Part shown: positions 1 through 64,000 of the stretch, piece after piece
Layout of the letters: every line of letters begins with the position of its first letter
Numbering within the stretch: position 1 is the stretch's first letter
NCBI GenBank assembly: GCA_017592665.1
Contig: JAGFNW010000003.1
Span: forward strand, 372,001 to 436,000
Origin: Streptosporangiaceae bacterium NEAU-GS5
Lineage (GTDB): Bacteria; Actinomycetota; Actinomycetes; Streptosporangiales; Streptosporangiaceae
Length of the DNA stretch: 64,000 nt
Reading direction: 5' to 3'
Notes under the pieces: generated by a model
Seen by the model: only the letters and a program-made list of their open reading frames with translations
Told to the model about the DNA's origin: nothing
The model's database searches: none
Translations under genes and position numbers: made by a program

Positions 1-608
1 CCACGGCGGGCAAGAAGTTCGACGCGTTCTTCAAGCGCGTGGACAAGGCGCCGCTGAACAACACCTACGACGGCCGGCAGGTCACCCAGCCCATCGTGCT
101 GACCGGGATCATGTCGGCGCTGTACAGCCCGACCTCCTGGCCCGACCTGCGGCAGGCCTTCACCGAGGGGTTCAAGGGTTCGGGCGAGACGTTCCTGCGG
201 CTGGCCGACGCCTACCACGAGCGGCGCGTCGACGGCACCTACACCAACAACGGCGACGCGTTCATCGCGGTCAACTGCCTGGACTACCCGGAGAAGAAGC
301 TCTCGCCCAAGCACAAGGGCAAGATCGCGACCGGCCCCTGCAACTACTGGCCGGTGCGGGGCAACCCGATCACCGGAGCCGTGCACGCCAAGGGCGCCGC
401 GCCCATCATGGTCGTCGGCACCACCCGCGACCCCGCCACCCCGTACAAGGACGCCAAGGACCTCGCGAAGGAACTGTCCTCCGGCTTCCTCGTCTCCTAC
501 GACGGCGACGGGCACACCGCGTACAACCGAGGCTCGGCCTGCGTGGACCAGACGGTCGACCGCTACCTGATCAACCTCACGGTCCCCAAGAAGGACCCGC
601 ACTGCTAA
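1..608 (+). CDS. TAP-like alpha/beta hydrolase, C-terminal part (partial)
   Basis: The reading frame is open from the window edge (frame 3) to a TAA at 606-608, so only the last 200 or so residues are seen. They match the C-terminal half of secreted actinobacterial tripeptidyl-aminopeptidase-like serine hydrolases (peptidase S33 with a TAP-like C-terminal domain). The motif GTTRDPATPY supplies the expected catalytic Asp, and GDGHTAYNRG supplies the catalytic His followed by the typical Cys-containing tail (GSACVDQ, terminal PHC). The nucleophile serine and the signal peptide would lie upstream of the window. These enzymes remove N-terminal tripeptides or act as secreted peptidases. The exact substrate cannot be told from this fragment. 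Confidence 0.85.
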   Translation, partial: TAGKKFDAFFKRVDKAPLNNTYDGRQVTQPIVLTGIMSALYSPTSWPDLRQAFTEGFKGSGETFLRLADAYHERRVDGTYTNNGDAFIAVNCLDYPEKKLSPKHKGKIATGPCNYWPVRGNPITGAVHAKGAAPIMVVGTTRDPATPYKDAKDLAKELSSGFLVSYDGDGHTAYNRGSACVDQTVDRYLINLTVPKKDPHC

Positions 609-621
609 AGCGAACAGCAAA

Positions 622-669
622 AGCCCCTGACCCGTGAGTTGGTTGTCTTCAACCCTCGGGTCAGGGGCT
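622..669. terminator. Strong hairpin terminator between convergent genes
   Basis: A perfect 13-bp inverted repeat (AGCCCCTGACCCG at 622-634, its complement at 657-669) follows the hydrolase stop by 13 bases. Inside the arms GGTTG/CAACC at 641-654 can pair further. A T-run follows only on the minus strand (AAAA at 619-622 read as TTTT), so it may serve the small minus-strand gene ending at 774 as well as the hydrolase. Confidence 0.75.
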
Positions 670-773
670 CGGTGCGCTTAAAGACGACTTACGTCGCGAC
701 TCTCCCACAAAATCGGGAAGGCCTCATGTGAATCGTCGTCAGCCGACGGCACTGTGCGTTAGGTTCGCGGTCC

Positions 774-1031
774 TCAGATCTGCTGAACGCCCAGGATGTT
801 GAGGCACTGGAGGTTGAGGTTCAGGCCGAGCAGCTGCGCCAGGGCGTTCTGGTTCTGGATGTTGAAGCACTCGTTCTCAACCTCACGCACGGGCGCGGGC
901 GGCGGGTACTGGCCGGTGGAGGCACACTCGGTGAAGCCACAGTTGTTGGTGGTCGTGGCCGAGGCGATGGTGGGCGCGGCCATGGTCGCGAAGCCCGCAA
1001 TGGCCGCACCGGCGATAATACGACGAATCAT
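774..1031 (-). CDS. Small secreted protein of unknown function (85 aa)
   Basis: The start at 1031 is fixed by an excellent Shine-Dalgarno, GGAGGAAACACC directly before ATG. Upstream in-frame codons have no such signal. The product begins MIRRIIAGAAIAGFAT and has an Ala-rich hydrophobic stretch ending near ASA, a classical signal peptide. The mature part is about 60 residues. It has four cysteines (CGFTEC, then NECFNI and LQCLNI) and a C-terminal Asn/Gln/Leu-rich segment (QNQNALAQLLGLNLNL). The composition recalls the small surface-active rodlin/chaplin-type proteins, but I do not recognise the family. It has no operon partner. Confidence 0.6.
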   Translation of the reverse strand: MIRRIIAGAAIAGFATMAAPTIASATTTNNCGFTECASTGQYPPPAPVREVENECFNIQNQNALAQLLGLNLNLQCLNILGVQQI

Positions 1032-1519
1032 GGTGTTTCCTCCGTGTAGACGTACGGGAAGAGCCTGAAACACTGCCGTCAGCCGCATCCGGCTAACCGC
1101 TGGTTGTCGCGAACCACAATTTCGCACCGCCGGAGTCGAATTCAACTTCATTGCGCCATGGGTCGCCAAAATGCTGGGTGGCGCTTCCTGGCCGCAAATT
1201 TGCATTCATTGCCCGCGGTCCGCCGATCCCGGCAAATAAATGGCATGTGTTCGCCGGACTCCGGACTGGAGGAGGCGTCGGCGCGCGACCGGGAGCTTCG
1301 GGTTCCCATCTTCAGGAGATGGCCGGATGTTGGGCGGCACTGGTTTTGGTAAGTGAACGGCTCGTCACGCCGGTCTGGGCGAGCAGCTGAACCGATCTTG
1401 GTTTTCGGGTTGCCGTCCTCGGCGCGCGAGCCGCTTGGGCCCGGATAGTTTCCGCGCAACGCACACGGCTTCGCGCATCAGGGTGATCTTGAACCCCTGT
1501 CTTGGCGTATCGTTTCCAC
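1032..1519. other. Intergenic region between divergent genes
   Basis: About 490 bases without a supportable gene separate the minus-strand secreted protein and the plus-strand GH15 gene. It must hold both promoters. On the plus strand TATCGT at 1508-1513, six bases before GTG 1520, is a plausible -10 for a leaderless GH15 message. No clear -35, operator or RNA structure was found. Confidence 0.4.
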
Positions 1520-3418
1520 GTGGACACTCTGCACGGCTCGTCTCCATTTCCGCCGATCGCCGACTACGGTTTCCTGTCGGATTGCGAGGTCACCGCACTG
1601 GTGGCCAGCAGTGGGAACATCGAGTGGCTGTGTCTGCCGCGACTCGACTCCCCGAGCGTCTTCGGCGCGATTTTGGACCGCGGCGCCGGCCGGTTTCGCC
1701 TTGGGCCGGCCGACACGATGGTTCCCGCGGCACGCCGCTACCTGCCAGGAACCATGGTGCTCGAGACCAGCTGGGGCACGCCCAACGGCTGGATCATCAT
1801 CCGTGATCTTCTCCTGATGGGGCCCTGGCACCACCAGGACGAACTGTCGCACACCCATCGCCGGGCCCCCACGGACTACGACTCCGACCACGTCCTGCTG
1901 CGCACGGTCCGCTGCGTCAGCGGCGAGGTCCAGATCATGCTGGACTGCGAGCCGGTGCTCGACTACGGCCGGCGGCCCGTCCGCTGGTCCTACACCGACC
2001 GCGGCTATCACCAGGGCGTCGCCCGCGCCGAAGGCATGGATCTGGAGCTGCGGCTCACCACCGACATGCGGCTGGGGTTCGAGGCCGGCCGGGCCATGAC
2101 CCGTACGCTGATCAAGGAAGGCGAGACGCGGTTCGCGGCGCTGTCATGGACCGAGCACGAGCCGCCCTACAACTTCGAAGAGGCCTACCAGCGGCTCGTG
2201 TGGACGGCCCACCACTGGCAGCACTGGCTGGCGAGAGGCGACATCCCCGACCACCCGTGGCGCGGCTACCTGGAGCGGAGCGCGCTCACGCTCAAGGGCC
2301 TCACCTTCGCGCCGACCGGCGCGCTGGTCGCCGCCGCGACCACGTCGCTGCCCGAGACGCCGGGCGGCGAGCGCAACTGGGACTACCGCTACAGCTGGAT
2401 CCGGGACTCCACGTTCGCGCTGTGGGGCCTCTACACGCTCGGCTTCGACTGGGAGGCCGACGACTTCTTCTGGTTCATCGCCGACGTCGCCGAACGCGAC
2501 GACGAACTCCAGATCATGTACGGGGTCGACGGCGAACGCGACCTGACCGAGCGGATCCTCGACCATCTGCACGGCTATGAGGGCGCCCGTCCCGTACGCG
2601 TGGGCAACGGGGCCTTCGACCACCGGCAGAACGACGTGTGGGGCGCCGTGCTCGACTCGTTCTACATCCACACGAAGTCCCGCGACCGGCTCGACGAGCG
2701 CATCTGGCCCATCCTGAAGCGCCAGGTCGAGGCGGCCATGAAGCACTGGAAGGAGCCGGACCGCGGCATCTGGGAGGTGCGCGGCGAGCCGCAGCACTTC
2801 ACCTCGTCGAAGGTCATGTGCTGGGTGGCCATGGACCGCGGCGCCCGGCTCGCCACCCTCCGCCAGGAGCCGGAGCTGGCCGAGCGCTGGCAGGCCGTGG
2901 CCGACGAGATCCGCGACGACATCCTCGCCAACGGCGTGACCGAGAGCGGGGTGTTCACCCAGCACTACGGCACGCAGGCGCTGGACGCCTCGCTGCTGCT
3001 CATCCCGCTCGTCTACTTCCTGCCCGCGGACGACCCGCGCGTGCGGGCGACCGTGCTGGCCATCGCCGACGAACTCACAGTCGACGACCTCGTGCTGCGC
3101 TACCGCACGAAGGAGACCGACGACGGCCTGTCCGGCGAGGAGGGCACCTTCACGATCTGCTCGTTCTGGCTGGTCACCGCGCTCGCCATGATCGGGGAGC
3201 CGAAGCGGGCGCGACGCCTGTGCGAGAAGCTCCTGTCGTTCGCGAGCCCGCTCGGCCTGTACGCCGAGGAGATCGACCCGGTGAACGGCCGCCAGCTCGG
3301 AAACTTCCCGCAGGCCTTCACCCACCTGGCGCTCATCAACGCCATCATCCACGTCATCCGGGCCGAGAAAGAGGATTCACCCTTGCCGAACACGATTCAG
3401 CGCGGGCCCGAGTCGTAG
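1520..3418 (+). CDS. Glycoside hydrolase family 15 protein (glucoamylase/trehalase type)
   Basis: The 632-residue product has the full-length GH15 layout. An N-terminal beta-sandwich carries the hallmark PIADYGFLSDCEVTALV. It is followed by an (alpha/alpha)6 barrel carrying GGERNWDYRYSWIRD near residue 285. Length and sequence (RVGNGAFDHRQNDVWG, QHYGTQALDASLL, SGEEGTFTICSFWLV) most resemble actinobacterial GH15 enzymes of the trehalase/glucoamylase group. There is no signal peptide, so it likely works in the cytoplasm on trehalose or a malto-oligosaccharide. GTG 1520 is preferred because TATCGT sits six bases upstream (leaderless). TTG 1502 is an alternative without a ribosome site. The last 22 bases overlap the end of the convergent monooxygenase gene. 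Confidence 0.9.
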   Translation: MDTLHGSSPFPPIADYGFLSDCEVTALVASSGNIEWLCLPRLDSPSVFGAILDRGAGRFRLGPADTMVPAARRYLPGTMVLETSWGTPNGWIIIRDLLLMGPWHHQDELSHTHRRAPTDYDSDHVLLRTVRCVSGEVQIMLDCEPVLDYGRRPVRWSYTDRGYHQGVARAEGMDLELRLTTDMRLGFEAGRAMTRTLIKEGETRFAALSWTEHEPPYNFEEAYQRLVWTAHHWQHWLARGDIPDHPWRGYLERSALTLKGLTFAPTGALVAAATTSLPETPGGERNWDYRYSWIRDSTFALWGLYTLGFDWEADDFFWFIADVAERDDELQIMYGVDGERDLTERILDHLHGYEGARPVRVGNGAFDHRQNDVWGAVLDSFYIHTKSRDRLDERIWPILKRQVEAAMKHWKEPDRGIWEVRGEPQHFTSSKVMCWVAMDRGARLATLRQEPELAERWQAVADEIRDDILANGVTESGVFTQHYGTQALDASLLLIPLVYFLPADDPRVRATVLAIADELTVDDLVLRYRTKETDDGLSGEEGTFTICSFWLVTALAMIGEPKRARRLCEKLLSFASPLGLYAEEIDPVNGRQLGNFPQAFTHLALINAIIHVIRAEKEDSPLPNTIQRGPES

Positions 3419-4521
3419 TCGTAGAGCCATCCGGTGGCGTTCTCGTAGAACCGGGTGAAGAAGAACGGCATCATGACCTCGCGCAGGCGGCCGGCTATCG
3501 GGCCGGCCGTCTTCGCGTCTCTGTTCTTGGCCTCCATCCTCGCGAGCTTGCCGGCGCGGGCATGCCGCACCTCGTCGAAGCGGGCCAGCGCGACGCCGAT
3601 GGCAGGGCCGGCCGCATCGGCGGCAGGGCCGTCGGCGAGGTGCGCGGCGAGTTCGACGGCGTCTTCGAGCGCCATGGAGGCACCTTGACCAGCACCGGCC
3701 GGGTGGGCGGCGTCCCCGATCAGCACGCGCCGCCCGTCCTGCCGCCGGGACACCGGCCGCAACACGTGGAGCAGGGTCGCCGCGCTCACCGTCGCCTCCT
3801 CGAGCACGGCCGACGGCACGGGCTCGGTGGCGAACAGCTCGGCGAGCGCGGCACCGGACAGGCCGGCGGCCAGATCGGCGGGCGGCTCTGGTGAGGCGAC
3901 CTGGGCGGACCACCACAGTGTGCCGTCCGGGGCGGTGATGTGGATGAAGACCCCGCGCTTGGCGAAGGTCCAGTTGAAGCCGGGCCGCCAGTCGCCGCGC
4001 GCGGCCGAGACGCCGGAGACGGAGTAGATGCCCGCGTAGACGGGCTCGGGCGCGGCCGGATCGAGAGCACGGCGGGTGGCCGACCAGATGCCGTCCGCGC
4101 CGACGATCACGTCGGCCTCCTGAAGCTCCGCCGCGTCGGGGTCGAGGCGCCGGCCGGTGACGATGCGCGCGCCATGCGCGGCGGCCGACTCGCGCAGCAC
4201 GCGGACCAGGTCGGCCCGCATGACGGTCACGCTGAGCAGGCTGTCGCCCGAACGACGCCCGCGTGCCACGTTGCCGAGCGGTTTACCGCGGCCCGACCAC
4301 ATCCATTGCCGTTCGACCGGGAATCCGGCCTTTTGCACCGGCTCGAGGCAGCCCAGCGCGTCAAGGGCGCGAAGTCCGTTGACGGCGAGGCTGACGAACG
4401 AGCCCACCGCGCCTGCCGGGTCCTCATACGCCTCATAGACGGTCACATCGGCGCCGATCCGCGCCAAGGCGATGGCACTGGCCGACCCGGCCACTCCGCC
4501 GCCGATCACCACAGCTCGCAT
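3397..4521 (-). CDS. FAD-dependent aromatic-ring-type monooxygenase
   Basis: A 374-residue class A flavoprotein monooxygenase of the PHBH fold. It has the N-terminal dinucleotide motif GGGVAGSASAIALA with VYEAYEDP after strand 2, the DG-type motif DVIVGADGIWSATR near the middle, and the GD motif VLIGDAAHPAGAGQGAS. Family members hydroxylate aromatic or polycyclic substrates using NAD(P)H and O2. Start 4521 is supported by GGAGG eight bases upstream. It is divergent from a TetR gene across an operator-like repeat, so substrate-induced derepression is likely. A box-pathway operon lies close by, but nothing in the sequence fixes the substrate. Confidence 0.85.
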   Translation of the reverse strand: MRAVVIGGGVAGSASAIALARIGADVTVYEAYEDPAGAVGSFVSLAVNGLRALDALGCLEPVQKAGFPVERQWMWSGRGKPLGNVARGRRSGDSLLSVTVMRADLVRVLRESAAAHGARIVTGRRLDPDAAELQEADVIVGADGIWSATRRALDPAAPEPVYAGIYSVSGVSAARGDWRPGFNWTFAKRGVFIHITAPDGTLWWSAQVASPEPPADLAAGLSGAALAELFATEPVPSAVLEEATVSAATLLHVLRPVSRRQDGRRVLIGDAAHPAGAGQGASMALEDAVELAAHLADGPAADAAGPAIGVALARFDEVRHARAGKLARMEAKNRDAKTAGPIAGRLREVMMPFFFTRFYENATGWLYDYDSGPR

Positions 4522-4535
4522 TTCCGAACCTCCAT

Positions 4536-4557
4536 TCACCGAATGTCTATTCAGTGA
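4536..4557. promoter_or_regulatory. Probable TetR operator in the divergent promoter
   Basis: Half-sites TCACCGAAT (4536-4544) and ATTCAGTGA (4549-4557) form an inverted repeat with one mismatch and a 4-base spacer. It is centred in the 52-base gap between the monooxygenase (ATG 4521) and the TetR gene (ATG 4574). This placement and size are typical of TetR autoregulation with control of the divergent enzyme. Confidence 0.6.
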
Positions 4558-4573
4558 CTCTGGGTTCAGTATC

Positions 4574-5182
4574 ATGAGATCCATGGGAGTGCGCAAGGCC
4601 AAAGCGGCCGAGACCGAGGTGGCGCTGAAGGAGGCCGCGCGACGCCAGTTCGCGCGCCGCGGCTACCTGAACACGAAGATCACCGACATCACCGCCGACG
4701 CCGGGCGGGCCACGGGATCCTTCTACGACCACTTCGCGAGCAAGGACGAGCTGCTCAAGGCCCTACTTGCCGATCTGCACGACGCGGCCCACGATCAGTT
4801 CGCCGCCGAGGGCGGGCACGGGCACCATGACCTGGCCGATCGGGATCAGCTGCGCACGCACCTCGGCGTGGCCTGGGGCCTGATGCGCGACCACCGGCCC
4901 GTCATGGTGGCCCTGTTCGAGTCGGCCCTGGCCGACGGCCCGGCGAGCGGAGCTCTGTGGGAGCGCTTGACGGAGGACACCGAGGTTCTGCGGGCCCACC
5001 TCGAAGAGATGCGGGCGGAGGGCCGCGCGCTCCCCGGCCCGCCCGCCCTCGTCGCCGCCGCCATGGGCGGCGTGCTGTCCATCCTCGCCTACGCCCTGAC
5101 CCCGGAGGCCACGCCCTACTCCGACGACGAGGTGGTCGACACCATCACCGCCCTGCTCCTCAACGGGCTCGCCGGAGCCTGA
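4574..5182 (+). CDS. TetR/AcrR family transcriptional regulator
   Basis: A 202-residue one-component repressor. The N-terminal TetR helix-turn-helix is seen in FARRGYLNTKITDITADAG followed by GSFYDHFASKDELL (residues about 25-60). The ligand-binding half is alpha-helical and variable. ATG 4574 or ATG 4583 could be the start, and there is no strong Shine-Dalgarno. It is divergent from the FAD monooxygenase and probably represses it through the inverted repeat at 4536-4557, releasing it on binding an aromatic or related ligand. It ends 22 bases before the convergent benzoate:CoA ligase stop. Confidence 0.88.
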   Translation: MRSMGVRKAKAAETEVALKEAARRQFARRGYLNTKITDITADAGRATGSFYDHFASKDELLKALLADLHDAAHDQFAAEGGHGHHDLADRDQLRTHLGVAWGLMRDHRPVMVALFESALADGPASGALWERLTEDTEVLRAHLEEMRAEGRALPGPPALVAAAMGGVLSILAYALTPEATPYSDDEVVDTITALLLNGLAGA

Positions 5183-5204
5183 AGCGGACGTCGGAAGAGG
5201 TGTC

Positions 5205-6752
5205 TTATTCCTCGAGGAGGACGGCGGCCGCCATGGCGCGGAGCTCGACGCGGCGGATCTTGCCGGTGGCCGTGGTCGGATAGCCGCCCACGAAGACGAT
5301 CTTCCGGGGCCGCTTGTACGACGGCAGGCCCTCCCGGCAGAACTTCACCAGTTCCTCGCCGGTCGCCGCAGCTCCCGCGCCCAGCACCACGTACGCGACC
5401 GGCTTCTCCAGCCCGTCGGCGTCGAGCGCCGCCACGACCACGGCCTGGGCCACGGCCGGATGCGCCAGCAGCCGGTTCTCGACCTCGGCCGGCGAGACCC
5501 ACATGCCGCTGACCTTCAGCATGTCGCTGGTGCGGCCGAGGCAGGCGTAGAACCCCTCCGTGTCGCGGACGTAGGTGTCGCCCGTGCGCAGCCACTCGCC
5601 CTGGAAGACCTGCCGCGAGGCGGCGTAGCGGCTCCAGTAGCCGGTGGCGGCCGACTCGCCGCGCACGTGGAGGGTGCCCGGCATGCCCTCGGTGACCTCG
5701 AGCCCGTCTTCGCCGAGGATGCGTAACTCGTAGCCGGGCACGGCGACCCCGGTCGTTCCCGCACGAACCTGGCCGGGCCGGTTGGACAGGAAGATGTGCA
5801 GCATCTCGGTCATCCCGATGCCGTCGAGGATGTCGATCCCGAAATGGGACGTCCACCGCTGATAGAGGGCGGCCGGTAGGGCCTCGCCCGCCGAGGTGGC
5901 CAGCCGCACGCCGGGAAGGGCGTCGCCGGGCAGGGCCGCGCGCAGCATGTTGGCGAAGAAGGTCGGCCCGGCGAAGAACAACGTGGCGCCGTAGGTCTTG
6001 GCCCGGTCGATCAGGGCGTCCGGGCGCGACGGCGCCGGTTCGAGAATCGCGGCCGCCCCCACCGACAGCGGGAAGAGCAGGGAGTTGCCGAGGCCGTACG
6101 CGAAGAAGGCCTTCGCGGCCGACAGGCAGCGGTCCTCGGGGCGGATGCCGAGCACCTGCGCGCCGTAGGTCTCGCAGACGACCCGGACGGATCCGTGCCG
6201 GTGCATGGCGGCCTTGGGGCTGCCGGTCGTGCCGGAGGTGTAGAGCCAGAACGCGGGCGAGTCGGCCGTGGTCGAATAGACGCGGTCGTCGGGCTCCGGC
6301 GCCCGCGTCAGCTCCTCCAGCGACAGGACCGGAAGTCCCGTACGGACCTGGTCGCCGATGACGCCGGCCAGCTCGGGCGCGTCGGCCGCGGCGGCCGCGC
6401 CGATCTCCGCGAACTCGGGCGAGACGGCAAGCAGCGGGGCGCGGGAGTCGCGGAGCAGCTCGGCGAGGCCGTCGGCGTGCGACATGGTGGAGACCGGCAC
6501 CGGGATGGCCCCGATGCGCATGGCCGCCAGGAACAACGTGACGAAGTCCGGCGAGTCGGCCATGAACATCAGCAGCCGCTGCTCCGGCAGCAGGCCCGCG
6601 GCGCGGAGCCCGCCCGCGGCGCGGAGCACCCGGTCGTGCAGCTGGTCGTAGGTGAGGTCGCCGCCCACCCCGGTCAGCGCGAGGCGGTCCCCATCACCAC
6701 GCTCGATGTGGCGGTCCAGCAGGTACGCGGCGGCGTTGAACGGTTCGGTCAT
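5205..6752 (-). CDS. Benzoate--CoA ligase family protein
   Basis: A 515-residue acyl-adenylate-forming enzyme. It has the AMP-binding P-loop YTSGTTGSPKAAMH (residues 171-184), the adenylate motif GIGMTEMLHIFLSN, and the C-terminal hinge and catalytic lysine in TATGKIRRVEL (Lys near 498). The N-terminal part and the length match the benzoate-CoA ligase group (BclA/BadA). It would activate benzoate to benzoyl-CoA with ATP, the first step of the box pathway. It is the third gene of a minus-strand operon, starting 15 bases after the boxB stop, so its partners catalyse the next two steps. Activity on substituted benzoates is possible. Confidence 0.9.
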   Translation of the reverse strand: MTEPFNAAAYLLDRHIERGDGDRLALTGVGGDLTYDQLHDRVLRAAGGLRAAGLLPEQRLLMFMADSPDFVTLFLAAMRIGAIPVPVSTMSHADGLAELLRDSRAPLLAVSPEFAEIGAAAAADAPELAGVIGDQVRTGLPVLSLEELTRAPEPDDRVYSTTADSPAFWLYTSGTTGSPKAAMHRHGSVRVVCETYGAQVLGIRPEDRCLSAAKAFFAYGLGNSLLFPLSVGAAAILEPAPSRPDALIDRAKTYGATLFFAGPTFFANMLRAALPGDALPGVRLATSAGEALPAALYQRWTSHFGIDILDGIGMTEMLHIFLSNRPGQVRAGTTGVAVPGYELRILGEDGLEVTEGMPGTLHVRGESAATGYWSRYAASRQVFQGEWLRTGDTYVRDTEGFYACLGRTSDMLKVSGMWVSPAEVENRLLAHPAVAQAVVVAALDADGLEKPVAYVVLGAGAAATGEELVKFCREGLPSYKRPRKIVFVGGYPTTATGKIRRVELRAMAAAVLLEE

Positions 6753-6767
6753 GTCGCACCCTGGGCT

Positions 6768-8183
6768 CTATAGATGGACGTAGTCGTAGTCGAACGGCTT
6801 GCCGTTGATCCCGTGGCGCGGCGGCGCGATCCAGGCCGCGATCTTCCCGCGCTCGTGCACCGGCCGCATCAGCGAGCGGACGTAGGCCTTGTCGACGTCG
6901 GTCGGCAGCCAGGCGCCCTTGCGCCGCTCCCACTCCTCCGCGGAGATGAGCTCGCCTTCCGGGGTGGTCTCGATGCCGGCGAACGCGCCGACCCGGCGGT
7001 TGAAGCTGATGTGAGGCAGTTTCATCCGCTGCGGCAGCCCGGCCTCGGCCAGGATGCGATTCCAGCGGGTGACGCCGTTCTGGCAGTCGCCGATGTATTC
7101 GCGGCGCAGGTCGGTGTTGAGCCCGATGAGCGCGGACACCTCGGTTTGGCCGATCTCGCCGTCGATGACCGTGTCGACCATGATCGAGTCTTCGGTGAGC
7201 CGGTGGTCGTCCTTGCGGCGTTCCTCCAGCCAGCGGCCCTTCAATCCAGCGGTGAAGTAGTTCGCCACGTTCGTCGAGGTCTCCGAGCCGAACAGGTCGA
7301 GCGAGACCGAATAGTGGAAGTTCAGATATTTCTGGATGACGGGGAGCGGGATGGCGCCGTGCGCGACCACGTCGTCGGTGTCGTTCTCGATCATCACCTG
7401 GGCCGTCCGCTCGATCATCCGGTCGATGCCCGTGGTGCCGACGAACATGTGGTGCGACTCCTCCTTCAGCATGAACTCGCAGGTCCGGCTGAGCGGGTCG
7501 AACGACGACTCCTTGAGCGTGCCGAGCTGGTATTTGCCGTCCCGGTCGGTGAAGTACGTGAACATGAAGAACGACAGCCAGTCGGGCGTCTCCTCGTTGA
7601 AGGCGCCGAGGATGCGCGGCGACTCGGCGCTGCCCGAGTTGCGGTGCAGCAGCTCCTCGGCCTCCTGCCGGCCCTCCCGGCCGAAGTAGGCGTGCAGCAG
7701 ATAGACCATGGCCCAGAGGTGGCGGCCCTCTTCGACGTTGACCTGGAAGAGGTTGCGGAGGTCGTAGAGGCTGGGCGCGGTGGCGCCGAGATTGCGCTGC
7801 TGCTCGACGGAGGCCGGCTCGGTGTCGCCCTGGATGACGATGAGGCGCTGCAGCTCCGCACGATATTCGCCGGGCACCTGCTGCCACACCGGCTCGCCCT
7901 TGTGCTGGCCGAAGGAGATCCGCCGGTCGGGCTTGCGCTCGGCCAGGAAGATGCCCCAGCGGTATTCGCGCATGGCCACGTGGTCGAAGTGGGCCCAGCC
8001 CTCGCGGCCGACGTTGATCGCCGTCCGCAGATAGACGTCCTGGGCCGGCAGCGTCGGGCCCATCGACTCCCACCAGGCAAGGAAGTTGGGCTGCCAGGAC
8101 TCGAGCGCGCGCTGCAGGCGGCGGTCCTCGTGCAGGCCGACGTTGTTGGGGATCTTCTCGGAGTAGTCGGGACCGGTCGTCAC
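6768..8183 (-). CDS. boxB: Benzoyl-CoA 2,3-epoxidase, di-iron oxygenase subunit BoxB
   Basis: A 471-residue protein that I recognise as BoxB, the class I di-iron oxygenase that converts benzoyl-CoA to 2,3-epoxybenzoyl-CoA. The iron ligands are visible: Glu122, the ExxH pair Glu152/His155 in EEGRHLW, Asp213, and the second ExxH pair Glu242/His245 in EESHHMF. As I recall the Azoarcus enzyme, its ligands are the same set shifted by two residues. The reductase BoxA, which feeds electrons from NADPH, is not in this window. GTG 8183 begins one base after the boxC stop, so the two are translationally coupled. Confidence 0.95.
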   Translation of the reverse strand: MTTGPDYSEKIPNNVGLHEDRRLQRALESWQPNFLAWWESMGPTLPAQDVYLRTAINVGREGWAHFDHVAMREYRWGIFLAERKPDRRISFGQHKGEPVWQQVPGEYRAELQRLIVIQGDTEPASVEQQRNLGATAPSLYDLRNLFQVNVEEGRHLWAMVYLLHAYFGREGRQEAEELLHRNSGSAESPRILGAFNEETPDWLSFFMFTYFTDRDGKYQLGTLKESSFDPLSRTCEFMLKEESHHMFVGTTGIDRMIERTAQVMIENDTDDVVAHGAIPLPVIQKYLNFHYSVSLDLFGSETSTNVANYFTAGLKGRWLEERRKDDHRLTEDSIMVDTVIDGEIGQTEVSALIGLNTDLRREYIGDCQNGVTRWNRILAEAGLPQRMKLPHISFNRRVGAFAGIETTPEGELISAEEWERRKGAWLPTDVDKAYVRSLMRPVHERGKIAAWIAPPRHGINGKPFDYDYVHL

Positions 8184-8184
8184 G

Positions 8185-9894
8185 TCACACTCGCTTCTTG
8201 TCGAAGTCGGCCCGGCGGCCGGTGCCGTACTTGCCGAGGGCCTCGCCGGCGTTGGCGCGGGAGAAGATCCAGTTCTGCCAGGCCGAGAGGCGGCCGAAGA
8301 TCTTGGTTTCGATGGTCTCCGGGCCCGCGAAGCGGTAGTTGGCCTCCATGCCGGTCAGGGCGTCCGGGCTGAAGCCGGCCCGCTCCTCGATCGCCATGCG
8401 CACCTCGTCGGCCCAGTCGATGTCGTCGGGGGCGAAGGTGACCAGGCCCAGCCGCTCGGCCTCGGCCGCCTCGAGCGGTCGCCCGGCCGTCGCCTCGACG
8501 GCCTTGAGCGCGTCGGGATCGCCGATGAACCGGGTCTCGAGGCGGGTCAGGCCGTTGCCCATGGGCAGCGGGCCGAGGTTCGCGGCCCCCACGGTGATCG
8601 CGGCGGCGGCCGCGTCAGGGTCGACGTCCTCGAAGACCCCGTCGAGGTGGTAGGTGCGATCGGCGGCCAGGGCCAGCTCGAGCAGCGAGCCGGCGAAGCA
8701 GCTGCCCGGCTCGATCAACGCGATCAGGCTGCGGCTGGTCACGTCGAGCCGCTTCAAGGTCCGCTTCAGGTAGAGCACGACCTCGTTGGCCGGCCAGGCG
8801 TCTCTGTGGTCGAGAAGGTAGGTGTCGTGGGCCAGGACGAGGGCGGGATCGCCGGAGGTGCGCATCACCCAGGTGCCGAGGACCGGCTCGTTCGTGCGCA
8901 GGTCAAGGATCAGGTCGTCGAGCTCTCGGGCCACGGCGAGAGGCCAGAAGGCGGCGTCCTGGATGTGCTCGGGCGGGCCTGCTTCCGGCCCGCGGACCGT
9001 GATCTCGACGCAGCGGCGGTGGGGGTCGAGGGTCGCGGTGACGTTGGAGTAGGAAATTTCGGTATCTGTGCGGGTTTTGGCAAGCGGTGTCAGCGCGATC
9101 CCGCCCGGCGCCCGCTCGGAAAGCCCCGCGAACTCGGACGCCCGCTGCGTTCCTGCCGGCCGCACGGAACGGTCGGCGAATTCGGCCGACCGCCGCGCCA
9201 CCGTGGCGTCCCACTGGGATCGGGGCACCGCCTCGTCGACCAGCCGCCACCGTACGGCCTGGGCGCCGCCCACGCCCTCCGGCCGGGTGGCGAAGTAGTC
9301 GGCGAGGTCTCGCCGTACGTGCCGCTTGTCGATGACCCGGGTGAGGCCGCCGGTGCCGGGCAGCACCCCGAGCAACGGCAGCTCGGGCAGCGCGACCGCG
9401 GACGAGCGGTCGTCGACCAGCATGATGTGGTCGCAGGCGAGCGCCAGCTCATAGCCGCCGCCCGAGGCCGTGCCGTTCACCGCGGCTATCCAGGTCTGGC
9501 CGGAGTTGGCGCTCGCGTCCTCGATCGCGTTGCGCGTCTCGTTGGTGAACTTGCAGAAGTTCACCTTCCACTCGTGCGGCGAGGCGGCCAGCATGCGGAT
9601 GTTCGCCCCTGCGCAGAACACCTTCTGATCGCCGCTCGTCAGCACCACCGCGCGAACCTCGGGATGCTCGAACCGGAGCCGTTGCACGATGTCGTACAAC
9701 TCGATGTCGACGCCCAGGTCGTAGGAGTTGAGCTTGAGCTCGTAGCCGGGCCGCAGCCCGGCCTCCGGATCCACGCTCATCGTGACCGTGGCCACCGGGC
9801 CGTCCCACGACACCCGCCAGTGGCGGTATCGCGATGGGGAGACCTGGAAGTCGACCCGTCCGTTTTGCGGTTCGGGACCCGTCTGATCGCTCAT
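8185..9894 (-). CDS. boxC: 2,3-epoxybenzoyl-CoA dihydrolase BoxC
   Basis: A 569-residue crotonase-superfamily protein of the BoxC type, about twice the size of ordinary enoyl-CoA hydratases and built from two crotonase-like halves. The first half carries VFCAGANIRMLA and GTASGGGYELALACD, the oxyanion-hole and CoA-binding regions. BoxC opens and hydrolyses the epoxybenzoyl-CoA ring to 3,4-dehydroadipyl-CoA semialdehyde with loss of formate. It is first in the operon. ATG 9894 has AGAGGA ten bases upstream, and a -35/-10 pair lies just beyond in the gap to the PaaX-family gene. Confidence 0.94.
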   Translation of the reverse strand: MSDQTGPEPQNGRVDFQVSPSRYRHWRVSWDGPVATVTMSVDPEAGLRPGYELKLNSYDLGVDIELYDIVQRLRFEHPEVRAVVLTSGDQKVFCAGANIRMLAASPHEWKVNFCKFTNETRNAIEDASANSGQTWIAAVNGTASGGGYELALACDHIMLVDDRSSAVALPELPLLGVLPGTGGLTRVIDKRHVRRDLADYFATRPEGVGGAQAVRWRLVDEAVPRSQWDATVARRSAEFADRSVRPAGTQRASEFAGLSERAPGGIALTPLAKTRTDTEISYSNVTATLDPHRRCVEITVRGPEAGPPEHIQDAAFWPLAVARELDDLILDLRTNEPVLGTWVMRTSGDPALVLAHDTYLLDHRDAWPANEVVLYLKRTLKRLDVTSRSLIALIEPGSCFAGSLLELALAADRTYHLDGVFEDVDPDAAAAAITVGAANLGPLPMGNGLTRLETRFIGDPDALKAVEATAGRPLEAAEAERLGLVTFAPDDIDWADEVRMAIEERAGFSPDALTGMEANYRFAGPETIETKIFGRLSAWQNWIFSRANAGEALGKYGTGRRADFDKKRV

Positions 9895-9920
9895 GGCCCG
9901 TCCTCTGGTCGTCGCCTCCC

Positions 9921-9950
9921 ATACTCGACAAGAATTTGGTCACCCGTCAA
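9921..9950 (-). promoter_or_regulatory. Probable promoter of the box operon
   Basis: On the minus strand TTGACG (9950-9945) and GAGTAT (9926-9921) are separated by 18 bases, a good vegetative-type promoter 27 bases before the boxC ATG. It lies in the 67-base gap shared with the PaaX-family gene, so a regulator bound here would affect both directions. Confidence 0.55.
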
Positions 9951-9961
9951 TGGCTTGTAGC

Positions 9962-10810
9962 ATGTTGGTCGTGGAGCCACCGAGCACGTCACCGACCATG
10001 TCGCGGCGGCACGCGGCGGGCGCGGAAAGCGCGCGTGGCCTGCTGTTCACCCTGCTCGGCGAGTTCGTGCTCCCCTCCGGCGGATCGGCGTGGACCGCCG
10101 CCTTCATCGAGGCCTTCGACCGGCTCGGCGTCGAGGAGAAGGCCGCCCGCCAGGCGCTCATGCGCACGGCGGCCGACGGCTGGCTGACCTCGCGGCGCGT
10201 AGGGCGGCGCACGCTGTGGACGTTGACCTCCGACGGCGAGCGGCTGCTCACGGAAGGCGCGGAACGCATCTACGGCTTCCAGGGCGCGCAGGTCGGCTGG
10301 GACGGCCGGTGGATGGTCGTCCTCGCCCGCGCGCCGGAGACCGACCGCGCCACCCGGCACCTGCTGCGCACCCGCCTGAGCTGGGCCGGCTTCGGCAGCC
10401 CCGCGCCCGGAGTGTGGATCACCACCCACCCCGACCGGGCCGCCGAAGCCGAGCGGATCCTCGCCGAAGCGGGCGCCCTCGACGAGGCCCAGGTCTTCCT
10501 CGCCGAACACCGTCTCGGCGAACTCGGCCGCATGATCCGCCAAGCCTGGGATCTCGACGCCATCGAGCAGAGCTACGAAGACTTCAGCGCCGAATTCGCC
10601 GGCGACGGCCCATCCGGGGATCCGCTCGTCCGGCTCACCCAGCTCGTGCACGCCTGGCGCGGCTTCCCCTCGCGCGACCCGGCGCTCCCGGTGGAGCTGC
10701 TGCCGGCCCGCTGGAGCGGCGCCCGCGCCGCTCAGCTGTTCCGCCGCCGGCACGCCGCCTGGGTCGCCCTCGGCCGGGCCGAATGGCAACGCCTCCCCGA
10801 AGCCGCCTGA
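9962..10810 (+). CDS. PaaX family transcriptional regulator
   Basis: About 282 residues with the three-part PaaX architecture. There is an N-terminal winged helix (ARGLLFTLLGEFVLPSGG, then GVEEKAARQALMRTAADGWL), a central PaaX domain beginning WDGRWMVVLARAPETDR, and a C-terminal PaaX domain (LVRLTQLVHAWRGFPSRDPALPVELLP). PaaX repressors respond to aryl-CoA thioesters, phenylacetyl-CoA in E. coli. Being divergent from boxC, this one is likely tuned to benzoyl-CoA or a related thioester; that is inference. The start is uncertain: ATG 9962, GTG 9971 (leaderless, with TAGCAT at 9958-9963) or ATG 9998. Confidence 0.88.
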   Translation: MLVVEPPSTSPTMSRRHAAGAESARGLLFTLLGEFVLPSGGSAWTAAFIEAFDRLGVEEKAARQALMRTAADGWLTSRRVGRRTLWTLTSDGERLLTEGAERIYGFQGAQVGWDGRWMVVLARAPETDRATRHLLRTRLSWAGFGSPAPGVWITTHPDRAAEAERILAEAGALDEAQVFLAEHRLGELGRMIRQAWDLDAIEQSYEDFSAEFAGDGPSGDPLVRLTQLVHAWRGFPSRDPALPVELLPARWSGARAAQLFRRRHAAWVALGRAEWQRLPEAA

Positions 10811-10824
10811 TCCATAATCGAAAC

Positions 10825-11154
10825 GTGGCGTACGACGAAGGGCTGGCCACCCGGCTGCGCGATTTGATCGGCGCGGAGCCGGGGCTGACCGAGAAGCGCA
10901 TGTTCCGTGGGCTGTCCATGCTGCTCGACGGCAACATGGCCGTCAGCGTGAGCGGCGACGAACTGCTGGTCCGCATCGATCCCGCCGATCAGGAACGGCT
11001 CCTGGCCGAGCCGGGAGCGCACGTGTTCGACCGGACGGGCCGGCCGATGAAGGGCTGGCTGCTGGTCGCCCCGGCCGGCTTCGCGGAAGACGACGACCTC
11101 CGCCGCTGGGTCGCCCGCGGCGTCGCCTTCGCCCGCACCCTCCCCCCGAAATAG
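10825..11154 (+). CDS. TfoX/Sxy N-terminal domain protein
   Basis: A 109-residue single-domain protein. It has the TfoX N-terminal fold signature, RMFRGLSMLLDGNMAVSVSGDELLVRID, followed by GRPMKGWLLV and a C-terminal helix. The name comes from a competence regulator, but stand-alone actinobacterial members have no established role. The start is GTG 10825, with CATAAT at 10813-10818 six bases upstream, which suggests a leaderless message of its own rather than read-through from the PaaX-family gene ending 14 bases earlier. Confidence 0.8.
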   Translation: MAYDEGLATRLRDLIGAEPGLTEKRMFRGLSMLLDGNMAVSVSGDELLVRIDPADQERLLAEPGAHVFDRTGRPMKGWLLVAPAGFAEDDDLRRWVARGVAFARTLPPK

Positions 11155-11261
11155 CGGGCCGAGCGGGCCGGAGCGAGGGGGAAGGTTCGGTCGGCTCCTG
11201 TTCCGCCATGCCCTGACTGACTAGCCTGTGCGCAGGGGGCGGGACGGCGTGAGGAGCGGGT

Positions 11262-12992
11262 GTGGCGACGGGACCATTACGCAGGGGGGACCCGCCGACG
11301 CTCGGCGCGTACAGCGTGGTGGGCCGCCTGGGTGAGGGCGGGCAGGGCGTCGTCTATCTCGCCACGTCCGAGGCCGGGAGCCAGGTCGCCGTCAAGGTTT
11401 TCCGGGCCAGCACCGCCGTCGACTCCACGGCCCTGGCACGCGAGATCGCGGCCGCGCAGAAGGTGGCCGAGTTCTGCACGGTCCGGATCATCGAAGCGGA
11501 TCTGGAGCACGACCCGCCCTTCCTGGTCAGCGAGTATGTCGATGGCCCATCCCTGGCGCAGGTGGTCGGCGCGGACGGGCCGCGGTCCGGGGCGGCGCTG
11601 CAGCGGCTGGCCATCGGCACGATCACGGCGATCGTCGCCATCCACCGCGCCGGCATCGTGCACCGCGACTTCAAGCCGAGCAACGTGCTGATCGGCCCCG
11701 ACGGCCCACGCGTCATCGACTTCGGGATCTCGCGGCTGCTGGAGACCATGTCGACCACCGGCTCCGCGGTCGGTTCGCCTCCGTACATGGCGCCCGAGCA
11801 GTTCTCCGGCGGTCGCATCACGGCGGCCGCGGACGTGTTCGCCTGGGGTTCGGCCATGGCGTACGCCGCCCAGGGCCGCCCGCCCTTCGGCGAGGATTCG
11901 CTGGCGGGTGTGGCCTACCGCATCATCTCCGGCGAGCCGGACGTGAGCGGCGTGCCGGAGCCGCTGGCGGGGCTGGTCCGCCGGTGCCTCGCGAAGGATC
12001 CGGCCGACCGGCCGAGCGCTCGCGAGGTGCTGCTCGACCTGCTGGGTGATGACGACAAGCCGGTGGCCGCCACCGATGTGGTCTCCATGCTCAAGCAGGG
12101 AGAGGCGGAAGCGGCGGCCGGGCGGCCGTCGCGGCGTGGGCTCCTCATCGGCGCGGGAACGATGGCGGCCGGCCTGACCGCGGCCGGCGCCGCGGCCGCC
12201 TGGTGGCGACCATGGGCCGCTGGGAACAGCAGGGCGGCGGGCGTCACCTTGAGCCCGGCGGCCGGCTCGTCGCCGGCCAGAACGCCGCCGAGCCCGAGCC
12301 CGAGTCCGTCGGCGGCCCCGTCCCCGAGCCCGTCCCCGTCGCCGAGCCCCACGCGCACGGTGGTCACCCCGGCGCCCAAGACCAGCGCCGAGCTGGTGGC
12401 GCTCATGGATCTCGCGGTCGCGGGGTCACAGGCGGCCGTCGACTTCGAGGGAGGATTCGCCGAGAGCAGCGCCTGGATCCGGGCCGGCGGGCGTCTCTAT
12501 CACGTGGCCGAGCCCAGCCGGGACGACTACGCGTTCTGGATGAAGGGCGCCGACATCCCTTCGGCGAGTTACACGGTCGTCGACGGGACCGTCTATCGCA
12601 CGTACGGCTCGCGCAAGGCGCTGAAATCCGAGACCGCGAAGGACACCGGGTGGTACGCGCTGATGCCGGTCGCGACCGGCGGCGTGGCCACCATCATCGA
12701 GCTGGTCGGGCACACTCCGAAACTGGTGAGGAAGGGCCACGACTACACGGGCGTGGTGGTCGGCGACGAGATCAGCGCGCCGTTGCGCCCGTTCCTCGAC
12801 GGCTGGGCCGAGGACGAGAAGCTGCTGCAGGGCTCGTATCTGAAATACCAGCTCAGCGTTGACACCGACATCCGGCCGACCAAGTTCGTGCTGGTGTGGA
12901 AGGTCCCGATCAGCGGCGGCGGTTTCTACGACTCGACCTTCACCAGCACGTACAAGGCGTGGAAGCCGGGCGGCCCGATCTTGAAGCCCTGA
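11262..12992 (+). CDS. Receptor-type serine/threonine protein kinase
   Basis: A 576-residue membrane kinase. The kinase domain (about residues 15-260) is complete: GEGGQG loop, Lys45 in AVKVF, HRDFKPSN with Asp136, DFG at 153-155 and APE at 177-179. A single membrane segment (about 294-315) begins after Arg291-Arg292. Then comes a Pro-Ser linker (about 340-365) and a 200-residue external domain without PASTA repeats. Its beta-rich sequence (GGRLYHVAEPSRDDY, GTVYRTYGSRKALK) recalls the LppX/LprG lipoprotein fold; that assignment is tentative. GTG 11262 has GAGGAG upstream. It would sense an extracytoplasmic ligand and phosphorylate cytoplasmic Ser/Thr targets. Confidence 0.92.
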   Translation: MATGPLRRGDPPTLGAYSVVGRLGEGGQGVVYLATSEAGSQVAVKVFRASTAVDSTALAREIAAAQKVAEFCTVRIIEADLEHDPPFLVSEYVDGPSLAQVVGADGPRSGAALQRLAIGTITAIVAIHRAGIVHRDFKPSNVLIGPDGPRVIDFGISRLLETMSTTGSAVGSPPYMAPEQFSGGRITAAADVFAWGSAMAYAAQGRPPFGEDSLAGVAYRIISGEPDVSGVPEPLAGLVRRCLAKDPADRPSAREVLLDLLGDDDKPVAATDVVSMLKQGEAEAAAGRPSRRGLLIGAGTMAAGLTAAGAAAAWWRPWAAGNSRAAGVTLSPAAGSSPARTPPSPSPSPSAAPSPSPSPSPSPTRTVVTPAPKTSAELVALMDLAVAGSQAAVDFEGGFAESSAWIRAGGRLYHVAEPSRDDYAFWMKGADIPSASYTVVDGTVYRTYGSRKALKSETAKDTGWYALMPVATGGVATIIELVGHTPKLVRKGHDYTGVVVGDEISAPLRPFLDGWAEDEKLLQGSYLKYQLSVDTDIRPTKFVLVWKVPISGGGFYDSTFTSTYKAWKPGGPILKP

Positions 12993-12996
12993 TCGT

Positions 12997-13638
12997 TCAA
13001 GCCCGGCCGAGGTCCACGTCGGGGACCGCCTGCCGTGGGTTGTGACCCGCCGCGACGACCCTCATGACGAATCCGGCGGCCTCCTCCAGCTGCCGGGCGG
13101 CGTCCAGGCCGCCCACCACCGCGGCCCGTCCGCCGAGGTCGCGGATCAGCGCCGCGGCGCGGTCGAGGGCGGCCGGCTCGTCGCCGCAGATCGCCACGAC
13201 CGGCGCCGACGTCTGTGGTCCCGGGTACGGCCACGAGGCTCCCGCGTACATGTGCAGCGCCTTCACCACGAACGCCCCGGGAGCCGTGCGGGCGGCGAGC
13301 GCGGCGGCCGAGCCGGATGGCGGCTTCATCTCACCGGTCGCGTAGTCGACCGGGTTGGTGCAGTCGATGACGGTCTTCCCGGCCAGCGACCCGCTGGGTC
13401 CGCCGACGAGGGACAGCGCCGCCTCCAGCCCTTCCCACGCGACCGCGACCACGAGCACGTCGGCGCGCGCCGCCAGGTCGCCAGGGTTGACGGCCGTCGC
13501 CGCCGGGCCGATCTGATGGGCGGCCTCTTCGGCCCGCGAAGGGTCACGTCCGGTCAGCAGCAGTGTGTGGCCCGCCGCGGCCCACGCCTGGCCGAGCGTC
13601 ACGGCGAGATTTCCGGTTCCCAGGATTGCGATGGTCAT
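12997..13638 (-). CDS. NAD(P)-binding oxidoreductase (F420-dependent NADP reductase-like)
   Basis: A 213-residue Rossmann protein starting MTIAILGTGNLAVTLGQAWAA, with TGRDPSRAEEA at the end of strand 2 and DVLVVAVAW and TVIDCTNPV further on. This layout matches the 'NADP oxidoreductase, coenzyme F420-dependent' family (NpdG-like). Many such actinobacterial proteins are general NAD(P)H oxidoreductases. ATG 13638 is the first residue of the fold, and longer in-frame starts add unrelated sequence. It is divergent from an HxlR regulator across a perfect palindrome, so it is probably induced by the redox or electrophile signal sensed by that regulator. Confidence 0.78.
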   Translation of the reverse strand: MTIAILGTGNLAVTLGQAWAAAGHTLLLTGRDPSRAEEAAHQIGPAATAVNPGDLAARADVLVVAVAWEGLEAALSLVGGPSGSLAGKTVIDCTNPVDYATGEMKPPSGSAAALAARTAPGAFVVKALHMYAGASWPYPGPQTSAPVVAICGDEPAALDRAAALIRDLGGRAAVVGGLDAARQLEEAAGFVMRVVAAGHNPRQAVPDVDLGRA

Positions 13639-13660
13639 GGCGACGACGCTACGGACGCGG

Positions 13661-13680
13661 CTCCTACCGATTGGTAGGAG
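13661..13680. promoter_or_regulatory. Perfect palindromic operator (HxlR site)
   Basis: CTCCTACC (13661-13668) and GGTAGGAG (13673-13680) form a perfect 8-bp inverted repeat around GATT. It sits between the divergent oxidoreductase (ATG 13638) and HxlR gene (GTG 13703), about where the -35 region of the latter should be. HxlR/MarR-type dimers bind palindromes of this size. Confidence 0.65.
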
Positions 13681-13702
13681 AACGGCTGCGACACTGGATC
13701 GT

Positions 13703-14023
13703 GTGATCGAGGGGTCGTGCCAGACGTTCGTGTCCGACTGCAACGTGCGCGCGGCGGTCGAGCTCATCAGCCACACGTGGGATCCCGTCGTGCTCACGGC
13801 CCTGCGCCTCGGGCCGACGCGCCGCAAGGACCTGCTCACGCGCATCGCGGGGGTCAGCGACAAGGCGCTGACCGAAGCGCTGCGACGCGTGCGGGCACAT
13901 GGGCTCGTGGTGAAGGGCCCCCGCGCCCTCTACGAACTGTCGCCGCTGGGCGAGTCGTTCGCGAACGGTCCCCTGGTGCACCTCGCGCAATGGGCCGCCG
14001 ACAACGCGGACCGCATGCCCTAG
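13703..14023 (+). CDS. HxlR family winged-helix regulator
   Basis: A 106-residue HxlR protein. CNVRAAVELISHTWDPVVL corresponds to the usual first helix, then RKDLLTRIAGVSDKALTEAL is the recognition-helix region and LYELSPLGESF the wing. Cys13 sits where YodB/QorR-type redox sensors carry their reactive cysteine, and a further Cys is at position 6. GTG 13703 is chosen because upstream in-frame codons overlap the palindrome and give non-family sequence. It has no Shine-Dalgarno, so the message may be leaderless. It probably represses the divergent oxidoreductase. Confidence 0.85.
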   Translation: MIEGSCQTFVSDCNVRAAVELISHTWDPVVLTALRLGPTRRKDLLTRIAGVSDKALTEALRRVRAHGLVVKGPRALYELSPLGESFANGPLVHLAQWAADNADRMP

Positions 14024-14044
14024 TGCCGCGCTGGTCGTCAGCGG

Positions 14045-15127
14045 TCAGCGCGTGCGCCAGACGGTGCCGTTGGACGACGGGTCGTCGGGATCGCCCTGCG
14101 GCGCGCTGAATCCGGCGCCCCACACCGTCGCCGTGCCGGGCCGGCGAGCGATCGAGAACAGCGCGGCGTCGGTGCCGCTCCTGCGCGGCAGCGGGGTGCT
14201 GCGCCAGGTCGTTCCCGTCACCTGCCAGAGCGTGGGGTTCCACTGGCCCTGCGCCACCCACACGCCGCCGTGGCCGTCGGGCTCCACTTCGGAGTACGGC
14301 TGGGCGTTGGCGGCACCGATCGAAACCGTCCACTTGCTGCCGTTCCAGTGCATGGCGAGAGTGCGGTTGAACGTCTCGTCGTCACCCTCGTCGTTGGCTC
14401 CCTCCCAGGTGATGCCGCCGACCGCCCACACGTTCCGCGGGCTCAGCACGGCTATGTCATTGAGCGTCGCGGCGGCGTCGGAATTCGGCAGCGCGAACGC
14501 GGGGACGGGCACCAGCGCCCAGGACCTTCCGTTCCACCGCATGACCGCGGGACGCACGCCCTTCGCGCCGGCCGCCCACACGTCGTCCGCCCGGTAGGCG
14601 TCCACAGCTCCGGCGTGCGCGGGGATCCGCACGCCTTTCCACGAGGATCCGGTCCAGTGCCGCGCCGACGTCGCCGAATCGGCGACCGCCCAGATGTCCG
14701 TGGCGCTCGCGCCGTCGGCGTCGCTCACCGAGAACGTGCTGCCCAGCGAGAAGGAGGCCCACGACCGGCCGTTCCACCGCGCGGCCTTGCCCTGGCCGAA
14801 GACCCACACGTTCTTTCCTGAGGTGGCCGTGACGGCGCGGAGCTCGTACGGCGGGGCGTTCGAGATCGTCCGCCACGACCGGCCGTCGAACCACTGCACC
14901 AGGCCTCGCTGCCGGCCGTTCACGACCCGGTCGCCGGCCGCCCACACCGACCCGTTGCCGAGGACCGTCACGTCGTTGAACACGTCGTCCTTCGGGATGG
15001 TGGTCACCCTGATCAGCTTCCACGCCGCCGAGGCCTGACGATCCTGTCCGGTCGTGCCATACGCCGCCACGGCCGGCACGTACGCCAGCCCGAGCGCGGC
15101 CATCCCTAAGATGATTCCAGCTCGCAT
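14045..15127 (-). CDS. Exported beta-propeller-like protein with WNGRSW repeats
   Basis: A 360-residue protein with an N-terminal signal peptide (MRAGIILGMAALGLAYVPAVAAY). The rest is built of repeats of about 50 residues, each ending in a motif like RWNGRSW (WFDGRSW, RWNGRSW, HWTGSSW, RWNGRSW, HWNGSKW, VTGTTW), with DVWAAG or NVWAVG between. Such W-x-G-x-x-W and VWAVG repeats occur in secreted actinobacterial kelch/propeller-like proteins. No catalytic residues are evident, so a binding role outside the cell is likely. It starts seven bases after the PucR-type gene stop on the same strand and may be co-transcribed with it. Confidence 0.65.
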   Translation of the reverse strand: MRAGIILGMAALGLAYVPAVAAYGTTGQDRQASAAWKLIRVTTIPKDDVFNDVTVLGNGSVWAAGDRVVNGRQRGLVQWFDGRSWRTISNAPPYELRAVTATSGKNVWVFGQGKAARWNGRSWASFSLGSTFSVSDADGASATDIWAVADSATSARHWTGSSWKGVRIPAHAGAVDAYRADDVWAAGAKGVRPAVMRWNGRSWALVPVPAFALPNSDAAATLNDIAVLSPRNVWAVGGITWEGANDEGDDETFNRTLAMHWNGSKWTVSIGAANAQPYSEVEPDGHGGVWVAQGQWNPTLWQVTGTTWRSTPLPRRSGTDAALFSIARRPGTATVWGAGFSAPQGDPDDPSSNGTVWRTR

Positions 15128-15133
15128 AACACC

Positions 15134-16765
15134 TCAGAATAGGATCCGCAGCTGCAGCATGGCGGCGAAGCGCTGCTCCGGATCGTCGAGGTCGATCTCG
15201 CCCACCTCGGCGACCCGCCTGAGGCGGTAGCGCAGCGTGTTGGGGTGGATGAACAACGCGCCGGCCGCCTTGCCCACGTCACCGAGGGCGTCCAGCCAGG
15301 CGGCCAGCGATTGGACGAGGCCGGCGTTGTTCTGCTCGTCGTAGTCGATCAGGCGGGCGATCGCGCCGACGGGCCGCTCGTCGCGTGCGGCCGCGAGGTC
15401 GCGCAACTCCAGGAGCAGGGCGAGCGTCTGCACGTCGTCGAGCCGGGCCACCCGGAGGGCCGTGTGCCCTTCGCGCATCACCCGGAGCACCCGGTCGGCC
15501 TGGGCCTTTCCCCGGACGATCCCGCTGATGTCCGATTCCCCCGGCGCGACCGCCGCGATCACACGGAGACTGCCGCCCACCCGGTCGACGAAATCGGAGG
15601 CCAGCCGTACGGCTCGCTGCTCCGGGCTGCTGCCGGCCGAAGCGAGGACGGGCAGCAGGCCGTACACCGTGCCGCCGACCGCCGCCACCGCCGAGGAGGG
15701 CACCGTGGCCGACAGGTGGACCGACAGCGCGTCGGCGAGCCGTTCGAGCTCGACGGCCCTGCTCTGGTCGGACCGGGCGTGATCGTCGTCGGCCGACAGG
15801 GCGGCGCCCACGATGACCAGGCGGCGGCCGGACAGGCCGAGGCGGACGAGCGCGTCCCGCGCCCCGACCCCGCCTTCGAGGACCGTTCCAATGAGGTCGG
15901 TGCGCAGCCGTCGCTGCACGTCGGCGCCGGCGCGGATGCGCAGCAGGTGCAGCGCGACGAGCTTCGAGGCGTCGAGCAGGGCCTCGGTCCGCTCACGGTC
16001 GACCTCGCCGTCCATGGCGGCCCAGATCGAGCCGAGGATCTCGTCGCCGGCGCGGACCGCGATGGCGACGCGCTGCACCGTGACCCCCTCATATCCCAGA
16101 TCCTGGGCGTGCACGACGACCGGCCCCGCATAGCGATAGAGGTCGCGGAAGACGCCGAGCTCGGTCAGCCGGGTGGCGTATCGCTCCGGCACCTGCCGGC
16201 CGATGACGGTCTCCACGCGCGAGGGGTCGGCCTCGTCCTGCCGGCCGGAGAACGCGAGCACGCGGGAGTTGCGGTCCTCGATGGTGATGGGCGCGTCGAG
16301 GAGCGCGGCCACGGCGTTGGCCACCGCGAACAGGTCGCCGGACGGCAGGCCGCCGAGCGACTCCTGCCCCGTGACGCCGATGTCGCCTTCGGCGAGCAGA
16401 GCCCGGATCAGCGCGGTCAGCTGCGCCCAGGTCGCGCCCCTGCGAAGGCCGATCAAGGCTACGCCGCTCGCCTGGACGGCCCGCCGCACCTCGGGGGTGA
16501 GGGCGATCGGGGCCCGTACGACGAGGCCCACGGCGTCGTGCCCGCCGAGAGTGGCGAGCAGCCGGGCCAGCGTGCCGCCCGCCGGGTCGACGCCGACGCC
16601 GAGCACCAGCGACCGGGGCGCGAGCACGGGCTCGTCGAGCGGGTCGAAGATGACCAGTCCGCTGATCTCTTCGGGGTGGTCGACCTCGCCGGCCACCAGC
16701 TCGAGGAGGGTGGTGCCGAGGTCGTCCAGCACGCGGCCGAGGCTGGCACGCGGACGGTGGCTCAT
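15134..16765 (-). CDS. PucR family transcriptional regulator
   Basis: A 543-residue regulator. The N-terminal purine-catabolism-type sensory region includes SGLVIFDPLDEPVLAPRS and GDLFAVANAVAALLDAPITIEDR. A GGDEF-like central region follows, and the C-terminal PucR helix-turn-helix is FIHPNTLRYRLRRVAEV near residue 510. Such proteins usually activate nearby catabolic genes on binding a metabolite. It lies 29 bases after the racemase gene of the peptide operon and is the best candidate controller of it. It also has its own leaderless-type promoter, TATACT at 16778-16773 with seven bases to the ATG. Confidence 0.87.
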   Translation of the reverse strand: MSHRPRASLGRVLDDLGTTLLELVAGEVDHPEEISGLVIFDPLDEPVLAPRSLVLGVGVDPAGGTLARLLATLGGHDAVGLVVRAPIALTPEVRRAVQASGVALIGLRRGATWAQLTALIRALLAEGDIGVTGQESLGGLPSGDLFAVANAVAALLDAPITIEDRNSRVLAFSGRQDEADPSRVETVIGRQVPERYATRLTELGVFRDLYRYAGPVVVHAQDLGYEGVTVQRVAIAVRAGDEILGSIWAAMDGEVDRERTEALLDASKLVALHLLRIRAGADVQRRLRTDLIGTVLEGGVGARDALVRLGLSGRRLVIVGAALSADDDHARSDQSRAVELERLADALSVHLSATVPSSAVAAVGGTVYGLLPVLASAGSSPEQRAVRLASDFVDRVGGSLRVIAAVAPGESDISGIVRGKAQADRVLRVMREGHTALRVARLDDVQTLALLLELRDLAAARDERPVGAIARLIDYDEQNNAGLVQSLAAWLDALGDVGKAAGALFIHPNTLRYRLRRVAEVGEIDLDDPEQRFAAMLQLRILF

Positions 16766-16772
16766 CCCCGGC

Positions 16773-16778
16773 AGTATA
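16773..16778 (-). promoter_or_regulatory. -10 element TATACT for a leaderless PucR-type message
   Basis: TATACT on the minus strand is seven bases from ATG 16765, which places transcription start at or next to the ATG. No good -35 is seen at 16-18 bases, as often in actinomycetes. No Shine-Dalgarno precedes the ATG, which supports leaderless translation. Confidence 0.5.
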
Positions 16779-16794
16779 GGTAGAGAAGGCCCGC

Positions 16795-17919
16795 TCAGAA
16801 GGCGATCCACTCCGTGGCCGTCGTGACCGCGTCGAGCACCTCGGGGATGGGCGTGACGCCCAATCCGGGGCCGGTGGGCACGGCGACGTGGCCGTCTTCC
16901 AGAACGATGGGCTCGGTGATGTCCGTACGGTAGAAGCGGTCGGAGGCCGAGACGTCGCCCGGCAGCGTGAATCCGGGCAGGGCGGCCAGCGCGATGTTGG
17001 CCGCGCGTCCGAGGCCCGTCTCCACCATGCCGCCGCACCAGACCGCGAGCCCGTGGGCCGCGGCCAGGTCGTGGATTCGCCGCGCCTCGAGGTATCCGCC
17101 GACGCGGCCGGGCTTGATGTTGATGATCTGGCAGGCGCCGAGCGCGATCGCCGCGGCGGCGGTCTGCGCCGAGACGATGGACTCGTCGAGGCAGATGGGC
17201 GTCGCCATCCGCCGCGCCAGCTCGGCGTGGCCGCGCACGTCGTCCTCCTCCAGCGGCTGCTCGATCAGGAGCAGGTCGTACGCGTCGAGCTTGGCCAGGT
17301 GGCGGGCGTCGCGCAGGGTGTAGGCCGTGTTGGCGTCGACCTGGAGCGGCACGTCGGCGCCGAAGCGCTCCCGGACCGCGGCGACCGGCAGCAGATCCCA
17401 CCCCGGTTCGATCTTCAGTTTGATGCGCGCGTATCCGGCGTCAAGATAGCCCCCGACGACCGTCAGCAGCTGCGGGATCGAGTCGTAGATGCCGATCGAG
17501 ACGCCGCTCGGCACCCGGTCGCTGACCGCTCCGAGCTCGCGGCCGAACGAGCGGCCGATGGCGCGGAGCTCCGCGTCGAGGATCGCCATCTCCACGGCCG
17601 CCTTGGCCATGCGCTGCCCCTTGAACGGGTGGAGCAGCCCGGCGACGGCCGTCGCGCCCGACCGCGCCACCGCGGCGCGCCCCTCCGGCGACGCCAGCTT
17701 CGGCAGCAGGAAGCGGCGCAGCGCGTCGGCCTGGGAGTCGACGTACTCGCTGGAGTAGAGCGGGTCGGCGAGCGCGACGCACTCGCCCCAGCCCTCGGCG
17801 TCGTCCGTCACGGCCTTGAGCAGAAGGATGTCGCGCTCGGTCTGCGTGCCGAACGAGGTGCGGAACGGCGATGTGAGCGGCATCGCGATGCGGCGAAGTT
17901 CGATTCCGCGCAACTTCAT
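16795..17919 (-). CDS. N-acylamino acid racemase / o-succinylbenzoate synthase (enolase superfamily)
   Basis: A 374-residue member of the MLE subgroup, full length and close to the Amycolatopsis N-acylamino acid racemase (start MKLRGIELRRIAMPLTSPF). The active site is visible: the KxK catalytic lysine motif IKLKIEPGWD, metal ligands in LQVDANTAY, IEQPLEEED and CLDES, and the second catalytic lysine in NIKPGRVGG. The family is promiscuous between OSBS (menaquinone) and N-succinylamino acid racemisation. The operon here has no men genes but a GNAT acyltransferase and peptidases, which points to the racemase role. GGGGGA precedes ATG 17919. Confidence 0.88.
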   Translation of the reverse strand: MKLRGIELRRIAMPLTSPFRTSFGTQTERDILLLKAVTDDAEGWGECVALADPLYSSEYVDSQADALRRFLLPKLASPEGRAAVARSGATAVAGLLHPFKGQRMAKAAVEMAILDAELRAIGRSFGRELGAVSDRVPSGVSIGIYDSIPQLLTVVGGYLDAGYARIKLKIEPGWDLLPVAAVRERFGADVPLQVDANTAYTLRDARHLAKLDAYDLLLIEQPLEEDDVRGHAELARRMATPICLDESIVSAQTAAAAIALGACQIINIKPGRVGGYLEARRIHDLAAAHGLAVWCGGMVETGLGRAANIALAALPGFTLPGDVSASDRFYRTDITEPIVLEDGHVAVPTGPGLGVTPIPEVLDAVTTATEWIAF

Positions 17920-17946
17920 GGCGTGTCCCCCAGGTCAGAAAGTGCG

Positions 17947-18732
17947 TCAGACGAGCTCGATCAGGTAGCCGAGCTCGCGGTCGAAGTCGACGACGCGGCC
18001 CCCGGACGCCATCAGCGGCTCCAGCTCGTCGCGGACCCGGCGGCGCCAGGCCACGGCGGCGGCCGCGTCGCTGACGCGCAGGGCCTCGATGTCGGCCGGC
18101 GTCGTGACCCGCCTGCTCGACCGCCCGCCGATCGGGCGCTCGTACGGCGTGCCGGCGCAGGCGGCGACCACGCGCGGCGACAGCAGCTCCCAGCGTGCCA
18201 GGAGCCGGTCGGTGTCGTCGCCCAGGTTGATCGCGTCGTGCATCGCGCCGTAGAAGTTGGGGAGGTACTCCACCGGGAGCGCCCCCAGCTTGACGATGTT
18301 GAAGTAGGCGTTGCGGCCGACCAGCGGATCGAAGGTCCACTCGACGGCGGTGACGCCGCGGGCCAGCGCCCAGGCCCGCTGGTGGAGCTTGAGCGCCATT
18401 CCGACGCCGCGGCCGGTCAGCCCCGGCGCCACACCGGCGATGTGGCTGTGCAGGGTGCGCGCCGCCGGCTCCTCGTGGAAGCCGACGCAGACCCCGATGA
18501 GCCGATCCCCGTCGAACGCGCAGGCGACGTAGTTGCCGGCCTTCGTCAGAGCGCGCAGGAACTCGACCGTGATCATCGGGGTCTCCGGCCGGCCCCAGAT
18601 CTCGGCCAGCAGGCCGATCACCGCGTGGGCCTCGCCGAGGCCGGCCGGTTCCCTGATCACGACGCCGGCCCTGGCGGACCAGCGCGCCGCGTCGTCCGCC
18701 GCCAGGCCGACAGAAGAGGTCTCTATGGTCAC
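17947..18732 (-). CDS. GNAT family acyltransferase (likely amino-acid N-succinyltransferase type)
   Basis: A 261-residue GNAT protein. The acyl-CoA-binding motif A is HIAGVAPGLTGRGVGMALK, and LGALPVEYLPNFYG follows later. Proteins of this type (COG3375) are found beside N-succinylamino acid racemases. In Geobacillus kaustophilus the pair works as a D-amino acid N-succinyltransferase and racemase. The gene order here, acyltransferase then racemase 27 bases later, suggests the same partnership. GTG 18732 begins six bases after the preceding hydrolase stop, without a strong Shine-Dalgarno. The acyl donor and acceptor are inferred from context only. Confidence 0.8.
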   Translation of the reverse strand: MTIETSSVGLAADDAARWSARAGVVIREPAGLGEAHAVIGLLAEIWGRPETPMITVEFLRALTKAGNYVACAFDGDRLIGVCVGFHEEPAARTLHSHIAGVAPGLTGRGVGMALKLHQRAWALARGVTAVEWTFDPLVGRNAYFNIVKLGALPVEYLPNFYGAMHDAINLGDDTDRLLARWELLSPRVVAACAGTPYERPIGGRSSRRVTTPADIEALRVSDAAAAVAWRRRVRDELEPLMASGGRVVDFDRELGYLIELV

Positions 18733-18738
18733 GCCCGG

Positions 18739-20130
18739 TCAGCCGTGCTTCTTGGGAGTGGCGCGAGCGCCGTAATGGACGTACTCCTCGCCGGTGGGCA
18801 GCGCGTAGAACGTGACGGGCGCCCACGACTCCATGCCTTCGGGACGCACGGCGTAGACGCCCTGCGAGACCGGTGTCATCTCATGCGTCTCGACCGGGCT
18901 TTCCTCGAGCGCGGCCAGCGGTCCCATCAGGGTGGTCCGCAGGGCCGGCTTGCCCTCGTCCTCGAAGATCTCCATGCGCACCGATTCACGCTCGTACGTG
19001 CCGACGTACGGCGCGAGGTCGGTCGGCGCCGGCTCAGCAGGCGGCTCGAACGGCTCGGGCATCCGCACGCCGGTGATCTCGGCGAAGATCTCGGCGTAGA
19101 GGTCGATGTACAGGTCGTGGGTGTGGCCGCCGTTGGTGGTGAGCGCGACCGCGACGCCCGCTTCGGGCAGCACGCGGAGGAACGCCGCCTGGCCGATGGT
19201 GTTGCCGTCGTGGCCGTAGGCCCGGTGGCCGTGCCAGTCGCAGCGGAACCAGCCGAGCCCCCACGAGTCGCCGAGCAGGTGCTTTTCCGGGCAGTCGGTC
19301 TGGTAGGCCGACATCGCCGCGGCGCTTTCCGCCGACAGCACCCGCGTGCCGTCCGCGGCCAGGCCGCCGGCCATGTGCATCCGGGCGAAGGCGAGCACGT
19401 CGGCGACGTTGGCCGTGATCAGGCCGGCCGGGCCGACCGCGCGGGGCAGCCCCCACACCGGCGCGATCACCGGCTCTTCGCCGCCCTTGACATGGCCCAT
19501 CGCGTGGGCGAAGACCATGGCCTCCTCGGGGAGGGTCGTGGTGTGGGTCAGGCCGAGCGGGGCGAAGAGCCGCTCCTTGATCGCCTGGTCCCAGGTGCTG
19601 CCGGTGGCGACCTCGATGATCCGGCCGAGCACCGAGTATCCCGCGTTGCAGTACGACCAGGTGACGCCGATCGGGTGGTTCTGCGCGACGTCGGCCAGCA
19701 GCGCGACGTACTTCTCCAGGGCGTCGTCGCCGCGTCCGGTGTCGGTGAACAGGTCGCCGTCGATGCCGCTCGTGTGGGTGAGCAGGTTCCAGACGGTCAC
19801 GGCCGCGGTGATCTCCGGGTCGCGCAGCCGGAACTCGGGCAGGATCTCGGCGACCGGGGTGTCGAGGGCGAACCTGCCCTCGTCGACCAGTTGCATGACG
19901 AGGGTCGCGGTCCACACCTTGGTGATCGAGCCGATCTGCCATACGGCGTCCGTGGTGGCCGGCTGGCCGGTGCCGGCGTGCAGCACGCCGGTGGCCACGG
20001 TGACCCGCTCATCCTCGGCGCCGTCGCCGCCCAGCCGGAGGATGCCCAGCTGGGCACCGGGCACGCCGTGCTTGGCGGCGAGTTCGTCGAGGCGGCTCTG
20101 CCAGTGGGCCTGATCGATCGTGCTGGTCAC
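18739..20130 (-). CDS. Cytosolic S12-family serine hydrolase (penicillin-binding/beta-lactamase fold)
   Basis: A 463-residue serine hydrolase with all three family motifs: SITK (SxxK) in WQIGSITKVWTATLVMQL, YCN (YxN) in VTWSYCNAGYSVLG, and HDG in RAYGHDGNTIGQA. A C-terminal lipocalin-like extension follows (DLAPYVGTYERESVRMEIF). There is no signal peptide or membrane anchor, so it acts inside the cell. S12 includes D-aminopeptidases, D-amino acid amidases and D,D-carboxypeptidases. It overlaps the ATPase gene by four bases and is a paralogue of the protein at 25390-26757. Both share the unusual FTDTGRGDDA segment. Confidence 0.85.
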   Translation of the reverse strand: MTSTIDQAHWQSRLDELAAKHGVPGAQLGILRLGGDGAEDERVTVATGVLHAGTGQPATTDAVWQIGSITKVWTATLVMQLVDEGRFALDTPVAEILPEFRLRDPEITAAVTVWNLLTHTSGIDGDLFTDTGRGDDALEKYVALLADVAQNHPIGVTWSYCNAGYSVLGRIIEVATGSTWDQAIKERLFAPLGLTHTTTLPEEAMVFAHAMGHVKGGEEPVIAPVWGLPRAVGPAGLITANVADVLAFARMHMAGGLAADGTRVLSAESAAAMSAYQTDCPEKHLLGDSWGLGWFRCDWHGHRAYGHDGNTIGQAAFLRVLPEAGVAVALTTNGGHTHDLYIDLYAEIFAEITGVRMPEPFEPPAEPAPTDLAPYVGTYERESVRMEIFEDEGKPALRTTLMGPLAALEESPVETHEMTPVSQGVYAVRPEGMESWAPVTFYALPTGEEYVHYGARATPKKHG

Positions 20131-20876
20131 GTCGGCTCCTTCACGGTTGGGATGGTTCCGGGAACGGCGGCGAGGAGGTGGCGGGTGTACTCGTGGCGCG
20201 GCGCGCCGAGCACCTGGGCCGCCGGTCCTTGCTCGACGATCTCTCCGCCGTACATCACCGCGACCCGGCCCGCGACGTACCGGACGACCGCGAGGTTGTG
20301 GGAGATGAACAGCATGGAGAGACCGAGTTCGCGCTGCATGTCGCGGACGAGGTTGAGCACGGCGCCCTGGACGGAGACGTCGAGCGACGAGGTGATCTCG
20401 TCGGCGATGATCACCTCGGGGCGGGCGGCGAGCGCCCTGGCCAGCGCGACGCGCTGCCGCTGGCCTCCGGACAGCCGCCCGGGAAGGTCGTCGGCCCGCG
20501 ACGGGTCGAGGTGCACCAGCGTGAGCAGGCGCGTGATCTCCGCGCGTCTCGCCTGCTTGCCGGGGCGGCCCGGCATGGCCTCCGCGACGCTCTCGCCGAC
20601 GGTCATGCGGGGGTCGAGCGAGGAGTACGGATCCTGGAAGACCATCTGCACGGGACGGACGGGCCCGCGGCGCGGGATGGGCCGGCCGTCCAGCAGGATC
20701 TCGCCGCCCGTCACGGGCGCGAGGCCGACGGCGGCCCGCGCCATGGTCGACTTCCCCGAGCCCGACTCGCCGACGAGCCCCACGACCTCGCCGTCGCCGA
20801 TCTCGAGGCTGACGTCCTTCAGCACGGTGTGCGAGCCGTAGCGGACGCGGACGTCGCGGAAGCTGAGAACGCTCAT
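20127..20876 (-). CDS. Peptide ABC transporter ATP-binding protein (OppF/DppF type)
   Basis: A 249-residue nucleotide-binding domain: Walker A GESGSGKST, Q-loop VFQDPYSSLDPRM, signature LSGGQRQRV, Walker B EVIIADEITSSLDVS (Asp-Glu), and H-loop FISHNLAVV. It matches the second ATPase of oligopeptide/dipeptide importers. ATG 20876 overlaps the preceding permease-ATPase stop in ATGA, so the two are translationally coupled and most likely form the heterodimeric motor. No separate signal is needed for it. Confidence 0.92.
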   Translation of the reverse strand: MSVLSFRDVRVRYGSHTVLKDVSLEIGDGEVVGLVGESGSGKSTMARAAVGLAPVTGGEILLDGRPIPRRGPVRPVQMVFQDPYSSLDPRMTVGESVAEAMPGRPGKQARRAEITRLLTLVHLDPSRADDLPGRLSGGQRQRVALARALAARPEVIIADEITSSLDVSVQGAVLNLVRDMQRELGLSMLFISHNLAVVRYVAGRVAVMYGGEIVEQGPAAQVLGAPRHEYTRHLLAAVPGTIPTVKEPT

Positions 20877-22747
20877 GCGGTGACCTTCGACGTGACGCTG
20901 TGCGGCGCGGCCTTGTGACACGCCACGCGGTTGCCCGCGGCGTCGGCCAGCAGCGGCGGGTCGACCGCGCGGCAGTGGTCGTCGGCGAGCGGGCAGCGGG
21001 CCGCGAACGCGCAGCCGATCGGAACGTGCGGCGGATCGATCGGCACTCCGGGGATGACGGCGAGCGGCCGGTCCAGGTCGGTCTCCATGTCCGGCACGGC
21101 CGCCACGAGCGCCTTCGTGTACGGGTGCCGGGCCAGCGTCCGGAGGTCGGCGGCCGGCAGCTCTTCGACGATCCGGCCGGCGTACATCACCAGCACCCGG
21201 TCGCACACGTCCGTCACGACCGAGACGTCGTGACTGATCAGCAGCAGAGCGGCGCCGGTGTCGCGGCGCACCTCGGCGAGCAGCGCGAGGACCTGGCTCT
21301 GCACGGTGACGTCGAGCGAGGTGGTCGGCTCGTCGGCGATGATGAGCCGCGGCGTCCCCATGAGACCCATGCCGATCATCGCCCGCTGGCGCATGCCTCC
21401 GGAGAACTGGAAGGGGTACTGCCTGGCCCGCCGCTCGGGTTCGCGGATCCTGACGGCGCGCAGCCGGTCGACCGCGCGGGCGAGGGCGGCCCGGCGGCGG
21501 AGCCCCTGGTGGGCCCGACTCACCTCGGCCAGCTGCGGGCCGATCCGGTGGGCGGGATTGAACGATGTCATGGGGTCCTGGAAGACGATGGCGAGCGAGG
21601 TGCCGAGATGCTTGCGCCGCGATTCGGGATCGCCGGGGACCGTCAGGTCCTCTCCCGCGAAGACCAGGTGGTTGGCCTCGACGCGGGCCGGTTGCTCGAT
21701 GAGGTCGGCCACGGCGAGCGCCGTCATCGACTTGCCCGAGCCGGACTCGCCGACGACGCCGACCGCCTCGCCGTCCTTGATCGCGAACGTGACGCCCCGC
21801 ACCGCGTGGACCGGCTGGTGCACGCCCGGGAGGGTCACCCGCAGGTCGTCCACGGAGAGAACGGCGCCGGGGACGGGCGCGGTCAGCTCAGTCGCCGTGG
21901 CCTGACCGAGCGCGGTCCGGACCGTGGCGACGTCGCCGATGCCGAACGCCCCCGCGAGCGCCTCGCCCGTGAGGTTGAACGCGAGCCCGGCGAGGATGAC
22001 GGCGAGGCCGGGCGCGAGCGCGGCGAGCGGGTGGATGTAGATGCCGTTCAGCCCGTCCTGCATGAGCCGGCCCCAGTCGTACGACGGAGCCTGCACGCCG
22101 AGTCCCAGGAACGAGAGCCCGGCGAAGGAGAGCAGCACGCTGCCGGCGGCCATGGTCGCGTTGACGATGAGCGGCTCCGCGACGTTCGGCAGCACGTGGC
22201 GGAACAGGACGCGGAATCGGCCGACGCCCGCGATCCGCGCCGCGGCGACGTAGTCCCGCTCGGAGACGCCGGCCACCAGCGTGTGGCAGAGCCGGGCGAA
22301 CCCGGGCGCCCCGGCGAGGCCGACCGCCAGCGCCGCCCCGCGCGCGCCGACGCCGAAGATGACGGCGAAGAACAGGACGAGCAGCAGGCCGGGGAAGGCC
22401 ACCAGCACGTTGACGGCCCAGGTGATGACGCGGCCCACCCGACGCCCGGCCAGCATCGGCGCCGCCCCCAGGACGACGCCGAGCACGATGCTGATCGCCG
22501 TCGCGGCGAGCGCGAGGACGATCGAGAGCCGGGTGGCCACGAGCACCCGGAAGAACAGGTCGCGGCCGAGGTTGTCGGTGCCGATCCAGTGGTCGGCCGA
22601 CGGGCCGGCGAGCAGGTGATCCGTGTCGACGACCGTGGCCCGGCCGTCCCAGAGGATCGGCCCGAACGCCGCGACCAGCACGACGAGGACCAGCAGCCCG
22701 ATGCCGGCGAGGCCGACGGGCCGCAGCAGCACGCGTGCCGCCCGCAT
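20873..22747 (-). CDS. Peptide ABC transporter permease/ATPase fusion (DppC-DppD)
   Basis: A 624-residue fusion of two subunits that are usually separate. Residues about 1-290 are a DppC-type permease: WIGTDNLGRDLFFRVL near the N-terminus, the EAA-like loop DYVAAARIAGVGR, and several membrane spans. From about 300 on there is a DppD-type ATPase with Walker A GESGSGKSM, signature FSGGMRQRA, Walker B LIIADEPTTSLD, and the C-terminal CAFAARCPLADDHC tail typical of peptide transporters. Fusions of this kind are known in actinobacteria. It begins one base after the stop of the partner permease gene. Confidence 0.92.
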   Translation of the reverse strand: MRAARVLLRPVGLAGIGLLVLVVLVAAFGPILWDGRATVVDTDHLLAGPSADHWIGTDNLGRDLFFRVLVATRLSIVLALAATAISIVLGVVLGAAPMLAGRRVGRVITWAVNVLVAFPGLLLVLFFAVIFGVGARGAALAVGLAGAPGFARLCHTLVAGVSERDYVAAARIAGVGRFRVLFRHVLPNVAEPLIVNATMAAGSVLLSFAGLSFLGLGVQAPSYDWGRLMQDGLNGIYIHPLAALAPGLAVILAGLAFNLTGEALAGAFGIGDVATVRTALGQATATELTAPVPGAVLSVDDLRVTLPGVHQPVHAVRGVTFAIKDGEAVGVVGESGSGKSMTALAVADLIEQPARVEANHLVFAGEDLTVPGDPESRRKHLGTSLAIVFQDPMTSFNPAHRIGPQLAEVSRAHQGLRRRAALARAVDRLRAVRIREPERRARQYPFQFSGGMRQRAMIGMGLMGTPRLIIADEPTTSLDVTVQSQVLALLAEVRRDTGAALLLISHDVSVVTDVCDRVLVMYAGRIVEELPAADLRTLARHPYTKALVAAVPDMETDLDRPLAVIPGVPIDPPHVPIGCAFAARCPLADDHCRAVDPPLLADAAGNRVACHKAAPHSVTSKVTA

Positions 22748-22748
22748 G

Positions 22749-23753
22749 TCAGCCCTCCCCGATCGTCGAACGAGGATCGAGCAGCGCGAGCGCCACGTCG
22801 ACGACGGTGTTGATCAGGAGAACACCGACGCCGTAGACGAGGACGGTGCCCTGCACCAGCGGATAGTCCTTCGCCACGATCGAGGAGACGATCGAGGATC
22901 CGAGACCCGGCCACGCGAAGACGTTCTCCACCAGGACCGTCCCGGCCACAAGGGAGCTCAGCAGGAGCCCGCCGAGCGTCAGGGTCGCCGTCACCGCGTT
23001 CGGCAGGGCGTGCGCGAGATGGATGCGAAGGGCCGTCAGCCGTTTGGCCCGGGCCGTACGGATGTAGTCGGCCTCGAGCACGGCGAGCATCTCCACGCGG
23101 ACGATGCGCGACAGCACCGCGGCGGGGCCGATCGCCAGCGCGAGCACCGGCAGCACATAGGAGCCGAGACCGTCGCGGCCCGCCACCGGGAAGAGGTTGG
23201 TCTGCACGGCCAGCAGGTAGACCAGCCCGACCGCGAGCAGGAAGTCGGGGATCGCGCCGAGCACGACGCTCGTCCCCGTGAACGCCAGTTCCGCGCGGCG
23301 TCTGCGGCCGCGCCGGGTGAGCACGGCCATCACGACGCCCACCGGCACGGCGACGAGCATCGAGAGCAGGAACGCGCTTACGGCCAGCGCCGCCGTCGCC
23401 GGCAGCCGCTGGGCGATCGTCTCGGCCACCGGAAGCCGGCTGGAGATCGACACGCCCATCTCGCCGTGGAACAGACCCGTCAGGAAGTCGGCGTACTGCC
23501 GCCAGAGCGGGTCCAGCAGGCCGAGCTCCCGCTTGCGCGCCAGCACGAGGTCCGCGGGGGCGGTCAGGCCGAGCGCGGCCCGCACCGGATCGCCGGGGAC
23601 GAGGTGGATCATCAGGAACGAGGCGGTCACCAGGACCCAGAGCGATACGAGCAGCCGTCCCGTCCGGCGTAGCGCGAAGCGAAGCCAGGGGTGGGCCCCC
23701 GGGATCCGCAGCCCGCGGACGGGCGGGACGGCTGTCGGCATCGAACCCGTCAT
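22749..23753 (-). CDS. Peptide ABC transporter permease (DppB type)
   Basis: A 334-residue integral membrane protein of the DppB/OppB group. It has a short cytosolic N-terminus, FALRRTGRLLVSLWVLVTASFLMIHLVPGDP (characteristic first span and PGDP), a periplasmic loop, then five more spans, with the permease loop EADYIRTARAKRLTALRIHLAHALPN. It pairs with the DppC half of the fusion protein to form the membrane channel. The start is two bases after the substrate-binding protein stop, consistent with coupled translation. Confidence 0.92.
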   Translation of the reverse strand: MTGSMPTAVPPVRGLRIPGAHPWLRFALRRTGRLLVSLWVLVTASFLMIHLVPGDPVRAALGLTAPADLVLARKRELGLLDPLWRQYADFLTGLFHGEMGVSISSRLPVAETIAQRLPATAALAVSAFLLSMLVAVPVGVVMAVLTRRGRRRRAELAFTGTSVVLGAIPDFLLAVGLVYLLAVQTNLFPVAGRDGLGSYVLPVLALAIGPAAVLSRIVRVEMLAVLEADYIRTARAKRLTALRIHLAHALPNAVTATLTLGGLLLSSLVAGTVLVENVFAWPGLGSSIVSSIVAKDYPLVQGTVLVYGVGVLLINTVVDVALALLDPRSTIGEG

Positions 23754-23755
23754 CG

Positions 23756-25354
23756 TCAGCCGAGCATCCGGATGCTGGTCGGGACGATGCTGCCGACGAT
23801 GGAGAGCTTCGCGTTCTTGAGGAAGGTCGGGATCACGTTGTTGGCGAAGGGGACCAGGTCCGCGGCCTTGTAGAGGGCCTGCTCCGCGGCGAACCAGTCG
23901 CCGCAGCCGGCGGCGCCGTTGGCGGCCATCGCCTTGGTGGTGAGGGCGGTGTAGTCGGCGTTGTCGATGGCGGCGAAGTTGGTGCCCTTCGGCGTGACGG
24001 TGCCGGAGAGGAAGGGCACCAGCTGGTCGGGGGTGCTGACGTTGACGGGCTCCCAGACGACGTCCCAGTCACCGGTGCCGAACAGCGCGCCGGAGACCTT
24101 CGTCTGGTCCTGCTGGGTGGCCTTGGCGTCGATCCCGATCCCCTTCCATGCCGCCACGGCGAGTTCGGCGGCGGCGCTGCCGCCGGTGCCGAGCGAGGCG
24201 TCGTAGAGGAAGGAGATCGAGAGCTTCTTGCCGCCCTTGGCGCGTACGCCGTCCGGGCCCTTCGTCCAACCGGCGGCGTCGAGGGCCGCCCCGGCGGCCG
24301 CCGCGTCGAACGACGGCACGTGGCCGTTGACGGCGTCGCCGACGCAGCCCGACGGCGCGATGGCCGCCAGCTGGGTCGCGGCCGTGCCCTTGCCGGAGGT
24401 CAGGGCGACCTGCAGCTGCTTGAGATCGAGCGCCTGGGTCAGCGCCATGCGGACGGCCGGATCGGAGGTCGGGTGCCCGGCCGCGTGGTTGTACCACTGC
24501 TCGCCGATCAGCGCCTGTGTGCCCACGGACTCGAGGCCCGCCTTGGCCAGACGGTCGGCGTCCGGCCCGGTGATCAGGACGGCGTTGACGGTGCCGCCCA
24601 GCAGCTCGTTGGCGGCGGTCGTCTCATTCGCGACGATCTTTACGACGACCTTGGCGGGCGTGCCCTGCTCGGCCGTGCTCGCGCCGGCCGGACCCCAGGT
24701 GTAGCCCTTGCGCACCTCATAGGTGTAGTGGTCGGACGGGACCGCCTCTTTGAGGACGTACGGGCCGGTGCCGTTGGTGGCGGCCTTGAGGGTGGTGCGG
24801 TCCTTCATGCCGGCCGAACACACCATCGGCAGGTTCGCGAACGAATTCAGCACGAACGGAGCCGGCGACGCCAGCTTCACCGTGACCGTCGAACCCGAGG
24901 CGGTCGCGGTGGCGCCGGCCGGGACGAAGACGCCGAGGAACGGGCTCTTGTTGTCGGGGTTCTCGACGTAGGTGATGTTGTCGACGACCGTCTGCGCCGT
25001 GAACGGCGTGCCGTCGGCGCAGGTGATGCCGTCCTTGAGGGTGAAGGTGACGGTGTCGCCGTTGACCGTCCACGACGTGGCCAGCTGCGGGACGATCTTG
25101 CCGTCCTTCGTGACGGCCACCAGGTTGTCGTAGGCGAACTGGGTCATGGTGAACAGCGCGCTCACGGCCGAGCCATGCGGGTCGAGGGCGCCCGGGTCGG
25201 CGGAGATGTCGAGGGTGAAGGTCTTGCCGTTGACGGCGGCGCCGGCGCCACCCGGCTTGGCGGAGTCGGACGCGCCGCCGCAGGCGGCCAGGCCGAGCGA
25301 GCCGGCCAGTGCCAGGGAGAGCGCACCGAGGGCCCTCGTCCGGGTGGGGGTCAT
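23756..25354 (-). CDS. Peptide ABC transporter substrate-binding lipoprotein
   Basis: A 532-residue family 5 solute-binding protein (DppA/OppA). The start at ATG 25354 is preferred over ATG 25393. It has AAAGGA upstream and gives a proper lipoprotein signal peptide, with the lipobox LAAC near residue 25 followed by GGASDS. The mature domain shows the family features (SADPGALDPHG, ADGTPFTAQTVVDNI, ALTQALDLKQL). It would be tethered outside the membrane to capture peptides. The neighbouring S12 hydrolases, M19 dipeptidase and racemase suggest D-residue-containing peptides as ligands. It is the first transporter gene of the operon. Confidence 0.92.
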   Translation of the reverse strand: MTPTRTRALGALSLALAGSLGLAACGGASDSAKPGGAGAAVNGKTFTLDISADPGALDPHGSAVSALFTMTQFAYDNLVAVTKDGKIVPQLATSWTVNGDTVTFTLKDGITCADGTPFTAQTVVDNITYVENPDNKSPFLGVFVPAGATATASGSTVTVKLASPAPFVLNSFANLPMVCSAGMKDRTTLKAATNGTGPYVLKEAVPSDHYTYEVRKGYTWGPAGASTAEQGTPAKVVVKIVANETTAANELLGGTVNAVLITGPDADRLAKAGLESVGTQALIGEQWYNHAAGHPTSDPAVRMALTQALDLKQLQVALTSGKGTAATQLAAIAPSGCVGDAVNGHVPSFDAAAAGAALDAAGWTKGPDGVRAKGGKKLSISFLYDASLGTGGSAAAELAVAAWKGIGIDAKATQQDQTKVSGALFGTGDWDVVWEPVNVSTPDQLVPFLSGTVTPKGTNFAAIDNADYTALTTKAMAANGAAGCGDWFAAEQALYKAADLVPFANNVIPTFLKNAKLSIVGSIVPTSIRMLG

Positions 25355-25389
25355 ACGGTTCCTTTGCTGGTCCGGGCATTCGGGGGGGT

Positions 25390-26757
25390 TCATGCGCGGG
25401 AGACCACGCGGCCGTAGTGGATGTGTCTGGCGCGGCCCGCGTCATCGCGCCCGATGAAGGCGAAGACGACGTGGATGCCATGGGTGGACTCCAGCGAGAT
25501 CAGCGAGTCGCCTTCGAAGTGCACCAGCTGGGTGCGCAGCGGCTTCTCACCGATCTCGGCGTGAATGTCCTTGGGCACCCGGTCGAGCCAGATCACCCCG
25601 TCGGCGTCCTGGCTGACGGTGATGTCGTAGATCGTGTCCGAGTAACGGCCGAGGTAGGGCGCGGGGTCGATGGTCCGCGGCTCGGCCGGCGGCATGGGGC
25701 GGCCCGGCAGCGTGACGCCGGTGAGCTCCTTCAGCAGGTGCGCCACCACGTCGGTGAAGATCCCGAAGAAGTCGCCGCCGTTGGTAAGCAACGCGATGGC
25801 CACGCCGTGCTCGGGCGCGATCCGCAGGAAGGCCGCCTGGCCGATGGTCCCGCCGTCGTGGCCGATCACCGTGTGGCCGTCGTGATTTTCCATCTCCCAG
25901 CCGAGGCCCCACGAGCCGCCCATGCCGCTGAGCCGGGGCAGCTCGACCTGCGGCCGCCGCATGGCCGCCACGGTCTCGGGGGTCAGGATGACGGTGCCGT
26001 CCGGCGCCTTGCCGTCGGCCAGGTGCATGGCGACGAAGCCGAGCAGGTCGCGGGCGGTCATGGCGAGCATCGAGCCGGCGGGCGCGTTGGACCGGGCGAG
26101 CGCCCAGGTCGGCGTGGGCTCGCCGGTGCCGAGATGCCCGACGGCCGCCCGGTGCACGATCGCCTCGTACGGGCTGGGCGAGACGTGCGTGAGCCCGAGC
26201 GGCGTGGCCAGCCGCTCGACCAGCACCTGGTCGAAGGGCTTGCCGCGGAGCACCTCCACCAGGCGGCCGAGGACGACGAACCCGGTGTTGTTGTAGGAGA
26301 AGACCTCGCCCGGCTCGAACAGCTGCGGGATGTCGTGGATCGAGGCGAGGTACTTCTCGATGGCGTCGTCGCCGCGGCCGGTGTCGGTGAAGATGTCGCC
26401 TTCGAAGCCCGCGACGTGGCACAGCAGCTGGCGCGTGGTGATCGTGGCGGCCGCCGCCGCGTCGCCGATGACGAACTCGGGGAGATAGCCGCGCAGCGGC
26501 GCGTCGAGGTCGACCAGGCCGTCGTCCACCAGCTGCATCACCAGGGCGCTGGTCCACAGCTTGGTGATCGAGCCGATCTGGAAGACCGAATCCGTGGTCG
26601 CCTCGACGCCCGTGGTCCTGCTGAGGACGCCCGCGGCCGCGGTGAGCACCCGGCCCCCGGCGAGCACGGCGACCGAGGCGCCGGGCACGCCGCGGTCGGC
26701 CACGATCGGGGCGAAGTGTTCATCGAGCCAGCTCTGAACACTTTCGGGCGACATCAT
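25390..26757 (-). CDS. Cytosolic S12-family serine hydrolase, paralogue of the 18.7 kb protein
   Basis: A 455-residue serine hydrolase with SITK in FQIGSITKLWTSALVM, YNN in VFSYNNTGFVVLG, and HDG in TVIGHDGGTIGQA, plus a C-terminal lipocalin-like domain. There is no signal peptide, so it is intracellular. It shares the FTDTGRGDDA segment and overall layout with the hydrolase at 18739-20130, so the importer genes lie between two paralogous peptidase-like enzymes. ATG 26757 or 26754 is chosen: TAGCCT lies seven bases upstream and no Shine-Dalgarno is present. A longer TTG start at 26808 would fall within the operator-like repeats. D-stereospecific peptidase or esterase activity is the likely role. 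Confidence 0.83.
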   Translation of the reverse strand: MMSPESVQSWLDEHFAPIVADRGVPGASVAVLAGGRVLTAAAGVLSRTTGVEATTDSVFQIGSITKLWTSALVMQLVDDGLVDLDAPLRGYLPEFVIGDAAAAATITTRQLLCHVAGFEGDIFTDTGRGDDAIEKYLASIHDIPQLFEPGEVFSYNNTGFVVLGRLVEVLRGKPFDQVLVERLATPLGLTHVSPSPYEAIVHRAAVGHLGTGEPTPTWALARSNAPAGSMLAMTARDLLGFVAMHLADGKAPDGTVILTPETVAAMRRPQVELPRLSGMGGSWGLGWEMENHDGHTVIGHDGGTIGQAAFLRIAPEHGVAIALLTNGGDFFGIFTDVVAHLLKELTGVTLPGRPMPPAEPRTIDPAPYLGRYSDTIYDITVSQDADGVIWLDRVPKDIHAEIGEKPLRTQLVHFEGDSLISLESTHGIHVVFAFIGRDDAGRARHIHYGRVVSRA

Positions 26758-26800
26758 GCCGCTGAGGCTAGAAGGCGAGCCTTCCGGCGTACTCAGTAGA

Positions 26801-26840
26801 TCGGACAAGCCGAATAGGGCGGCGTTGTCCGATCCGACAA
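26801..26840. promoter_or_regulatory. Cluster of three TTGTCSGA half-sites upstream of the peptide operon
   Basis: TCGGACAA (26801-26808) and TTGTCCGA (26825-26832) are perfect complements. TCCGACAA (26833-26840) follows immediately, making TTGTC-N6-GACAA with the second copy. The cluster lies 44-83 bases before ATG 26757, where an activator or repressor would act. A further inverted repeat, GAAGGC-GA-GCCTTC, sits at 26771-26784, nearer the start. The PucR-type protein encoded downstream is the obvious candidate to bind here. Confidence 0.55.
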
Positions 26841-26846
26841 CAGTGC

Positions 26847-27806
26847 CTACTTCCAGACCTGGGCGGCCACCCGCCGGAAGTTGCCGCCGAGGATGCCGCG
26901 CACCGTGTCCTCCGGATAGCCGCGCTTGACCAGCTCCTGCTCGATCCGCAGCGTGACCTCCGGCTCGACGAACTGGATCACGCCCCAGCGGGTGTACTCA
27001 TCGGGGAACAGGTCCGGGTTCGCCTCGAGGTCGGCCTGCACGTCGTCGGCGTCGAAGGAGAAGTCGCTGCCGATGCCGACATGCTCGGGCCCGACGAGCT
27101 CGACGGCGTAGTCGATGTGCGCGATGAAGGCGTCCAAGGTCGCGGTGTTGGGACCGAGGAAGATGCCGACGCCGGGAATCCCGATGACGCCCCCGGTCTC
27201 GGCGCACGCGCGGGCCTGCTCGTCGGTGATGTTGCGGGCGTGGTCCCACAGGCCGCGCATGGCGGAGTGGGAGTAGATCATCGGCTCGGCGGAGGCCTCC
27301 GAGAGATCCAGCCCCGTGCGCGTGCCGCAGTGCGAGCCGTCGACCAGCATGCCGACCTCGTTCATCCGCTTGACCAGGTCGCGGCCGTACGCGGTAAGAC
27401 CGGTGTCGGTCTTGTCGAGGCAGCCGCCGCCGGCCGCGTTCCCGTTGTTGTAGCTCGGCAGCAGCGACTTCACGCCGAGGTCGTAGTAGGTCCGCACCAT
27501 GTCGAGGTCGCCGGCCAGCGGATTGGAGTCCTCGAGGTCGAAGGCCACCACGATCCGGTCGCCGGGGACCGCGGCGTCGATCGCCGCCACGGTCGTGGCC
27601 ATCTCCAGGTCGGGGTGGGCCTCGATCGCGCGGGTGAAGTGGTCGATGTAGGAGAGCGAATCCTCGCGGGAGTGCGGCGCGTAGCCGACGTTGACGCAGA
27701 CGTAGGCCCCGCCGGGACGGCGATAGCGCAGGATGTCGCCGACGTCGGCGTCGAGGGTGAGCGGCAGGCAGGCGTGCTGCTCCCAGAAGGCACGGGTAGA
27801 ACTCAT
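26847..27806 (-). CDS. Membrane dipeptidase-like peptidase, family M19
   Basis: A 319-residue renal-dipeptidase-type TIM barrel. Motifs seen are VVAFDLEDSNPL (Glu bridging ligand region), LVDGSHCGTRTG, PMIYSHSAMRGLW and HVGIGSDFSFD. The usual N-terminal metal motif HxD is altered. The equivalent position reads EQHACLPL, so the His is kept but the Asp is replaced by Cys. M19 enzymes split dipeptides and tolerate a D-residue at the C-terminal side, which fits the D-peptide theme of the operon. There is no signal peptide. TAAAAAT lies seven bases before ATG 27806, suggesting a leaderless message. Confidence 0.85.
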   Translation of the reverse strand: MSSTRAFWEQHACLPLTLDADVGDILRYRRPGGAYVCVNVGYAPHSREDSLSYIDHFTRAIEAHPDLEMATTVAAIDAAVPGDRIVVAFDLEDSNPLAGDLDMVRTYYDLGVKSLLPSYNNGNAAGGGCLDKTDTGLTAYGRDLVKRMNEVGMLVDGSHCGTRTGLDLSEASAEPMIYSHSAMRGLWDHARNITDEQARACAETGGVIGIPGVGIFLGPNTATLDAFIAHIDYAVELVGPEHVGIGSDFSFDADDVQADLEANPDLFPDEYTRWGVIQFVEPEVTLRIEQELVKRGYPEDTVRGILGGNFRRVAAQVWK

Positions 27807-27859
27807 GCTGAGGATTTTTACGCAGACCCGCGCCGGACTGTCTTCTACTGTCCGGGTTC

Positions 27860-29821
27860 ATGACGGCGCGCGGGTTGGACCCGGCCTTTGGGGCAGCGGA
27901 TGAGGCGCTGCTGGTCGAGGGCAACCTGCGGGCGAGCCGGGAGGCGTACGACGCGGCCTATCGGGAGGCCGAGGGGCGGGGCGACGAGCAGGGGATGGCC
28001 CTCGCGGCGCTGGGGCTCGGCGGCTTGTGGGTGCACGAGCATCGGGGCGCGGCGGACGCCGCGATGGTGTGGACGCGCCTTCGCCGCTCCTTGGCGCTGG
28101 TCGATCCCCGATCGTCGCCGGGGCTCCGGCTGCGGATCAGGATGGCCGCCGAGGCGGACTACCGCGTCGGCGAGCACTCCGGGATCCTGGCCATGTTGGC
28201 CGAGGCCAGGCGGGCCGGCGACCCGGTGGCGTTCGCGGAGGCGCTGAGCCTCACCCATCACTGCGTGCTGGGTCCAGAGCACGCGGCGCTGCGGCAGGAG
28301 CTGGCGCGCGAGCTGATCGGCGAGGCGCCGCGGACCGGCCGCCGCAGCGACCTGCTCATGGGGCTTATGTGGAACACCGTCGACGGGTTCCTGTCGGCCG
28401 ACCCGCACGCCGAGCGCTACCTGGAGGAGCTGCGCGCCCAGCTCGCGGAGCGGGAACATCTGGCGGTCGGGTTCGTCGTGGCCGCGCTCGGGGTGATGCG
28501 CGACATCCGCGCCGGCCGGCTGGCGGAGGCCGAGGCCGAAGCGTCCGCCTGCGCCGACCGTGGGGCCGACGCCGGCGACATCGACACGACCGGGTGGTTC
28601 GTGGGGCAGCTTGCGGTGATCCGCTGGTATCAGGGCCGCGGCGCCGAGTTCCTCCCGCTGCTGTCGGAGCTGGTGAGCTCGCCGACGTTGAGCCCGGTGG
28701 ACTACTCCTACTTCGCCGCTCTCGGGGTGGCGGCGGCAAGTGTCGGGGATCACCGGCTGGCGACCGGTGCCCTCGCCCGGATACGCGGCCGGGCCCTGGC
28801 CGAACTGCCGCGCTCGAGCAGCTGGCTGACGACCATGTACGCCGTGGTCGAGACGGCGCACCTGCTCAGGGGAGGATCGGCGGACATGTCGGCCGAGGTC
28901 TCGGCCGAGGCGTACGAGCTGCTGCTGCCCTTCGCGCATCTTCCGGTGATCGTCAGTCTCGGCGTCGCCTGCCTGGGATCGGTGCAACACTGCCTGGGCG
29001 TGGCCTCGCTGACCCTCGGCCAGGTGGACCGGGCCGTGGGACACCTGCGCGCGGCCGTGCACGACAACGTCGTGCTCGGGCACTGGCCCGCCGTCGCGCT
29101 GTCGCGGGCGCGGCTGGGGCAGGCGCTCGCGCTACGCGACGGAATCCGCGACGAGACGGCGATACGCGAGCTCACCCTGGCCGAGCAGGAGGCGGCGGCG
29201 CTGGGCATGGCGTTGCCGGCCCCCGTGCGTCCCGTGGAGCAGGGCGCCGAAGCCGGGCCCCGAGCGCCGGCCGTGTGCTGGCGCCGCGGGCGGCAGTGGT
29301 GGATCGAGCTCGGCGGCCGGACCGTGTGCGTCGCGCACAGCGTGGGCATGGATCATCTGTCGATCCTGCTGGCCAACCCAGGGCAGGAGATCCCGGCCGT
29401 CGAGCTGGCCGCGGGCCCTGGGCTCCGTGGTCCTTCCGCCGACGAGAGCGCGGCGACCGCCGGTCAGGCGATGCTGGACGAGGTGGCCGTACGGGAGTAC
29501 AAGGAGCGGCTGGAGCAGCTGCGGGACGAGATCGGCGAGCTCGAGGCGCTGAACGACTACGAACGCGTCGCCGCGACCCGGGCCGAGCGTGACTGGCTGC
29601 TCGACGAGCTGGCCGCCGCCACCGGCATGGGCGGACGGGCGCGCCAGTTCGCCGACAACCAGCAGCGGGCCAGGCTCGCCGTGGGCAAGGCCATCAGGCG
29701 TGCGCTGAACCGCATCACAGAGGCCGATCCGATCCTCGGCGCCGAGCTGCGCGCCACCGTCCACACGGGCGTGCGCTGCTGCTACCGCCCCGGGCCGATT
29801 CCGGCGATCCCGGGGCGGTAG
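27860..29821 (+). CDS. TPR-rich protein with C-terminal regulator-type winged-helix domain
   Basis: A 653-residue cytosolic protein of no assigned function. Most of it is alpha-helical with TPR/SARP-like repeats (ASREAYDAAYREAEGRGDEQGMALAALGLG at the N-terminus). From about residue 550 a charged helical segment (EYKERLEQLRDEIGELEALNDYERVAATRAERDWL) leads to a terminal domain ending ARLAVGKAIRRALNRI and LRATVHTGVRCCYRP. That terminal domain is common in large actinobacterial ATPase and regulator proteins. No Walker or DNA-binding N-terminal domain is present. It is divergent from the M19 dipeptidase gene, with TACTGT eight bases before the ATG. The last codons lie within a terminator hairpin. 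Confidence 0.7.
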   Translation: MTARGLDPAFGAADEALLVEGNLRASREAYDAAYREAEGRGDEQGMALAALGLGGLWVHEHRGAADAAMVWTRLRRSLALVDPRSSPGLRLRIRMAAEADYRVGEHSGILAMLAEARRAGDPVAFAEALSLTHHCVLGPEHAALRQELARELIGEAPRTGRRSDLLMGLMWNTVDGFLSADPHAERYLEELRAQLAEREHLAVGFVVAALGVMRDIRAGRLAEAEAEASACADRGADAGDIDTTGWFVGQLAVIRWYQGRGAEFLPLLSELVSSPTLSPVDYSYFAALGVAAASVGDHRLATGALARIRGRALAELPRSSSWLTTMYAVVETAHLLRGGSADMSAEVSAEAYELLLPFAHLPVIVSLGVACLGSVQHCLGVASLTLGQVDRAVGHLRAAVHDNVVLGHWPAVALSRARLGQALALRDGIRDETAIRELTLAEQEAAALGMALPAPVRPVEQGAEAGPRAPAVCWRRGRQWWIELGGRTVCVAHSVGMDHLSILLANPGQEIPAVELAAGPGLRGPSADESAATAGQAMLDEVAVREYKERLEQLRDEIGELEALNDYERVAATRAERDWLLDELAAATGMGGRARQFADNQQRARLAVGKAIRRALNRITEADPILGAELRATVHTGVRCCYRPGPIPAIPGR

Positions 29822-29822
29822 C
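29781..29822. terminator. Perfect 14-bp hairpin overlapping the stop codon
   Basis: GCTACCGCCCCGGG (29781-29794) and its exact complement (29809-29822) enclose a 14-base loop. The 3' arm includes the TAG stop (29819-29821) of the TPR gene, so the hairpin encodes the last residues of that protein. It stands between convergent genes only 11 bases apart and can end transcription from both sides. No T-run follows. Confidence 0.65.
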
Positions 29823-29832
29823 GGGCGTGCGG

Positions 29833-32800
29833 TCAGATCTTCGCTATCTCCGTGTCGACGAACTCGGCCGGACCTGCCTTGGCGGTGATCCGGACCCGGG
29901 CGGGCGTGCCATCGGCGTAGGTGAGGGTCGTGCTCTGACCGGCCTGGCCGAGCACGGCCATGAGCCGCACGCCCTTGCGGCCCCACTCCCCGCTGCCCGC
30001 CGGGTCACCGGAGAAGGGCGGTGGGAACTGGTCCATGGTCGCGGCGTCCTCGACGATGTGCCACACGGCGATGCCCTGCGGCAGGTTGCCGTCGTAGTTG
30101 GCGCCGTTGCCGCCCCAGCGGTTCTCGAGGATGAAGTACGCCTTGTCCTGCCGCGCCGGGTCGAAGACGATCGTGATCTCCCGCCGGCTCTCCACCGACG
30201 CCAGCGGCACGGTCCGTACCGTCAAGGTGGTGGTGTCGACCAGGCCGGGCAGCACGAACCCGCTCTTGAGCTTGTGGAACGGGTCGAAGTGATTGGCCTG
30301 CGTGTGGTTGTCCATCACGCTGTACCGGCCGGGACGCAGGGTGTTGCTCCAGTACATGTCGGCCGCGCCGAGGATGTCGTGGGCGCCCTCGTGCACCAGC
30401 AGGCCGACGTTGACCAGCCGGTGGGAGGTGTCGGTCGACGCGGACAGATAAAGGTCGAGCACCCGGACGTTCATGGTGAAGCCGTCAAGAGGCGCCGACG
30501 CCCACTGCGTGGTGCCGTCGCCGTTGTTCTGCGGGCGGATGATCTCGACCACGAGCTCGTCGCCGCCGATGGCGTTGTCGCCGTCGCGGTCGTAGGCCTT
30601 GAAGTCGAAGAACGGGTCGGCCGCCTTCAGCGCGTCCTGCCACATCAGCGGGAAGTTGCCGGTGTCCCAATACCAGGTGCCGGTGCGGCCGGCCGGCGCG
30701 GGCAGCCAATTCCCGTCGTTGCAGCCGACGAGCGTGGGCGTGGCGAACCCGAACTGGTCGCCGGTGTTCTCCCGATACCACGCCTGCGCGTTGGCGCCCC
30801 CGTCGCCGCCGTCGTGCAAGGCCCGCAGGTAGGCGGAGGTGGGGGGCGCGTGGCCGGGCCGCCGCGGATCGAAGCAGATCGCCACCGAGGGAATCTGCCC
30901 CACCCTCGGCGCGAGGCTCGAATACGGCTGGGCGAAGTCGGTGCCATGGCGGGTCTTGTACGTCACGGCCACGACGCGGTCGCCGATGACGGCGCCGGCA
31001 CCCGAGTCGACCGATGCCTGCACCTGCACGGTGTGCGTGCCGAGCTGCAGGTTCTTGGCGACGAAGGTGTAGGTCTGGGCGTGCGTGTGGGTCACGTTGG
31101 TGGCCAGCTCGACCTCGCTCTGCCCGACCGGCCGGCCGTCGATCAGGGCACGCAGGAACGTGCGGTCACGGGTGGCCTGATGCTCCATCCCGACCGTCAG
31201 CTCCACGTCCTCGCTCGGCACGGCGGTGATGAAGGTGGCGCCCATGTTGGACACGTCGACCCAGCTGGTGGAGGTGACGGTCTGGCGTGAGCCCTGGGAG
31301 GCCGACTCCACCAGGCCGCCCTCGTCGGTGAACTCCGGACTCGCGAACACCGTCAGCGCGCGGTCGGCCAGCCTGATGCTCGCGCCGGGAATGGTGCCGG
31401 GATCGACCGACCATTGCACGGCCACGGTGTGCGGGCCCGCGCCGACGTCCTTGCGCACGAACACGTACGACCGGGCGCCGCCGACGACCCCGGGATCCTC
31501 GAAGATCACGTCTTCGGTCGGCTGCCCGTCGACCATGGCACGGGCCAGGAACTTCCCGCTGCTGTTGGTGGTAAGGCCGGAGAAGGTGATCTTGATGTTG
31601 CCATGTGAGGGAGCGAAGACCGTCCGGGTCAGGTCCGGCACGTTCTCCCATGCCAGGGAGCTCTTTACCCGGAAGTCCGACTCGGCCGCGACGTGCGCGA
31701 GCGCGCCGCCCGCCTCGCTGTGGACCGACAGCGTGCGGTCGCGGATGCGGGCGACCTGGCCAGAGTTGGAGTACCACTGGACCTGGACGATGTGCTTGCC
31801 GGCCGGCATCGATTCGCGGCCGAACGTGAACGACCGCGTGCCGTCGAACTCCGCTCCGGCCAGCCGGTAGGCGACATCGGAGGGGCTGGTCACGCCGCCG
31901 TCGACGAGCACGCGCAGCCACACGGAGTTGACCGTGTAGATCTCGGCCGACACGGTGGCGGTGAGCGTGGCGCCGGAAACCGTGTAGACGGCGGTGGTCA
32001 AGCCGGGCACGTCCACCCAGACGCCGGGCGAGTTGGCCTTCGGCGCCTGCTCCGGCGGGACGACGACCGTCACGTCGCTGCTCGGCTTGGGCAGCGGGAA
32101 CGACGACTGGACGTCCGCCTGAGAGCAGAACGCCTGGATGCCGGCGCCCCAGGCGTGCTCGACGTCGGGCGCGTACATGGTCATGTTCAGGACGTTCAGG
32201 TCGTCGGTGGGCGCCAGGCGGGCGACGACCAGGTCGAAGTTGGGCACGCCGCCGGAGAAGGACGTTCCGAGGACGTGGGTGCCGGCCGGGCAGGTGGCCG
32301 TCACGGTCTTGGTGCGCTCGTTGGCGTTGAACCGGGACACGGCGTTCGCCATGGTGACCGGCGCGTCGGCGTCCACGCAGACGGCGAAGGTGGTCACGCT
32401 CCACGAGCCGTCGAAGCCGTCGGCGTCCTCGCCGGCGCTGACCGAGGCGAAGTCGCGGTCGGGCTGCCGGGCGCCCATCTCACGGATGTGGACCTGGCCG
32501 CCGCCGTCGTTGATCCGCGCGCCGGTGCCGAGCACCCGCTTGCCGTCCGGACACGAGATCTGGTTGATGCGGTCGAAGTTGGAGTCGGCCGGGCCGGTGT
32601 TGAAGACGACCTGCTGCCCGGGCAATGGGTCGGTGCAGATGGCGTACGCCGCCACGCTCCAGTTGCCGGCGAAACCCTCGTCACGTTCGGTGCCCGTCAC
32701 CCGGAAACTGTCGAAGGCCGTGGCCGCGATGGGCCGCATCTCGGTCACTTCGACTTCCCCCTGATTGGGGGTCGCGCCGCCGGCCGCGGTTATCCCCCCA

Positions 32801-33006
32801 CCCCCGCCCGTGACCTTCTTGCCGGCCGGGCACTGCGCGACCACGCTCTTGGTGGGCGACGACTCCTGGATCGAGGCCGCCTGAACCAGGACGACCACAG
32901 GTCTGCCCCAAGCCGCGGCCGATGTGACGCCATATAAGACCTGCGACACCAACGCGAGCGCGGTCAGCGCAGCGACCGCCGCTCCCCAATGTCGTTTGAC
33001 ATGCAT
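29833..33006 (-). CDS. Large secreted modular metalloprotease (HEGAH, M6-like)
   Basis: A 1057-residue exported protein. A signal peptide is followed by three related cysteine-containing modules of roughly 90-100 residues (CPAGKKVTG, CPDGKRVLG and CPAGTHVLG, ending AICTD, AVCVD and AFCSQ). Next come three Ig-like modules of about 130 residues, each with RALIDGRPV- or ARAMVDGQPT-type and HTVQVQ-type motifs. The C-terminal catalytic region carries HEGAHDILGAADM (HExxH near residues 872-876). The zinc motif and following Asp resemble immune inhibitor A-type (M6) peptidases, though similarity beyond the motif is modest. ATG 33006 has GGAAGG 13 bases upstream. Likely a cell-surface or secreted protease with binding modules. 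Confidence 0.72.
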   Translation of the reverse strand: MHVKRHWGAAVAALTALALVSQVLYGVTSAAAWGRPVVVLVQAASIQESSPTKSVVAQCPAGKKVTGGGGGITAAGGATPNQGEVEVTEMRPIAATAFDSFRVTGTERDEGFAGNWSVAAYAICTDPLPGQQVVFNTGPADSNFDRINQISCPDGKRVLGTGARINDGGGQVHIREMGARQPDRDFASVSAGEDADGFDGSWSVTTFAVCVDADAPVTMANAVSRFNANERTKTVTATCPAGTHVLGTSFSGGVPNFDLVVARLAPTDDLNVLNMTMYAPDVEHAWGAGIQAFCSQADVQSSFPLPKPSSDVTVVVPPEQAPKANSPGVWVDVPGLTTAVYTVSGATLTATVSAEIYTVNSVWLRVLVDGGVTSPSDVAYRLAGAEFDGTRSFTFGRESMPAGKHIVQVQWYSNSGQVARIRDRTLSVHSEAGGALAHVAAESDFRVKSSLAWENVPDLTRTVFAPSHGNIKITFSGLTTNSSGKFLARAMVDGQPTEDVIFEDPGVVGGARSYVFVRKDVGAGPHTVAVQWSVDPGTIPGASIRLADRALTVFASPEFTDEGGLVESASQGSRQTVTSTSWVDVSNMGATFITAVPSEDVELTVGMEHQATRDRTFLRALIDGRPVGQSEVELATNVTHTHAQTYTFVAKNLQLGTHTVQVQASVDSGAGAVIGDRVVAVTYKTRHGTDFAQPYSSLAPRVGQIPSVAICFDPRRPGHAPPTSAYLRALHDGGDGGANAQAWYRENTGDQFGFATPTLVGCNDGNWLPAPAGRTGTWYWDTGNFPLMWQDALKAADPFFDFKAYDRDGDNAIGGDELVVEIIRPQNNGDGTTQWASAPLDGFTMNVRVLDLYLSASTDTSHRLVNVGLLVHEGAHDILGAADMYWSNTLRPGRYSVMDNHTQANHFDPFHKLKSGFVLPGLVDTTTLTVRTVPLASVESRREITIVFDPARQDKAYFILENRWGGNGANYDGNLPQGIAVWHIVEDAATMDQFPPPFSGDPAGSGEWGRKGVRLMAVLGQAGQSTTLTYADGTPARVRITAKAGPAEFVDTEIAKI

Positions 33007-33042
33007 GTGAATCCAAATCCTTCCGGTAGAGCCCGAAAGGGA

Positions 33043-33077
33043 CCGCGTGCCAACCGGTGCCACTCCACGGCACGCGG
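33043..33077. promoter_or_regulatory. 9-bp hairpin in the divergent 5' region of the NlpC/P60 gene
   Basis: CCGCGTGCC (33043-33051) pairs perfectly with GGCACGCGG (33069-33077) around a 17-base loop. It lies in the 145-base gap between the metalloprotease (ATG 33006) and the wall hydrolase (GTG 33152). It could be an operator or an RNA element in the leader of the hydrolase. It does not match the c-di-AMP (ydaO) riboswitch that often precedes such genes. Confidence 0.35.
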
Positions 33078-33151
33078 ATCGGCACATATGAACGACCTAC
33101 TCGCCCGGCTGCGTACCTACCTCTGAAGAGGCATCGCGAGGAGGAGTCGTC

Positions 33152-34132
33152 GTGGCAACGTTGGGCCGGGTCAGGAGCGCGGGGGCGCTTGTGGCGCTGG
33201 CGCTGCTGGCGGCGCTTCCGGTCTCCGTCGCCGTCGCCGAGCCGCGGCCGACCATCGCGCAGGCCAAGGCCAAGCTGACCAGGCTGAACGAGCAGGCCGA
33301 CCAGGTGGTGGAGAAGTACAACCAGGCGACCGAGGCGTACAAGAAGGCCAAGGCCAAATACCAGACCCTCGACGGCGCCGTGGCCCGCAAGCGGGCCGAG
33401 GCCGACGCCCTGAAGCAGGACCTGGTGGTGGTCGCGGTCAACAGCTACCAGCTGGGCGGCCTCGGCGACTGGCAGGTGCTCCTGGGCCAGGATCTCGGCT
33501 CGTCCCTCGACCGCATGGCGTCGATCGACCACATGGCGCTGGCCCAGCAGGAGACGCTGCACGCGTTCGAAACGGCCACCGCTGACCTGCGCCACCGGCG
33601 CGACGACGCCAAGGCCGTGTTCGCCGATGCGCTGCGCGCCCGCGACAAGGTACGCGACCAGAAGACCAAGGTCGAGCGCCTCGTCACGCAGCAGACCGCC
33701 CTGCTGCGCCGGCTCGGCGCCTTCCAGGAGGGTGATCCCGACAGCACCGGCATCAAGTACACCGGTCCTGCCTCCGGCGACGCCCGCGCCGCGCTCCAGT
33801 TCGCCTTCGCCCAGGTCGGCAAGCCTTACCGCTACGGCGGCACCGGGCCGAACTCCTTCGACTGCTCGGGATTCACCCAGGCCTCCTGGAAGGCCGCGGG
33901 CGTGCAGCTGCCACGCACCACCTACGCCCAGTGGGCCTGGGGCGCCGGCCGCCGCGTGTCCCTCGACGCGCTGGAGCCGGGAGACCTGCTGTTCAGCAAA
34001 GGCCTCGGCCACATGGGCATGTACGCCGGGGACGGCAAGATGATCCACTCCCCGCAGACCGGTGAGGTCGTCAAAATCGTGGACATCGACGACTACTGGC
34101 GCGGCCGCCTGGCCGGCGCCGTCCGCCCCTGA
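33152..34132 (+). CDS. NlpC/P60 family peptidoglycan endopeptidase (RipA-like)
   Basis: A 326-residue exported wall hydrolase. After a signal peptide (cleavage near VAVAEP) comes a long coiled coil (about residues 35-190), as in RipA/CwlO-type enzymes. The catalytic NlpC/P60 domain (about 210-326) has the triad Cys238 in FDCSGFTQ, His287 in GLGHMGMY and His299 in MIHSP. It would cut the D-Glu-diaminopimelate bond in peptide stems during division or growth, and the coiled coil probably mediates activation by partner proteins. GTG 33152 has GGAGGAG nine bases upstream. Its stop lies 18 bases from the convergent pseudogene. Confidence 0.92.
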   Translation: MATLGRVRSAGALVALALLAALPVSVAVAEPRPTIAQAKAKLTRLNEQADQVVEKYNQATEAYKKAKAKYQTLDGAVARKRAEADALKQDLVVVAVNSYQLGGLGDWQVLLGQDLGSSLDRMASIDHMALAQQETLHAFETATADLRHRRDDAKAVFADALRARDKVRDQKTKVERLVTQQTALLRRLGAFQEGDPDSTGIKYTGPASGDARAALQFAFAQVGKPYRYGGTGPNSFDCSGFTQASWKAAGVQLPRTTYAQWAWGAGRRVSLDALEPGDLLFSKGLGHMGMYAGDGKMIHSPQTGEVVKIVDIDDYWRGRLAGAVRP

Positions 34133-34150
34133 CCGGTGAGCCTTCGATTG

Positions 34151-35376
34151 TCAGTCGTCTATCGCCTGATAGACCGTCGTCCAGAAGTCGTGGACAAGCC
34201 GCGCCGAATCGGGGACGGACATTCCCACCTGGGTGAGCACGATTCCGACGAGCTGATTGTCCGGGTCGGCGTACGTCGAGGTGCCGCTTCCGCCGTCCCA
34301 GCCGAACTGGCCGATGGGCGCGTAGTCGCCGCGGTAGGTGCGCACCGCCATCCCGAATCCCCAGCCGCCCTGCTGTCCCTGGCCGAATGACACATGGACG
34401 TTGTCGGCGGCCATGACGTTTCTGGCGGCCTGTTGCTCGGGCGTGAGGCGGTTTGTGGTCATCAGCTCGACGGCGGGCCGTGACAGGATTCGCGCTCGCT
34501 GCCGTGCGTGCCGAGATTCAGCAGCATCCGGAAGTAGGCGTGGTAGTCGTCGGCCGTGGAGACCAGCCCGCCCCCACCACCCTGGAACGCCGGCGGCCGG
34601 CTGTGGCGGCCCCCTTCGGCCGGGTCCCACACATGGAACTCCCCGGTCTTCGGGTCGGGGGCGTACAGGGCCGGCAGCCGGTCGATCTTGTCGGCGGGCA
34701 CGTGGAAACCGGTGTCCTTCATCCCCAGCGGATCGAAGACGCGTTCCCGCAGGACAGTCTCGAACGACCGGCCCGTGACCCTGGCGACCAGCACGCCGAG
34801 CAGATCGCTGCTGATGTGGTACTGCCAGCGCTCGCCGGGCTGGTGCATCAACGGAAGCTCGCCGAGACGGCGCATCCACTCATCCGGCTCGGGCATCTCC
34901 GGTCCCTGGGGCGTGAGCCCCCGCTCGAAGATCGCGCCCATGATCGGGGCGCCCAGCGAGGTCAGGTCCATGCCGAGCCCGAACGTCGAGGTCAGCAGGT
35001 CCCGTACGGTGATCGGCCGCCGCGCCGGCACGGTGTCGTCCAGGGGACTGTCGATCCGCTTCAGCACCTGGCGGTCGGCGAGCTCCGGCAGCCACGGCTC
35101 GACCAGGTCGTCCAGCCGCAGCCGGCACTCGTCGAGCAGGACCATGGCCGCCGCGATCGCGACCGGCTTCGACGTCGAGGCCATCCGGAAGATCGTGTCC
35201 CGGCGCATCGGCGCGCCGCCGTCATGGAGCATCGTCCCGATCGCCTCGACGTGCGTCTCATCGCCCCGGCCGACGAGGGCGACGACCCCGGGGATCTTCC
35301 CGGAATCGACATGCCGCGCCAGCACGTCACGCATCCTGCGCAGCCCTGCTTCGGAGAAGCCGCTCTTGCCCATCAT
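34151..35376 (-). pseudogene. S12-family serine hydrolase disrupted by a frameshift
   Basis: The gene starts normally at ATG 35376 (or 35373) with a perfect AAAGGAG seven to ten bases upstream. The first frame gives SxxK in FRMASTSKPVAI, a Tyr motif in WQYHISSDLLG and the family segment YHAYFRMLLNLGTHGSER. It then runs out of register near 34490, and this frame stops at 34462. The natural continuation (ILSRPAVELMTTNRLTPEQ, with GYAP- and WDGGSGT-type segments at the end) is in another frame down to 34151. One lost or two gained bases restore a protein of about 405 residues. The intact ribosome site and clean codon use suggest a recent mutation or a sequencing error. Confidence 0.85.
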
Positions 35377-35402
35377 GAATCTCCTTTGATCGAACGGATT
35401 TG

Positions 35403-35885
35403 TCAGCAGCCGAGCCGGTCGGCGATCACACCCAGCACCTGCCGCAGGTCGCGTGCCATGCGGGCGCGCAGGCCGATCTCGGCGATCCCGCCGGCGAATC
35501 CCGGATGGCCGGGAAGGACCCGGTGGACGCGATGGGTCACCCGGGTGCCTTCGGGGCAGGCCGTGGCGGCGTGCACCCCGGCGTACCAGCTCTGCACCGC
35601 CACCATGGACCGGGCCTGGTCCACCTGGATCTCCACCGGCCCCACCGGCCCGGCGAACTCGGCGCGGTAGACGCCGGGGCCGGACCCGGCCACGACGGTC
35701 ATCGCTCCCTGCCGTGCCGCCGCGGCCCTGGCCAGGATCAGCAGATTGTCATCGCCCACGCGCCCCTCGGCGACGGCGAGCAGGAGCGCGGCCACCGCCG
35801 TGACGGGCGCGGGGAGCGTCCCGTCCACCTCCCACCGCGCGGGCCGCGCGTCCAGGTCGGCGAGCAGGGAAGACGTCGTGTGCAT
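35403..35885 (-). CDS. Hypothetical protein, possibly SRPBCC-like (160 aa)
   Basis: A 160-residue cytosolic protein starting MHTTSSLLADLDARPARWEV. The alternation of short strands (GVYRAEFAGPVGPVEIQVD, SMVAVQSWYAGV, TRVTHRVHRVLPGH) and a long final helix (AEIGLRARMARDLRQVLGVIADRL) resembles SRPBCC/START-like lipid- or ligand-binding folds. I cannot confirm the family. GAGG lies 12 bases before ATG 35885, and the 26-base gap to the following S12 pseudogene suggests co-transcription with it. Confidence 0.55.
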   Translation of the reverse strand: MHTTSSLLADLDARPARWEVDGTLPAPVTAVAALLLAVAEGRVGDDNLLILARAAAARQGAMTVVAGSGPGVYRAEFAGPVGPVEIQVDQARSMVAVQSWYAGVHAATACPEGTRVTHRVHRVLPGHPGFAGGIAEIGLRARMARDLRQVLGVIADRLGC

Positions 35886-36006
35886 GGGGAGAGCCTCGAC
35901 CCCGCCGCACGGCCGGGCCAAGGCACGCGGGGCGCTCCGGGACGGGGAAATCCCACCGATACCCCGGCTGACCTGCGCTGTCGCGCCAGCGTGCGGTCGT
36001 CGCACA

Positions 36007-36032
36007 GGTGTCCCGGGACGGGACGGGACACC
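36007..36032 (-). terminator. Hairpin after the NB-ARC regulator gene
   Basis: GGTGTCCCG (36007-36015) and CGGGACACC (36024-36032) form a perfect 9-bp stem with an 8-base loop, 32 bases past the stop of the minus-strand NB-ARC gene. There is no T-run. It also separates that gene from the following small gene on the same strand. Confidence 0.5.
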
Positions 36033-36063
36033 CGGGCCGGCCCTTAGAGGCTGCCGGCCAGGC

Positions 36064-38373
36064 TCAGCCCGCCCGGGTCAGGCCCGCGCGTGCCACCGGC
36101 GCGAGATGGCCGAGGCCGTCCGCGGTGGCGATGTCCAGCGCCTGCCGGAAGTGCCGCGCCGCGGCGTCCCCGTCGCCCGTGACCAGGCAGGCCTCCGCGT
36201 ACGGCAGGAGGCTCCGCACCATCCGGTGCCGCTCACCGGCCTCTTCGAGGATCCGCATGGCCTCGGCGTGCCTGGCCGCCGCCTCCTCGCCGCGACCGAG
36301 GTGGCGCAGCGCGACGGCGGCGTCCGTGAGGCTGATCGCCTCGAAGATCTGATGGCGTGTCCCCCGGTTGAGCGCGAGGGCCCGCTCGGCGAAGTCGAGC
36401 GCGGTCTCGGCGTCACCCAGGCCGAGCGCCGCCCGGCCGAGCGTGTCCAGGCACATGCGCTCCTTCTGCCGGTCCAGCCGGCGCGCGGCGTCGATCACGC
36501 CCGAGACGACCTCGCGGGCCTCGCTGTACTCCCCCAGCACCACCAGAGCCTGCCCGAGCGTCGCGCGCACGTGCACACGGGTGGCGGTCTCGCCGGCCGG
36601 CAGCAGCCCGGTCGCCTGGCGCAGGAGTTCGACGGCGCCTTCGGCGTCGGCGGCGTACAGCCGGGCCTCCGCCAGCTGCTCGAGGGCCAGGGCCTGGCCG
36701 ACGATGTCGCCCTCCTCGGCCATCAGCACGCGGGCCGTCTCGAGCTCCGGCACCGCCTCCTCCAGCCGGCCGGCGCGCATCAGCGCGGCGCCGAGCAGAT
36801 ACCGGTGCGAGGCGAGCATGCGGCGCTCGCCCAGCCTTTCGGCGGCGGCCATGCTGACCTGGAGCCCCCGGATCAGCTGCGCCATGCCGCCCCGCCGCCC
36901 GTGGGAGACCAGGGCGAGCTGGCCGAGCCCGACCGCCGGCGCGTCGATGCGCAGCTCCACGGCGAGCAAGAGCGTCGCCGTGATGTTGGCCCACTCGGCG
37001 TCCAGCCAGTCGAGGGCTCCGTCGTAGTCGGCGAAGCCGGGAAGCGCGGGAGGGCGCTGGGAGACGATGACGGGCAAGGTGATAACGATGACGTCGAGCT
37101 GTTTCGCGGTCAGCATGCCGCTCAGGTAGTAGTCGCCCAGCCGGGCGATCGCCGGCGCGGGGTCCGCCGCGTCGTCGTCGGCGCGGGCGGCCTGCCGCAG
37201 CAGGTCGTGCATCCGGTAGCGGCCCGGCGCCGGCTCCTGAAGAAGATGCACGTCGACCAGGTCCTCCAGCAGGGAGCGGGCGTTGCCCAGCGGGATCTCG
37301 GCCAGGGCGGCCGCCGCGTACGCGTCGACGTCCTCACCCGGCACCAGCCCGAGCAGCCGGAACATCCGCCGCTGCGCGGGGTCGAGCTGCCGCAGCGACA
37401 TCCCGAACACGTCCGACACCGCGAGGTCGCCCTCGCGCAGTCGTTCCGCCAGGGTGCCGAGCGTCCATGCGGGCCGGTGCCGCAGCCGCGCGGCGGCCAC
37501 CCGGATGGCCAGCGGCAGGTTTCCGCACAGGCCGAGCACCTCGCCGACGTCGCCGGGCCGGGTCCCGCCCGCCGACGCGACGAACAGCTCCGCCGCCTCC
37601 TCCGGCGCCAGGACGTCGAGGGAGATCGGCTGTACCTCGTCCAGCTCCACCAGGCGCCGGCGGCTGGTGATCACGACGAAGCTCTCGCCCGCGCCGGGCA
37701 GTAGATCGCGCACGTGACCGGCGTCGGCCGCGTTGTCCAGGAGCACGATCGCGCGCCGCATCGCGAGCTCCGACCGCCACAGCGCGGCCCGCTCGGCGAC
37801 TCCCTCGGGGATCCTGCCGGGCGGCAATCCGAGCGCGGTCAGCAGCACGCGCAGCGCCTCCGCGGGTTCGACCCGCTCCCGTCCCGGCGTGAATCCGTGC
37901 AGATCCAGGTAGAGCTGTCCGCCGGGGAAGTCGGCGGTCAGCAGGTGCGCGGCGTGTACGGCGAGCGCGGTCTTGCCCACTCCACCCATTCCGTCGATCG
38001 CCACCATCGCCGTGTTCCGCGCGGCGCCGAGGAGCGCGGCCAGCTCCTCCCGGCGGCCGGTGAAGGCGGTGATGTCATGGGGCAGGTCGTTGCGCACGGA
38101 CGCGGTGGCGGACACGGTGGCGGCCACGCTCGCCGGGGGCGCGTCCTTGGCCCGCTCCCACGCATCACGCATCAGCCTGGGGTCACGACCGGCCGCCTTG
38201 CACAGCGCCACCACCGTCGGCCACGGCGGAACGGCCTGGCCGGAGAAGTAGCGCGACAGCGAGGAACTGCTGCCATGAAGGTCGCGGGCGAGCTCGCGGA
38301 GGCTCCTCCCAGTGAGGTCGCGCAGCTGCCGCAGCCGCGCCGCCAACTCCTGCCGGCCCTGCTCAACGTTCAC
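36064..38373 (-). CDS. XRE-HTH / NB-ARC / TPR transcriptional regulator
   Basis: A 769-residue STAND-type regulator. The N-terminal helix-turn-helix of the XRE group (LRQLRDLTGRSLRELARDLHGSSSSLSRYFSG) comes first. An NB-ARC ATPase follows, with Walker A GMGGVGKTAL (near 128-137), Walker B RAIVLLDNA and VITSRRRL. A winged-helix segment (RYRMHDLLRQAA) and a C-terminal TPR array (several 40-residue repeats such as LGQALVVLGEYSEAREVV) complete it. Such proteins sit inactive with ADP until a ligand binds the TPR part. The GTG start at 38373 faces the exported Ig-fold gene across a gap with 11-bp-spaced direct repeats, its likely target. Confidence 0.9.
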   Translation of the reverse strand: MNVEQGRQELAARLRQLRDLTGRSLRELARDLHGSSSSLSRYFSGQAVPPWPTVVALCKAAGRDPRLMRDAWERAKDAPPASVAATVSATASVRNDLPHDITAFTGRREELAALLGAARNTAMVAIDGMGGVGKTALAVHAAHLLTADFPGGQLYLDLHGFTPGRERVEPAEALRVLLTALGLPPGRIPEGVAERAALWRSELAMRRAIVLLDNAADAGHVRDLLPGAGESFVVITSRRRLVELDEVQPISLDVLAPEEAAELFVASAGGTRPGDVGEVLGLCGNLPLAIRVAAARLRHRPAWTLGTLAERLREGDLAVSDVFGMSLRQLDPAQRRMFRLLGLVPGEDVDAYAAAALAEIPLGNARSLLEDLVDVHLLQEPAPGRYRMHDLLRQAARADDDAADPAPAIARLGDYYLSGMLTAKQLDVIVITLPVIVSQRPPALPGFADYDGALDWLDAEWANITATLLLAVELRIDAPAVGLGQLALVSHGRRGGMAQLIRGLQVSMAAAERLGERRMLASHRYLLGAALMRAGRLEEAVPELETARVLMAEEGDIVGQALALEQLAEARLYAADAEGAVELLRQATGLLPAGETATRVHVRATLGQALVVLGEYSEAREVVSGVIDAARRLDRQKERMCLDTLGRAALGLGDAETALDFAERALALNRGTRHQIFEAISLTDAAVALRHLGRGEEAAARHAEAMRILEEAGERHRMVRSLLPYAEACLVTGDGDAAARHFRQALDIATADGLGHLAPVARAGLTRAG

Positions 38374-38415
38374 CCGCCGATCCTAGGCTCGCCCCGGAAC
38401 GGGCCAGACCGAGGG

Positions 38416-38446
38416 ACTGTACGGGTACTGTACGGGCCGCTATACG
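38416..38446. promoter_or_regulatory. Helically phased direct repeats and -10 before the Ig-fold gene
   Basis: ACTGTACGGG occurs at 38416-38425 and again at 38427-38436, one helical turn (11 bases) apart. TATACG follows at 38441-38446 as a possible -10 for the gene starting at 38502. Direct repeats with 11-base spacing near the -35 are the usual pattern for SARP/AfsR-like activators. Confidence 0.5.
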
Positions 38447-38501
38447 CGTGTCGGTCAGGCTGCGCTGAGGGGACCCATCAACCACAACGGGGAGCTTCAT
38501 C

Positions 38502-39827
38502 GTGAAACGCGCCATCGCCGCTTTAGCCTGCCTGCTCGTGAGCGTGCCGCTCATCGGCGGCCCGTCACCCGCGTCCGCCCAGGCCCGGCGCCAGGGCCAG
38601 ATCACCGTCAACTGGGCGGGTAGCGTCAACGAAGACCTGGGCAAGATCCACACCTCCATCACCTCGACCGCCCCCATCGCGACGATCAAGGCGCACATCC
38701 TGTCCGCGGCAGGCGCGGAACTCGCCCGTACGACCGACTTCGCGCTCACCTCAGGCAGCACCACCGACGGCATCTGGACCACACGCGGCCGGGTCCGCGT
38801 CGCCGAGCTCGGCTCCTACCGCATCGACATCGAGGTCACCGCCACCGACGGCACGCATGTCACCGCGGCCCAGGCAGGACAGTTCGTCTACATGGTGCGA
38901 ACGGTCTTCGACCCGCTCACGTCCAGTCCCGCCACGGTCGACCAATCGCACCGCACCATCACCGTGAGCGGCCGGGCGTTCGGCATCTGGCCGGGCACCG
39001 GCGAGCGTAAGCCGCTCGGGCGGGGTTTCCCCATCGGGCTGAGCATCTCGTATCTGGACAAGAACGGCGGCTTCAGCGGCTTCGACCGGGCCGAGCTCAC
39101 CACCGACGCCCACGGCCGGTTCCGGCATCGGCTCACGCTTCTCGCGAGCGCCGAGTTCACCGCCGCGTTCGTGTACGACAACGTCCACTTCGGCTACATC
39201 TCCGGCAACTCCGAGGCCCTGGTCATCCGGCCCGTCGAGGCGGCCACCGAGATCCAGGTCACCGTCACCCCCGCACGCGTCGACTTCGGACACGAGGTCA
39301 CCGTCTCCGGTCTGGCCCGGCGGCGCTCGCCGGCCGGCTGGCGGCCACTCGCCAACACCGAACTCGGCGTGGTCACCAGCAACTTCGACACGCTTCCCGC
39401 GGTCACCACCGACGCGAACGGCCGCTACAGCTTCACCTTCGTCCCGTGGGACACCGGCACCATCACCGTGGCCTTCTACACCGAGGACTCCTACACGGCG
39501 AACGCCATCACCACCGTCCCCTTCACCGTCGCCCACCCCGCGGCCTTCGCCGACTTCGCGGCCGAACGGCAGGGCGGCGACATCGTGGCGTCGGGCCATC
39601 TGGTCTTCCCCGGCCACGTCAGCCCCGGATCGCCCGAGGTGATCATCGAATTCTCCGCGGACGGAACGACGTGGACGACCCGGGCCACCAGCCGCGCCGA
39701 ATGGCACGGCGAGGGCTACGCCTTCTCCGGCGCCTTCGCCGAGCCCGCGGCCGGACAGGTGCGGGCCCGCTTCGAAGGCGGCGAAACCTTCCAGGACGCC
39801 CAGAGCCAGGCCGTCAGCGTGAGCTGA
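38502..39827 (+). CDS. Exported Ig-fold repeat protein of unknown function (441 aa)
   Basis: A 441-residue protein with a signal peptide ending near PSPASAQA. The mature chain is wholly beta-rich and divides into about four domains of roughly 100 residues. Two carry clear bacterial Ig-like signatures: VTVTPARVDFGHEVTVSGLA, with TTDANGRYSFTF or TTDAHGRFRHRL near the end. No catalytic motif or anchor is seen. GGGGAG lies eight bases before GTG 38502. It is divergent from the XRE-NB-ARC regulator and probably under its control. Secreted adhesive or structural roles are possible but not shown. Confidence 0.7.
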   Translation: MKRAIAALACLLVSVPLIGGPSPASAQARRQGQITVNWAGSVNEDLGKIHTSITSTAPIATIKAHILSAAGAELARTTDFALTSGSTTDGIWTTRGRVRVAELGSYRIDIEVTATDGTHVTAAQAGQFVYMVRTVFDPLTSSPATVDQSHRTITVSGRAFGIWPGTGERKPLGRGFPIGLSISYLDKNGGFSGFDRAELTTDAHGRFRHRLTLLASAEFTAAFVYDNVHFGYISGNSEALVIRPVEAATEIQVTVTPARVDFGHEVTVSGLARRRSPAGWRPLANTELGVVTSNFDTLPAVTTDANGRYSFTFVPWDTGTITVAFYTEDSYTANAITTVPFTVAHPAAFADFAAERQGGDIVASGHLVFPGHVSPGSPEVIIEFSADGTTWTTRATSRAEWHGEGYAFSGAFAEPAAGQVRARFEGGETFQDAQSQAVSVS

Positions 39828-39863
39828 CCGTCCCCACGAAGCACGGAACACCGAATACAAGGC

Positions 39864-39899
39864 AAAGGGCCGTCAGACCGGGTGGTCTGACGGCCCTTT
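39864..39899. terminator. Perfect 16-bp terminator hairpin between convergent genes
   Basis: AAAGGGCCGTCAGACC (39864-39879) and its exact complement (39884-39899) surround the tetraloop GGGT. The arms begin and end with AAA/TTT, so it has a short T-run in either direction. It stands between the Ig-fold gene and the DrrB-type permease gene and should terminate both. Confidence 0.85.
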
Positions 39900-39913
39900 C
39901 GGCCGGTTCATGG

Positions 39914-40687
39914 TCAGGCCTTGTTGAAGGTGTTCTTGGCCCAGAGGTAGGACAGGACGCCGATGCCGGCGCACCAGGCGATGGCGATGGCGGCGCTGTT
40001 GCCGATCGGCGTGCCGAGGAAGAGGCCGCGGATGGTCTCCATGATCGGAGTGAAGGGCTGGTATTCGGCGAACCAGCGAAGGACGGTGGGCATCGAGTCG
40101 GTGGGGACGAAGCCGCTGCCGAGGAAGGGCAGCAGGATCAGCGGCATCGGGGCGTTGCTCGCGGCCTCGGGGGTCGGTGACTTGAGGCCGAGGGCCACCG
40201 ACAGCCAGGTGATCGCCACGACGAACAGGGTGAGCATCCCGGTGGCGGCCAGCCATTCGACGACGGTGGCGTTCGGCCGGAAGCCGATCGCCAGGGCGAC
40301 GCCGATGACGACGGCCATGCCGAGCAGTTGCTGGATGACGCTGCCGACGACGTGGCCCGTCAGGACCGAGGCCCGGGAGATCCGCATCGTGCGGAAGCGG
40401 GCGATGATGCCTTCCGTCATGTCGGTGGCGACCATGACGGCGGTTCCGGTCGCGGCCGTGGCGGCCGCCATGAGCAGGATGCCCGGCACGACGTAGTTGA
40501 TGTAGGCGTCCCGGCCGCCGCCGAGTCCGGCTCCGAGAGTGCCGCCGAGGACGTACACGAACAGGAGCAGGATGATGACGGGCGTGACGACCAGCTGCAC
40601 GGTCATGGATGGGTAGCGGAGCAGGCGCTTGAGCTGGCGCCGCACCATGGTCGACGAGTCGCGCATGGCGAGCGTGAGGGTGCTCAT
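39914..40687 (-). CDS. ABC-2 type transporter permease (DrrB type)
   Basis: A 257-residue membrane protein starting MSTLTLAMRDSSTMVRRQLKRLLRYPS, with about six spans. The ABC-2 family features are LVVTPVIILLLFVYVLGG in the first span, MTEGIIARFRTMRISRASVLTGHV, and FLGSGFVPTDSMPTVLRWFAEYQPFTPIMETIR near the C-terminus, all typical of daunorubicin-resistance-type permeases. It would form the channel of a drug or lipid exporter. ATG 40687 overlaps the ATPase stop by four bases. Confidence 0.92.
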   Translation of the reverse strand: MSTLTLAMRDSSTMVRRQLKRLLRYPSMTVQLVVTPVIILLLFVYVLGGTLGAGLGGGRDAYINYVVPGILLMAAATAATGTAVMVATDMTEGIIARFRTMRISRASVLTGHVVGSVIQQLLGMAVVIGVALAIGFRPNATVVEWLAATGMLTLFVVAITWLSVALGLKSPTPEAASNAPMPLILLPFLGSGFVPTDSMPTVLRWFAEYQPFTPIMETIRGLFLGTPIGNSAAIAIAWCAGIGVLSYLWAKNTFNKA

Positions 40688-41619
40688 CGGGTGGCCTCCT
40701 GACGGCCGGTGAGGGTGAGGAAGACGTCGTCGAGGTCGGGGGTGTGGACGCTCATCTCGTTGATGTCGATCGAGCGTTCGTCGAGGAGGGTGAGCAGTTC
40801 GCGGATGGCGCGGACGCCGCCGTCGCTCGGCACCTGCAGGGTGAGCGCCTCGGTGTCGGCGATCCCCGCGCCGAGGAGGGCGCGGGCGGCGTCGAGCAGG
40901 TGCGGCTCGGCGAAGGTGAGCTCGATGTGGCCGCCGGGGATGCGCCGCTTGAGCTCCTCGGCCGTGCCTTCGGCGATCAGCCGCCCGTGGTCGAGCAGGG
41001 CGATGCGGTCGGCGAGTTCGTCGGCCTCCTCCAGATACTGGGTCGTGAGGAAGATGGTGACGCCGCTCGCGACGAGCTCGCGCACGATCTGCCACATGGT
41101 GCGGCGGCTGCGTGGGTCGAGGCCGGTGGTCGGCTCGTCCAGGAAGATCAGGCGGGGGTCGCCGACCAGGGTCATCGCCAGGTCGAGCCGCCGTTGCATG
41201 CCACCGGAGTACGTCGCGGCCGGCTTGCCCGCCGCGTCGGCCAGGTCGAAGCGGTCGAGCAGTTCGGCGGCCCGGCGCTTGCCGTCGCCGCGGGACAGGT
41301 GCTTGAGGTCGGCCATGAGGAGCAGGTTCTCCTCGCCGGTGAGCAGCTTGTCGACGGCCGAGTATTGGCCGGTGACGCCGATCGCGCCGCGCACGTCGTC
41401 CGGCCGGCGGGCCAGGTCGTGGCCGGCGACCTGGACGTCGCCGGCGTCGGCTGGGATCAGGGTGGACAGGATCTGGACGGTGGTGGTCTTGCCGGCGCCG
41501 TTCGGGCCGAGCAGGGCGAAGATCGTGCCTTCTGGTACGGCCAGGTCGACGCCGTCGAGCACGACTTTGCCGCCGTAGGACTTACGCAGCCCGGTCGCCG
41601 TGATGGCCAGGTTCGTCAT
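40684..41619 (-). CDS. ABC transporter ATP-binding protein (DrrA type)
   Basis: A 311-residue ATPase: Walker A LLGPNGAGKTTTV, signature YSGGMQRRLDLA, Walker B LIFLDEPTTGLD, and H-loop FLTTQYLEEAD. The C-terminal extension DIDEMSV-like (SIDINEMSVHTPDLDDVFLTLTG) is the feature of DrrA-family exporters. It powers the DrrB-type permease encoded next. GAGGAG lies ten bases upstream of ATG 41619. It follows the DUF4097 gene by 26 bases in one operon. The substrate is unknown, and such pairs export antibiotics, lipids or peptides. Confidence 0.93.
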   Translation of the reverse strand: MTNLAITATGLRKSYGGKVVLDGVDLAVPEGTIFALLGPNGAGKTTTVQILSTLIPADAGDVQVAGHDLARRPDDVRGAIGVTGQYSAVDKLLTGEENLLLMADLKHLSRGDGKRRAAELLDRFDLADAAGKPAATYSGGMQRRLDLAMTLVGDPRLIFLDEPTTGLDPRSRRTMWQIVRELVASGVTIFLTTQYLEEADELADRIALLDHGRLIAEGTAEELKRRIPGGHIELTFAEPHLLDAARALLGAGIADTEALTLQVPSDGGVRAIRELLTLLDERSIDINEMSVHTPDLDDVFLTLTGRQEATR

Positions 41620-41645
41620 GGGGGAAACTCCTCAGAAACCGCAGG

Positions 41646-42314
41646 TCAGAGGCTACGGGCGACGATGTCGCCGTAGGAGGTGGTGGCGTGGATCTCGAGC
41701 TGGGCGGCGGCGCCTTCGGTGTTCTTGAGCGCGTTGTGGATCCGGCCGTAGCTGGTGCCGGCGTCGAGGGTGGCCGAGACTCCGGCCGCGGCGCTGACCG
41801 AAACCTCGCCGGCGTCGGTGCGCAGCATGAGCGTGCCGCGTACGGCCTCGGCGATGCGGATGTCGCCCTTGTTGGTGGTGACCTGCGCCGGGCCGTTGAG
41901 CCGGCCGATCGAGACGTCGCCGCTTGACGTGGTGAGGCGGACGCTGTCGGCCTCGTCCAGCTTGATCGCGCCGTGCGCGCCCTCGAAGGCGACGTCGCCG
42001 AACCGGCCGACGCCCCGGAATTCGGCGCTGGCGGCCTTCGCCTCGATCCGGGAACCGGCCGGCAGCTGGATCGTGACCTCGATGGATCCGGAGGGGCCGA
42101 AGAACTGGTTCTTGACCGAGCACTCGATCAGCAGAACGCCGTCGTTGTATTCGACCTTGGTCTGCTCCGCCACCTTCACGTCGCGGCCCTTCGAGGCGTC
42201 CGCGGGCCGGACCTCGACCGTGGTGTCGGCCCGGTCGGCGGCGATGAACTGGACGCGCCCCGCGGGGATGTCGAGGACGGCGGCGATCGGGCTGGGGGTG
42301 TCGAACTTCTGCAT
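41646..42314 (-). CDS. DUF4097 family beta-helix protein
   Basis: A 222-residue protein with the repeating strand pattern of DUF4097 (VEVTIQLPAGSRIEAKAASAEFRGVG, VRLTTSSGDVSIGRLNGPAQVTTNKGDIRIAE). Each turn places residues in a stacked beta-helix. There is no signal peptide. AGGAG is six bases before ATG 42314 and only three before ATG 42317, so the former is preferred. It heads the DrrAB operon, a common arrangement in actinobacteria where the family's role is unknown. Expression should follow the divergent GbsR/MarR-type regulator. Confidence 0.82.
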   Translation of the reverse strand: MQKFDTPSPIAAVLDIPAGRVQFIAADRADTTVEVRPADASKGRDVKVAEQTKVEYNDGVLLIECSVKNQFFGPSGSIEVTIQLPAGSRIEAKAASAEFRGVGRFGDVAFEGAHGAIKLDEADSVRLTTSSGDVSIGRLNGPAQVTTNKGDIRIAEAVRGTLMLRTDAGEVSVSAAAGVSATLDAGTSYGRIHNALKNTEGAAAQLEIHATTSYGDIVARSL

Positions 42315-42450
42315 CATGCTCTCCTGTGACTCGTTATTTCCAACACCGGAAACGCTACGTCGCCTTTCCAGATCTCGCAACATAGTCATTGCTTACGAGA
42401 AGCATTATTGCAGGTAGATTAGCTTTAATCGTTGCAGTGGATGTGGACGC

Positions 42451-42504
42451 AACGCAACGCAGGCGGGTTGCTCGTTGCGTTGGAATGAAGGTGAACGCTA
42501 TAGT
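42451..42504. promoter_or_regulatory. Promoter and inverted-repeat operator of the GbsR/MarR-type gene
   Basis: TTGCGT (42475-42480) and TATAGT (42499-42504), 18 bases apart, form a strong plus-strand promoter 32 bases before ATG 42536. AACGCAACG (42451-42459) and CGTTGCGTT (42473-42481) are perfect complements 13 bases apart. The second arm covers the -35, so a dimer bound here would block transcription. Autoregulation, with control of the divergent DUF4097-drrAB operon, is likely. Confidence 0.6.
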
Positions 42505-42535
42505 GAAGGCGTACAGGAGCATGGAGGAGGTCGCG

Positions 42536-43261
42536 ATGCCGGGAGGTAGGCTCACTCAGCAAGAACGCCAGCAGATCGCGCTGGGGCTGGCCGACAGCCT
42601 CGCCTACGCGGAGATCGCCAGACGCATCGACCGCCCGACCTCGACGATCACGCGTGAGGTGATGCGCAACGGCGGTCCCACCGCCTACCGCGCCGACCTC
42701 GCCCACCGCGCCACCGAGCGCCGCTCGCACCGGCGCAGGGCGGCCGCGCCCCGCGGGCCGGCGGCGCCCCCGCTGGCCCACGGACGCGACGCCGAGGCCG
42801 TGCGCGAATACGAGGAGATGTTCACCACCGTCCTCATGGAATCGGGCCTGCCCAAGATGATGTCCCGGGTGCTCGGCTGCCTCTACACCACCGACGCGGG
42901 CAGCCTCAGCGCGTCCGAGCTCGCCCAGCGTCTCCAGGTCAGCCCGGCGTCCATCTCCAAGGCGATCACGTTCCTGGAAAGCCAGAACCTCGTCCGCCGG
43001 CAGCGCGACGAACGCCGACGCGAGCGCTACGTCGTCGACGACGAACTCTGGTATCAGGCGATGATCGCCAGTGCGCGGGCCAACGCCCAGCTCGTCGAGA
43101 TCGCGCGAAAGGGCGTCGGCGTCCTCGGCTCCGACACCCCCGCCGCCGCCCGCCTCGAGAACATCGCCCGCTTCCTCGACTTCGTCAGCGAGAGCCTCCT
43201 CCGCGCCGCCGAGCAGGCTCGCGAGGTCCTCCACACCAACCCCGAGCCGCCCTCACCCTGA
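42536..43261 (+). CDS. Regulator fusing a transposase-type HTH to a GbsR/MarR domain
   Basis: A 241-residue regulator. The N-terminal 60 residues (LTQQERQQIALGLADSLAYAEIARRIDRPTSTITREV, then NGGPTAYRADLAHRATERR) match the IS30-transposase-type HTH_38 domain. After a basic linker, the GbsR/MarR winged helix occupies about 85-190 (LGCLYTTDAGSLSASELAQRLQVSPASISKAITFLESQNLV). Two DNA-binding domains in one chain are unusual, though the combination recurs in actinobacteria beside DrrAB-like exporters. ATG 42536 is chosen because GGAGG lies eight bases upstream. It is divergent from the DUF4097-drrAB operon. Confidence 0.82.
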   Translation: MPGGRLTQQERQQIALGLADSLAYAEIARRIDRPTSTITREVMRNGGPTAYRADLAHRATERRSHRRRAAAPRGPAAPPLAHGRDAEAVREYEEMFTTVLMESGLPKMMSRVLGCLYTTDAGSLSASELAQRLQVSPASISKAITFLESQNLVRRQRDERRRERYVVDDELWYQAMIASARANAQLVEIARKGVGVLGSDTPAAARLENIARFLDFVSESLLRAAEQAREVLHTNPEPPSP

Positions 43262-43290
43262 CCCGCGCGGCCAGAGAACGGAAAAGTGAC

Positions 43291-43911
43291 ATGAGATCAA
43301 CTGCCCGGCACCTGCTCACCCTCGGTGCCCTGGCCGTCGTCTTACCGGCCTCCACCATGTCAGCGGCGGCCGCGACCGTGGGATCGGCCGCGCGGGCCGG
43401 ACACCATGACAGTGTCGCGACAGGGCGTGACCGCCCCCAGCCGCTGAAGATCCGCGACCTTCTTCGAGCGCCAGTGCCCGCCTCCTGTCGCCACAAAGCA
43501 GGACGGCTCGTGGCCGGGCATTTGCCACTGCGTCACCCGAAGGGTGGAGCCGACCCCGGTTTCGCCACGGTTCTTCGAAGCCACGGATCACACTTCCTCG
43601 TCAAGCCGGTCCTGGCCGACCTCACGCACGACGGAAAGTCGGAGCTTTCGGGCGTGCTGCTGTGCTCAGCCGGCGGGGTCACCTGGCCCGAGCTCGTCAT
43701 GGTGTACGAACGCGGGCCGAAGCTGCTGGGCTTCGTCAACCTCGGCGACGTCACGAAGGCCGAACACTCCGACGTGACATCGATGTCCGCCAAGCATGGC
43801 GACCTCCGGTTGACCTGGAAGTCGTACGACGGCTGCTGCTTCCAGGTGCACAAGCACAGCGCGACCGTGCATTGGACGGGTTCGAAGCTGGTGATGCGAA
43901 ACGTGAAGTAG
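43291..43911 (+). CDS. Exported hypothetical protein (206 aa)
   Basis: The product has a signal peptide (MRSTARHLLTLGALAVVLPASTMSAAAA) and a mature domain with four cysteines: ASCRHK, LLCSAGG and the adjacent pair GCCFQV. The segment DLTHDGKSELSGVLLCSAGGVTWPELVMVYERG resembles exported proteins that read out a numeric or surface property, but I do not recognise the family. It lies 29 bases after the GbsR/MarR-type gene on the same strand and has GGAAAAG upstream. Confidence 0.6.
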   Translation: MRSTARHLLTLGALAVVLPASTMSAAAATVGSAARAGHHDSVATGRDRPQPLKIRDLLRAPVPASCRHKAGRLVAGHLPLRHPKGGADPGFATVLRSHGSHFLVKPVLADLTHDGKSELSGVLLCSAGGVTWPELVMVYERGPKLLGFVNLGDVTKAEHSDVTSMSAKHGDLRLTWKSYDGCCFQVHKHSATVHWTGSKLVMRNVK

Positions 43912-43940
43912 GCCGGGCCGTACGGCAGCGCTTTTGTCCG

Positions 43941-45032
43941 TCATCGACTGGTGGGCGGTGGTGCGGCAGGCAGCCGCACGGTGATGCTGAGCCCGCCGCC
44001 GGGACGCGCGGTGATGGTCAGTGTCCCCTCATGGGCGTGGGCGATGCTTTTGACGATCGCCAGACCGAGGCCGACGCCGGCGTGGTCGCTGCGGATGCGT
44101 CGGGTGCCGCGCTGAAAAGGCTCGGTGAGCGTCGAGACCAGCTGCTGGGAGAGTTCGGCGCCGGTGTTGCCCACAGTGAGCGTGACCGATCCCGGGTGCA
44201 CCGCGGTGCCGACCCACAGGGCGCCGTGCTCGGAGAGGTTGTGGACGATCGCGTTGTGCACGAGGTTCGTGGTCATCTGCAGCAGGAGCACGTGCGAGCC
44301 GATGGTCCGGCTCACCTCGCCGGACGTCTGGATAGTGACTCCGCGCTTCTCCGCGAGGGGGAGCAACGTTTCGGTGGCCTCTTCGACGATCAGGGACAGA
44401 TCGACGCTCTCCCGGGTGAAGGCCCGCTGGTCGGCGCGGCTGAGAAGCAGCAGCGCCTCGGCGAGGTCGATCGCTCGGGTGTTGACGGTGTGCAGGCGTT
44501 CGATCAGCTGGTCGGCCTCCCGCCGCGGATCGTTGCGGGCCACGTCGAGAAGGGTCTGGGTGATCGCCAGCGGGGTGCGCAGCTCGTGCGAGGCGTTGGC
44601 GGCGAACCTCTGCTGCTCGGCGACGTGTGCTTCCAGCCGGGCGAGCATGGCGTCGAACACGTCGGCGAGCTCTCGGAACTCGTCCTGAGGGCCCGGCAAC
44701 CGGATGCGATGGGACAGCGACCCCTCCGCCGCCATGCGCGTGGCATCGGTGATGCGGGTCAGCGGAGCCAGCATCCGGCCGGCCAGAATCCACCCTCCCA
44801 GCAGGCCGATCACCAGCAGGAACGCCATGACCGCGGTCGCTGCCGGGGCGAAGGCGCGCAGCAGGTCAGACCGGTTGGGCACGAAACGAAGGGCCATGAT
44901 CGCGCCGTCGGGCACGTACCGCAGCAGGAACACCCACACGACCGCGAGCAGCAACGCACCGGCGAGCATGAGGAACCCGGCATAGCTGAGGGTGAGCTTG
45001 AAGCGAACGCTCATGCCAGGCGCCCTGTTCAC
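43941..45032 (-). CDS. Sensor histidine kinase
   Basis: A 363-residue membrane kinase. Two membrane spans (about residues 12-35 and 65-90) flank a short external loop. A HAMP segment follows, then HisKA with the phosphate-accepting His in NASHELRTPLAITQT, and the HATPase domain with N-box NLVHNAIVHN and G-box GVGLGLAIVKS. GTG 45032 is preferred: GGGGGAGG lies six bases upstream, and it overlaps the response-regulator stop (GTGA). ATG 45014 is an alternative. It pairs with the OmpR-type regulator encoded just upstream. Confidence 0.93.
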   Translation of the reverse strand: MNRAPGMSVRFKLTLSYAGFLMLAGALLLAVVWVFLLRYVPDGAIMALRFVPNRSDLLRAFAPAATAVMAFLLVIGLLGGWILAGRMLAPLTRITDATRMAAEGSLSHRIRLPGPQDEFRELADVFDAMLARLEAHVAEQQRFAANASHELRTPLAITQTLLDVARNDPRREADQLIERLHTVNTRAIDLAEALLLLSRADQRAFTRESVDLSLIVEEATETLLPLAEKRGVTIQTSGEVSRTIGSHVLLLQMTTNLVHNAIVHNLSEHGALWVGTAVHPGSVTLTVGNTGAELSQQLVSTLTEPFQRGTRRIRSDHAGVGLGLAIVKSIAHAHEGTLTITARPGGGLSITVRLPAAPPPTSR

Positions 45033-45721
45033 CGTCCGCCTCCCCCGGCTGCGCCGCCGGACGCCGTGTCGATGCGGTATCCGACGCCGGGCACCGTCGC
45101 GATGACCCAGGGTTCGCCGAGTCGCTTGCGCAGGGCCGAGACCGTGATGCGCACCGCGTTGGTGAAGGGGTCGGCGTTCTCGTCCCACGCCCGGGCCAGC
45201 AGCTCTTCAGCGCTGACGACGCCGCCTTCCGCGGCCACCAGAACCTCGAGCACGGCGAACTGCTTCCTGGTCAGCGCGACATAGCGGCCGTCCCGGTAGA
45301 CCTCGCGGCGGAACGGATCCAGCCGCAGGCCATCGATCTCCCGCACGGGCGGCCTGCTGTGAGCGCGCCGGCGGTCGAGCGCCCGCAGCCGGAGCACGAG
45401 CTCTTTGAGCTGGAACGGCTTGGTGAGGTAGTCGTCGGCGCCGAGTTCGAAACCCGAGGTCTTGTCGTCGAGCCGGTCGGCGGCGGTGAGCATGAGAATC
45501 GGCATGCCGCTGCCGGAGGCGATGATGCGCTCCGCGACCTCGTCGCCGGACGGCCCGGGAATGTCACGGTCGAGGACCGCGATGTCGTACGGATTGATGC
45601 TCAGCAACTCAAGAGCCGTCTCGCCGTCACCGGCGATATCGGCCGCGATCGCTTCCAGACGCAGCCCATCCCGGATGGCTTCCGCCATATAGGGCTCGTC
45701 CTCGACGATCAGCACGCGCAT
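45029..45721 (-). CDS. OmpR-family response regulator
   Basis: A 230-residue regulator with a receiver domain (phospho-acceptor Asp in DIAVLDRDIPG, Lys in DYLTKPFQ) and a C-terminal winged helix (ALTRKQFAVLEVLVAAEGGVVSAEELL, then VRITVSALRKRLGEP). TAGCAT lies six bases before ATG 45721, and no Shine-Dalgarno is present, so translation is probably leaderless. Direct repeats just upstream of its promoter suggest autoregulation, and the divergent subtilisin-like protease gene may be a target. Confidence 0.93.
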   Translation of the reverse strand: MRVLIVEDEPYMAEAIRDGLRLEAIAADIAGDGETALELLSINPYDIAVLDRDIPGPSGDEVAERIIASGSGMPILMLTAADRLDDKTSGFELGADDYLTKPFQLKELVLRLRALDRRRAHSRPPVREIDGLRLDPFRREVYRDGRYVALTRKQFAVLEVLVAAEGGVVSAEELLARAWDENADPFTNAVRITVSALRKRLGEPWVIATVPGVGYRIDTASGGAAGGGGR

Positions 45722-45727
45722 GTTCCG

Positions 45728-45759
45728 ATGCTACGAGCCCGAACGTATCGCCAACGTAT
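45728..45759 (-). promoter_or_regulatory. Response-regulator promoter with 11-bp-spaced direct repeats
   Basis: The minus-strand -10 TAGCAT occupies 45733-45728. AACGTAT occurs on the plus strand at 45742-45748 and 45753-45759, 11 bases apart, over the -35 region. OmpR-type regulators bind tandem direct repeats with one-turn spacing, so this is a good candidate site for the adjacent regulator. Confidence 0.5.
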
Positions 45760-45944
45760 TGGAAATGGCATACGCGCTGGTCACAGCGTCCTCGGCCGGG
45801 CATGACGCGGCAACCGCCTGATCCGTTGTCGCAGGTGAACGCGTATTTCTGCATTGTCGTCGGACCCGGGCCGGCTCCATAGTGACGCGATTCGGGGCTC
45901 CACTCCGCCGCCGGTGCGCGCCCCACAGTTCGGAAGGACGAGAC

Positions 45945-47243
45945 ATGCACGTAATCCGAATGGGCATCCGAGCAGGCATCTCCGTGGCGGCTTTGATCGC
46001 AGGCAGTCTGATCGCCCCGTCCGCGCAGGCGGCGGCCATCCCTGAGTACGACCCGGACACGGTCATCGTGAAGTATCGGCCCGGTGTGGGCGACACCCAG
46101 GAACTCGAGCGGAAGGCGGGCGCCGGCAAAAAGCTGCGCACGCTCCGGACGGGAGCGGCGCTCCTTTCGGCCGTGGAAGACCCGGCGGCCGTCGCCGCCC
46201 GCCTGAGTCGCGAACCGCAGGTGGAATATGCCGAGCCCAACTACATTCTCACGGCCGACGCGCCGACCCCGCTCATCCCCGGCGACCCGCAGTTCCCCGA
46301 GCAGTACGGCCTGCACAACACGGGCCAGACCGGCGGCGACCCCGACGACGACATCGACGCGCCGGAGGGCTACTTCACCCTGGCCCAGGCCGGCATTCCC
46401 GGTGCGCCCGTCAAGGTCGGCATCGTCGACACCGGCATCGACATCGACCACGAGGACCTGGCCGACAACGTGATCGCCTGCGCCCGCGCCACCGGCACCT
46501 TCAACGCCGGCATCGTCGAGGGCAGCTGTAAGGACGGCGCCGGGCATGGCACGCATGTCGCGGGCATCCTCGCCGCCGACGCCAACGGCAAGGGAGTCGT
46601 CGGGACCGCGTTCAACGCGCGCCTGATCATCTGCAAGGGGATCAAGGACAACCTGAAGGGCACGGTCGCCGACCTGTCCGACTGCATCAACTGGGTCTAC
46701 GAGCAGGGCGCGAAGGTCGTCAACATGAGCTTCGGCGGCACCGCCGCCTCGGCGACGTTGCATCAGGCCGTCAAGAACGCCTGGCAACTCGGGCTGTCGC
46801 AGGGCGCGACCCTGATCGCGTCGGCCGGGAACGTGCCGATTCAGGCCACCGGGACGGAATTCTTCCCGGCCGCCTTCGACGAGGTCGTGTCCGTGGCCGC
46901 CACCGACGACAAGGGTTTTCGCGGCGTGTTCACCGGCGGCGTGCTCGCCTCGGCCGTCAACGCCGACGTCGAGGTGGCCGCCCCCGGGGTGGACATCCGC
47001 TCGACCCTGCCCGGCAACGCGTACGGAGATCTGGACGGCACGTCCATGGCCTCGCCGTTCGCCGCAGGCGTCGCGGCCGCCATCCGCGCGCGTTTCCCCT
47101 CGCTGACGGCTCAGGGCGCGCGCAACCGCCTCACCAGCACGACCGTCGACCTGGGCCTGACCGGCCGCGACCAGATCTTCGGCTTCGGGATGGTCAACCT
47201 GTGCGACGCGCTCGCCACCACCGCCGCGCAACGCTGTAACTGA
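45945..47243 (+). CDS. Secreted subtilisin-like serine protease (S8)
   Basis: A 432-residue preproprotease with a signal peptide ending near PSAQAA, an inhibitor_I9-like propeptide (EYDPDTVIVKYRPGVGDT to about residue 100) and an S8 domain. The triad is Asp162 in VDTGID, His201 in GHGTHVAG and Ser367 in GTSMASPFAAG, with the oxyanion Asn296 in SAGN. GGAAGG lies nine bases before ATG 45945. There is no C-terminal anchor. It is divergent from the two-component system, which may regulate it. It likely degrades extracellular protein. Confidence 0.94.
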   Translation: MHVIRMGIRAGISVAALIAGSLIAPSAQAAAIPEYDPDTVIVKYRPGVGDTQELERKAGAGKKLRTLRTGAALLSAVEDPAAVAARLSREPQVEYAEPNYILTADAPTPLIPGDPQFPEQYGLHNTGQTGGDPDDDIDAPEGYFTLAQAGIPGAPVKVGIVDTGIDIDHEDLADNVIACARATGTFNAGIVEGSCKDGAGHGTHVAGILAADANGKGVVGTAFNARLIICKGIKDNLKGTVADLSDCINWVYEQGAKVVNMSFGGTAASATLHQAVKNAWQLGLSQGATLIASAGNVPIQATGTEFFPAAFDEVVSVAATDDKGFRGVFTGGVLASAVNADVEVAAPGVDIRSTLPGNAYGDLDGTSMASPFAAGVAAAIRARFPSLTAQGARNRLTSTTVDLGLTGRDQIFGFGMVNLCDALATTAAQRCN

Positions 47244-47346
47244 CACGAGCCCATGTGACAGAAGTCACCCGGCGTCAGGTGAATCTCGCACGGCGTGGAT
47301 GAAGGTAGGTCATTCCGAGTGAAATAGCCTGCCGCAAGGGAGAACG

Positions 47347-47781
47347 ATGTCGACGATCGAGAAGCGGTCCACCGTTGGACGTCGCCGCCTGATGAAGGGT
47401 GGCGTGCTGGCGATCGCCTCAGCTCTGACCATGCTGGTGGCGGCGCCTGTCTCGGCGGCCGCCGCCCCCACCACGCCGACCAACCTGCGCCCCGTGTTCG
47501 TTGACGGCGTGCTGAAGAGCATCGCCTGGGACGCTTCGGTGTCCAGCGTCCATGTCTCCTACATCCTCTACAACAACGGCCCCTCGGGCCCGGCCATCCT
47601 GACGCAGACCAGCAAGACGAGCAGGACGGTCCGGGATCTGATCTACGTGGATTGCCTCCACACCGGCGTCACACTCCACCTGACGATCCGGGCGCTCGCC
47701 GCGGACGCCGACCACACCTTCTCGGAGTTCTCCGAGCAGTTGGACGTGACCCTGCCGAAGACCGTCCCGCCGAGGGGCTGA
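47347..47781 (+). CDS. Exported FnIII-like small protein (144 aa)
   Basis: The 144-residue product begins with a long signal sequence with consecutive arginines (VGRRRLMKGGVLAIASA), which may be a Tat signal, cleaved near SAAAAP. The remaining hundred residues look like one FnIII-type beta sandwich (PTNLRPVFVDGVLKSIAWDASVS, TVRDLIYVDC). Function unknown. AAGGGAG lies six bases before the ATG. The 5' gap contains GTGAC-AGAA-GTCAC (47255-47268), a possible operator. Confidence 0.6.
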   Translation: MSTIEKRSTVGRRRLMKGGVLAIASALTMLVAAPVSAAAAPTTPTNLRPVFVDGVLKSIAWDASVSSVHVSYILYNNGPSGPAILTQTSKTSRTVRDLIYVDCLHTGVTLHLTIRALAADADHTFSEFSEQLDVTLPKTVPPRG

Positions 47782-47796
47782 CCTCCGACAGGTCGT

Positions 47797-47824
47797 CTGC
47801 TGTGCCGACCGCGCGGCACAGCAG
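47797..47824 (+). terminator. Terminator hairpin after the FnIII-like gene
   Basis: CTGCTGTGCCG (47797-47807) and CGGCACAGCAG (47814-47824) form a perfect 11-bp stem with a six-base loop, 15 bases past the stop. No T-run follows, as is usual for high-GC actinobacterial terminators. Confidence 0.65.
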
Positions 47825-48000
47825 GCGCCGTCTGCGTCGATCCCAAATGGTGGCAATCTCCCTGTCATTGTCCAACAGGCGGCCTTCCCTCCCCTGCGGC
47901 CGATGGATCTACTGGGGGAGAAGTCGCATTGCATCCCGGGAACCTTGGCGCGTGACGTGGCCGCGCCTGTCCATATCGATTTACGGGCACGCGCTCCGGC

Positions 48001-48015
48001 CCGATTGTCAATCGG
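48001..48015. promoter_or_regulatory. Perfect palindrome touching the Shine-Dalgarno of the NPCBM-like gene
   Basis: CCGATTG and CAATCGG flank a single T at 48008. The right arm ends within GGAGG (48014-48018), the ribosome site of the gene starting at 48024. A repressor bound here would sit at the translation start region. As an RNA hairpin the loop would need to open, so DNA binding is the likelier reading. Confidence 0.45.
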
Positions 48016-48023
48016 AGGCCCTC

Positions 48024-48647
48024 ATGCGAAAACGTGCAGCGATTTACACCATTCCTGTCATCGTCGCGGTGCTGGTCACCTTGATCACCAGCTGGGGAAA
48101 CGCGGCGCAGCGGCGCGGAGTACGAACGGCCCCTGTCGCCGAACCAACCGCCAGCGACATCGAGCCGGAACCGACGGAAACGGACAGCACAACCGAACCA
48201 GAGCCGACAGACACCGCGACCGAACCGGAGCCGACTGAAACCACGCTTTCGGGTGCGACGCAGCCCCTCAGCGATCTGACTCCAGTGACAGGCAACCCCG
48301 ACCGGGAGCCGGCCACAGTGAACGGCCAGTCCTACGTCAATAACGTCATCCTCTATCTCGACAGCTCAATGCAAGACGGGAACGCGGCCGAGTACGACCT
48401 CTCGCGCAGCTGGAGTTCCCTCCGAGGCACAATCGGTTTGCGAGACGACGCGCCTCAGGGGGCTTCCGCGCGCTTCCAGGTATTCGGGGACGGAAACCTC
48501 CTCTATGAAAAGGACCTCGCATTCGGGCAGTCCGAAGCGATCAACGTCGACGTGCGTGACGTATTGCGGTTGAAGCTCCAAGTCATGCCGCTGGCCGGCG
48601 ACAACCCCTACTACGCCGTATGGGGAGAAGCGCTCCTCGAGAAGTAG
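48024..48647 (+). CDS. Membrane-anchored or exported NPCBM/NEW2-like protein
   Basis: A 207-residue protein with an N-terminal membrane/signal segment (RAAIYTIPVIVAVLVTLITSWG). An acidic Pro-Thr-Glu linker follows (repeats of EPEPTET and EPEPTDT, about residues 45-75). The C-terminal domain matches the NPCBM fold pattern (NNVILYLDSSMQDGNAAEYDL, SRSWSSLRGTIGLRDDAPQGASARFQVFGDG). NPCBM domains bind carbohydrate, but here one may act as a stand-alone sensor or wall-binding module. GGAGG lies before ATG 48024. It is convergent with the GH5 gene. Confidence 0.72.
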   Translation: MRKRAAIYTIPVIVAVLVTLITSWGNAAQRRGVRTAPVAEPTASDIEPEPTETDSTTEPEPTDTATEPEPTETTLSGATQPLSDLTPVTGNPDREPATVNGQSYVNNVILYLDSSMQDGNAAEYDLSRSWSSLRGTIGLRDDAPQGASARFQVFGDGNLLYEKDLAFGQSEAINVDVRDVLRLKLQVMPLAGDNPYYAVWGEALLEK

Positions 48648-48656
48648 CGACATCCA

Positions 48657-48692
48657 GCGCACCGCAGGGCCGATCCCGGACCTGCGGTGCGC
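48657..48692. terminator. Bidirectional 12-bp terminator hairpin
   Basis: GCGCACCGCAGG (48657-48668) and its exact complement (48681-48692) lie between the stops of the convergent NPCBM-like and GH5 genes. The 12-base loop and lack of T-runs are common for this GC content. Confidence 0.7.
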
Positions 48693-48699
48693 GAGGACC

Positions 48700-50574
48700 C
48701 TAGGGCGAGGTGCAGGTGTAGCCGGACGGGAGCGAGTTGTCGCTCGCGCCGCGGCCTGCCTGGAATCCGAAGTCGTACGTGCCGTTGGCGGGGATCGGGT
48801 TCTGCTGGTTGTTGTGGACGGTCACGGTGCCACCGCTGACGGTGAACGTGCCGTTCCACAGGTTGGTGATGGTCTGGCCGGACGGCAGCGTGAAGGTCAC
48901 CGTCCAGTTGGTGATCGGCGACGTCCCGGTGTTGGTGACCCTGATCGGCTGGATCACGTACCCACCGGGCCACGCGGTCTGCGTCGTGGCCGCGACGGAG
49001 CAACCACCGCCAGTGGTGCCGCCCGAGGTCGTCACCTGGGCGGTGTTGGAGACCGGCGACATGTTGCCGGCCGCGTCACGCGCGCGGACCTGGAAGCGGT
49101 AGGTCGTGTTCGCCGACAGGCCGGTGGCCGAGAACGACGTCGCGGTGGAGGTCCCGACCTGGGTGAACGTGCCGCCGCTCGCACCAGTGGCGCGGAGCAC
49201 GGTGTAGCCGGTCACGCCGACGTTGTCGGTCGAGGCGCCCCACGACAGGCTCGTGCCGGTCGACGTGGTGCCCGCGGCGGCGAGGCCGGTCGGCGCGCTT
49301 GGCGCGGTGGTGTCGGGTAGCGGCGAGATCGACGGCGAAGGCGATGGAGACGGCGATGGAGACGGCGATGGAGACGGCGAGGTCGGGGTGCCTCCGCTCT
49401 TGGCGATCATCCGGTTGGAGTGCGCGCGGAACACGCTCATCGCCGGATCGCCGGTCCGCACGCAGTGGGGGTCGCAGCCGGCGTTTGCGCCCGGATACCA
49501 CCAGAAGGCGGAGCCGTCCGCGCCCGAGGCCTCCAACTCCGCGTAGATCGCCGTCCACCAGGTGACCCGGTCGGCATTCCCCTCGGTGTTGAACTCGCCC
49601 ATGAAGAACGGCTTGCCGACCACGTTGTGCGAGTCCGATATCCACGCTCTGATCAGCGCCTTGGTCTGGTCCAGCGTCAGGTTGGCCCAACCGGCGTTCG
49701 GATATGGGTGCGCCGAGGTGAAGTCGATGTACGGCGACTGCTGGATGCCCACGAACGGATTGCCCTCGTTGCCGCCGAAGCCGTACTTCGTCTCGTGGCC
49801 TTCAAGACCGGCTCCGAGCATGTGGTTGGAGTCGATGCTCTTGACGTACGCGCCCATCTCGTCGACCCACGCCCGGAGGGTCGCGCCACTGACGTTCTCG
49901 GCGGCGCTGACGTCCTGATAACGCGGCTCGTTCATGAGCTCCCACGCGAAGACCGTGGGCTCGTCCTTGTACTTGGTCCCGCTGTAGTGATTGGTCCGAT
50001 TGAGGACGTAATTCACATAGTTCTTGTACTGCGTGAAACACCCGGGGCACTGCGTCTTGTTGAAGAACTTGGCCCGGCCCGGGTGCCCGCCGCTCAGTCC
50101 TTCCCACGAGAGCCGCGTGTCGATCCCGCCGTACGCCTCCCAGTAGTTCTCGAAGACCGGGACCAGCCGGATGTCATGCGCCTTGGCCGACTCGATGACG
50201 TAGTCGAACAGCGCGAACTGCTGCTCGTTGTAGACGCCCTTGGAAGGCTCGAACCCGTGCCAGCTCTCGTGACTGAACATCCACAGGCGCAGCACGCTCA
50301 CCTTGTCGGCCTGCAGCGAGGCCATGTGAGCGTCGATGCGGGCCTTGTCCATGTATTGAGTCTCGGTGTCTCCGAAGCTTCCGCCGTACGTGAAGACGTC
50401 GTAGGTGTTGGCGCCGGCGAAGTAGTACGTCTTGCCGTTCAGACAGAAGTGGATGCCGCAACGCTGGACGAATCCGGTGATGGCCGCGTTGGCGGAGCCG
50501 ACCGACACGATCGCGACCGTGCCGGCCACGAGGGCCAGCAGCACTGACAGGAGCGCGTGAATGGATCTTCTCAT
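48700..50574 (-). CDS. GH5-family mannanase/cellulase with FnIII and CBM2
   Basis: A 624-residue secreted plant-polysaccharide hydrolase. After a signal peptide (cleavage near ANAA) comes the GH5 catalytic domain to about residue 395: acid/base Glu216 in WELMNEPRY, nucleophile Glu327 in FFMGEFNTEG. A Pro-Ser linker (398-418), an FnIII domain (about 423-510) and a C-terminal CBM2 (SVAATTQTAWPGGYVIQPIRVTN, NLWNG) follow. The catalytic domain looks most like mannan endo-1,4-beta-mannosidases, but cellulase activity cannot be excluded. ATG 50574 has GAGGAA upstream and a CelR-type operator 17 bases before it. Confidence 0.9.
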   Translation of the reverse strand: MRRSIHALLSVLLALVAGTVAIVSVGSANAAITGFVQRCGIHFCLNGKTYYFAGANTYDVFTYGGSFGDTETQYMDKARIDAHMASLQADKVSVLRLWMFSHESWHGFEPSKGVYNEQQFALFDYVIESAKAHDIRLVPVFENYWEAYGGIDTRLSWEGLSGGHPGRAKFFNKTQCPGCFTQYKNYVNYVLNRTNHYSGTKYKDEPTVFAWELMNEPRYQDVSAAENVSGATLRAWVDEMGAYVKSIDSNHMLGAGLEGHETKYGFGGNEGNPFVGIQQSPYIDFTSAHPYPNAGWANLTLDQTKALIRAWISDSHNVVGKPFFMGEFNTEGNADRVTWWTAIYAELEASGADGSAFWWYPGANAGCDPHCVRTGDPAMSVFRAHSNRMIAKSGGTPTSPSPSPSPSPSPSPSPSISPLPDTTAPSAPTGLAAAGTTSTGTSLSWGASTDNVGVTGYTVLRATGASGGTFTQVGTSTATSFSATGLSANTTYRFQVRARDAAGNMSPVSNTAQVTTSGGTTGGGCSVAATTQTAWPGGYVIQPIRVTNTGTSPITNWTVTFTLPSGQTITNLWNGTFTVSGGTVTVHNNQQNPIPANGTYDFGFQAGRGASDNSLPSGYTCTSP

Positions 50575-50590
50575 GATGTTCCTCGCAGGA

Positions 50591-50604
50591 TGGGAGCGCT
50601 CCCG
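50591..50604. promoter_or_regulatory. CelR/CebR-type operator
   Basis: TGGGAGCGCTCCCG matches 13 of 14 bases of the palindrome TGGGAGCGCTCCCA bound by the LacI-family repressor CelR of Thermobifida fusca and its CebR relatives. It lies 17-30 bases before the GH5 ATG, overlapping the likely transcription start. Cellobiose (or a related disaccharide) released from polymer would relieve repression. The regulator itself is not in the window. Confidence 0.8.
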
Positions 50605-50707
50605 AAAGGTCCGCCTCACCCTGCCCCGCAAGCAACAGACCGCCGCTCCCCCCAAGGCGGGACACCGGGCCTCATCAGCCAAGTCGGCCAAATGATCGTT
50701 GAAACGT

Positions 50708-51529
50708 TCAATCCGTCGTGCGGTGGGAGGCTGCGCGACCGTCCGTCGCGTGCTGACCGGCCCGATAGCGGCCAGGGGTGGTGCCGATGATGCCGGCGAA
50801 GGCCGCGATGAAGCCGCTGGGGTTGGCCCAGCCGCAGGCGCGGGCGACACTCGTCGTGTCGTGGCCTTCGGCGAGCAGGACGAGCGCATGATAGACGCGA
50901 AGTTGCGTGCGCCACTCATAGAAGGTCATGCCGAGTTCGTCATGGAACAGCCGGCTGAGCGTGCGGCCGCTGGCGCCGATGGCCCGCCCGAGTTCGGCCA
51001 GTGACGTGGCGTCGCCAGGACGTTCGTACAGGATCCGGGCGATGGCCTGCAATCGGTCGTCGCGCGGTTCCGGTAGTTGAAGCGGTTGCTCGTACGCCAG
51101 GCGGAGTTCGTCGACGAGGACGCGGCGCAGCCGACCCTGTGCGGCGCGGTCCACGCCACCTGCCGCGGGGTCGTAGTTGCCCGGGCCCGTGAGCGTGAGC
51201 AGGACCTCGCGGGCCAGGTCGGACACCATGAACACGGCCGGATGGCCGGGCATGAGCCGGGCGAGGGAGGGCGGCAGGAAGAGGATCCGCATGACAGTGT
51301 CGCCGTGGGCGCGGTGGTAGTGCGTGAAGTCGGCGGGCGTCCAGGCGACGCGATTGGCCGGCACGATCGACGTGCCGCGTTCCGTGTGCACGGTCAGCAC
51401 GCCACGGCCCGCGTAAACCAGGTGCCCACGTGAATGGGAGTCCGCGGAACTGATCCCGCCCGATGGCCACAGATGGACCCCTCCGGACGCCCAGATATGC
51501 GACGTCTCGGGTTGGCGGCCAACGGGCAT
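50708..51529 (-). CDS. AraC family transcriptional regulator
   Basis: A 273-residue regulator with an N-terminal cupin-like domain (HSRGHLVYAGRGVLTVHTERGTSIVPANRVAWTP) and two C-terminal AraC helix-turn-helix units (SLAELGRAIGASGRTLSRLFHDE, then DTTSVARACGWANPSGFIAAFAGIIGTTPGRYR). The cupin pattern is that of regulators for small organic ligands. TAGAAT on the minus strand lies eight bases before ATG 51529, suggesting a nearly leaderless message. It is divergent from an MDR oxidoreductase, its probable target. Confidence 0.88.
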   Translation of the reverse strand: MPVGRQPETSHIWASGGVHLWPSGGISSADSHSRGHLVYAGRGVLTVHTERGTSIVPANRVAWTPADFTHYHRAHGDTVMRILFLPPSLARLMPGHPAVFMVSDLAREVLLTLTGPGNYDPAAGGVDRAAQGRLRRVLVDELRLAYEQPLQLPEPRDDRLQAIARILYERPGDATSLAELGRAIGASGRTLSRLFHDELGMTFYEWRTQLRVYHALVLLAEGHDTTSVARACGWANPSGFIAAFAGIIGTTPGRYRAGQHATDGRAASHRTTD

Positions 51530-51537
51530 AAGTTGGC

Positions 51538-51574
51538 ATTCTATCGGTGGCCGGTCACGACGCCGGCCGGTGAC
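51538..51574. promoter_or_regulatory. AraC-gene promoter and direct repeats in the divergent gap
   Basis: The minus-strand -10 TAGAAT occupies 51543-51538. GGCCGGT occurs twice on the plus strand (51549-51555 and 51565-51571), 16 bases apart, and each copy is followed by CAC or GAC. These are candidate AraC-type binding sites for control of the MDR oxidoreductase. Confidence 0.4.
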
Positions 51575-51583
51575 AGTGGACGC

Positions 51584-52540
51584 ATGACGATGCGAGCAGC
51601 GGTGTGTGTCCGGGCCGGCGACCCCGAGGTGCTGGAGATCCGCGAGCTGCCGGTGCCGGCGGTTCGAGAGGGCTGGAGCCTGGTCCAGGTGAAGGGCGCG
51701 GGCTTGAACCGATCGGAGCTGAGGACCCGCCAGGGACATTCGCCGAGCGTGCGGTTCCCCCGCGTGCTGGGCATCGAATGCGTGGGAATCGTGGCGGCTT
51801 CGACCGATCCCACGCTGCCGGAAGGCACGACCGTCGCGGCCGTGATGGGCGAGATGGGGCGGGCCTTCGACGGCGGCTACGCGGAATACGCGCTGCTGCC
51901 GAACTCGCTGCTGATGCCGATCACCACCTCGCTGCCGTGGGAGGTCTTCGCCGCGCTCCCCGAGTCGTACCTGACCGCCCAGGGCGCGCTCGACGCGCTG
52001 GGCCTCGCACCTGGCGGCAAGGGCCGGCTGCTGATCCGGGGCGGCACCTCGTCGGTCGGGATGGCCGCCGCCTCGATCGCCTCCGGCTACGGCGTCACGA
52101 CCGCCGCCACGACACGGCGCCCGGACAAGCTCGGCGCGCTGATGGTCGACCACCCGCTCGTCGGCACTGATGGACTGCCCGACATCTGGCCCGAAGGCCC
52201 GGACTACATCCTGGACCTCATCGGCGCGAGCACGGTGGCCGACTCGTTGCGCCTGGTCCGCCCCGGCGGGACGGTCTGCGTGGCGGGTTCGCTCAGCGGC
52301 TGGCTGATCCCGGATTTCGAGCCGATCGCGATGATTCCGTCCGGCACCAGGCTCACGGCCTTCCACAGCAAGAACGCCACGGGCGGCACGTCGGTGCTGC
52401 AGCGGGTGGTGCGCGAGGTCGAGGCCGGCGTCTACCGGCCCAATGTCGACCGGGTCTTCCCGCTGGACGACATCGCCGCAGCGCACGGCTACATGGAGGC
52501 CGACCAGGCCACCGGCAAGCTCGTCGTCGTGCCGGCGTAG
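51584..52540 (+). CDS. MDR-superfamily oxidoreductase (quinone reductase-like)
   Basis: A 318-residue medium-chain reductase: N-terminal GroES-like fold (PEVLEIRELPVPAVREGWSLVQVKGAGLNRSE), then a Rossmann domain with GRLLIRGGTSSVGMAAASIA and CVAGSLSGW. Zinc ligands are not evident, as in quinone oxidoreductases (QOR). It probably reduces quinones or alpha,beta-unsaturated carbonyls with NADPH. ATG 51584 or 51590 could be the start. Its expression is likely controlled by the divergent AraC-type regulator. Confidence 0.85.
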   Translation: MTMRAAVCVRAGDPEVLEIRELPVPAVREGWSLVQVKGAGLNRSELRTRQGHSPSVRFPRVLGIECVGIVAASTDPTLPEGTTVAAVMGEMGRAFDGGYAEYALLPNSLLMPITTSLPWEVFAALPESYLTAQGALDALGLAPGGKGRLLIRGGTSSVGMAAASIASGYGVTTAATTRRPDKLGALMVDHPLVGTDGLPDIWPEGPDYILDLIGASTVADSLRLVRPGGTVCVAGSLSGWLIPDFEPIAMIPSGTRLTAFHSKNATGGTSVLQRVVREVEAGVYRPNVDRVFPLDDIAAAHGYMEADQATGKLVVVPA

Positions 52541-52545
52541 AGGTA

Positions 52546-53226
52546 ATGCCCGGTGAGGATGCCAACCGATGGAAGACGCGTTCGTGCGCTATTTTCCGAC
52601 GGGTGAGGAGCGAGTCGCAGCAAGAAGTCAGTGCTGTGTCACCCGAGGGTGGTTGGCGTTTCACCGAGGGGTGCCTGCGTTCGTCGGTCGCAGTGATAAA
52701 GCCGTTCGCGATCGACTTCTTCGAGCGCTGGACGTTCGCGCGCTTCATGCGTGAGGGGATCTTGGCCCTCGGCTTCGAATCCGGTCAGCCGTACAGCCCC
52801 AGCAGCCACGGTGGCTCCTACGGTGATCGCTACGGCGGTGTGCAGGTGGTCGCTCTGACCGCACCGGCGCAGTGGGATCTTGTCGCGATCGAGTACGACT
52901 CCCGGCGTGTTGACGAGACGTTCATCCCTGATGACGTCACCTGGCACTCCCGTGGTGTCCTTGCCTGGCTGCGAAACGGCTTTCTCTATGTTCAGGTGCT
53001 CAGAGAACCGCGCGGCGCGATAGCCGAATGGGAGCTACTGCCTCGCCGCGACAGCGACCAGGGCCTCGCGTACTGCTTTGAAGAGCGCGGCGCTTGGAAG
53101 ACCCTGACTCTCGATGAGAACGGATACCTCCTGACCGCTCGCGATGAAGAAGGTATCGACGTCTTCGATCTCGAGAAGCGGCGTCGCGCACGGAAGGGCG
53201 GCGACTGGCGACCGCGTGCAGGGTGA
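52546..53226 (+). CDS. Hypothetical protein (about 226 aa, start uncertain)
   Basis: I do not recognise this protein. The region after residue 45 is well formed (IKPFAIDFFERWTFARFMREGILALGFESG, then PAQWDLVAIEYDSRRVDETFIPDDVTWHSRGVLAWLRNGF) and looks like a cytosolic alpha/beta protein with a basic C-terminus (LEKRRRARKGGDWRP). The codon pattern supports coding, but the start may be further in: GTG 52633 and GTG 52690 are alternatives. It follows the MDR gene by five bases, so the two may be co-transcribed. Confidence 0.55.
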   Translation: MPGEDANRWKTRSCAIFRRVRSESQQEVSAVSPEGGWRFTEGCLRSSVAVIKPFAIDFFERWTFARFMREGILALGFESGQPYSPSSHGGSYGDRYGGVQVVALTAPAQWDLVAIEYDSRRVDETFIPDDVTWHSRGVLAWLRNGFLYVQVLREPRGAIAEWELLPRRDSDQGLAYCFEERGAWKTLTLDENGYLLTARDEEGIDVFDLEKRRRARKGGDWRPRAG

Positions 53227-53271
53227 GGTGCCCATCGTGCCCGCGCAGGGACAGGCGACGGCTCGCTGAGC

Positions 53272-53712
53272 CTATCCACCGGCCTTTGTGTAGTCGCGGG
53301 TCAGCCAGTGCTCGGGGCGGATGTGGATCGCGCACATGCGGTCGGTGGCGTCCCGGGTGGCCTCGATGTAGCCGTCGGCGCCCTCTCTACCCAGGTAGCG
53401 GCGGGCGAGCTCCCAGCGCTGCTCAACGGTGACGGTGTCCTCGATCGCGGTGACCGGGCCCTCGACGGAGGCGTACCGATAAGGCATCTCCTGGGTCTGC
53501 GCGCAGACGGTGACCCGGCCGGCCTTGCGGATCAGCTGGGCTTTGCGGCTGTTGCCATCGGTCACCACGATGATCTCGCCGCCGGGCTGGTAGTCGTACC
53601 AGAGCGGAATGGCCAGCGGACCTCGGCCGTCGTCATCGGCCACGGTCACGACCGCGACGTGCACTTCGGCGAGGAAGGCCTCGCGTTCGGCGGGCGTCAT
53701 TGCCAGGGACAT
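53272..53712 (-). CDS. Pyridoxamine 5'-phosphate oxidase-family (PPOX) flavoprotein
   Basis: A 146-residue split-barrel protein: LAEVHVAVVTVADDDGRGPLAIPLWYDY, then VVTDGNSRKAQLIRKAGRVTVCAQTQEMPYRYASVEGPV. This is the PPOX-type fold binding FMN or F420. The small single-domain actinobacterial members are usually F420- or FMN-dependent reductases of unknown substrate. TAACCT lies seven bases before ATG 53712 and no ribosome site is seen, so a leaderless message is likely. Confidence 0.83.
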   Translation of the reverse strand: MSLAMTPAEREAFLAEVHVAVVTVADDDGRGPLAIPLWYDYQPGGEIIVVTDGNSRKAQLIRKAGRVTVCAQTQEMPYRYASVEGPVTAIEDTVTVEQRWELARRYLGREGADGYIEATRDATDRMCAIHIRPEHWLTRDYTKAGG

Positions 53713-53790
53713 GATCCATAGGTTAGCGCCGCCAGGCCCGCAGGAGGCGGTGCCAAGGTCTACCGATGTAGACCGGCCTCAGTCACACGA

Positions 53791-53840
53791 AGATCCCTGC
53801 CGGTCATCACTCTTCGGTGATATGTGACCGGCAGGGATCT
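53791..53840 (-). terminator. Strong 16-bp terminator after the zinc metallopeptidase
   Basis: AGATCCCTGCCGGTCA (53791-53806) and its exact complement (53825-53840) form a perfect stem. Inside, ATCAC/GTGAT (53806-53821) can extend a second hairpin with a CTTCG-like loop. It lies 81 bases past the stop of the minus-strand metallopeptidase gene. Confidence 0.75.
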
Positions 53841-53920
53841 GGGTTAGTGCGAGGCACTACATCGGATGCGGCCTCGGCGATGCTGATGCTGTCGCTGTGG
53901 ATGTAGATCAGCGACCGACG

Positions 53921-54100
53921 TCACTCCTCGTCGTCGCCGCTGTCGTCATCACTGTCGTCGTCATCGCTGTCGTCATCGTCGTCGTCGCCGCTGTCGTCGT
54001 CGTCGCCGCTGTCGTCATCGTCGCCGCTGTCGTCGTCATCACTGTCGTCGTCGCCGTTGTCGTCGCTGTCGTCGTCGCCGTTGTCGTCGTCCTTGGTCTC
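53921..54100 (-). repeat. GAC-codon repeat tract encoding the acidic tail
   Basis: The 3' end of the metallopeptidase gene is a run of GAC codons broken by AGC, GGC and AAC, repeated in 18-base blocks that give DDDDSG. Such trinucleotide-rich DNA is prone to slippage, so tail length may vary between strains. Confidence 0.8.
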
Positions 54101-54805
54101 CTCAGGCAGACACTTGGCAACGCCGCCCTTGGCGCCCTTGTTGAAGGCCGCGAACTGCTCAGCGGCAGTTCCGTGATCCCCAGGCTTCGACCAGGGCTCC
54201 TTGTCGCCGACCTTGCGGAAAATCTTCTTCAATTCAGCGGTGTAGCCCTTGCCGAACTTGATCGCCCCGTCGTCGGCGGCACCCTGGATGGCAGCGCCGG
54301 CCAGGCACTCCGCCTGCAGTTCATAGGCCTTCTGGTGGAGCGAAACGTCGAGCTGGTCCTGGATGGCGTGTCCCCACTCGTGCGCGACGACGTCATAGAC
54401 CCAGGCGTTGCCGTCCTTGTAGCCGTCGGCCATGAAGTTGAGGCCCCAGGCGACGTACCTGCCCTTGTGGCAGTAGTAGGCGTTGTCGTAGGAGAGCTTC
54501 TCGCCGTCACATTTCGGTGCGGCCTTGCCGTGCTTGGAATAGGCGCCGTACACCTTCGGCTTGGTGTAATGACCGGTGAAGTAGTCCGACCAGTGGTCCT
54601 TCCAGAACGCATCCACCACTTCGACCGCGTCGTTGATGTCCGACTGCAGATTGTTTTTAGCGGCAGTTGTGGAACTGTGCGTCTGAGTGCTTTTCGTGGT
54701 GGCGGTGGCGGCCTGACTGGGCGTAGCGGTTAACCCCAGGATCAGCGAGGACGACACCGTCAGCATATATGTGACGAGCTTGATGCTCAGTACTAAACGT
54801 CGCAT
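53921..54805 (-). CDS. Secreted neutral zinc metallopeptidase with poly-aspartate tail
   Basis: A 294-residue exported protein with a signal peptide ending near PSQAAT. Its catalytic region carries YDVVAHEWGHAIQDQL (HExxH, His142/Glu143/His146) and, 20 residues on, YELQAECLAGAAIQG with Glu166, the layout of the YpfJ-like zinc metallopeptidases. The last 60 residues are extraordinary: 38 of 60 are aspartate, with Ser, Gly and Asn, including three copies of DDDDSG. The tail could bind calcium or other cations outside the cell. GGAAGG lies nine bases before ATG 54805. The substrate is unknown. Confidence 0.85.
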   Translation of the reverse strand: MRRLVLSIKLVTYMLTVSSSLILGLTATPSQAATATTKSTQTHSSTTAAKNNLQSDINDAVEVVDAFWKDHWSDYFTGHYTKPKVYGAYSKHGKAAPKCDGEKLSYDNAYYCHKGRYVAWGLNFMADGYKDGNAWVYDVVAHEWGHAIQDQLDVSLHQKAYELQAECLAGAAIQGAADDGAIKFGKGYTAELKKIFRKVGDKEPWSKPGDHGTAAEQFAAFNKGAKGGVAKCLPEETKDDDNGDDDSDDNGDDDSDDDDSGDDDDSGDDDDSGDDDDDDSDDDDSDDDSGDDEE

Positions 54806-55093
54806 GACGCGACACCTTCCCCCTCCATGGATGGTGAGCGCGGACGCCGCGGTTCCGGCGGCCGTGTAGCGAGCGAGCCGTCTCGGTTCCCCCCAATTGG
54901 CGCGCTCATAAATGAACGTGTTCCATCGCGTTCCATCGCGAACGTTCCGCACCATGAGCGCCGACGTGATTCATCGCGGTGGCTGCAGGTTGCGGTTGGC
55001 GCCTCGGCGCCTCGGCGTCTTGGCCGCTAGCGCCGAGAAAGCCCAAAGAAGGGGTACGCCACTATCGAAGCCGCCATGCGGGCCGCGGCGCCC
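54806..55093. other. Intergenic region with a short tandem repeat
   Basis: About 290 bases between the metallopeptidase start and the TetR gene end hold no supportable gene. TTCCATCGCG is tandemly repeated at 54921-54940. On the minus strand this reads as a repeated CGCGATGGAA about 120 bases upstream of the metallopeptidase ATG, and could be a regulator site or a chance duplication. Confidence 0.4.
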
Positions 55094-55789
55094 TCAAACG
55101 GAAGTTCGGCGGAGGCGGTCGAGACCGTCGAGCAGCAGGTCGAGGGTGAACTCGAACTCGACCTGGCTGTCACACCACCCCAGCGTCGGGTCGCCGGCGT
55201 CGTGGATCTCGGCCGCCACCATCGCCGTCAAGTGAGGCAGAGACTCGGCCATCGCGGCCATTTCCGCCTCCGTGACCTCGACCTCGAGGTTTCCGCCTGC
55301 CGCTGTCGGGCTGAAGATCTCCTGCGCGAACCCGAAAGGCAGGCTGCCGAAGGCGTGCAGCGCCCGGTGCGCGATTCGGTACGAGAATCCGGCCTCGATC
55401 AAAGTGCCCAGAATGCCGTCGTAGTAGGCGTAGACGTCGGCGGGGATGGTCGGGCGTGAGCCCATGAGTCCCGGCGCCCAGGGGTGACGCAGCATCACCT
55501 CGCGCGCCGCGAGAAACCGCTGCCGGAGCCGGGTGCGCCAGTCCATGCCGTCCTGGGGGCCGAGCCGGGCGACAGCGGCGCCGATCTCCTGGAACACCGA
55601 TTCGACGAGCCCGTCGAGCAGGGCGTCCTTGCCCGGCAGGTGGTAGTAGAGCGACATCGCCTCGACGCCGAGGTTCGCGGCGAGGCGGCGCATCGTCAGC
55701 GCCGCGATCCCGTCCGCGTCGACCAGGGCGACCGCCGCCGTCAATACGCGCTCGCGACTCAACGGCTCGCGCGACGCCTTCGCTCTCAC
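55094..55789 (-). CDS. TetR family transcriptional regulator (TetR_C_1 type)
   Basis: A 231-residue TetR protein: HTH in ALVDADGIAALTMRRLAANLGVEAMSLYYHLPGKDALL, and a C-terminal ligand domain of the tetracycline-repressor class (MLRHPWAPGLMGSRP, DGILGTLIEAGFSYRIAHRALHAFGSLPFGF). The start is GTG 55789. It is divergent from the DUF4386 membrane protein across a gap with two operator copies, so it surely controls both itself and that gene. The inducer is unknown. Confidence 0.9.
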   Translation of the reverse strand: MRAKASREPLSRERVLTAAVALVDADGIAALTMRRLAANLGVEAMSLYYHLPGKDALLDGLVESVFQEIGAAVARLGPQDGMDWRTRLRQRFLAAREVMLRHPWAPGLMGSRPTIPADVYAYYDGILGTLIEAGFSYRIAHRALHAFGSLPFGFAQEIFSPTAAGGNLEVEVTEAEMAAMAESLPHLTAMVAAEIHDAGDPTLGWCDSQVEFEFTLDLLLDGLDRLRRTSV

Positions 55790-55810
55790 GTGCCTCCACC
55801 CCTTGCCGGT

Positions 55811-55845
55811 ACCTTACATCGTATGATTACCTTACGCGGTAAGGT
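55811..55845. promoter_or_regulatory. Two tandem TetR operators in the divergent promoter
   Basis: A perfect site, ACCTTAC-GCG-GTAAGGT (55829-55845), is preceded by an imperfect copy with the same left arm, ACCTTAC-ATC-GTATGAT (55811-55827), 18 bases apart. TATGAT at 55822-55827 within the imperfect copy can serve as the -10 for the DUF4386 gene. The arrangement lets two repressor dimers bind side by side. Confidence 0.7.
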
Positions 55846-55869
55846 GACCGAAGGCCTGGAGGAGCTCAC

Positions 55870-56589
55870 GTGTCCGCGTTGATCCGCACCGCCCGCACGA
55901 CCGGGCTGCTCTATCTCGGCCTCGCCGTCGCCGGCGGGCTCGGCTTCCTGCTCATCCGGCCCAAGCTCTTCGCCGCCGCCGATCCCGGCGCCACCCTGGC
56001 CAACCTGATCCACGACGAGTCGCTCGCGCGTGCCGGGGTCGCGCTCGAACTTCTCACCGTGCTCACCCAGGCGCTCACGGCCGCCTGGTTCTACCGGCTG
56101 TTCCGGTCCGCCGAGCCGTACGGTGCGGCCGGCATCGCCGCCTTCGGCCTGGTGAACGCGGTCGCGGTGCTCGGCAGCGCGGCGCTGCTCGCGACGGCGG
56201 TGCAGATCGCGGGCGACCCGGTCGGCGATCCGGCGGCCAATGTCCAGCTCATGTATCTGATCAGCGGCAACCTGTGGCGCGCCGGCGGGCTGTTCTTCGG
56301 TCTGTGGCTGATCCCCATGGGCTCGTGCGTGCTGCGCTCGGGGTGGATGCCGCGCCCGCTCGGCTGGGTGCTCGTCGCCGGCGGCATCGGCTATGTGCTC
56401 AGCGCTTTCGTCGCGTACGTGGCACCCGGCGCCGGGGCGCTCGCGGACGCCCTCGCTTACCCCGCCACCGTGGGCGAGTTCTGGATGATCGCCTACCTGC
56501 TGACGCGCGGCGTCCGTCGAAGCGCGCTCGACGGGACGCCGCGCGGTGCCCGTCAGAAGACGGAGACGACCCCCGCTAGCACTCGCTGA
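55870..56589 (+). CDS. DUF4386 family membrane protein
   Basis: A 239-residue integral membrane protein with about six spans. The first span pattern (TARTTGLLYLGLAVAGGLGFLLIRPKL) and the NLWRAGGLFFGLWLIPMGSCVLRSGW segment are characteristic of DUF4386. Function unknown. GGAGGAG lies five bases before GTG 55870. It is the likely target of the divergent TetR regulator. The last 14 bases overlap the convergent secreted-protein gene. Confidence 0.85.
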   Translation: MSALIRTARTTGLLYLGLAVAGGLGFLLIRPKLFAAADPGATLANLIHDESLARAGVALELLTVLTQALTAAWFYRLFRSAEPYGAAGIAAFGLVNAVAVLGSAALLATAVQIAGDPVGDPAANVQLMYLISGNLWRAGGLFFGLWLIPMGSCVLRSGWMPRPLGWVLVAGGIGYVLSAFVAYVAPGAGALADALAYPATVGEFWMIAYLLTRGVRRSALDGTPRGARQKTETTPASTR

Positions 56590-57025
56590 TCCAGGAGACC
56601 GTCGTGAACTGGTCCCATGTCGCCTTGTCGAGGTGGATCCAGAGTGTGGTCCCGCCGGCCTGCACCGAGTCGTCGTACATTCGCGGTCCGTCGATCGGCC
56701 CGAAGCGATAGAGCTCGGTTCCGTCCGGCCCGTAGAACCGCCAGCTGTTGTGCCATTGGTCGAAGTTGCTGGTGTGCGAGGTCTTCATGGAGAAGATGAA
56801 TGTCAGCCGGGCGAGCCCCTTGTAGGGCCGCGTGACCTGGACCTCGCCGTCCAGCTTGCAGTCACCGACTTCCAGGTGATCCTTTGACGTCATAACGTTC
56901 AGGTCCGGGTCGTATGTCACGCCCACCGTGTCGATGCCCGAGGCCGCGTACGCGCCGGTCGTGACGAGAAGGCAGGTGGCGACCACGATCGATAGCGCCA
57001 GGCTCAGCCTGCGTAGTGTCTTCAT
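56576..57025 (-). CDS. Small exported protein of unknown function (149 aa)
   Basis: The product has a signal peptide (MKTLRRLSLALSIVVATCLLVTTGAYA, cleaved near AYA-ASG) and a beta-rich mature domain of about 120 residues (VGVTYDPDLNVMTSKDHLEVGDCKL, RLTFIFSMKTSHTSNFDQWHN). Two cysteines, one the final residue, may form a disulfide. No family recognised. GGGGATC precedes ATG 57025. Its 3' end overlaps the DUF4386 gene. Confidence 0.6.
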   Translation of the reverse strand: MKTLRRLSLALSIVVATCLLVTTGAYAASGIDTVGVTYDPDLNVMTSKDHLEVGDCKLDGEVQVTRPYKGLARLTFIFSMKTSHTSNFDQWHNSWRFYGPDGTELYRFGPIDGPRMYDDSVQAGGTTLWIHLDKATWDQFTTVSWISEC

Positions 57026-57219
57026 GATCCCCGCCGTATATTCGATGACTTTCGCATGTTGCTCCTTGGGAAGTTGTCGCGTGAATTTGTATCTGGAGTG
57101 GCTGCGCAGTTGATCCGGCGCGGCTACGGAGATCGCCGCCACGCGATACGGACATAGATCGCGGCCGATACTCAGGCGCGCCTGCCACGGGCGAGTAGCG
57201 GTGTGACTCCGCCCGGGGG

Positions 57220-58269
57220 TCAGACGTCCTGCTGTGCCGCGAGCCGGTCGCGCTGGCGGTGGCCATAGGCCGCCTTGCGCACGGCCCTGTCGTCCTCGAA
57301 TCCAGAGCCGAAGGCGCCGCCCACCATCGCGCTGGAGGTCAGGAACCAGGCCAGCGCCAGGTAGTCGGTGACGTCCGGTCGATGGTTCAGGGTCTCCAAG
57401 AGGAGGCTGGGGACCAGCACGAGCGCGCCGACCCCGGTGAGCGTCACGAACAGCACCGCGTACAGGCAGAGCACACCTAGCGTGATGGTGATCAGGGTGA
57501 CGGTGTTGTAGAGGCGAGCGCGGGCCTTGGGCAGCCGGCCGCCGGGACGCTCCCACAATTCGTGGTCGACGATGATCCATGCGACGAGGGCGAGGATGGA
57601 CAGCACCATGATCAACGATTGCCGCCAGGTGTCCAGCGTGCTGGACACCTGCCAGGCGGTGTCGTTGATCACGCCGAACGCGGCGGTGGCGAACACGCCT
57701 GCCAGCGCCCGGGACAACGAGGTGAACAGCCGCCATGGGCGGTTGGCCCGCACCATGCCGGCGAGCAGGCGCACCCGGCCACGCAGACCGGGAATGACGT
57801 AGCGATCGGGTTTTGCCTGGCCGGGCTCGGCGTCCTCGTCGACCTTGCGGCCGATCGCAGGGACGTGGTCACGGCCTGGGGGTGGGAGGACCAGCCGGCC
57901 GATGACGTTCACCACGGCCTCCAAGGTCCGGCCGGCCAGGTGGAAGCTTCCGAGTGCGGGCAACGACAGCAAGGCGACGCGGTCGCCGGTGCTGACCTCC
58001 GCGCTCACCGCGTCCAAGCCCAGGCGGCGAGGGAGGTCGGTGAGGAATATTGCGACGTCCCAGCCGAACTCGGGCAGGTGCGGGCGGACAGCGGTGAGCA
58101 TGGCCGAGATGTCGACCTGCTCCTCTGCCGCCAGGGGAGCGGTGTATGTGCGCACCTGCCAGTCGAAGCCCGCGCCGAGCCGCTCCCGCAAGCGGCCGGG
58201 CAGGTCGCGCGCCACCGTCATGGCCAGCTCGGTGGGCAGGTCAGGATCGGCGACCAGGGCGATACGCAT
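57220..58269 (-). CDS. Membrane protein of unknown function (349 aa)
   Basis: The N-terminal 160 residues are soluble, beginning MRIALVADPDLPTELAMTVARDLPGRL. Four or five membrane spans follow from about residue 185 (SLSRALAGVFATAAFGVINDT, LIMVLSILALVAWIIVD, LITITLGVLCLYAVLFVTL, YLALAWFLTSSAMVGGAFGSGF), and the C-terminus is basic. I do not recognise the family. A gap of 194 bases separates it from the exported protein downstream. Confidence 0.65.
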   Translation of the reverse strand: MRIALVADPDLPTELAMTVARDLPGRLRERLGAGFDWQVRTYTAPLAAEEQVDISAMLTAVRPHLPEFGWDVAIFLTDLPRRLGLDAVSAEVSTGDRVALLSLPALGSFHLAGRTLEAVVNVIGRLVLPPPGRDHVPAIGRKVDEDAEPGQAKPDRYVIPGLRGRVRLLAGMVRANRPWRLFTSLSRALAGVFATAAFGVINDTAWQVSSTLDTWRQSLIMVLSILALVAWIIVDHELWERPGGRLPKARARLYNTVTLITITLGVLCLYAVLFVTLTGVGALVLVPSLLLETLNHRPDVTDYLALAWFLTSSAMVGGAFGSGFEDDRAVRKAAYGHRQRDRLAAQQDV

Positions 58270-58620
58270 GTCCAGGCCTTACCCCGAGCGGATCGCCCTG
58301 ACCAGAGGTTACTGACTTGGTCCGGTGACGAGGTCGGCGAATGACTACCTACCTGGGGGATGTCGCCGCGAGAAGCCTGAGCAAGAGTCAAAAGCGTAGG
58401 CAGTGGCCTCTCAGGATCCATCCAGGAGGTCCAGACGGCGCTGCTCACAGTGCGTCGCCCGGGGTGGCGCCATGGCATGCGGGACTTCATCTCCGAAAGT
58501 GCCCTTGTCGCCAATAGATACGAGGTCCTCGTCGAGTCAGGGCACGCGGCCAAAGCCCGTGAACTGCTCCGAGGAATGACCGGATAGAGCCAGAAGGGGA
58601 GCACAAGGGGGAAGCGAGAG
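58270..58620. other. Upstream region of the chaperone operon with a possible short gene
   Basis: The 350-base gap before dnaK should contain its promoter. I found no CTTGAGT-N7-ACTCAAG (HAIR) site, so HspR control is not evident. An open frame from 58381 to TAG 58587 could encode about 45 residues from GTG 58450 (RRPGWRHGMRDFISESALVANRYEVLVESGHAAKARELLR). Its end resembles the C-terminus of the DUF2007 signal-transducing family, but no ribosome site fits the start. It may be a remnant. Confidence 0.3.
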
Positions 58621-60519
<1,899 letters not shown>

Positions 60520-60520
60520 C

Positions 60521-61051
60521 ATGAACGAGCACGTACCCGAGGCCCAGGATCAGGCAGGCACGCAGGGTGAGCAGGCGCCCCTCGCGCAGGCCGTGACGTC
60601 CGCGGAGACCGACGCGAAGCTGGCGGAGCTGGAGGACCGCTGGCTGCGCGCCGCCGCCGACCTGGACAACCTGCGCAAGCGCATTTCACGCGACGCCGAG
60701 CGGATCAGGACTGAGGAGCGGTCCAGGGTGGTGGCGGAGTGGCTGCCCGTCTTGGACAACCTGGATCTCGCGCTGAGCCACGCGGTGCGCGGCGGCAATG
60801 GCGTGGACGCCGTCCTCGAGGGAGTACGAGCGGTGCGGGACCAGGCGGTCACGCTGCTCGCGAAGCTCGGCTACCCCCGTGACGACGAGACCGGTGTGCC
60901 CTTCGATCCGACCCGCCACGAGGCGGTGACCACAATCGAACGCGACGACGCCGCCCCAGGCACCGTGGTGGAGGTGCTCAGGCCCGGCTATGGCGGCGGC
61001 GAGCGGCAGCTCAGGCCGGCGATCGTGGCCGTCGCGAAGAAGGCGGCGTGA
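60521..61051 (+). CDS. grpE: Nucleotide exchange factor GrpE
   Basis: A 176-residue GrpE with an N-terminal coiled coil (ETDAKLAELEDRWLRAAADLDNLRKR) and a C-terminal beta domain ending PGTVVEVLRPGYGGGERQLRPAIVAVAKK. It releases ADP from DnaK. ATG 60521 is one base after the dnaK stop. Its own stop overlaps the DnaJ ATG (TGATG), so the three are coupled. Confidence 0.95.
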   Translation: MNEHVPEAQDQAGTQGEQAPLAQAVTSAETDAKLAELEDRWLRAAADLDNLRKRISRDAERIRTEERSRVVAEWLPVLDNLDLALSHAVRGGNGVDAVLEGVRAVRDQAVTLLAKLGYPRDDETGVPFDPTRHEAVTTIERDDAAPGTVVEVLRPGYGGGERQLRPAIVAVAKKAA

Positions 61052-62010
61052 TGGCCGACCGCCGGGACTTCTATGAGGTGCTCGGTGTGGGCAGGACCGC
61101 CGACCAGGACGAGATCCAGCGGGCCTACCGGAAGCTCGTGCGCGCCTACCATCCCGACGTCAACAAGGATCCCGGCGCCGAGGACAGCTTCAAGGAGATC
61201 TCGGAGGCGTACGCCGTGCTGTCCGATCCCGAGACCCGGCGCCGCTACGACGCGTTCGGGCACGACTTCCGTCAGGTGCCGCCCGACGTGGATCCCGCGG
61301 ATTGGGCCCGGGCGCGCTCCGGAGCGCGCGCGGGTGCGGGTGCGGGCCCGGGCGGCGGCCGGTGGCGCTCGGCGGGCGCCGAGGACTTCGGCTTCGGTGA
61401 GGGCGCCGACGTCGACCTGGAAGACCTGCTGGGCGGCATGTTCGGCAGGGGAGGCCGCGGAAGGAGGCGCTGGGGGCCCATGCCGGGCGCCGACCAGGAG
61501 GCGGAGCTGACGCTCACCGTCGAGGAGGCCTACCAGGGCGGCCGCCGCACGCTCACCCTGCCCGGGGGCCGCCGCCTTGACGTCACGATCCCCCGCGGGG
61601 TCACGAACGGGCAGCGCATCAGGCTCGCCGGCCAGGGCGGGCACGGCAGCGAGGCCGCCCGGGCGGGCGACCTCTACCTCGTCGTACGGATCGCCGAGCA
61701 CCCCCGCTACCGCGTGGAGGGCCGCGACCTCCACACCACCCTCCCGCTCGCTCCGTGGGAGGCGGCGCTGGGCGCCACGGTCGCCATCGACACGCCAGGC
61801 GGCGAGGCGAAGCTGAAAGTGCCACCGGGCACCTCCTCGGGCCGCCGCCTGCGGCTGCGCGGGCGCGGCATGCCCAACCCGCGCGGCGCCGCCGGCGACC
61901 TCTTCGCCGAGGTGCGGATCATGGTGCCGCCCCGGCTCACCGACGAGGAACGAGAGCTGTTCGAACGGCTCGCCGCCGCGTCGCGCTTCGACCCCCGGGG
62001 GCGTTCATGA
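61051..62010 (+). CDS. DnaJ-family co-chaperone without zinc finger (CbpA-like)
   Basis: A 319-residue J protein. The J domain (residues 1-75) has the HPD motif in RAYHPDVNKDPG. A Gly/Arg-rich linker (RGGRGRRRWG, about 105-150) and two C-terminal substrate-binding domains (GGRRTLTLPGGRRLDVTIPRG onwards) follow. The four CxxCxGxG zinc motifs are absent, so it is a type II, CbpA-like protein. It would stimulate DnaK ATP hydrolysis. It overlaps the following CbpM-like gene by four bases (ATGA), a strong sign of partnership. Confidence 0.9.
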   Translation: MADRRDFYEVLGVGRTADQDEIQRAYRKLVRAYHPDVNKDPGAEDSFKEISEAYAVLSDPETRRRYDAFGHDFRQVPPDVDPADWARARSGARAGAGAGPGGGRWRSAGAEDFGFGEGADVDLEDLLGGMFGRGGRGRRRWGPMPGADQEAELTLTVEEAYQGGRRTLTLPGGRRLDVTIPRGVTNGQRIRLAGQGGHGSEAARAGDLYLVVRIAEHPRYRVEGRDLHTTLPLAPWEAALGATVAIDTPGGEAKLKVPPGTSSGRRLRLRGRGMPNPRGAAGDLFAEVRIMVPPRLTDEERELFERLAAASRFDPRGRS

Positions 62011-62333
62011 CCTATGCGATCGTACGGCCAGCCCGGCTCGACCTGAACGCCTACGCGCGCGCCACCGGACTGCACCCGCAGACCGTCCGCCGGCTGGTGG
62101 CCCTCGGCCTGCTCGAACCGGTCGAGGACGCCAGGGGAGAGCTGTGCTTCCCCCTCTCCCAGGTGGCGGCGGCCGGCCGGATCCAGAGACTGCACGAGGG
62201 CCTGTCGATCAACTACGCCGCGATCGGCGTGGTGGTCGACCTGCTCGACCGGATCGAGCGGCTGGAAGCCGACCTGCGGAACCTTCCGCCGCGCCAGAGA
62301 GCAACGACAGCGCGCAATGACAGTGCGCAATGA
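62007..62333 (+). CDS. cbpM: MerR-type chaperone modulator (CbpM-like)
   Basis: A 108-residue protein with a MerR_2-type helix-turn-helix pattern (LDLNAYARATGLHPQTVRRLVALGLLEPVED), then ARGELCFPLSQVAAAGRIQRLHEGLSINYAAIGVVVDLL. CbpM binds the J domain of CbpA and restrains it. The alternative, HspR, would show a different recognition helix and a C-terminal basic tail. It overlaps cbpA. The last codons fall in a 13-base tandem repeat. Confidence 0.75.
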   Translation: MTYAIVRPARLDLNAYARATGLHPQTVRRLVALGLLEPVEDARGELCFPLSQVAAAGRIQRLHEGLSINYAAIGVVVDLLDRIERLEADLRNLPPRQRATTARNDSAQ

Positions 62334-62363
62334 CAGTGCGCAACGACGCTGAGCGATGACACT
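62299..62363 (+). repeat. Five 13-bp tandem repeats between cbpM and clpB
   Basis: Five consecutive 13-base units with consensus GCGCAAYGACAGT cover 62299-62363. Units two and three are identical, and the first, fourth and fifth differ at two to five positions. They begin in the last dozen cbpM codons and end 13 bases before the clpB GTG. Because 13 is not a multiple of three, repeat-number changes would alter the CbpM C-terminus. Confidence 0.75.
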
Positions 62364-62376
62364 TGGGGGACCCGAA

Positions 62377-64000
62377 GTGGACGCGAACCGGATGACGCAG
62401 AAGTCGCAGGAGGCGCTGCACAACGCCCAGACCAAGGCGCTGCGCTTCGGGCACACCGAGATCGACGGCGAGCACCTCCTGCTCGCCCTGCTCGAACAGC
62501 CTGAAGGGCTGGCCCCACGGTTGTTGTCGCAGGCCGGGGCCGACGAGAAACAACTGCGCGCCGACCTGGAGGAGGAGCTGTCGCGCCGCCCCCGGGTCAG
62601 CGGGCCCGGCGCCGCGCCAGGCCAGGTGTTCGTCACCCAGCGCATGTCGCGGCTGATGGACGCGGCCCAGCGGGAGGCCGACCGGCTGAAGGACGACTAC
62701 GTCTCGGTCGAGCACCTGCTGCTCGCCCTGATCGACGAGGGGAACGAGACCGCCGCCGGGCGGCTGCTGCACGCTGAGGGGCTGACCAGGGACCGGTTCC
62801 TCCAGGCGCTGACCGCGATCCGCGGCAACCAGCGGGTCACCTCGGCCATGCCCGAGGTCGCCTACGAGGCGCTGGAGAAGTACGGGCGCGACCTGGTCGG
62901 CGAGGCCCACGCGGACAAACTCGAGCCGGTGATCGGCCGCGATACGGAGATCCGCCGCGTGATCCAGATACTCTCCCGCAAGACCAAGAACAACCCTGTC
63001 CTGATCGGCGACCCGGGCGTCGGCAAGACGGCCGTCGTCGAAGGGCTCGCGCAGCGGATCGCCCGGGGTGACGTCCCCGAGGGGCTGCACGACAAGACGA
63101 TCTTCAGCTTGGACATGGGCTCGCTGGTGGCCGGGGCGAAGTACCGCGGGGAGTTCGAGGAACGCCTCAAGGCGGTGCTGAACGAGGTCAAGGCCGCGGA
63201 GGGACAGATCCTGCTGTTCGTCGACGAACTGCACACGGTGGTCGGCGCCGGGGCGACCGAGGGTGCCATGGACGCCGGCAACATGCTCAAGCCGATGCTC
63301 GCGCGCGGCGAGTTGCACATGATCGGCGCGACCACGATCGAGGAGTACCGGCAGCACATCGAGAAGGACGCCGCCCTGGAGCGGAGATTCCAGCCGGTGC
63401 TCGTCGACGAGCCCTCGGTCGAGGATGCCATCTCGATCCTTCGCGGACTGCGCGAGCGGCTGGAGATCTTCCACGGCGTGAAGATCCAGGACAGCGCCAT
63501 CGTCGCCGCGGTGACGCTCAGCCACCGCTACGTCGCCGACCGGTTCCTGCCCGACAAGGCGATCGACCTGGTCGACGAGGCGGCCGCGATGATCCGGACG
63601 GAGATCGACTCCATGCCTGCCGAGCTCGACGAGCTGACCCGGCGGGTGCGGCGGCTGGAGATCGAGGAGGCCGCGCTGGCCAAGGAGGACGACTCCGCGA
63701 GCCGCAAGCGCCTGGAGGACCTGCGCGCAGAACTGGCCGAGCTGCGTGCCCGGGCCGACGCGATGCGGGCCCAGTGGGAGGCCGAGCGCGCGGCCCTCCG
63801 CAAGGTCCAGGCACTGCGGCAGGAGATCGAGACGGTACGCCACGAGACCGAGCGGGCGGAGCGCGAATACGACCTGAACCGGGCCGCCGAGCTGCGCCAC
63901 GGCAAGCTGCCCGACCTGGAACGCCGGCTCCAAGCCGAGGAGGACAGGTTGGGCTCCCGGCAGAACGGGCACCGGCTGCTGCGCGAAGTGGTGACCGAGA
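62377..64000 (+). CDS. clpB: ATP-dependent disaggregase ClpB (partial, cut by the window end)
   Basis: The first 541 residues of ClpB (Hsp100). The N-domain starts [18 protein letters not shown] and the linker is at about 145-160. NBD1 has Walker [10 protein letters not shown] (about 210-218), Walker B LLFVDELH and the sensor region [13 protein letters not shown]. The start of the middle coiled coil (about 410 on) is also present. NBD2 lies beyond the edge. GTG 62377 has GGGGGA seven bases upstream. With DnaK-GrpE-DnaJ it rescues aggregated protein. Confidence 0.96.

Follow-up and report, generated by a model that had tools for sequence, protein, structure and literature searches.

A single long gene, lying in a window of 64,000 nucleotides from Streptosporangiaceae bacterium NEAU-GS5 (contig JAGFNW010000003.1), raises the question of what kind of protein joins two arrays of repeats to a zinc protease. 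The initial annotation had read it as a metalloprotease with triplicated CPxG modules and tandem Ig domains, and had suggested profile searches of the repeats and structure prediction as checks. The frame is intact and reads from 33006 down to 29833, with the following features in coordinates of the window.

29833..33006, minus strand: whole coding sequence including the stop, a single open frame of 1057 aa
32911..33006, minus strand: signal-peptide-like N-terminus, residues 1-32 (hydropathy and reading by eye)
32125..32910, minus strand: residues 33-294, the three CPxG modules as one predicted PCSK9-C-terminal-domain-like unit (model and structure comparison)
32632..32889, minus strand: CPxG module 1, residues 40-125, Cys 59 and 124 (repeat alignment and Cys positions, as for the next two)
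32374..32610, minus strand: CPxG module 2, residues 133-211, Cys 152 and 210
32125..32349, minus strand: CPxG module 3, residues 220-294, Cys 239 and 294
31705..32055, minus strand: TNF/C1q-like module J1, residues 318-434 (fold by sequence similarity to J2)
31327..31689, minus strand: TNF/C1q-like module J2, residues 440-560 (the modelled module)
30937..31299, minus strand: TNF/C1q-like module J3, residues 570-690 (fold by sequence similarity to J2)
29836..30948, minus strand: M6-related metalloprotease region, residues 687-1057 (TIGR03296 profile and alignment)
30556..30591, minus strand: DRDGDNAIGGDE, calcium-loop-like (Pfam EF-hand_5 E 0.32, not significant)
30352..30393, minus strand: zinc site HEGAHDILGAADMY, residues 872-885, with HEGAH starting at residue 872
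30310..30324, minus strand: YSVMD, which we take to be the probable Met-turn (Met invariant in 5/5 aligned family members)

Residues 1-32 comprise a basic start, a hydrophobic AAVAALTALALVSQVL and then small residues, as judged by hydropathy and by eye, and the protein is probably secreted through export by this putative signal peptide. A scan for promoters and terminators gave nothing exceeding chance. When the 1057-aa protein was searched as a whole, no Pfam domain rose above cut-off anywhere, the PDB sequence search gave no match, and NCBIfam returned an M6 domain below threshold and CtpA at E 0.11, with nothing covering the full length. The initial annotation did not know this architecture as a described family, and no curated Pfam or NCBIfam model spans the whole protein; nor can the whole be assigned to a known M6 subfamily, the outcome named as contrary to that reading, as the TIGR03296 match is limited to residues 739-982.

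The three CPxG modules start at CPAGKKV (residue 59), CPDGKRV (residue 152) and CPAGTHV (residue 239), and each contains exactly two cysteines (59/124, 152/210 and 239/294). Local alignment scores were 101 for M1-M2, 60 for M1-M3 and 49 for M2-M3, while the maxima from 500 shuffles each were 58, 48 and 42, respectively. Scores above the shuffle maxima bear out the triplication, and by this alignment evidence the modules are related beyond chance and are genuine repeats. Comparison of 21 CPxG rows with Pfam and NCBIfam gave no credible match in any of them (21/21). Pfam Resistin matched two of the 21 marginally (best E 0.053), and the remaining scattered hits, to unrelated families, were disbelieved, the best being Pfam CoV_S1_C (best E 2e-5, 10/21 rows at E <= 1) and AdoMetDC_leader (best E 2e-4, 12 rows). 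Against 177,635 PDB sequences at E <= 10, the CPxG profiles matched only the APCbeta domain of TgPLP1, with E values of 1.2 for the triple profile and of 0.62 and 1.0 for the single-module profile. The suggested profile searches led to no credible Pfam or NCBIfam family and to this weak APCbeta match alone in the PDB.

An AlphaFold2 model of all three CPxG modules reached pLDDT 90.7 and pTM 0.89 from 21 alignment rows, an alignment shallower than its row count because 13 of the 20 relatives are closely similar Micromonospora sequences. In VIA-align the top 21 rows were all PCSK9 (Z 19.9-21.2, 2.4-2.9 Å over 189-209 residues), the alignment starting at model residue 1-3, extending to 262 and ending with the model's last cysteine on PCSK9 Cys678. 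The APCbeta domains of TgPLP1 and PvPLP1 followed at Z 6.3-7.6 and about 6 Å, the best other fold reached Z 4.2, and resistin-like beta aligned marginally with module 1 (Z 3.5, 2.7 Å over 62 residues). Foldseek against the PDB gave 26 matches at E <= 0.001 (9e-10 to 5e-7), of which 25 were PCSK9 chains and one an APCbeta chain; its superposition on PCSK9 was weaker than that of VIA-align, with TM 0.50-0.57 by query length at 5-7 Å and about 15% identity. The viral fold library gave one better match, to a 738-aa protein (E 6e-5, TM 0.42 by query length). The three modules are thus confidently modelled as one pseudo-threefold domain with the PCSK9 C-terminal fold, and here the suggested structure prediction supported the repeats as a unit.

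The modelled likeness to PCSK9 rests on structure, and its sequence support is marginal. An hhalign comparison of the CPxG profile with PCSK9 scored 17.2, which is not significant given a mean of 11.4 and a maximum of 18.8 in 100 shuffles, and the Pfam PCSK9_C3 profile exceeded its cut-off in 0/12 genomes. At E <= 10 it matched in 8/12 genomes and in 7/14 control genomes, a noise level, and its three weak matches in the window's own genome include none at CPxG genes. Common descent with PCSK9 is therefore not established by these sequence comparisons.

The CPxG triple is not peculiar to the window protein. Proteins with three modules are frequent in Micromonospora and are also present in other actinomycetes, and triples without a protease are found as stand-alone proteins in many actinomycete genomes; viral contigs gave no match to the triple, to J1 or to the protease. 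A single-module search of 246 genomes of the phylum returned 22 distinct ORFs, 15 with one module and 7, including the window protein, with three (L146 and L160 scored as such by six cysteines and three CPxG-like units seen by eye). These counts leave out G000 C38 (pieces of modules followed by a broken third one), G000 C46 (partial match), L154 (internal stops) and L155 (below recovery threshold). The order search, made with the single-module profile too, had matches in 77 genomes, of which 29 loci and 8 more stretches were read; the loci gave 32 ORFs, comprising 22 three-module ORFs (19 by profile; L184, L185 and L192 by six cysteines), 6 one-module ORFs and 4 fragments from two broken genes. 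Nine further ORFs, chosen partly because only two matches had been listed for each, resolved into six with three modules, two with one module on a collagen-like stalk, and one triple with a frame break within module 1. One ORF of 1302 aa carries three plus three modules. By profile, two ORFs of the wider set have two modules each: L095, which is in pieces, and L096, in which a third unit is degenerate. Among the ORFs examined, no unbroken gene had clearly two or four modules: unbroken genes carry one or three, once three plus three. These copy numbers treat related genes as independent, and searches with the three-module profile favour three-module genes, the single-module profile itself being made from three-module proteins. 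The single module sits at or close to the C-terminus, and a collagen-like stalk often carries it. Across the phylum and order sets, such a stalk (5 or more GXX) was present in 8 of 21 single-module ORFs and in no three-module ORF (Fisher P 0.0005, with 28 of the 29 counted triples entered and kinship ignored), while 10 of the 21 had no recognised stalk. A trimeric working unit would lead one to expect copy numbers of one or three, as with resistin compared with PCSK9.

The second array also consists of exactly three repeats, with pairwise scores of 96-121 against shuffle maxima of 51-56, and three J modules are present in 5/5 unbroken family members. J2 was modelled from three alignment rows at pLDDT 82.8 and pTM 0.76, one of the five models being poor (pLDDT 51.7). 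Its best VIA matches were the TNF-like lectins PLTL and BC2L-C (Z 11.3-12.4, 2.6-2.9 Å, 113-115 residues); TNF-like lectins and Pgp3 made up the top 11 rows (Z 9.7-12.4), and C1q heads scored Z 8-9. The lead of the lectins is moderate because other jelly rolls, viral capsid domains among them, reach Z 9.5, and CBM36 and others also appear. J2 is accordingly predicted to be a TNF/C1q-like jelly roll. Of the tandem Ig domains read by the initial annotation, the tandem repeats stand, while the Ig reading was dropped after this model as the less likely one; no Ig domain is among the 50 VIA rows listed for J2, and the protein has no Pfam Ig match. PLTL and BC2L-C are described, in an excerpt of PMC12914763, as bacterial glycan-binding TNF-like trimers, PLTL comprising two such trimers.

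For the C-terminal third, TIGR03296 (M6 domain) matched residues 739-982 at 46.9 bits (E 3e-12), below its curated cut-off of 110.8 bits, and matched 5/5 family members with a best E of 4e-18. On the strength of this profile the region is M6-related. As a rule the M6 zinc motif needs exact HExxHxxGxxD spacing, and the window copy and three paralogs read HExxHxxxGxxD, with one more residue separating the second His from the Gly; a relative, L060, has the usual spacing (HEIGHDLGLPD). The HEGAH zinc site of the initial annotation is retained as an M6-type site; in the window copy HExxH is kept, as are the Asp after it and the Met. A search for protease relatives in named genomes gave 48 pattern-matching stretches, 0 of them confirmed.

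Taken together, we consider it fairly probable that the gene encodes an M6-related zinc protease that is secreted and bears two binding heads, each three-fold within a single chain. Export would depend on the signal peptide, and the CPxG triple, as the confident model predicts, would fold into a pseudo-threefold beta-prism of the PCSK9-C-terminal, resistin and APCbeta type, each module presumably closed by a disulfide between its two cysteines. J1-J3 would be jelly rolls of a fold that elsewhere acts as a homotrimer, the fold of one module having been modelled, and the three in one chain may close into a second pseudo-trimer. Both heads would bind a protein or glycan of the cell surface or matrix and, once bound, could position the C-terminal protease on its substrate.

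The N-terminal position of the CPxG domain would also suit a latency or chaperone pro-domain cleaved on activation, with the TNF-like modules as spacers, and for the M6 protease PrtV, PMC2613228 describes a larger precursor that is processed at both its N- and C-terminal ends. We regard this as unlikely given that a dedicated pro-domain is expected to track its protease: four unbroken paralogs in the same genome keep the TNF-like array and the protease and have an N-terminal region other than CPxG, and the triple occurs alone in many genomes. By the same comparisons the CPxG head is shown to be exchangeable, as a module that stands alone elsewhere and is replaced in these paralogs. That the protein is instead a non-catalytic pseudoprotease adhesin seems similarly improbable. 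The catalytic Glu is lost in 2/5 paralogs, C34 (HAAAH) and the frame-broken fifth paralog C61 (HSVAH), and the NCBIfam 'M6-like inactivated metalloprotease' model weakly matches 2/5 members (best E 0.0013); however, three paralogs retain HExxH, the Asp and the Met, as does the window copy, whose frame is intact.

For the preferred protease with two binding heads, the history of the CPxG head is a separate matter. The PCSK9 likeness may reflect convergence on a generic two-layer three-repeat beta-prism accessible to any small beta module with disulfide bonds, without common history, and the non-significant sequence comparison, the unequal cysteine numbers and the Foldseek TM of just 0.50-0.57 agree with this account, which we hold possible if short of probable. 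Against it stand a Z of about 21 over almost the full domain, with the order of the three modules preserved and a value far above that of any other fold, and the fact that the profiles' sole, weak matches among PDB sequences come from this fold group as well. We tentatively propose, with comparable reserve, that CPxG is a bacterial branch of the superfamily behind resistin, the PCSK9 C-terminal domain and APCbeta, that bacteria hold both of its states, and that the fused form is here joined to a protease and a TNF/C1q-like single-chain trimer. If so, the two bacterial states would be resistin-like single modules trimerising on collagen-like stalks and PCSK9-like fused pseudo-trimers, and the head-protease pairing in this genome would be the same as arose in PCSK9. 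The C-terminal domain of PCSK9 is of medical importance, no report of its fold in bacteria was found in the open-licence literature searched, and a bacterial family with many natural one- and three-module variants would open the origin and minimal architecture of the fold to direct test. A common actinomycete protein without a credible Pfam or NCBIfam match is now given boundaries and a predicted fold.

Among known systems, the M6 proteases InhA and PrtV share the profile match over residues 739-982 and the HExxH, Asp and Met, whereas the window protein falls below the M6 curated cut-off and has one extra zinc-motif residue; PrtV carries PKD domains (PMC2613228, in part) where the window protein has CPxG and TNF-like modules instead. 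The N-terminal domain of BC2L-C and PLTL resemble J2 in their jelly-roll fold as predicted, a likeness of fold, but have one module per chain rather than three in tandem. Resistin forms a trimer with a coiled-coil stalk; it carries one module per chain on a trimerising stalk and in this is comparable to those single-module CPxG relatives whose stalk is collagen-like. APCbeta of apicomplexan perforin-like proteins is, in sections of PMC6294395, a pseudo-threefold beta-prism of three Cys-linked repeats, grouped with the PCSK9 C-terminal fold, and as such resembles the CPxG triple. By contrast, its structure match is weaker than that of PCSK9, and it sits in a pore-forming protein, where a hydrophobic loop binds membrane (PMC6294395, same sections). 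The PCSK9 C-terminal domain has been compared in fold to resistin and counts CAP1, annexin A2 and HLA-C among its protein partners, as stated in part of PMC9816786. It differs from the CPxG head in having six cysteines per module (18 over three modules) rather than two, 14 His rather than 3 over the region compared, a C-terminal rather than N-terminal position, and a subtilisin rather than a metalloprotease as partner. In both, nevertheless, three modules per chain follow the same order in what is predicted here to be the same pseudo-threefold fold, and the domain is joined to a protease that is secreted or, for the window protein, probably so.

The protease gene lies on the minus strand, and its product contains two repeat arrays ahead of the catalytic region.

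33006-29833, minus strand: protease gene, an open frame of 1057 residues with a signal-peptide-like start
Residues 33-294: CPxG array, three mutually related modules (M1-M3) with two cysteines apiece
Residues 318-690: second array, three further related modules (J1-J3)
Residues 687-1057: metalloprotease region, with HEGAHDILGAADMY at 872

The three CPxG repeats proposed in the initial annotation were confirmed as related two-cysteine modules, and in repeat alignment the CPxG array and the J array each outscored all 500 shuffles. No resemblance was found between CPxG and J modules, the cross-comparisons reaching z <=3.0 with none exceeding its shuffle maximum. A Pfam search of the protein gave no match over cut-off, and the whole protein showed no similarity to PDB sequences at E <= 1. 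The NCBIfam M6 domain model TIGR03296 matched residues 739-982 with 46.9 bits, under its cut-off of 110.8 bits, and matched all five family members tested (best E 4e-18). Taken together, these results indicate that only the C-terminal third can be assigned by sequence, as M6-related, leaving the remainder of the protein without a family.

Modelled with 20 relatives from the scan of named genomes, the CPxG triple was confidently predicted to form 18 strands (pLDDT 90.7, pTM 0.89). Its closest PDB structures were those of the PCSK9 C-terminal domain, which filled the top 21 rows (Z 19.9-21.2) with 189-209 residues superposed at 2.4-2.9 Å, followed by APCbeta (Z 6.3-7.6) and, as the best other fold, a match at 4.2. 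Foldseek returned the same ranking (25 PCSK9 and 1 APCbeta in the top 26) with a weaker superposition, the PCSK9 matches having TM 0.50-0.57 by query length. CPxG profiles searched against PDB sequences matched solely the APCbeta domain of TgPLP1, at an E of 0.6-1.2 that is non-significant alone; this match belongs to the same fold group as the structural neighbours. Because direct sequence comparison with PCSK9 gave no significance despite the strong structural likeness, we assign from the model a fold of the PCSK9 C-terminal domain type and make no claim of common descent. In PCSK9, this domain binds partner proteins (PMC9816786). No report of the PCSK9/resistin/APCbeta fold in bacteria appeared among the open-licence papers listed, PMC6294395 and PMC9816786 included.

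The second array was represented by J2 (residues 440-560), modelled from an alignment of three window rows. The best of five models (pLDDT 82.8, pTM 0.76; the others 79.8 to 51.7) is a predicted jelly roll, and its closest solved structures were PLTL and BC2L-C, two TNF-like lectins from bacteria (Z 11.3-12.4), followed by chlamydial Pgp3 (Z 9.7-10.8), phage and spore proteins, and further by capsid jelly rolls (Z 9.5), EDA (9.3) and C1q heads (8-9). Exactly three J modules were present in all five unbroken family members. Given that TNF-like lectins are built of trimers (PMC12914763), three J modules in one chain suggest by analogy a second single-chain trimer. Among the open-licence papers listed on natural tandem TNF or C1q pseudo-trimers, none was relevant, judged by title and abstract. 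Weak J matches elsewhere in the phylum comprised four single copies as frames of their own (E 2e-4 to 2e-3; loci L110, L111, L112 and L114) and two within larger proteins (L113 and L115).

The likeliest reading is that the protease is secreted and that two heads, the CPxG triple and J1-J3, direct it. The protein would be exported and carry disulfides, J1-J3 would close on one another, and binding by the heads would direct proteolysis. The flanking genes are as follows.

18739-27806, minus strand: oligopeptide ABC transporter gene cluster with solute-binding protein, two PF00144 genes and an M19 dipeptidase
27860-29821, plus strand: gene for a 653-aa protein, convergent with the protease gene, no Pfam match at E <= 0.001
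34151-35376, minus strand: PF00144 (beta-lactamase-like) gene split between overlapping frames 34462-35376 (model positions 2-236) and 34151-34879 (216-310)

The split PF00144 gene represents either a frameshift or a sequence error. The M19 dipeptidase and the oligopeptide transporter, located downstream on the protease strand past one opposite-direction gene, would fit the use of released peptides, a placement that proves nothing.

The 9.96 Mb genome, whose relatives in the searches are actinomycetes, carries five additional copies of the C-terminal segment, starting at J1 or later and reaching the C-terminus (47-58% identity). Four are unbroken and have a different N-terminal region where the window protein has its CPxG domain. 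In C61, the remaining copy, breaks lie at either end of the alignable frame. The catalytic Glu is lost in C34 (HAAAH; L023) and C61 (HSVAH; L024), and HExxH is present in the window protein and the remaining three paralogs. Outside this genome the family is nearly absent: a class search of 296 genomes found distant matches in 3 others (32-71 bits, against 457-730 bits for the six home copies), and 8 others matched among 297 genomes of the same family (best 77 bits versus 1768). None was confirmed in named species genomes, a scan from which the window's own genome was possibly excluded. Two genomes of the same family encode distant M6-like proteins (L016 and L058) with HEVMH/HEMMH and unusual spacing ahead of the Asp.

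For the CPxG domain, scanning named genomes with a three-row alignment gave 32 loci. Micromonospora accounted for 27, and the others came singly from Nonomuraea, Catellatospora, a Nocardiopsis MAG, an Acidimicrobiia MAG and a Chloroflexi MAG. Of the 32 loci, 28 have a single frame with three modules and six cysteines, the Chloroflexi locus has one module preceded by a collagen-like stretch, and no enzyme was seen in those examined. With a single-module profile, 19/246 phylum genomes and 77/249 order genomes matched, the window's genome counted in each. The phylum search recovered 22 distinct ORFs (15 one-module, 7 three-module), and the order search 32 ORFs in 29 loci (22 three-module, 6 one-module and 4 pieces of two broken genes). 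Eight extra order-search stretches, taken because only two matches were listed for some ORFs there, agreed with this one-or-three pattern: their 9 ORFs comprised 6 three-module, 2 one-module with a collagen-like stalk and 1 triple frame-broken in its first module. A 1302-aa ORF (L037/L053, genome G118) holds two triples with other domains between, partly read by eye. Clearly two, four or five modules were found in none of the unbroken ORFs read, the nearest exception being L096 with its degenerate third unit. The CPxG gene L025 (G000 C38) lies in pieces, with a break inside the third module and a contig end nearby. Among 62 CPxG rows, which include the window protein repeatedly in the form of cut loci, this protein alone has more than 140 residues beyond its last module.

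The position of single modules is C-terminal or nearly so: the tail behind them measures 1-15 residues in the phylum set, 35 in L203 and 50 in L189. In 8 of the 21 single-module ORFs from the phylum and order sets, 5 to 164 GXX triplets precede the module, versus none of the triples (Fisher 0.0005, only a guide because related genes were counted as independent). Five of the loci (L141, L145, L147, L153 and L189) encode long collagen-like proteins of 35-164 triplets with one terminal module, or near the end in L189. Three more of the 21 carry an LNADxLDG motif, which we would guess marks a trimeric stalk, and 10 have neither feature. Since collagen helices are trimers, a stalk of this kind would bring three single CPxG modules together, and the stalked single module would thus relate to the CPxG triple as resistin does to PCSK9.
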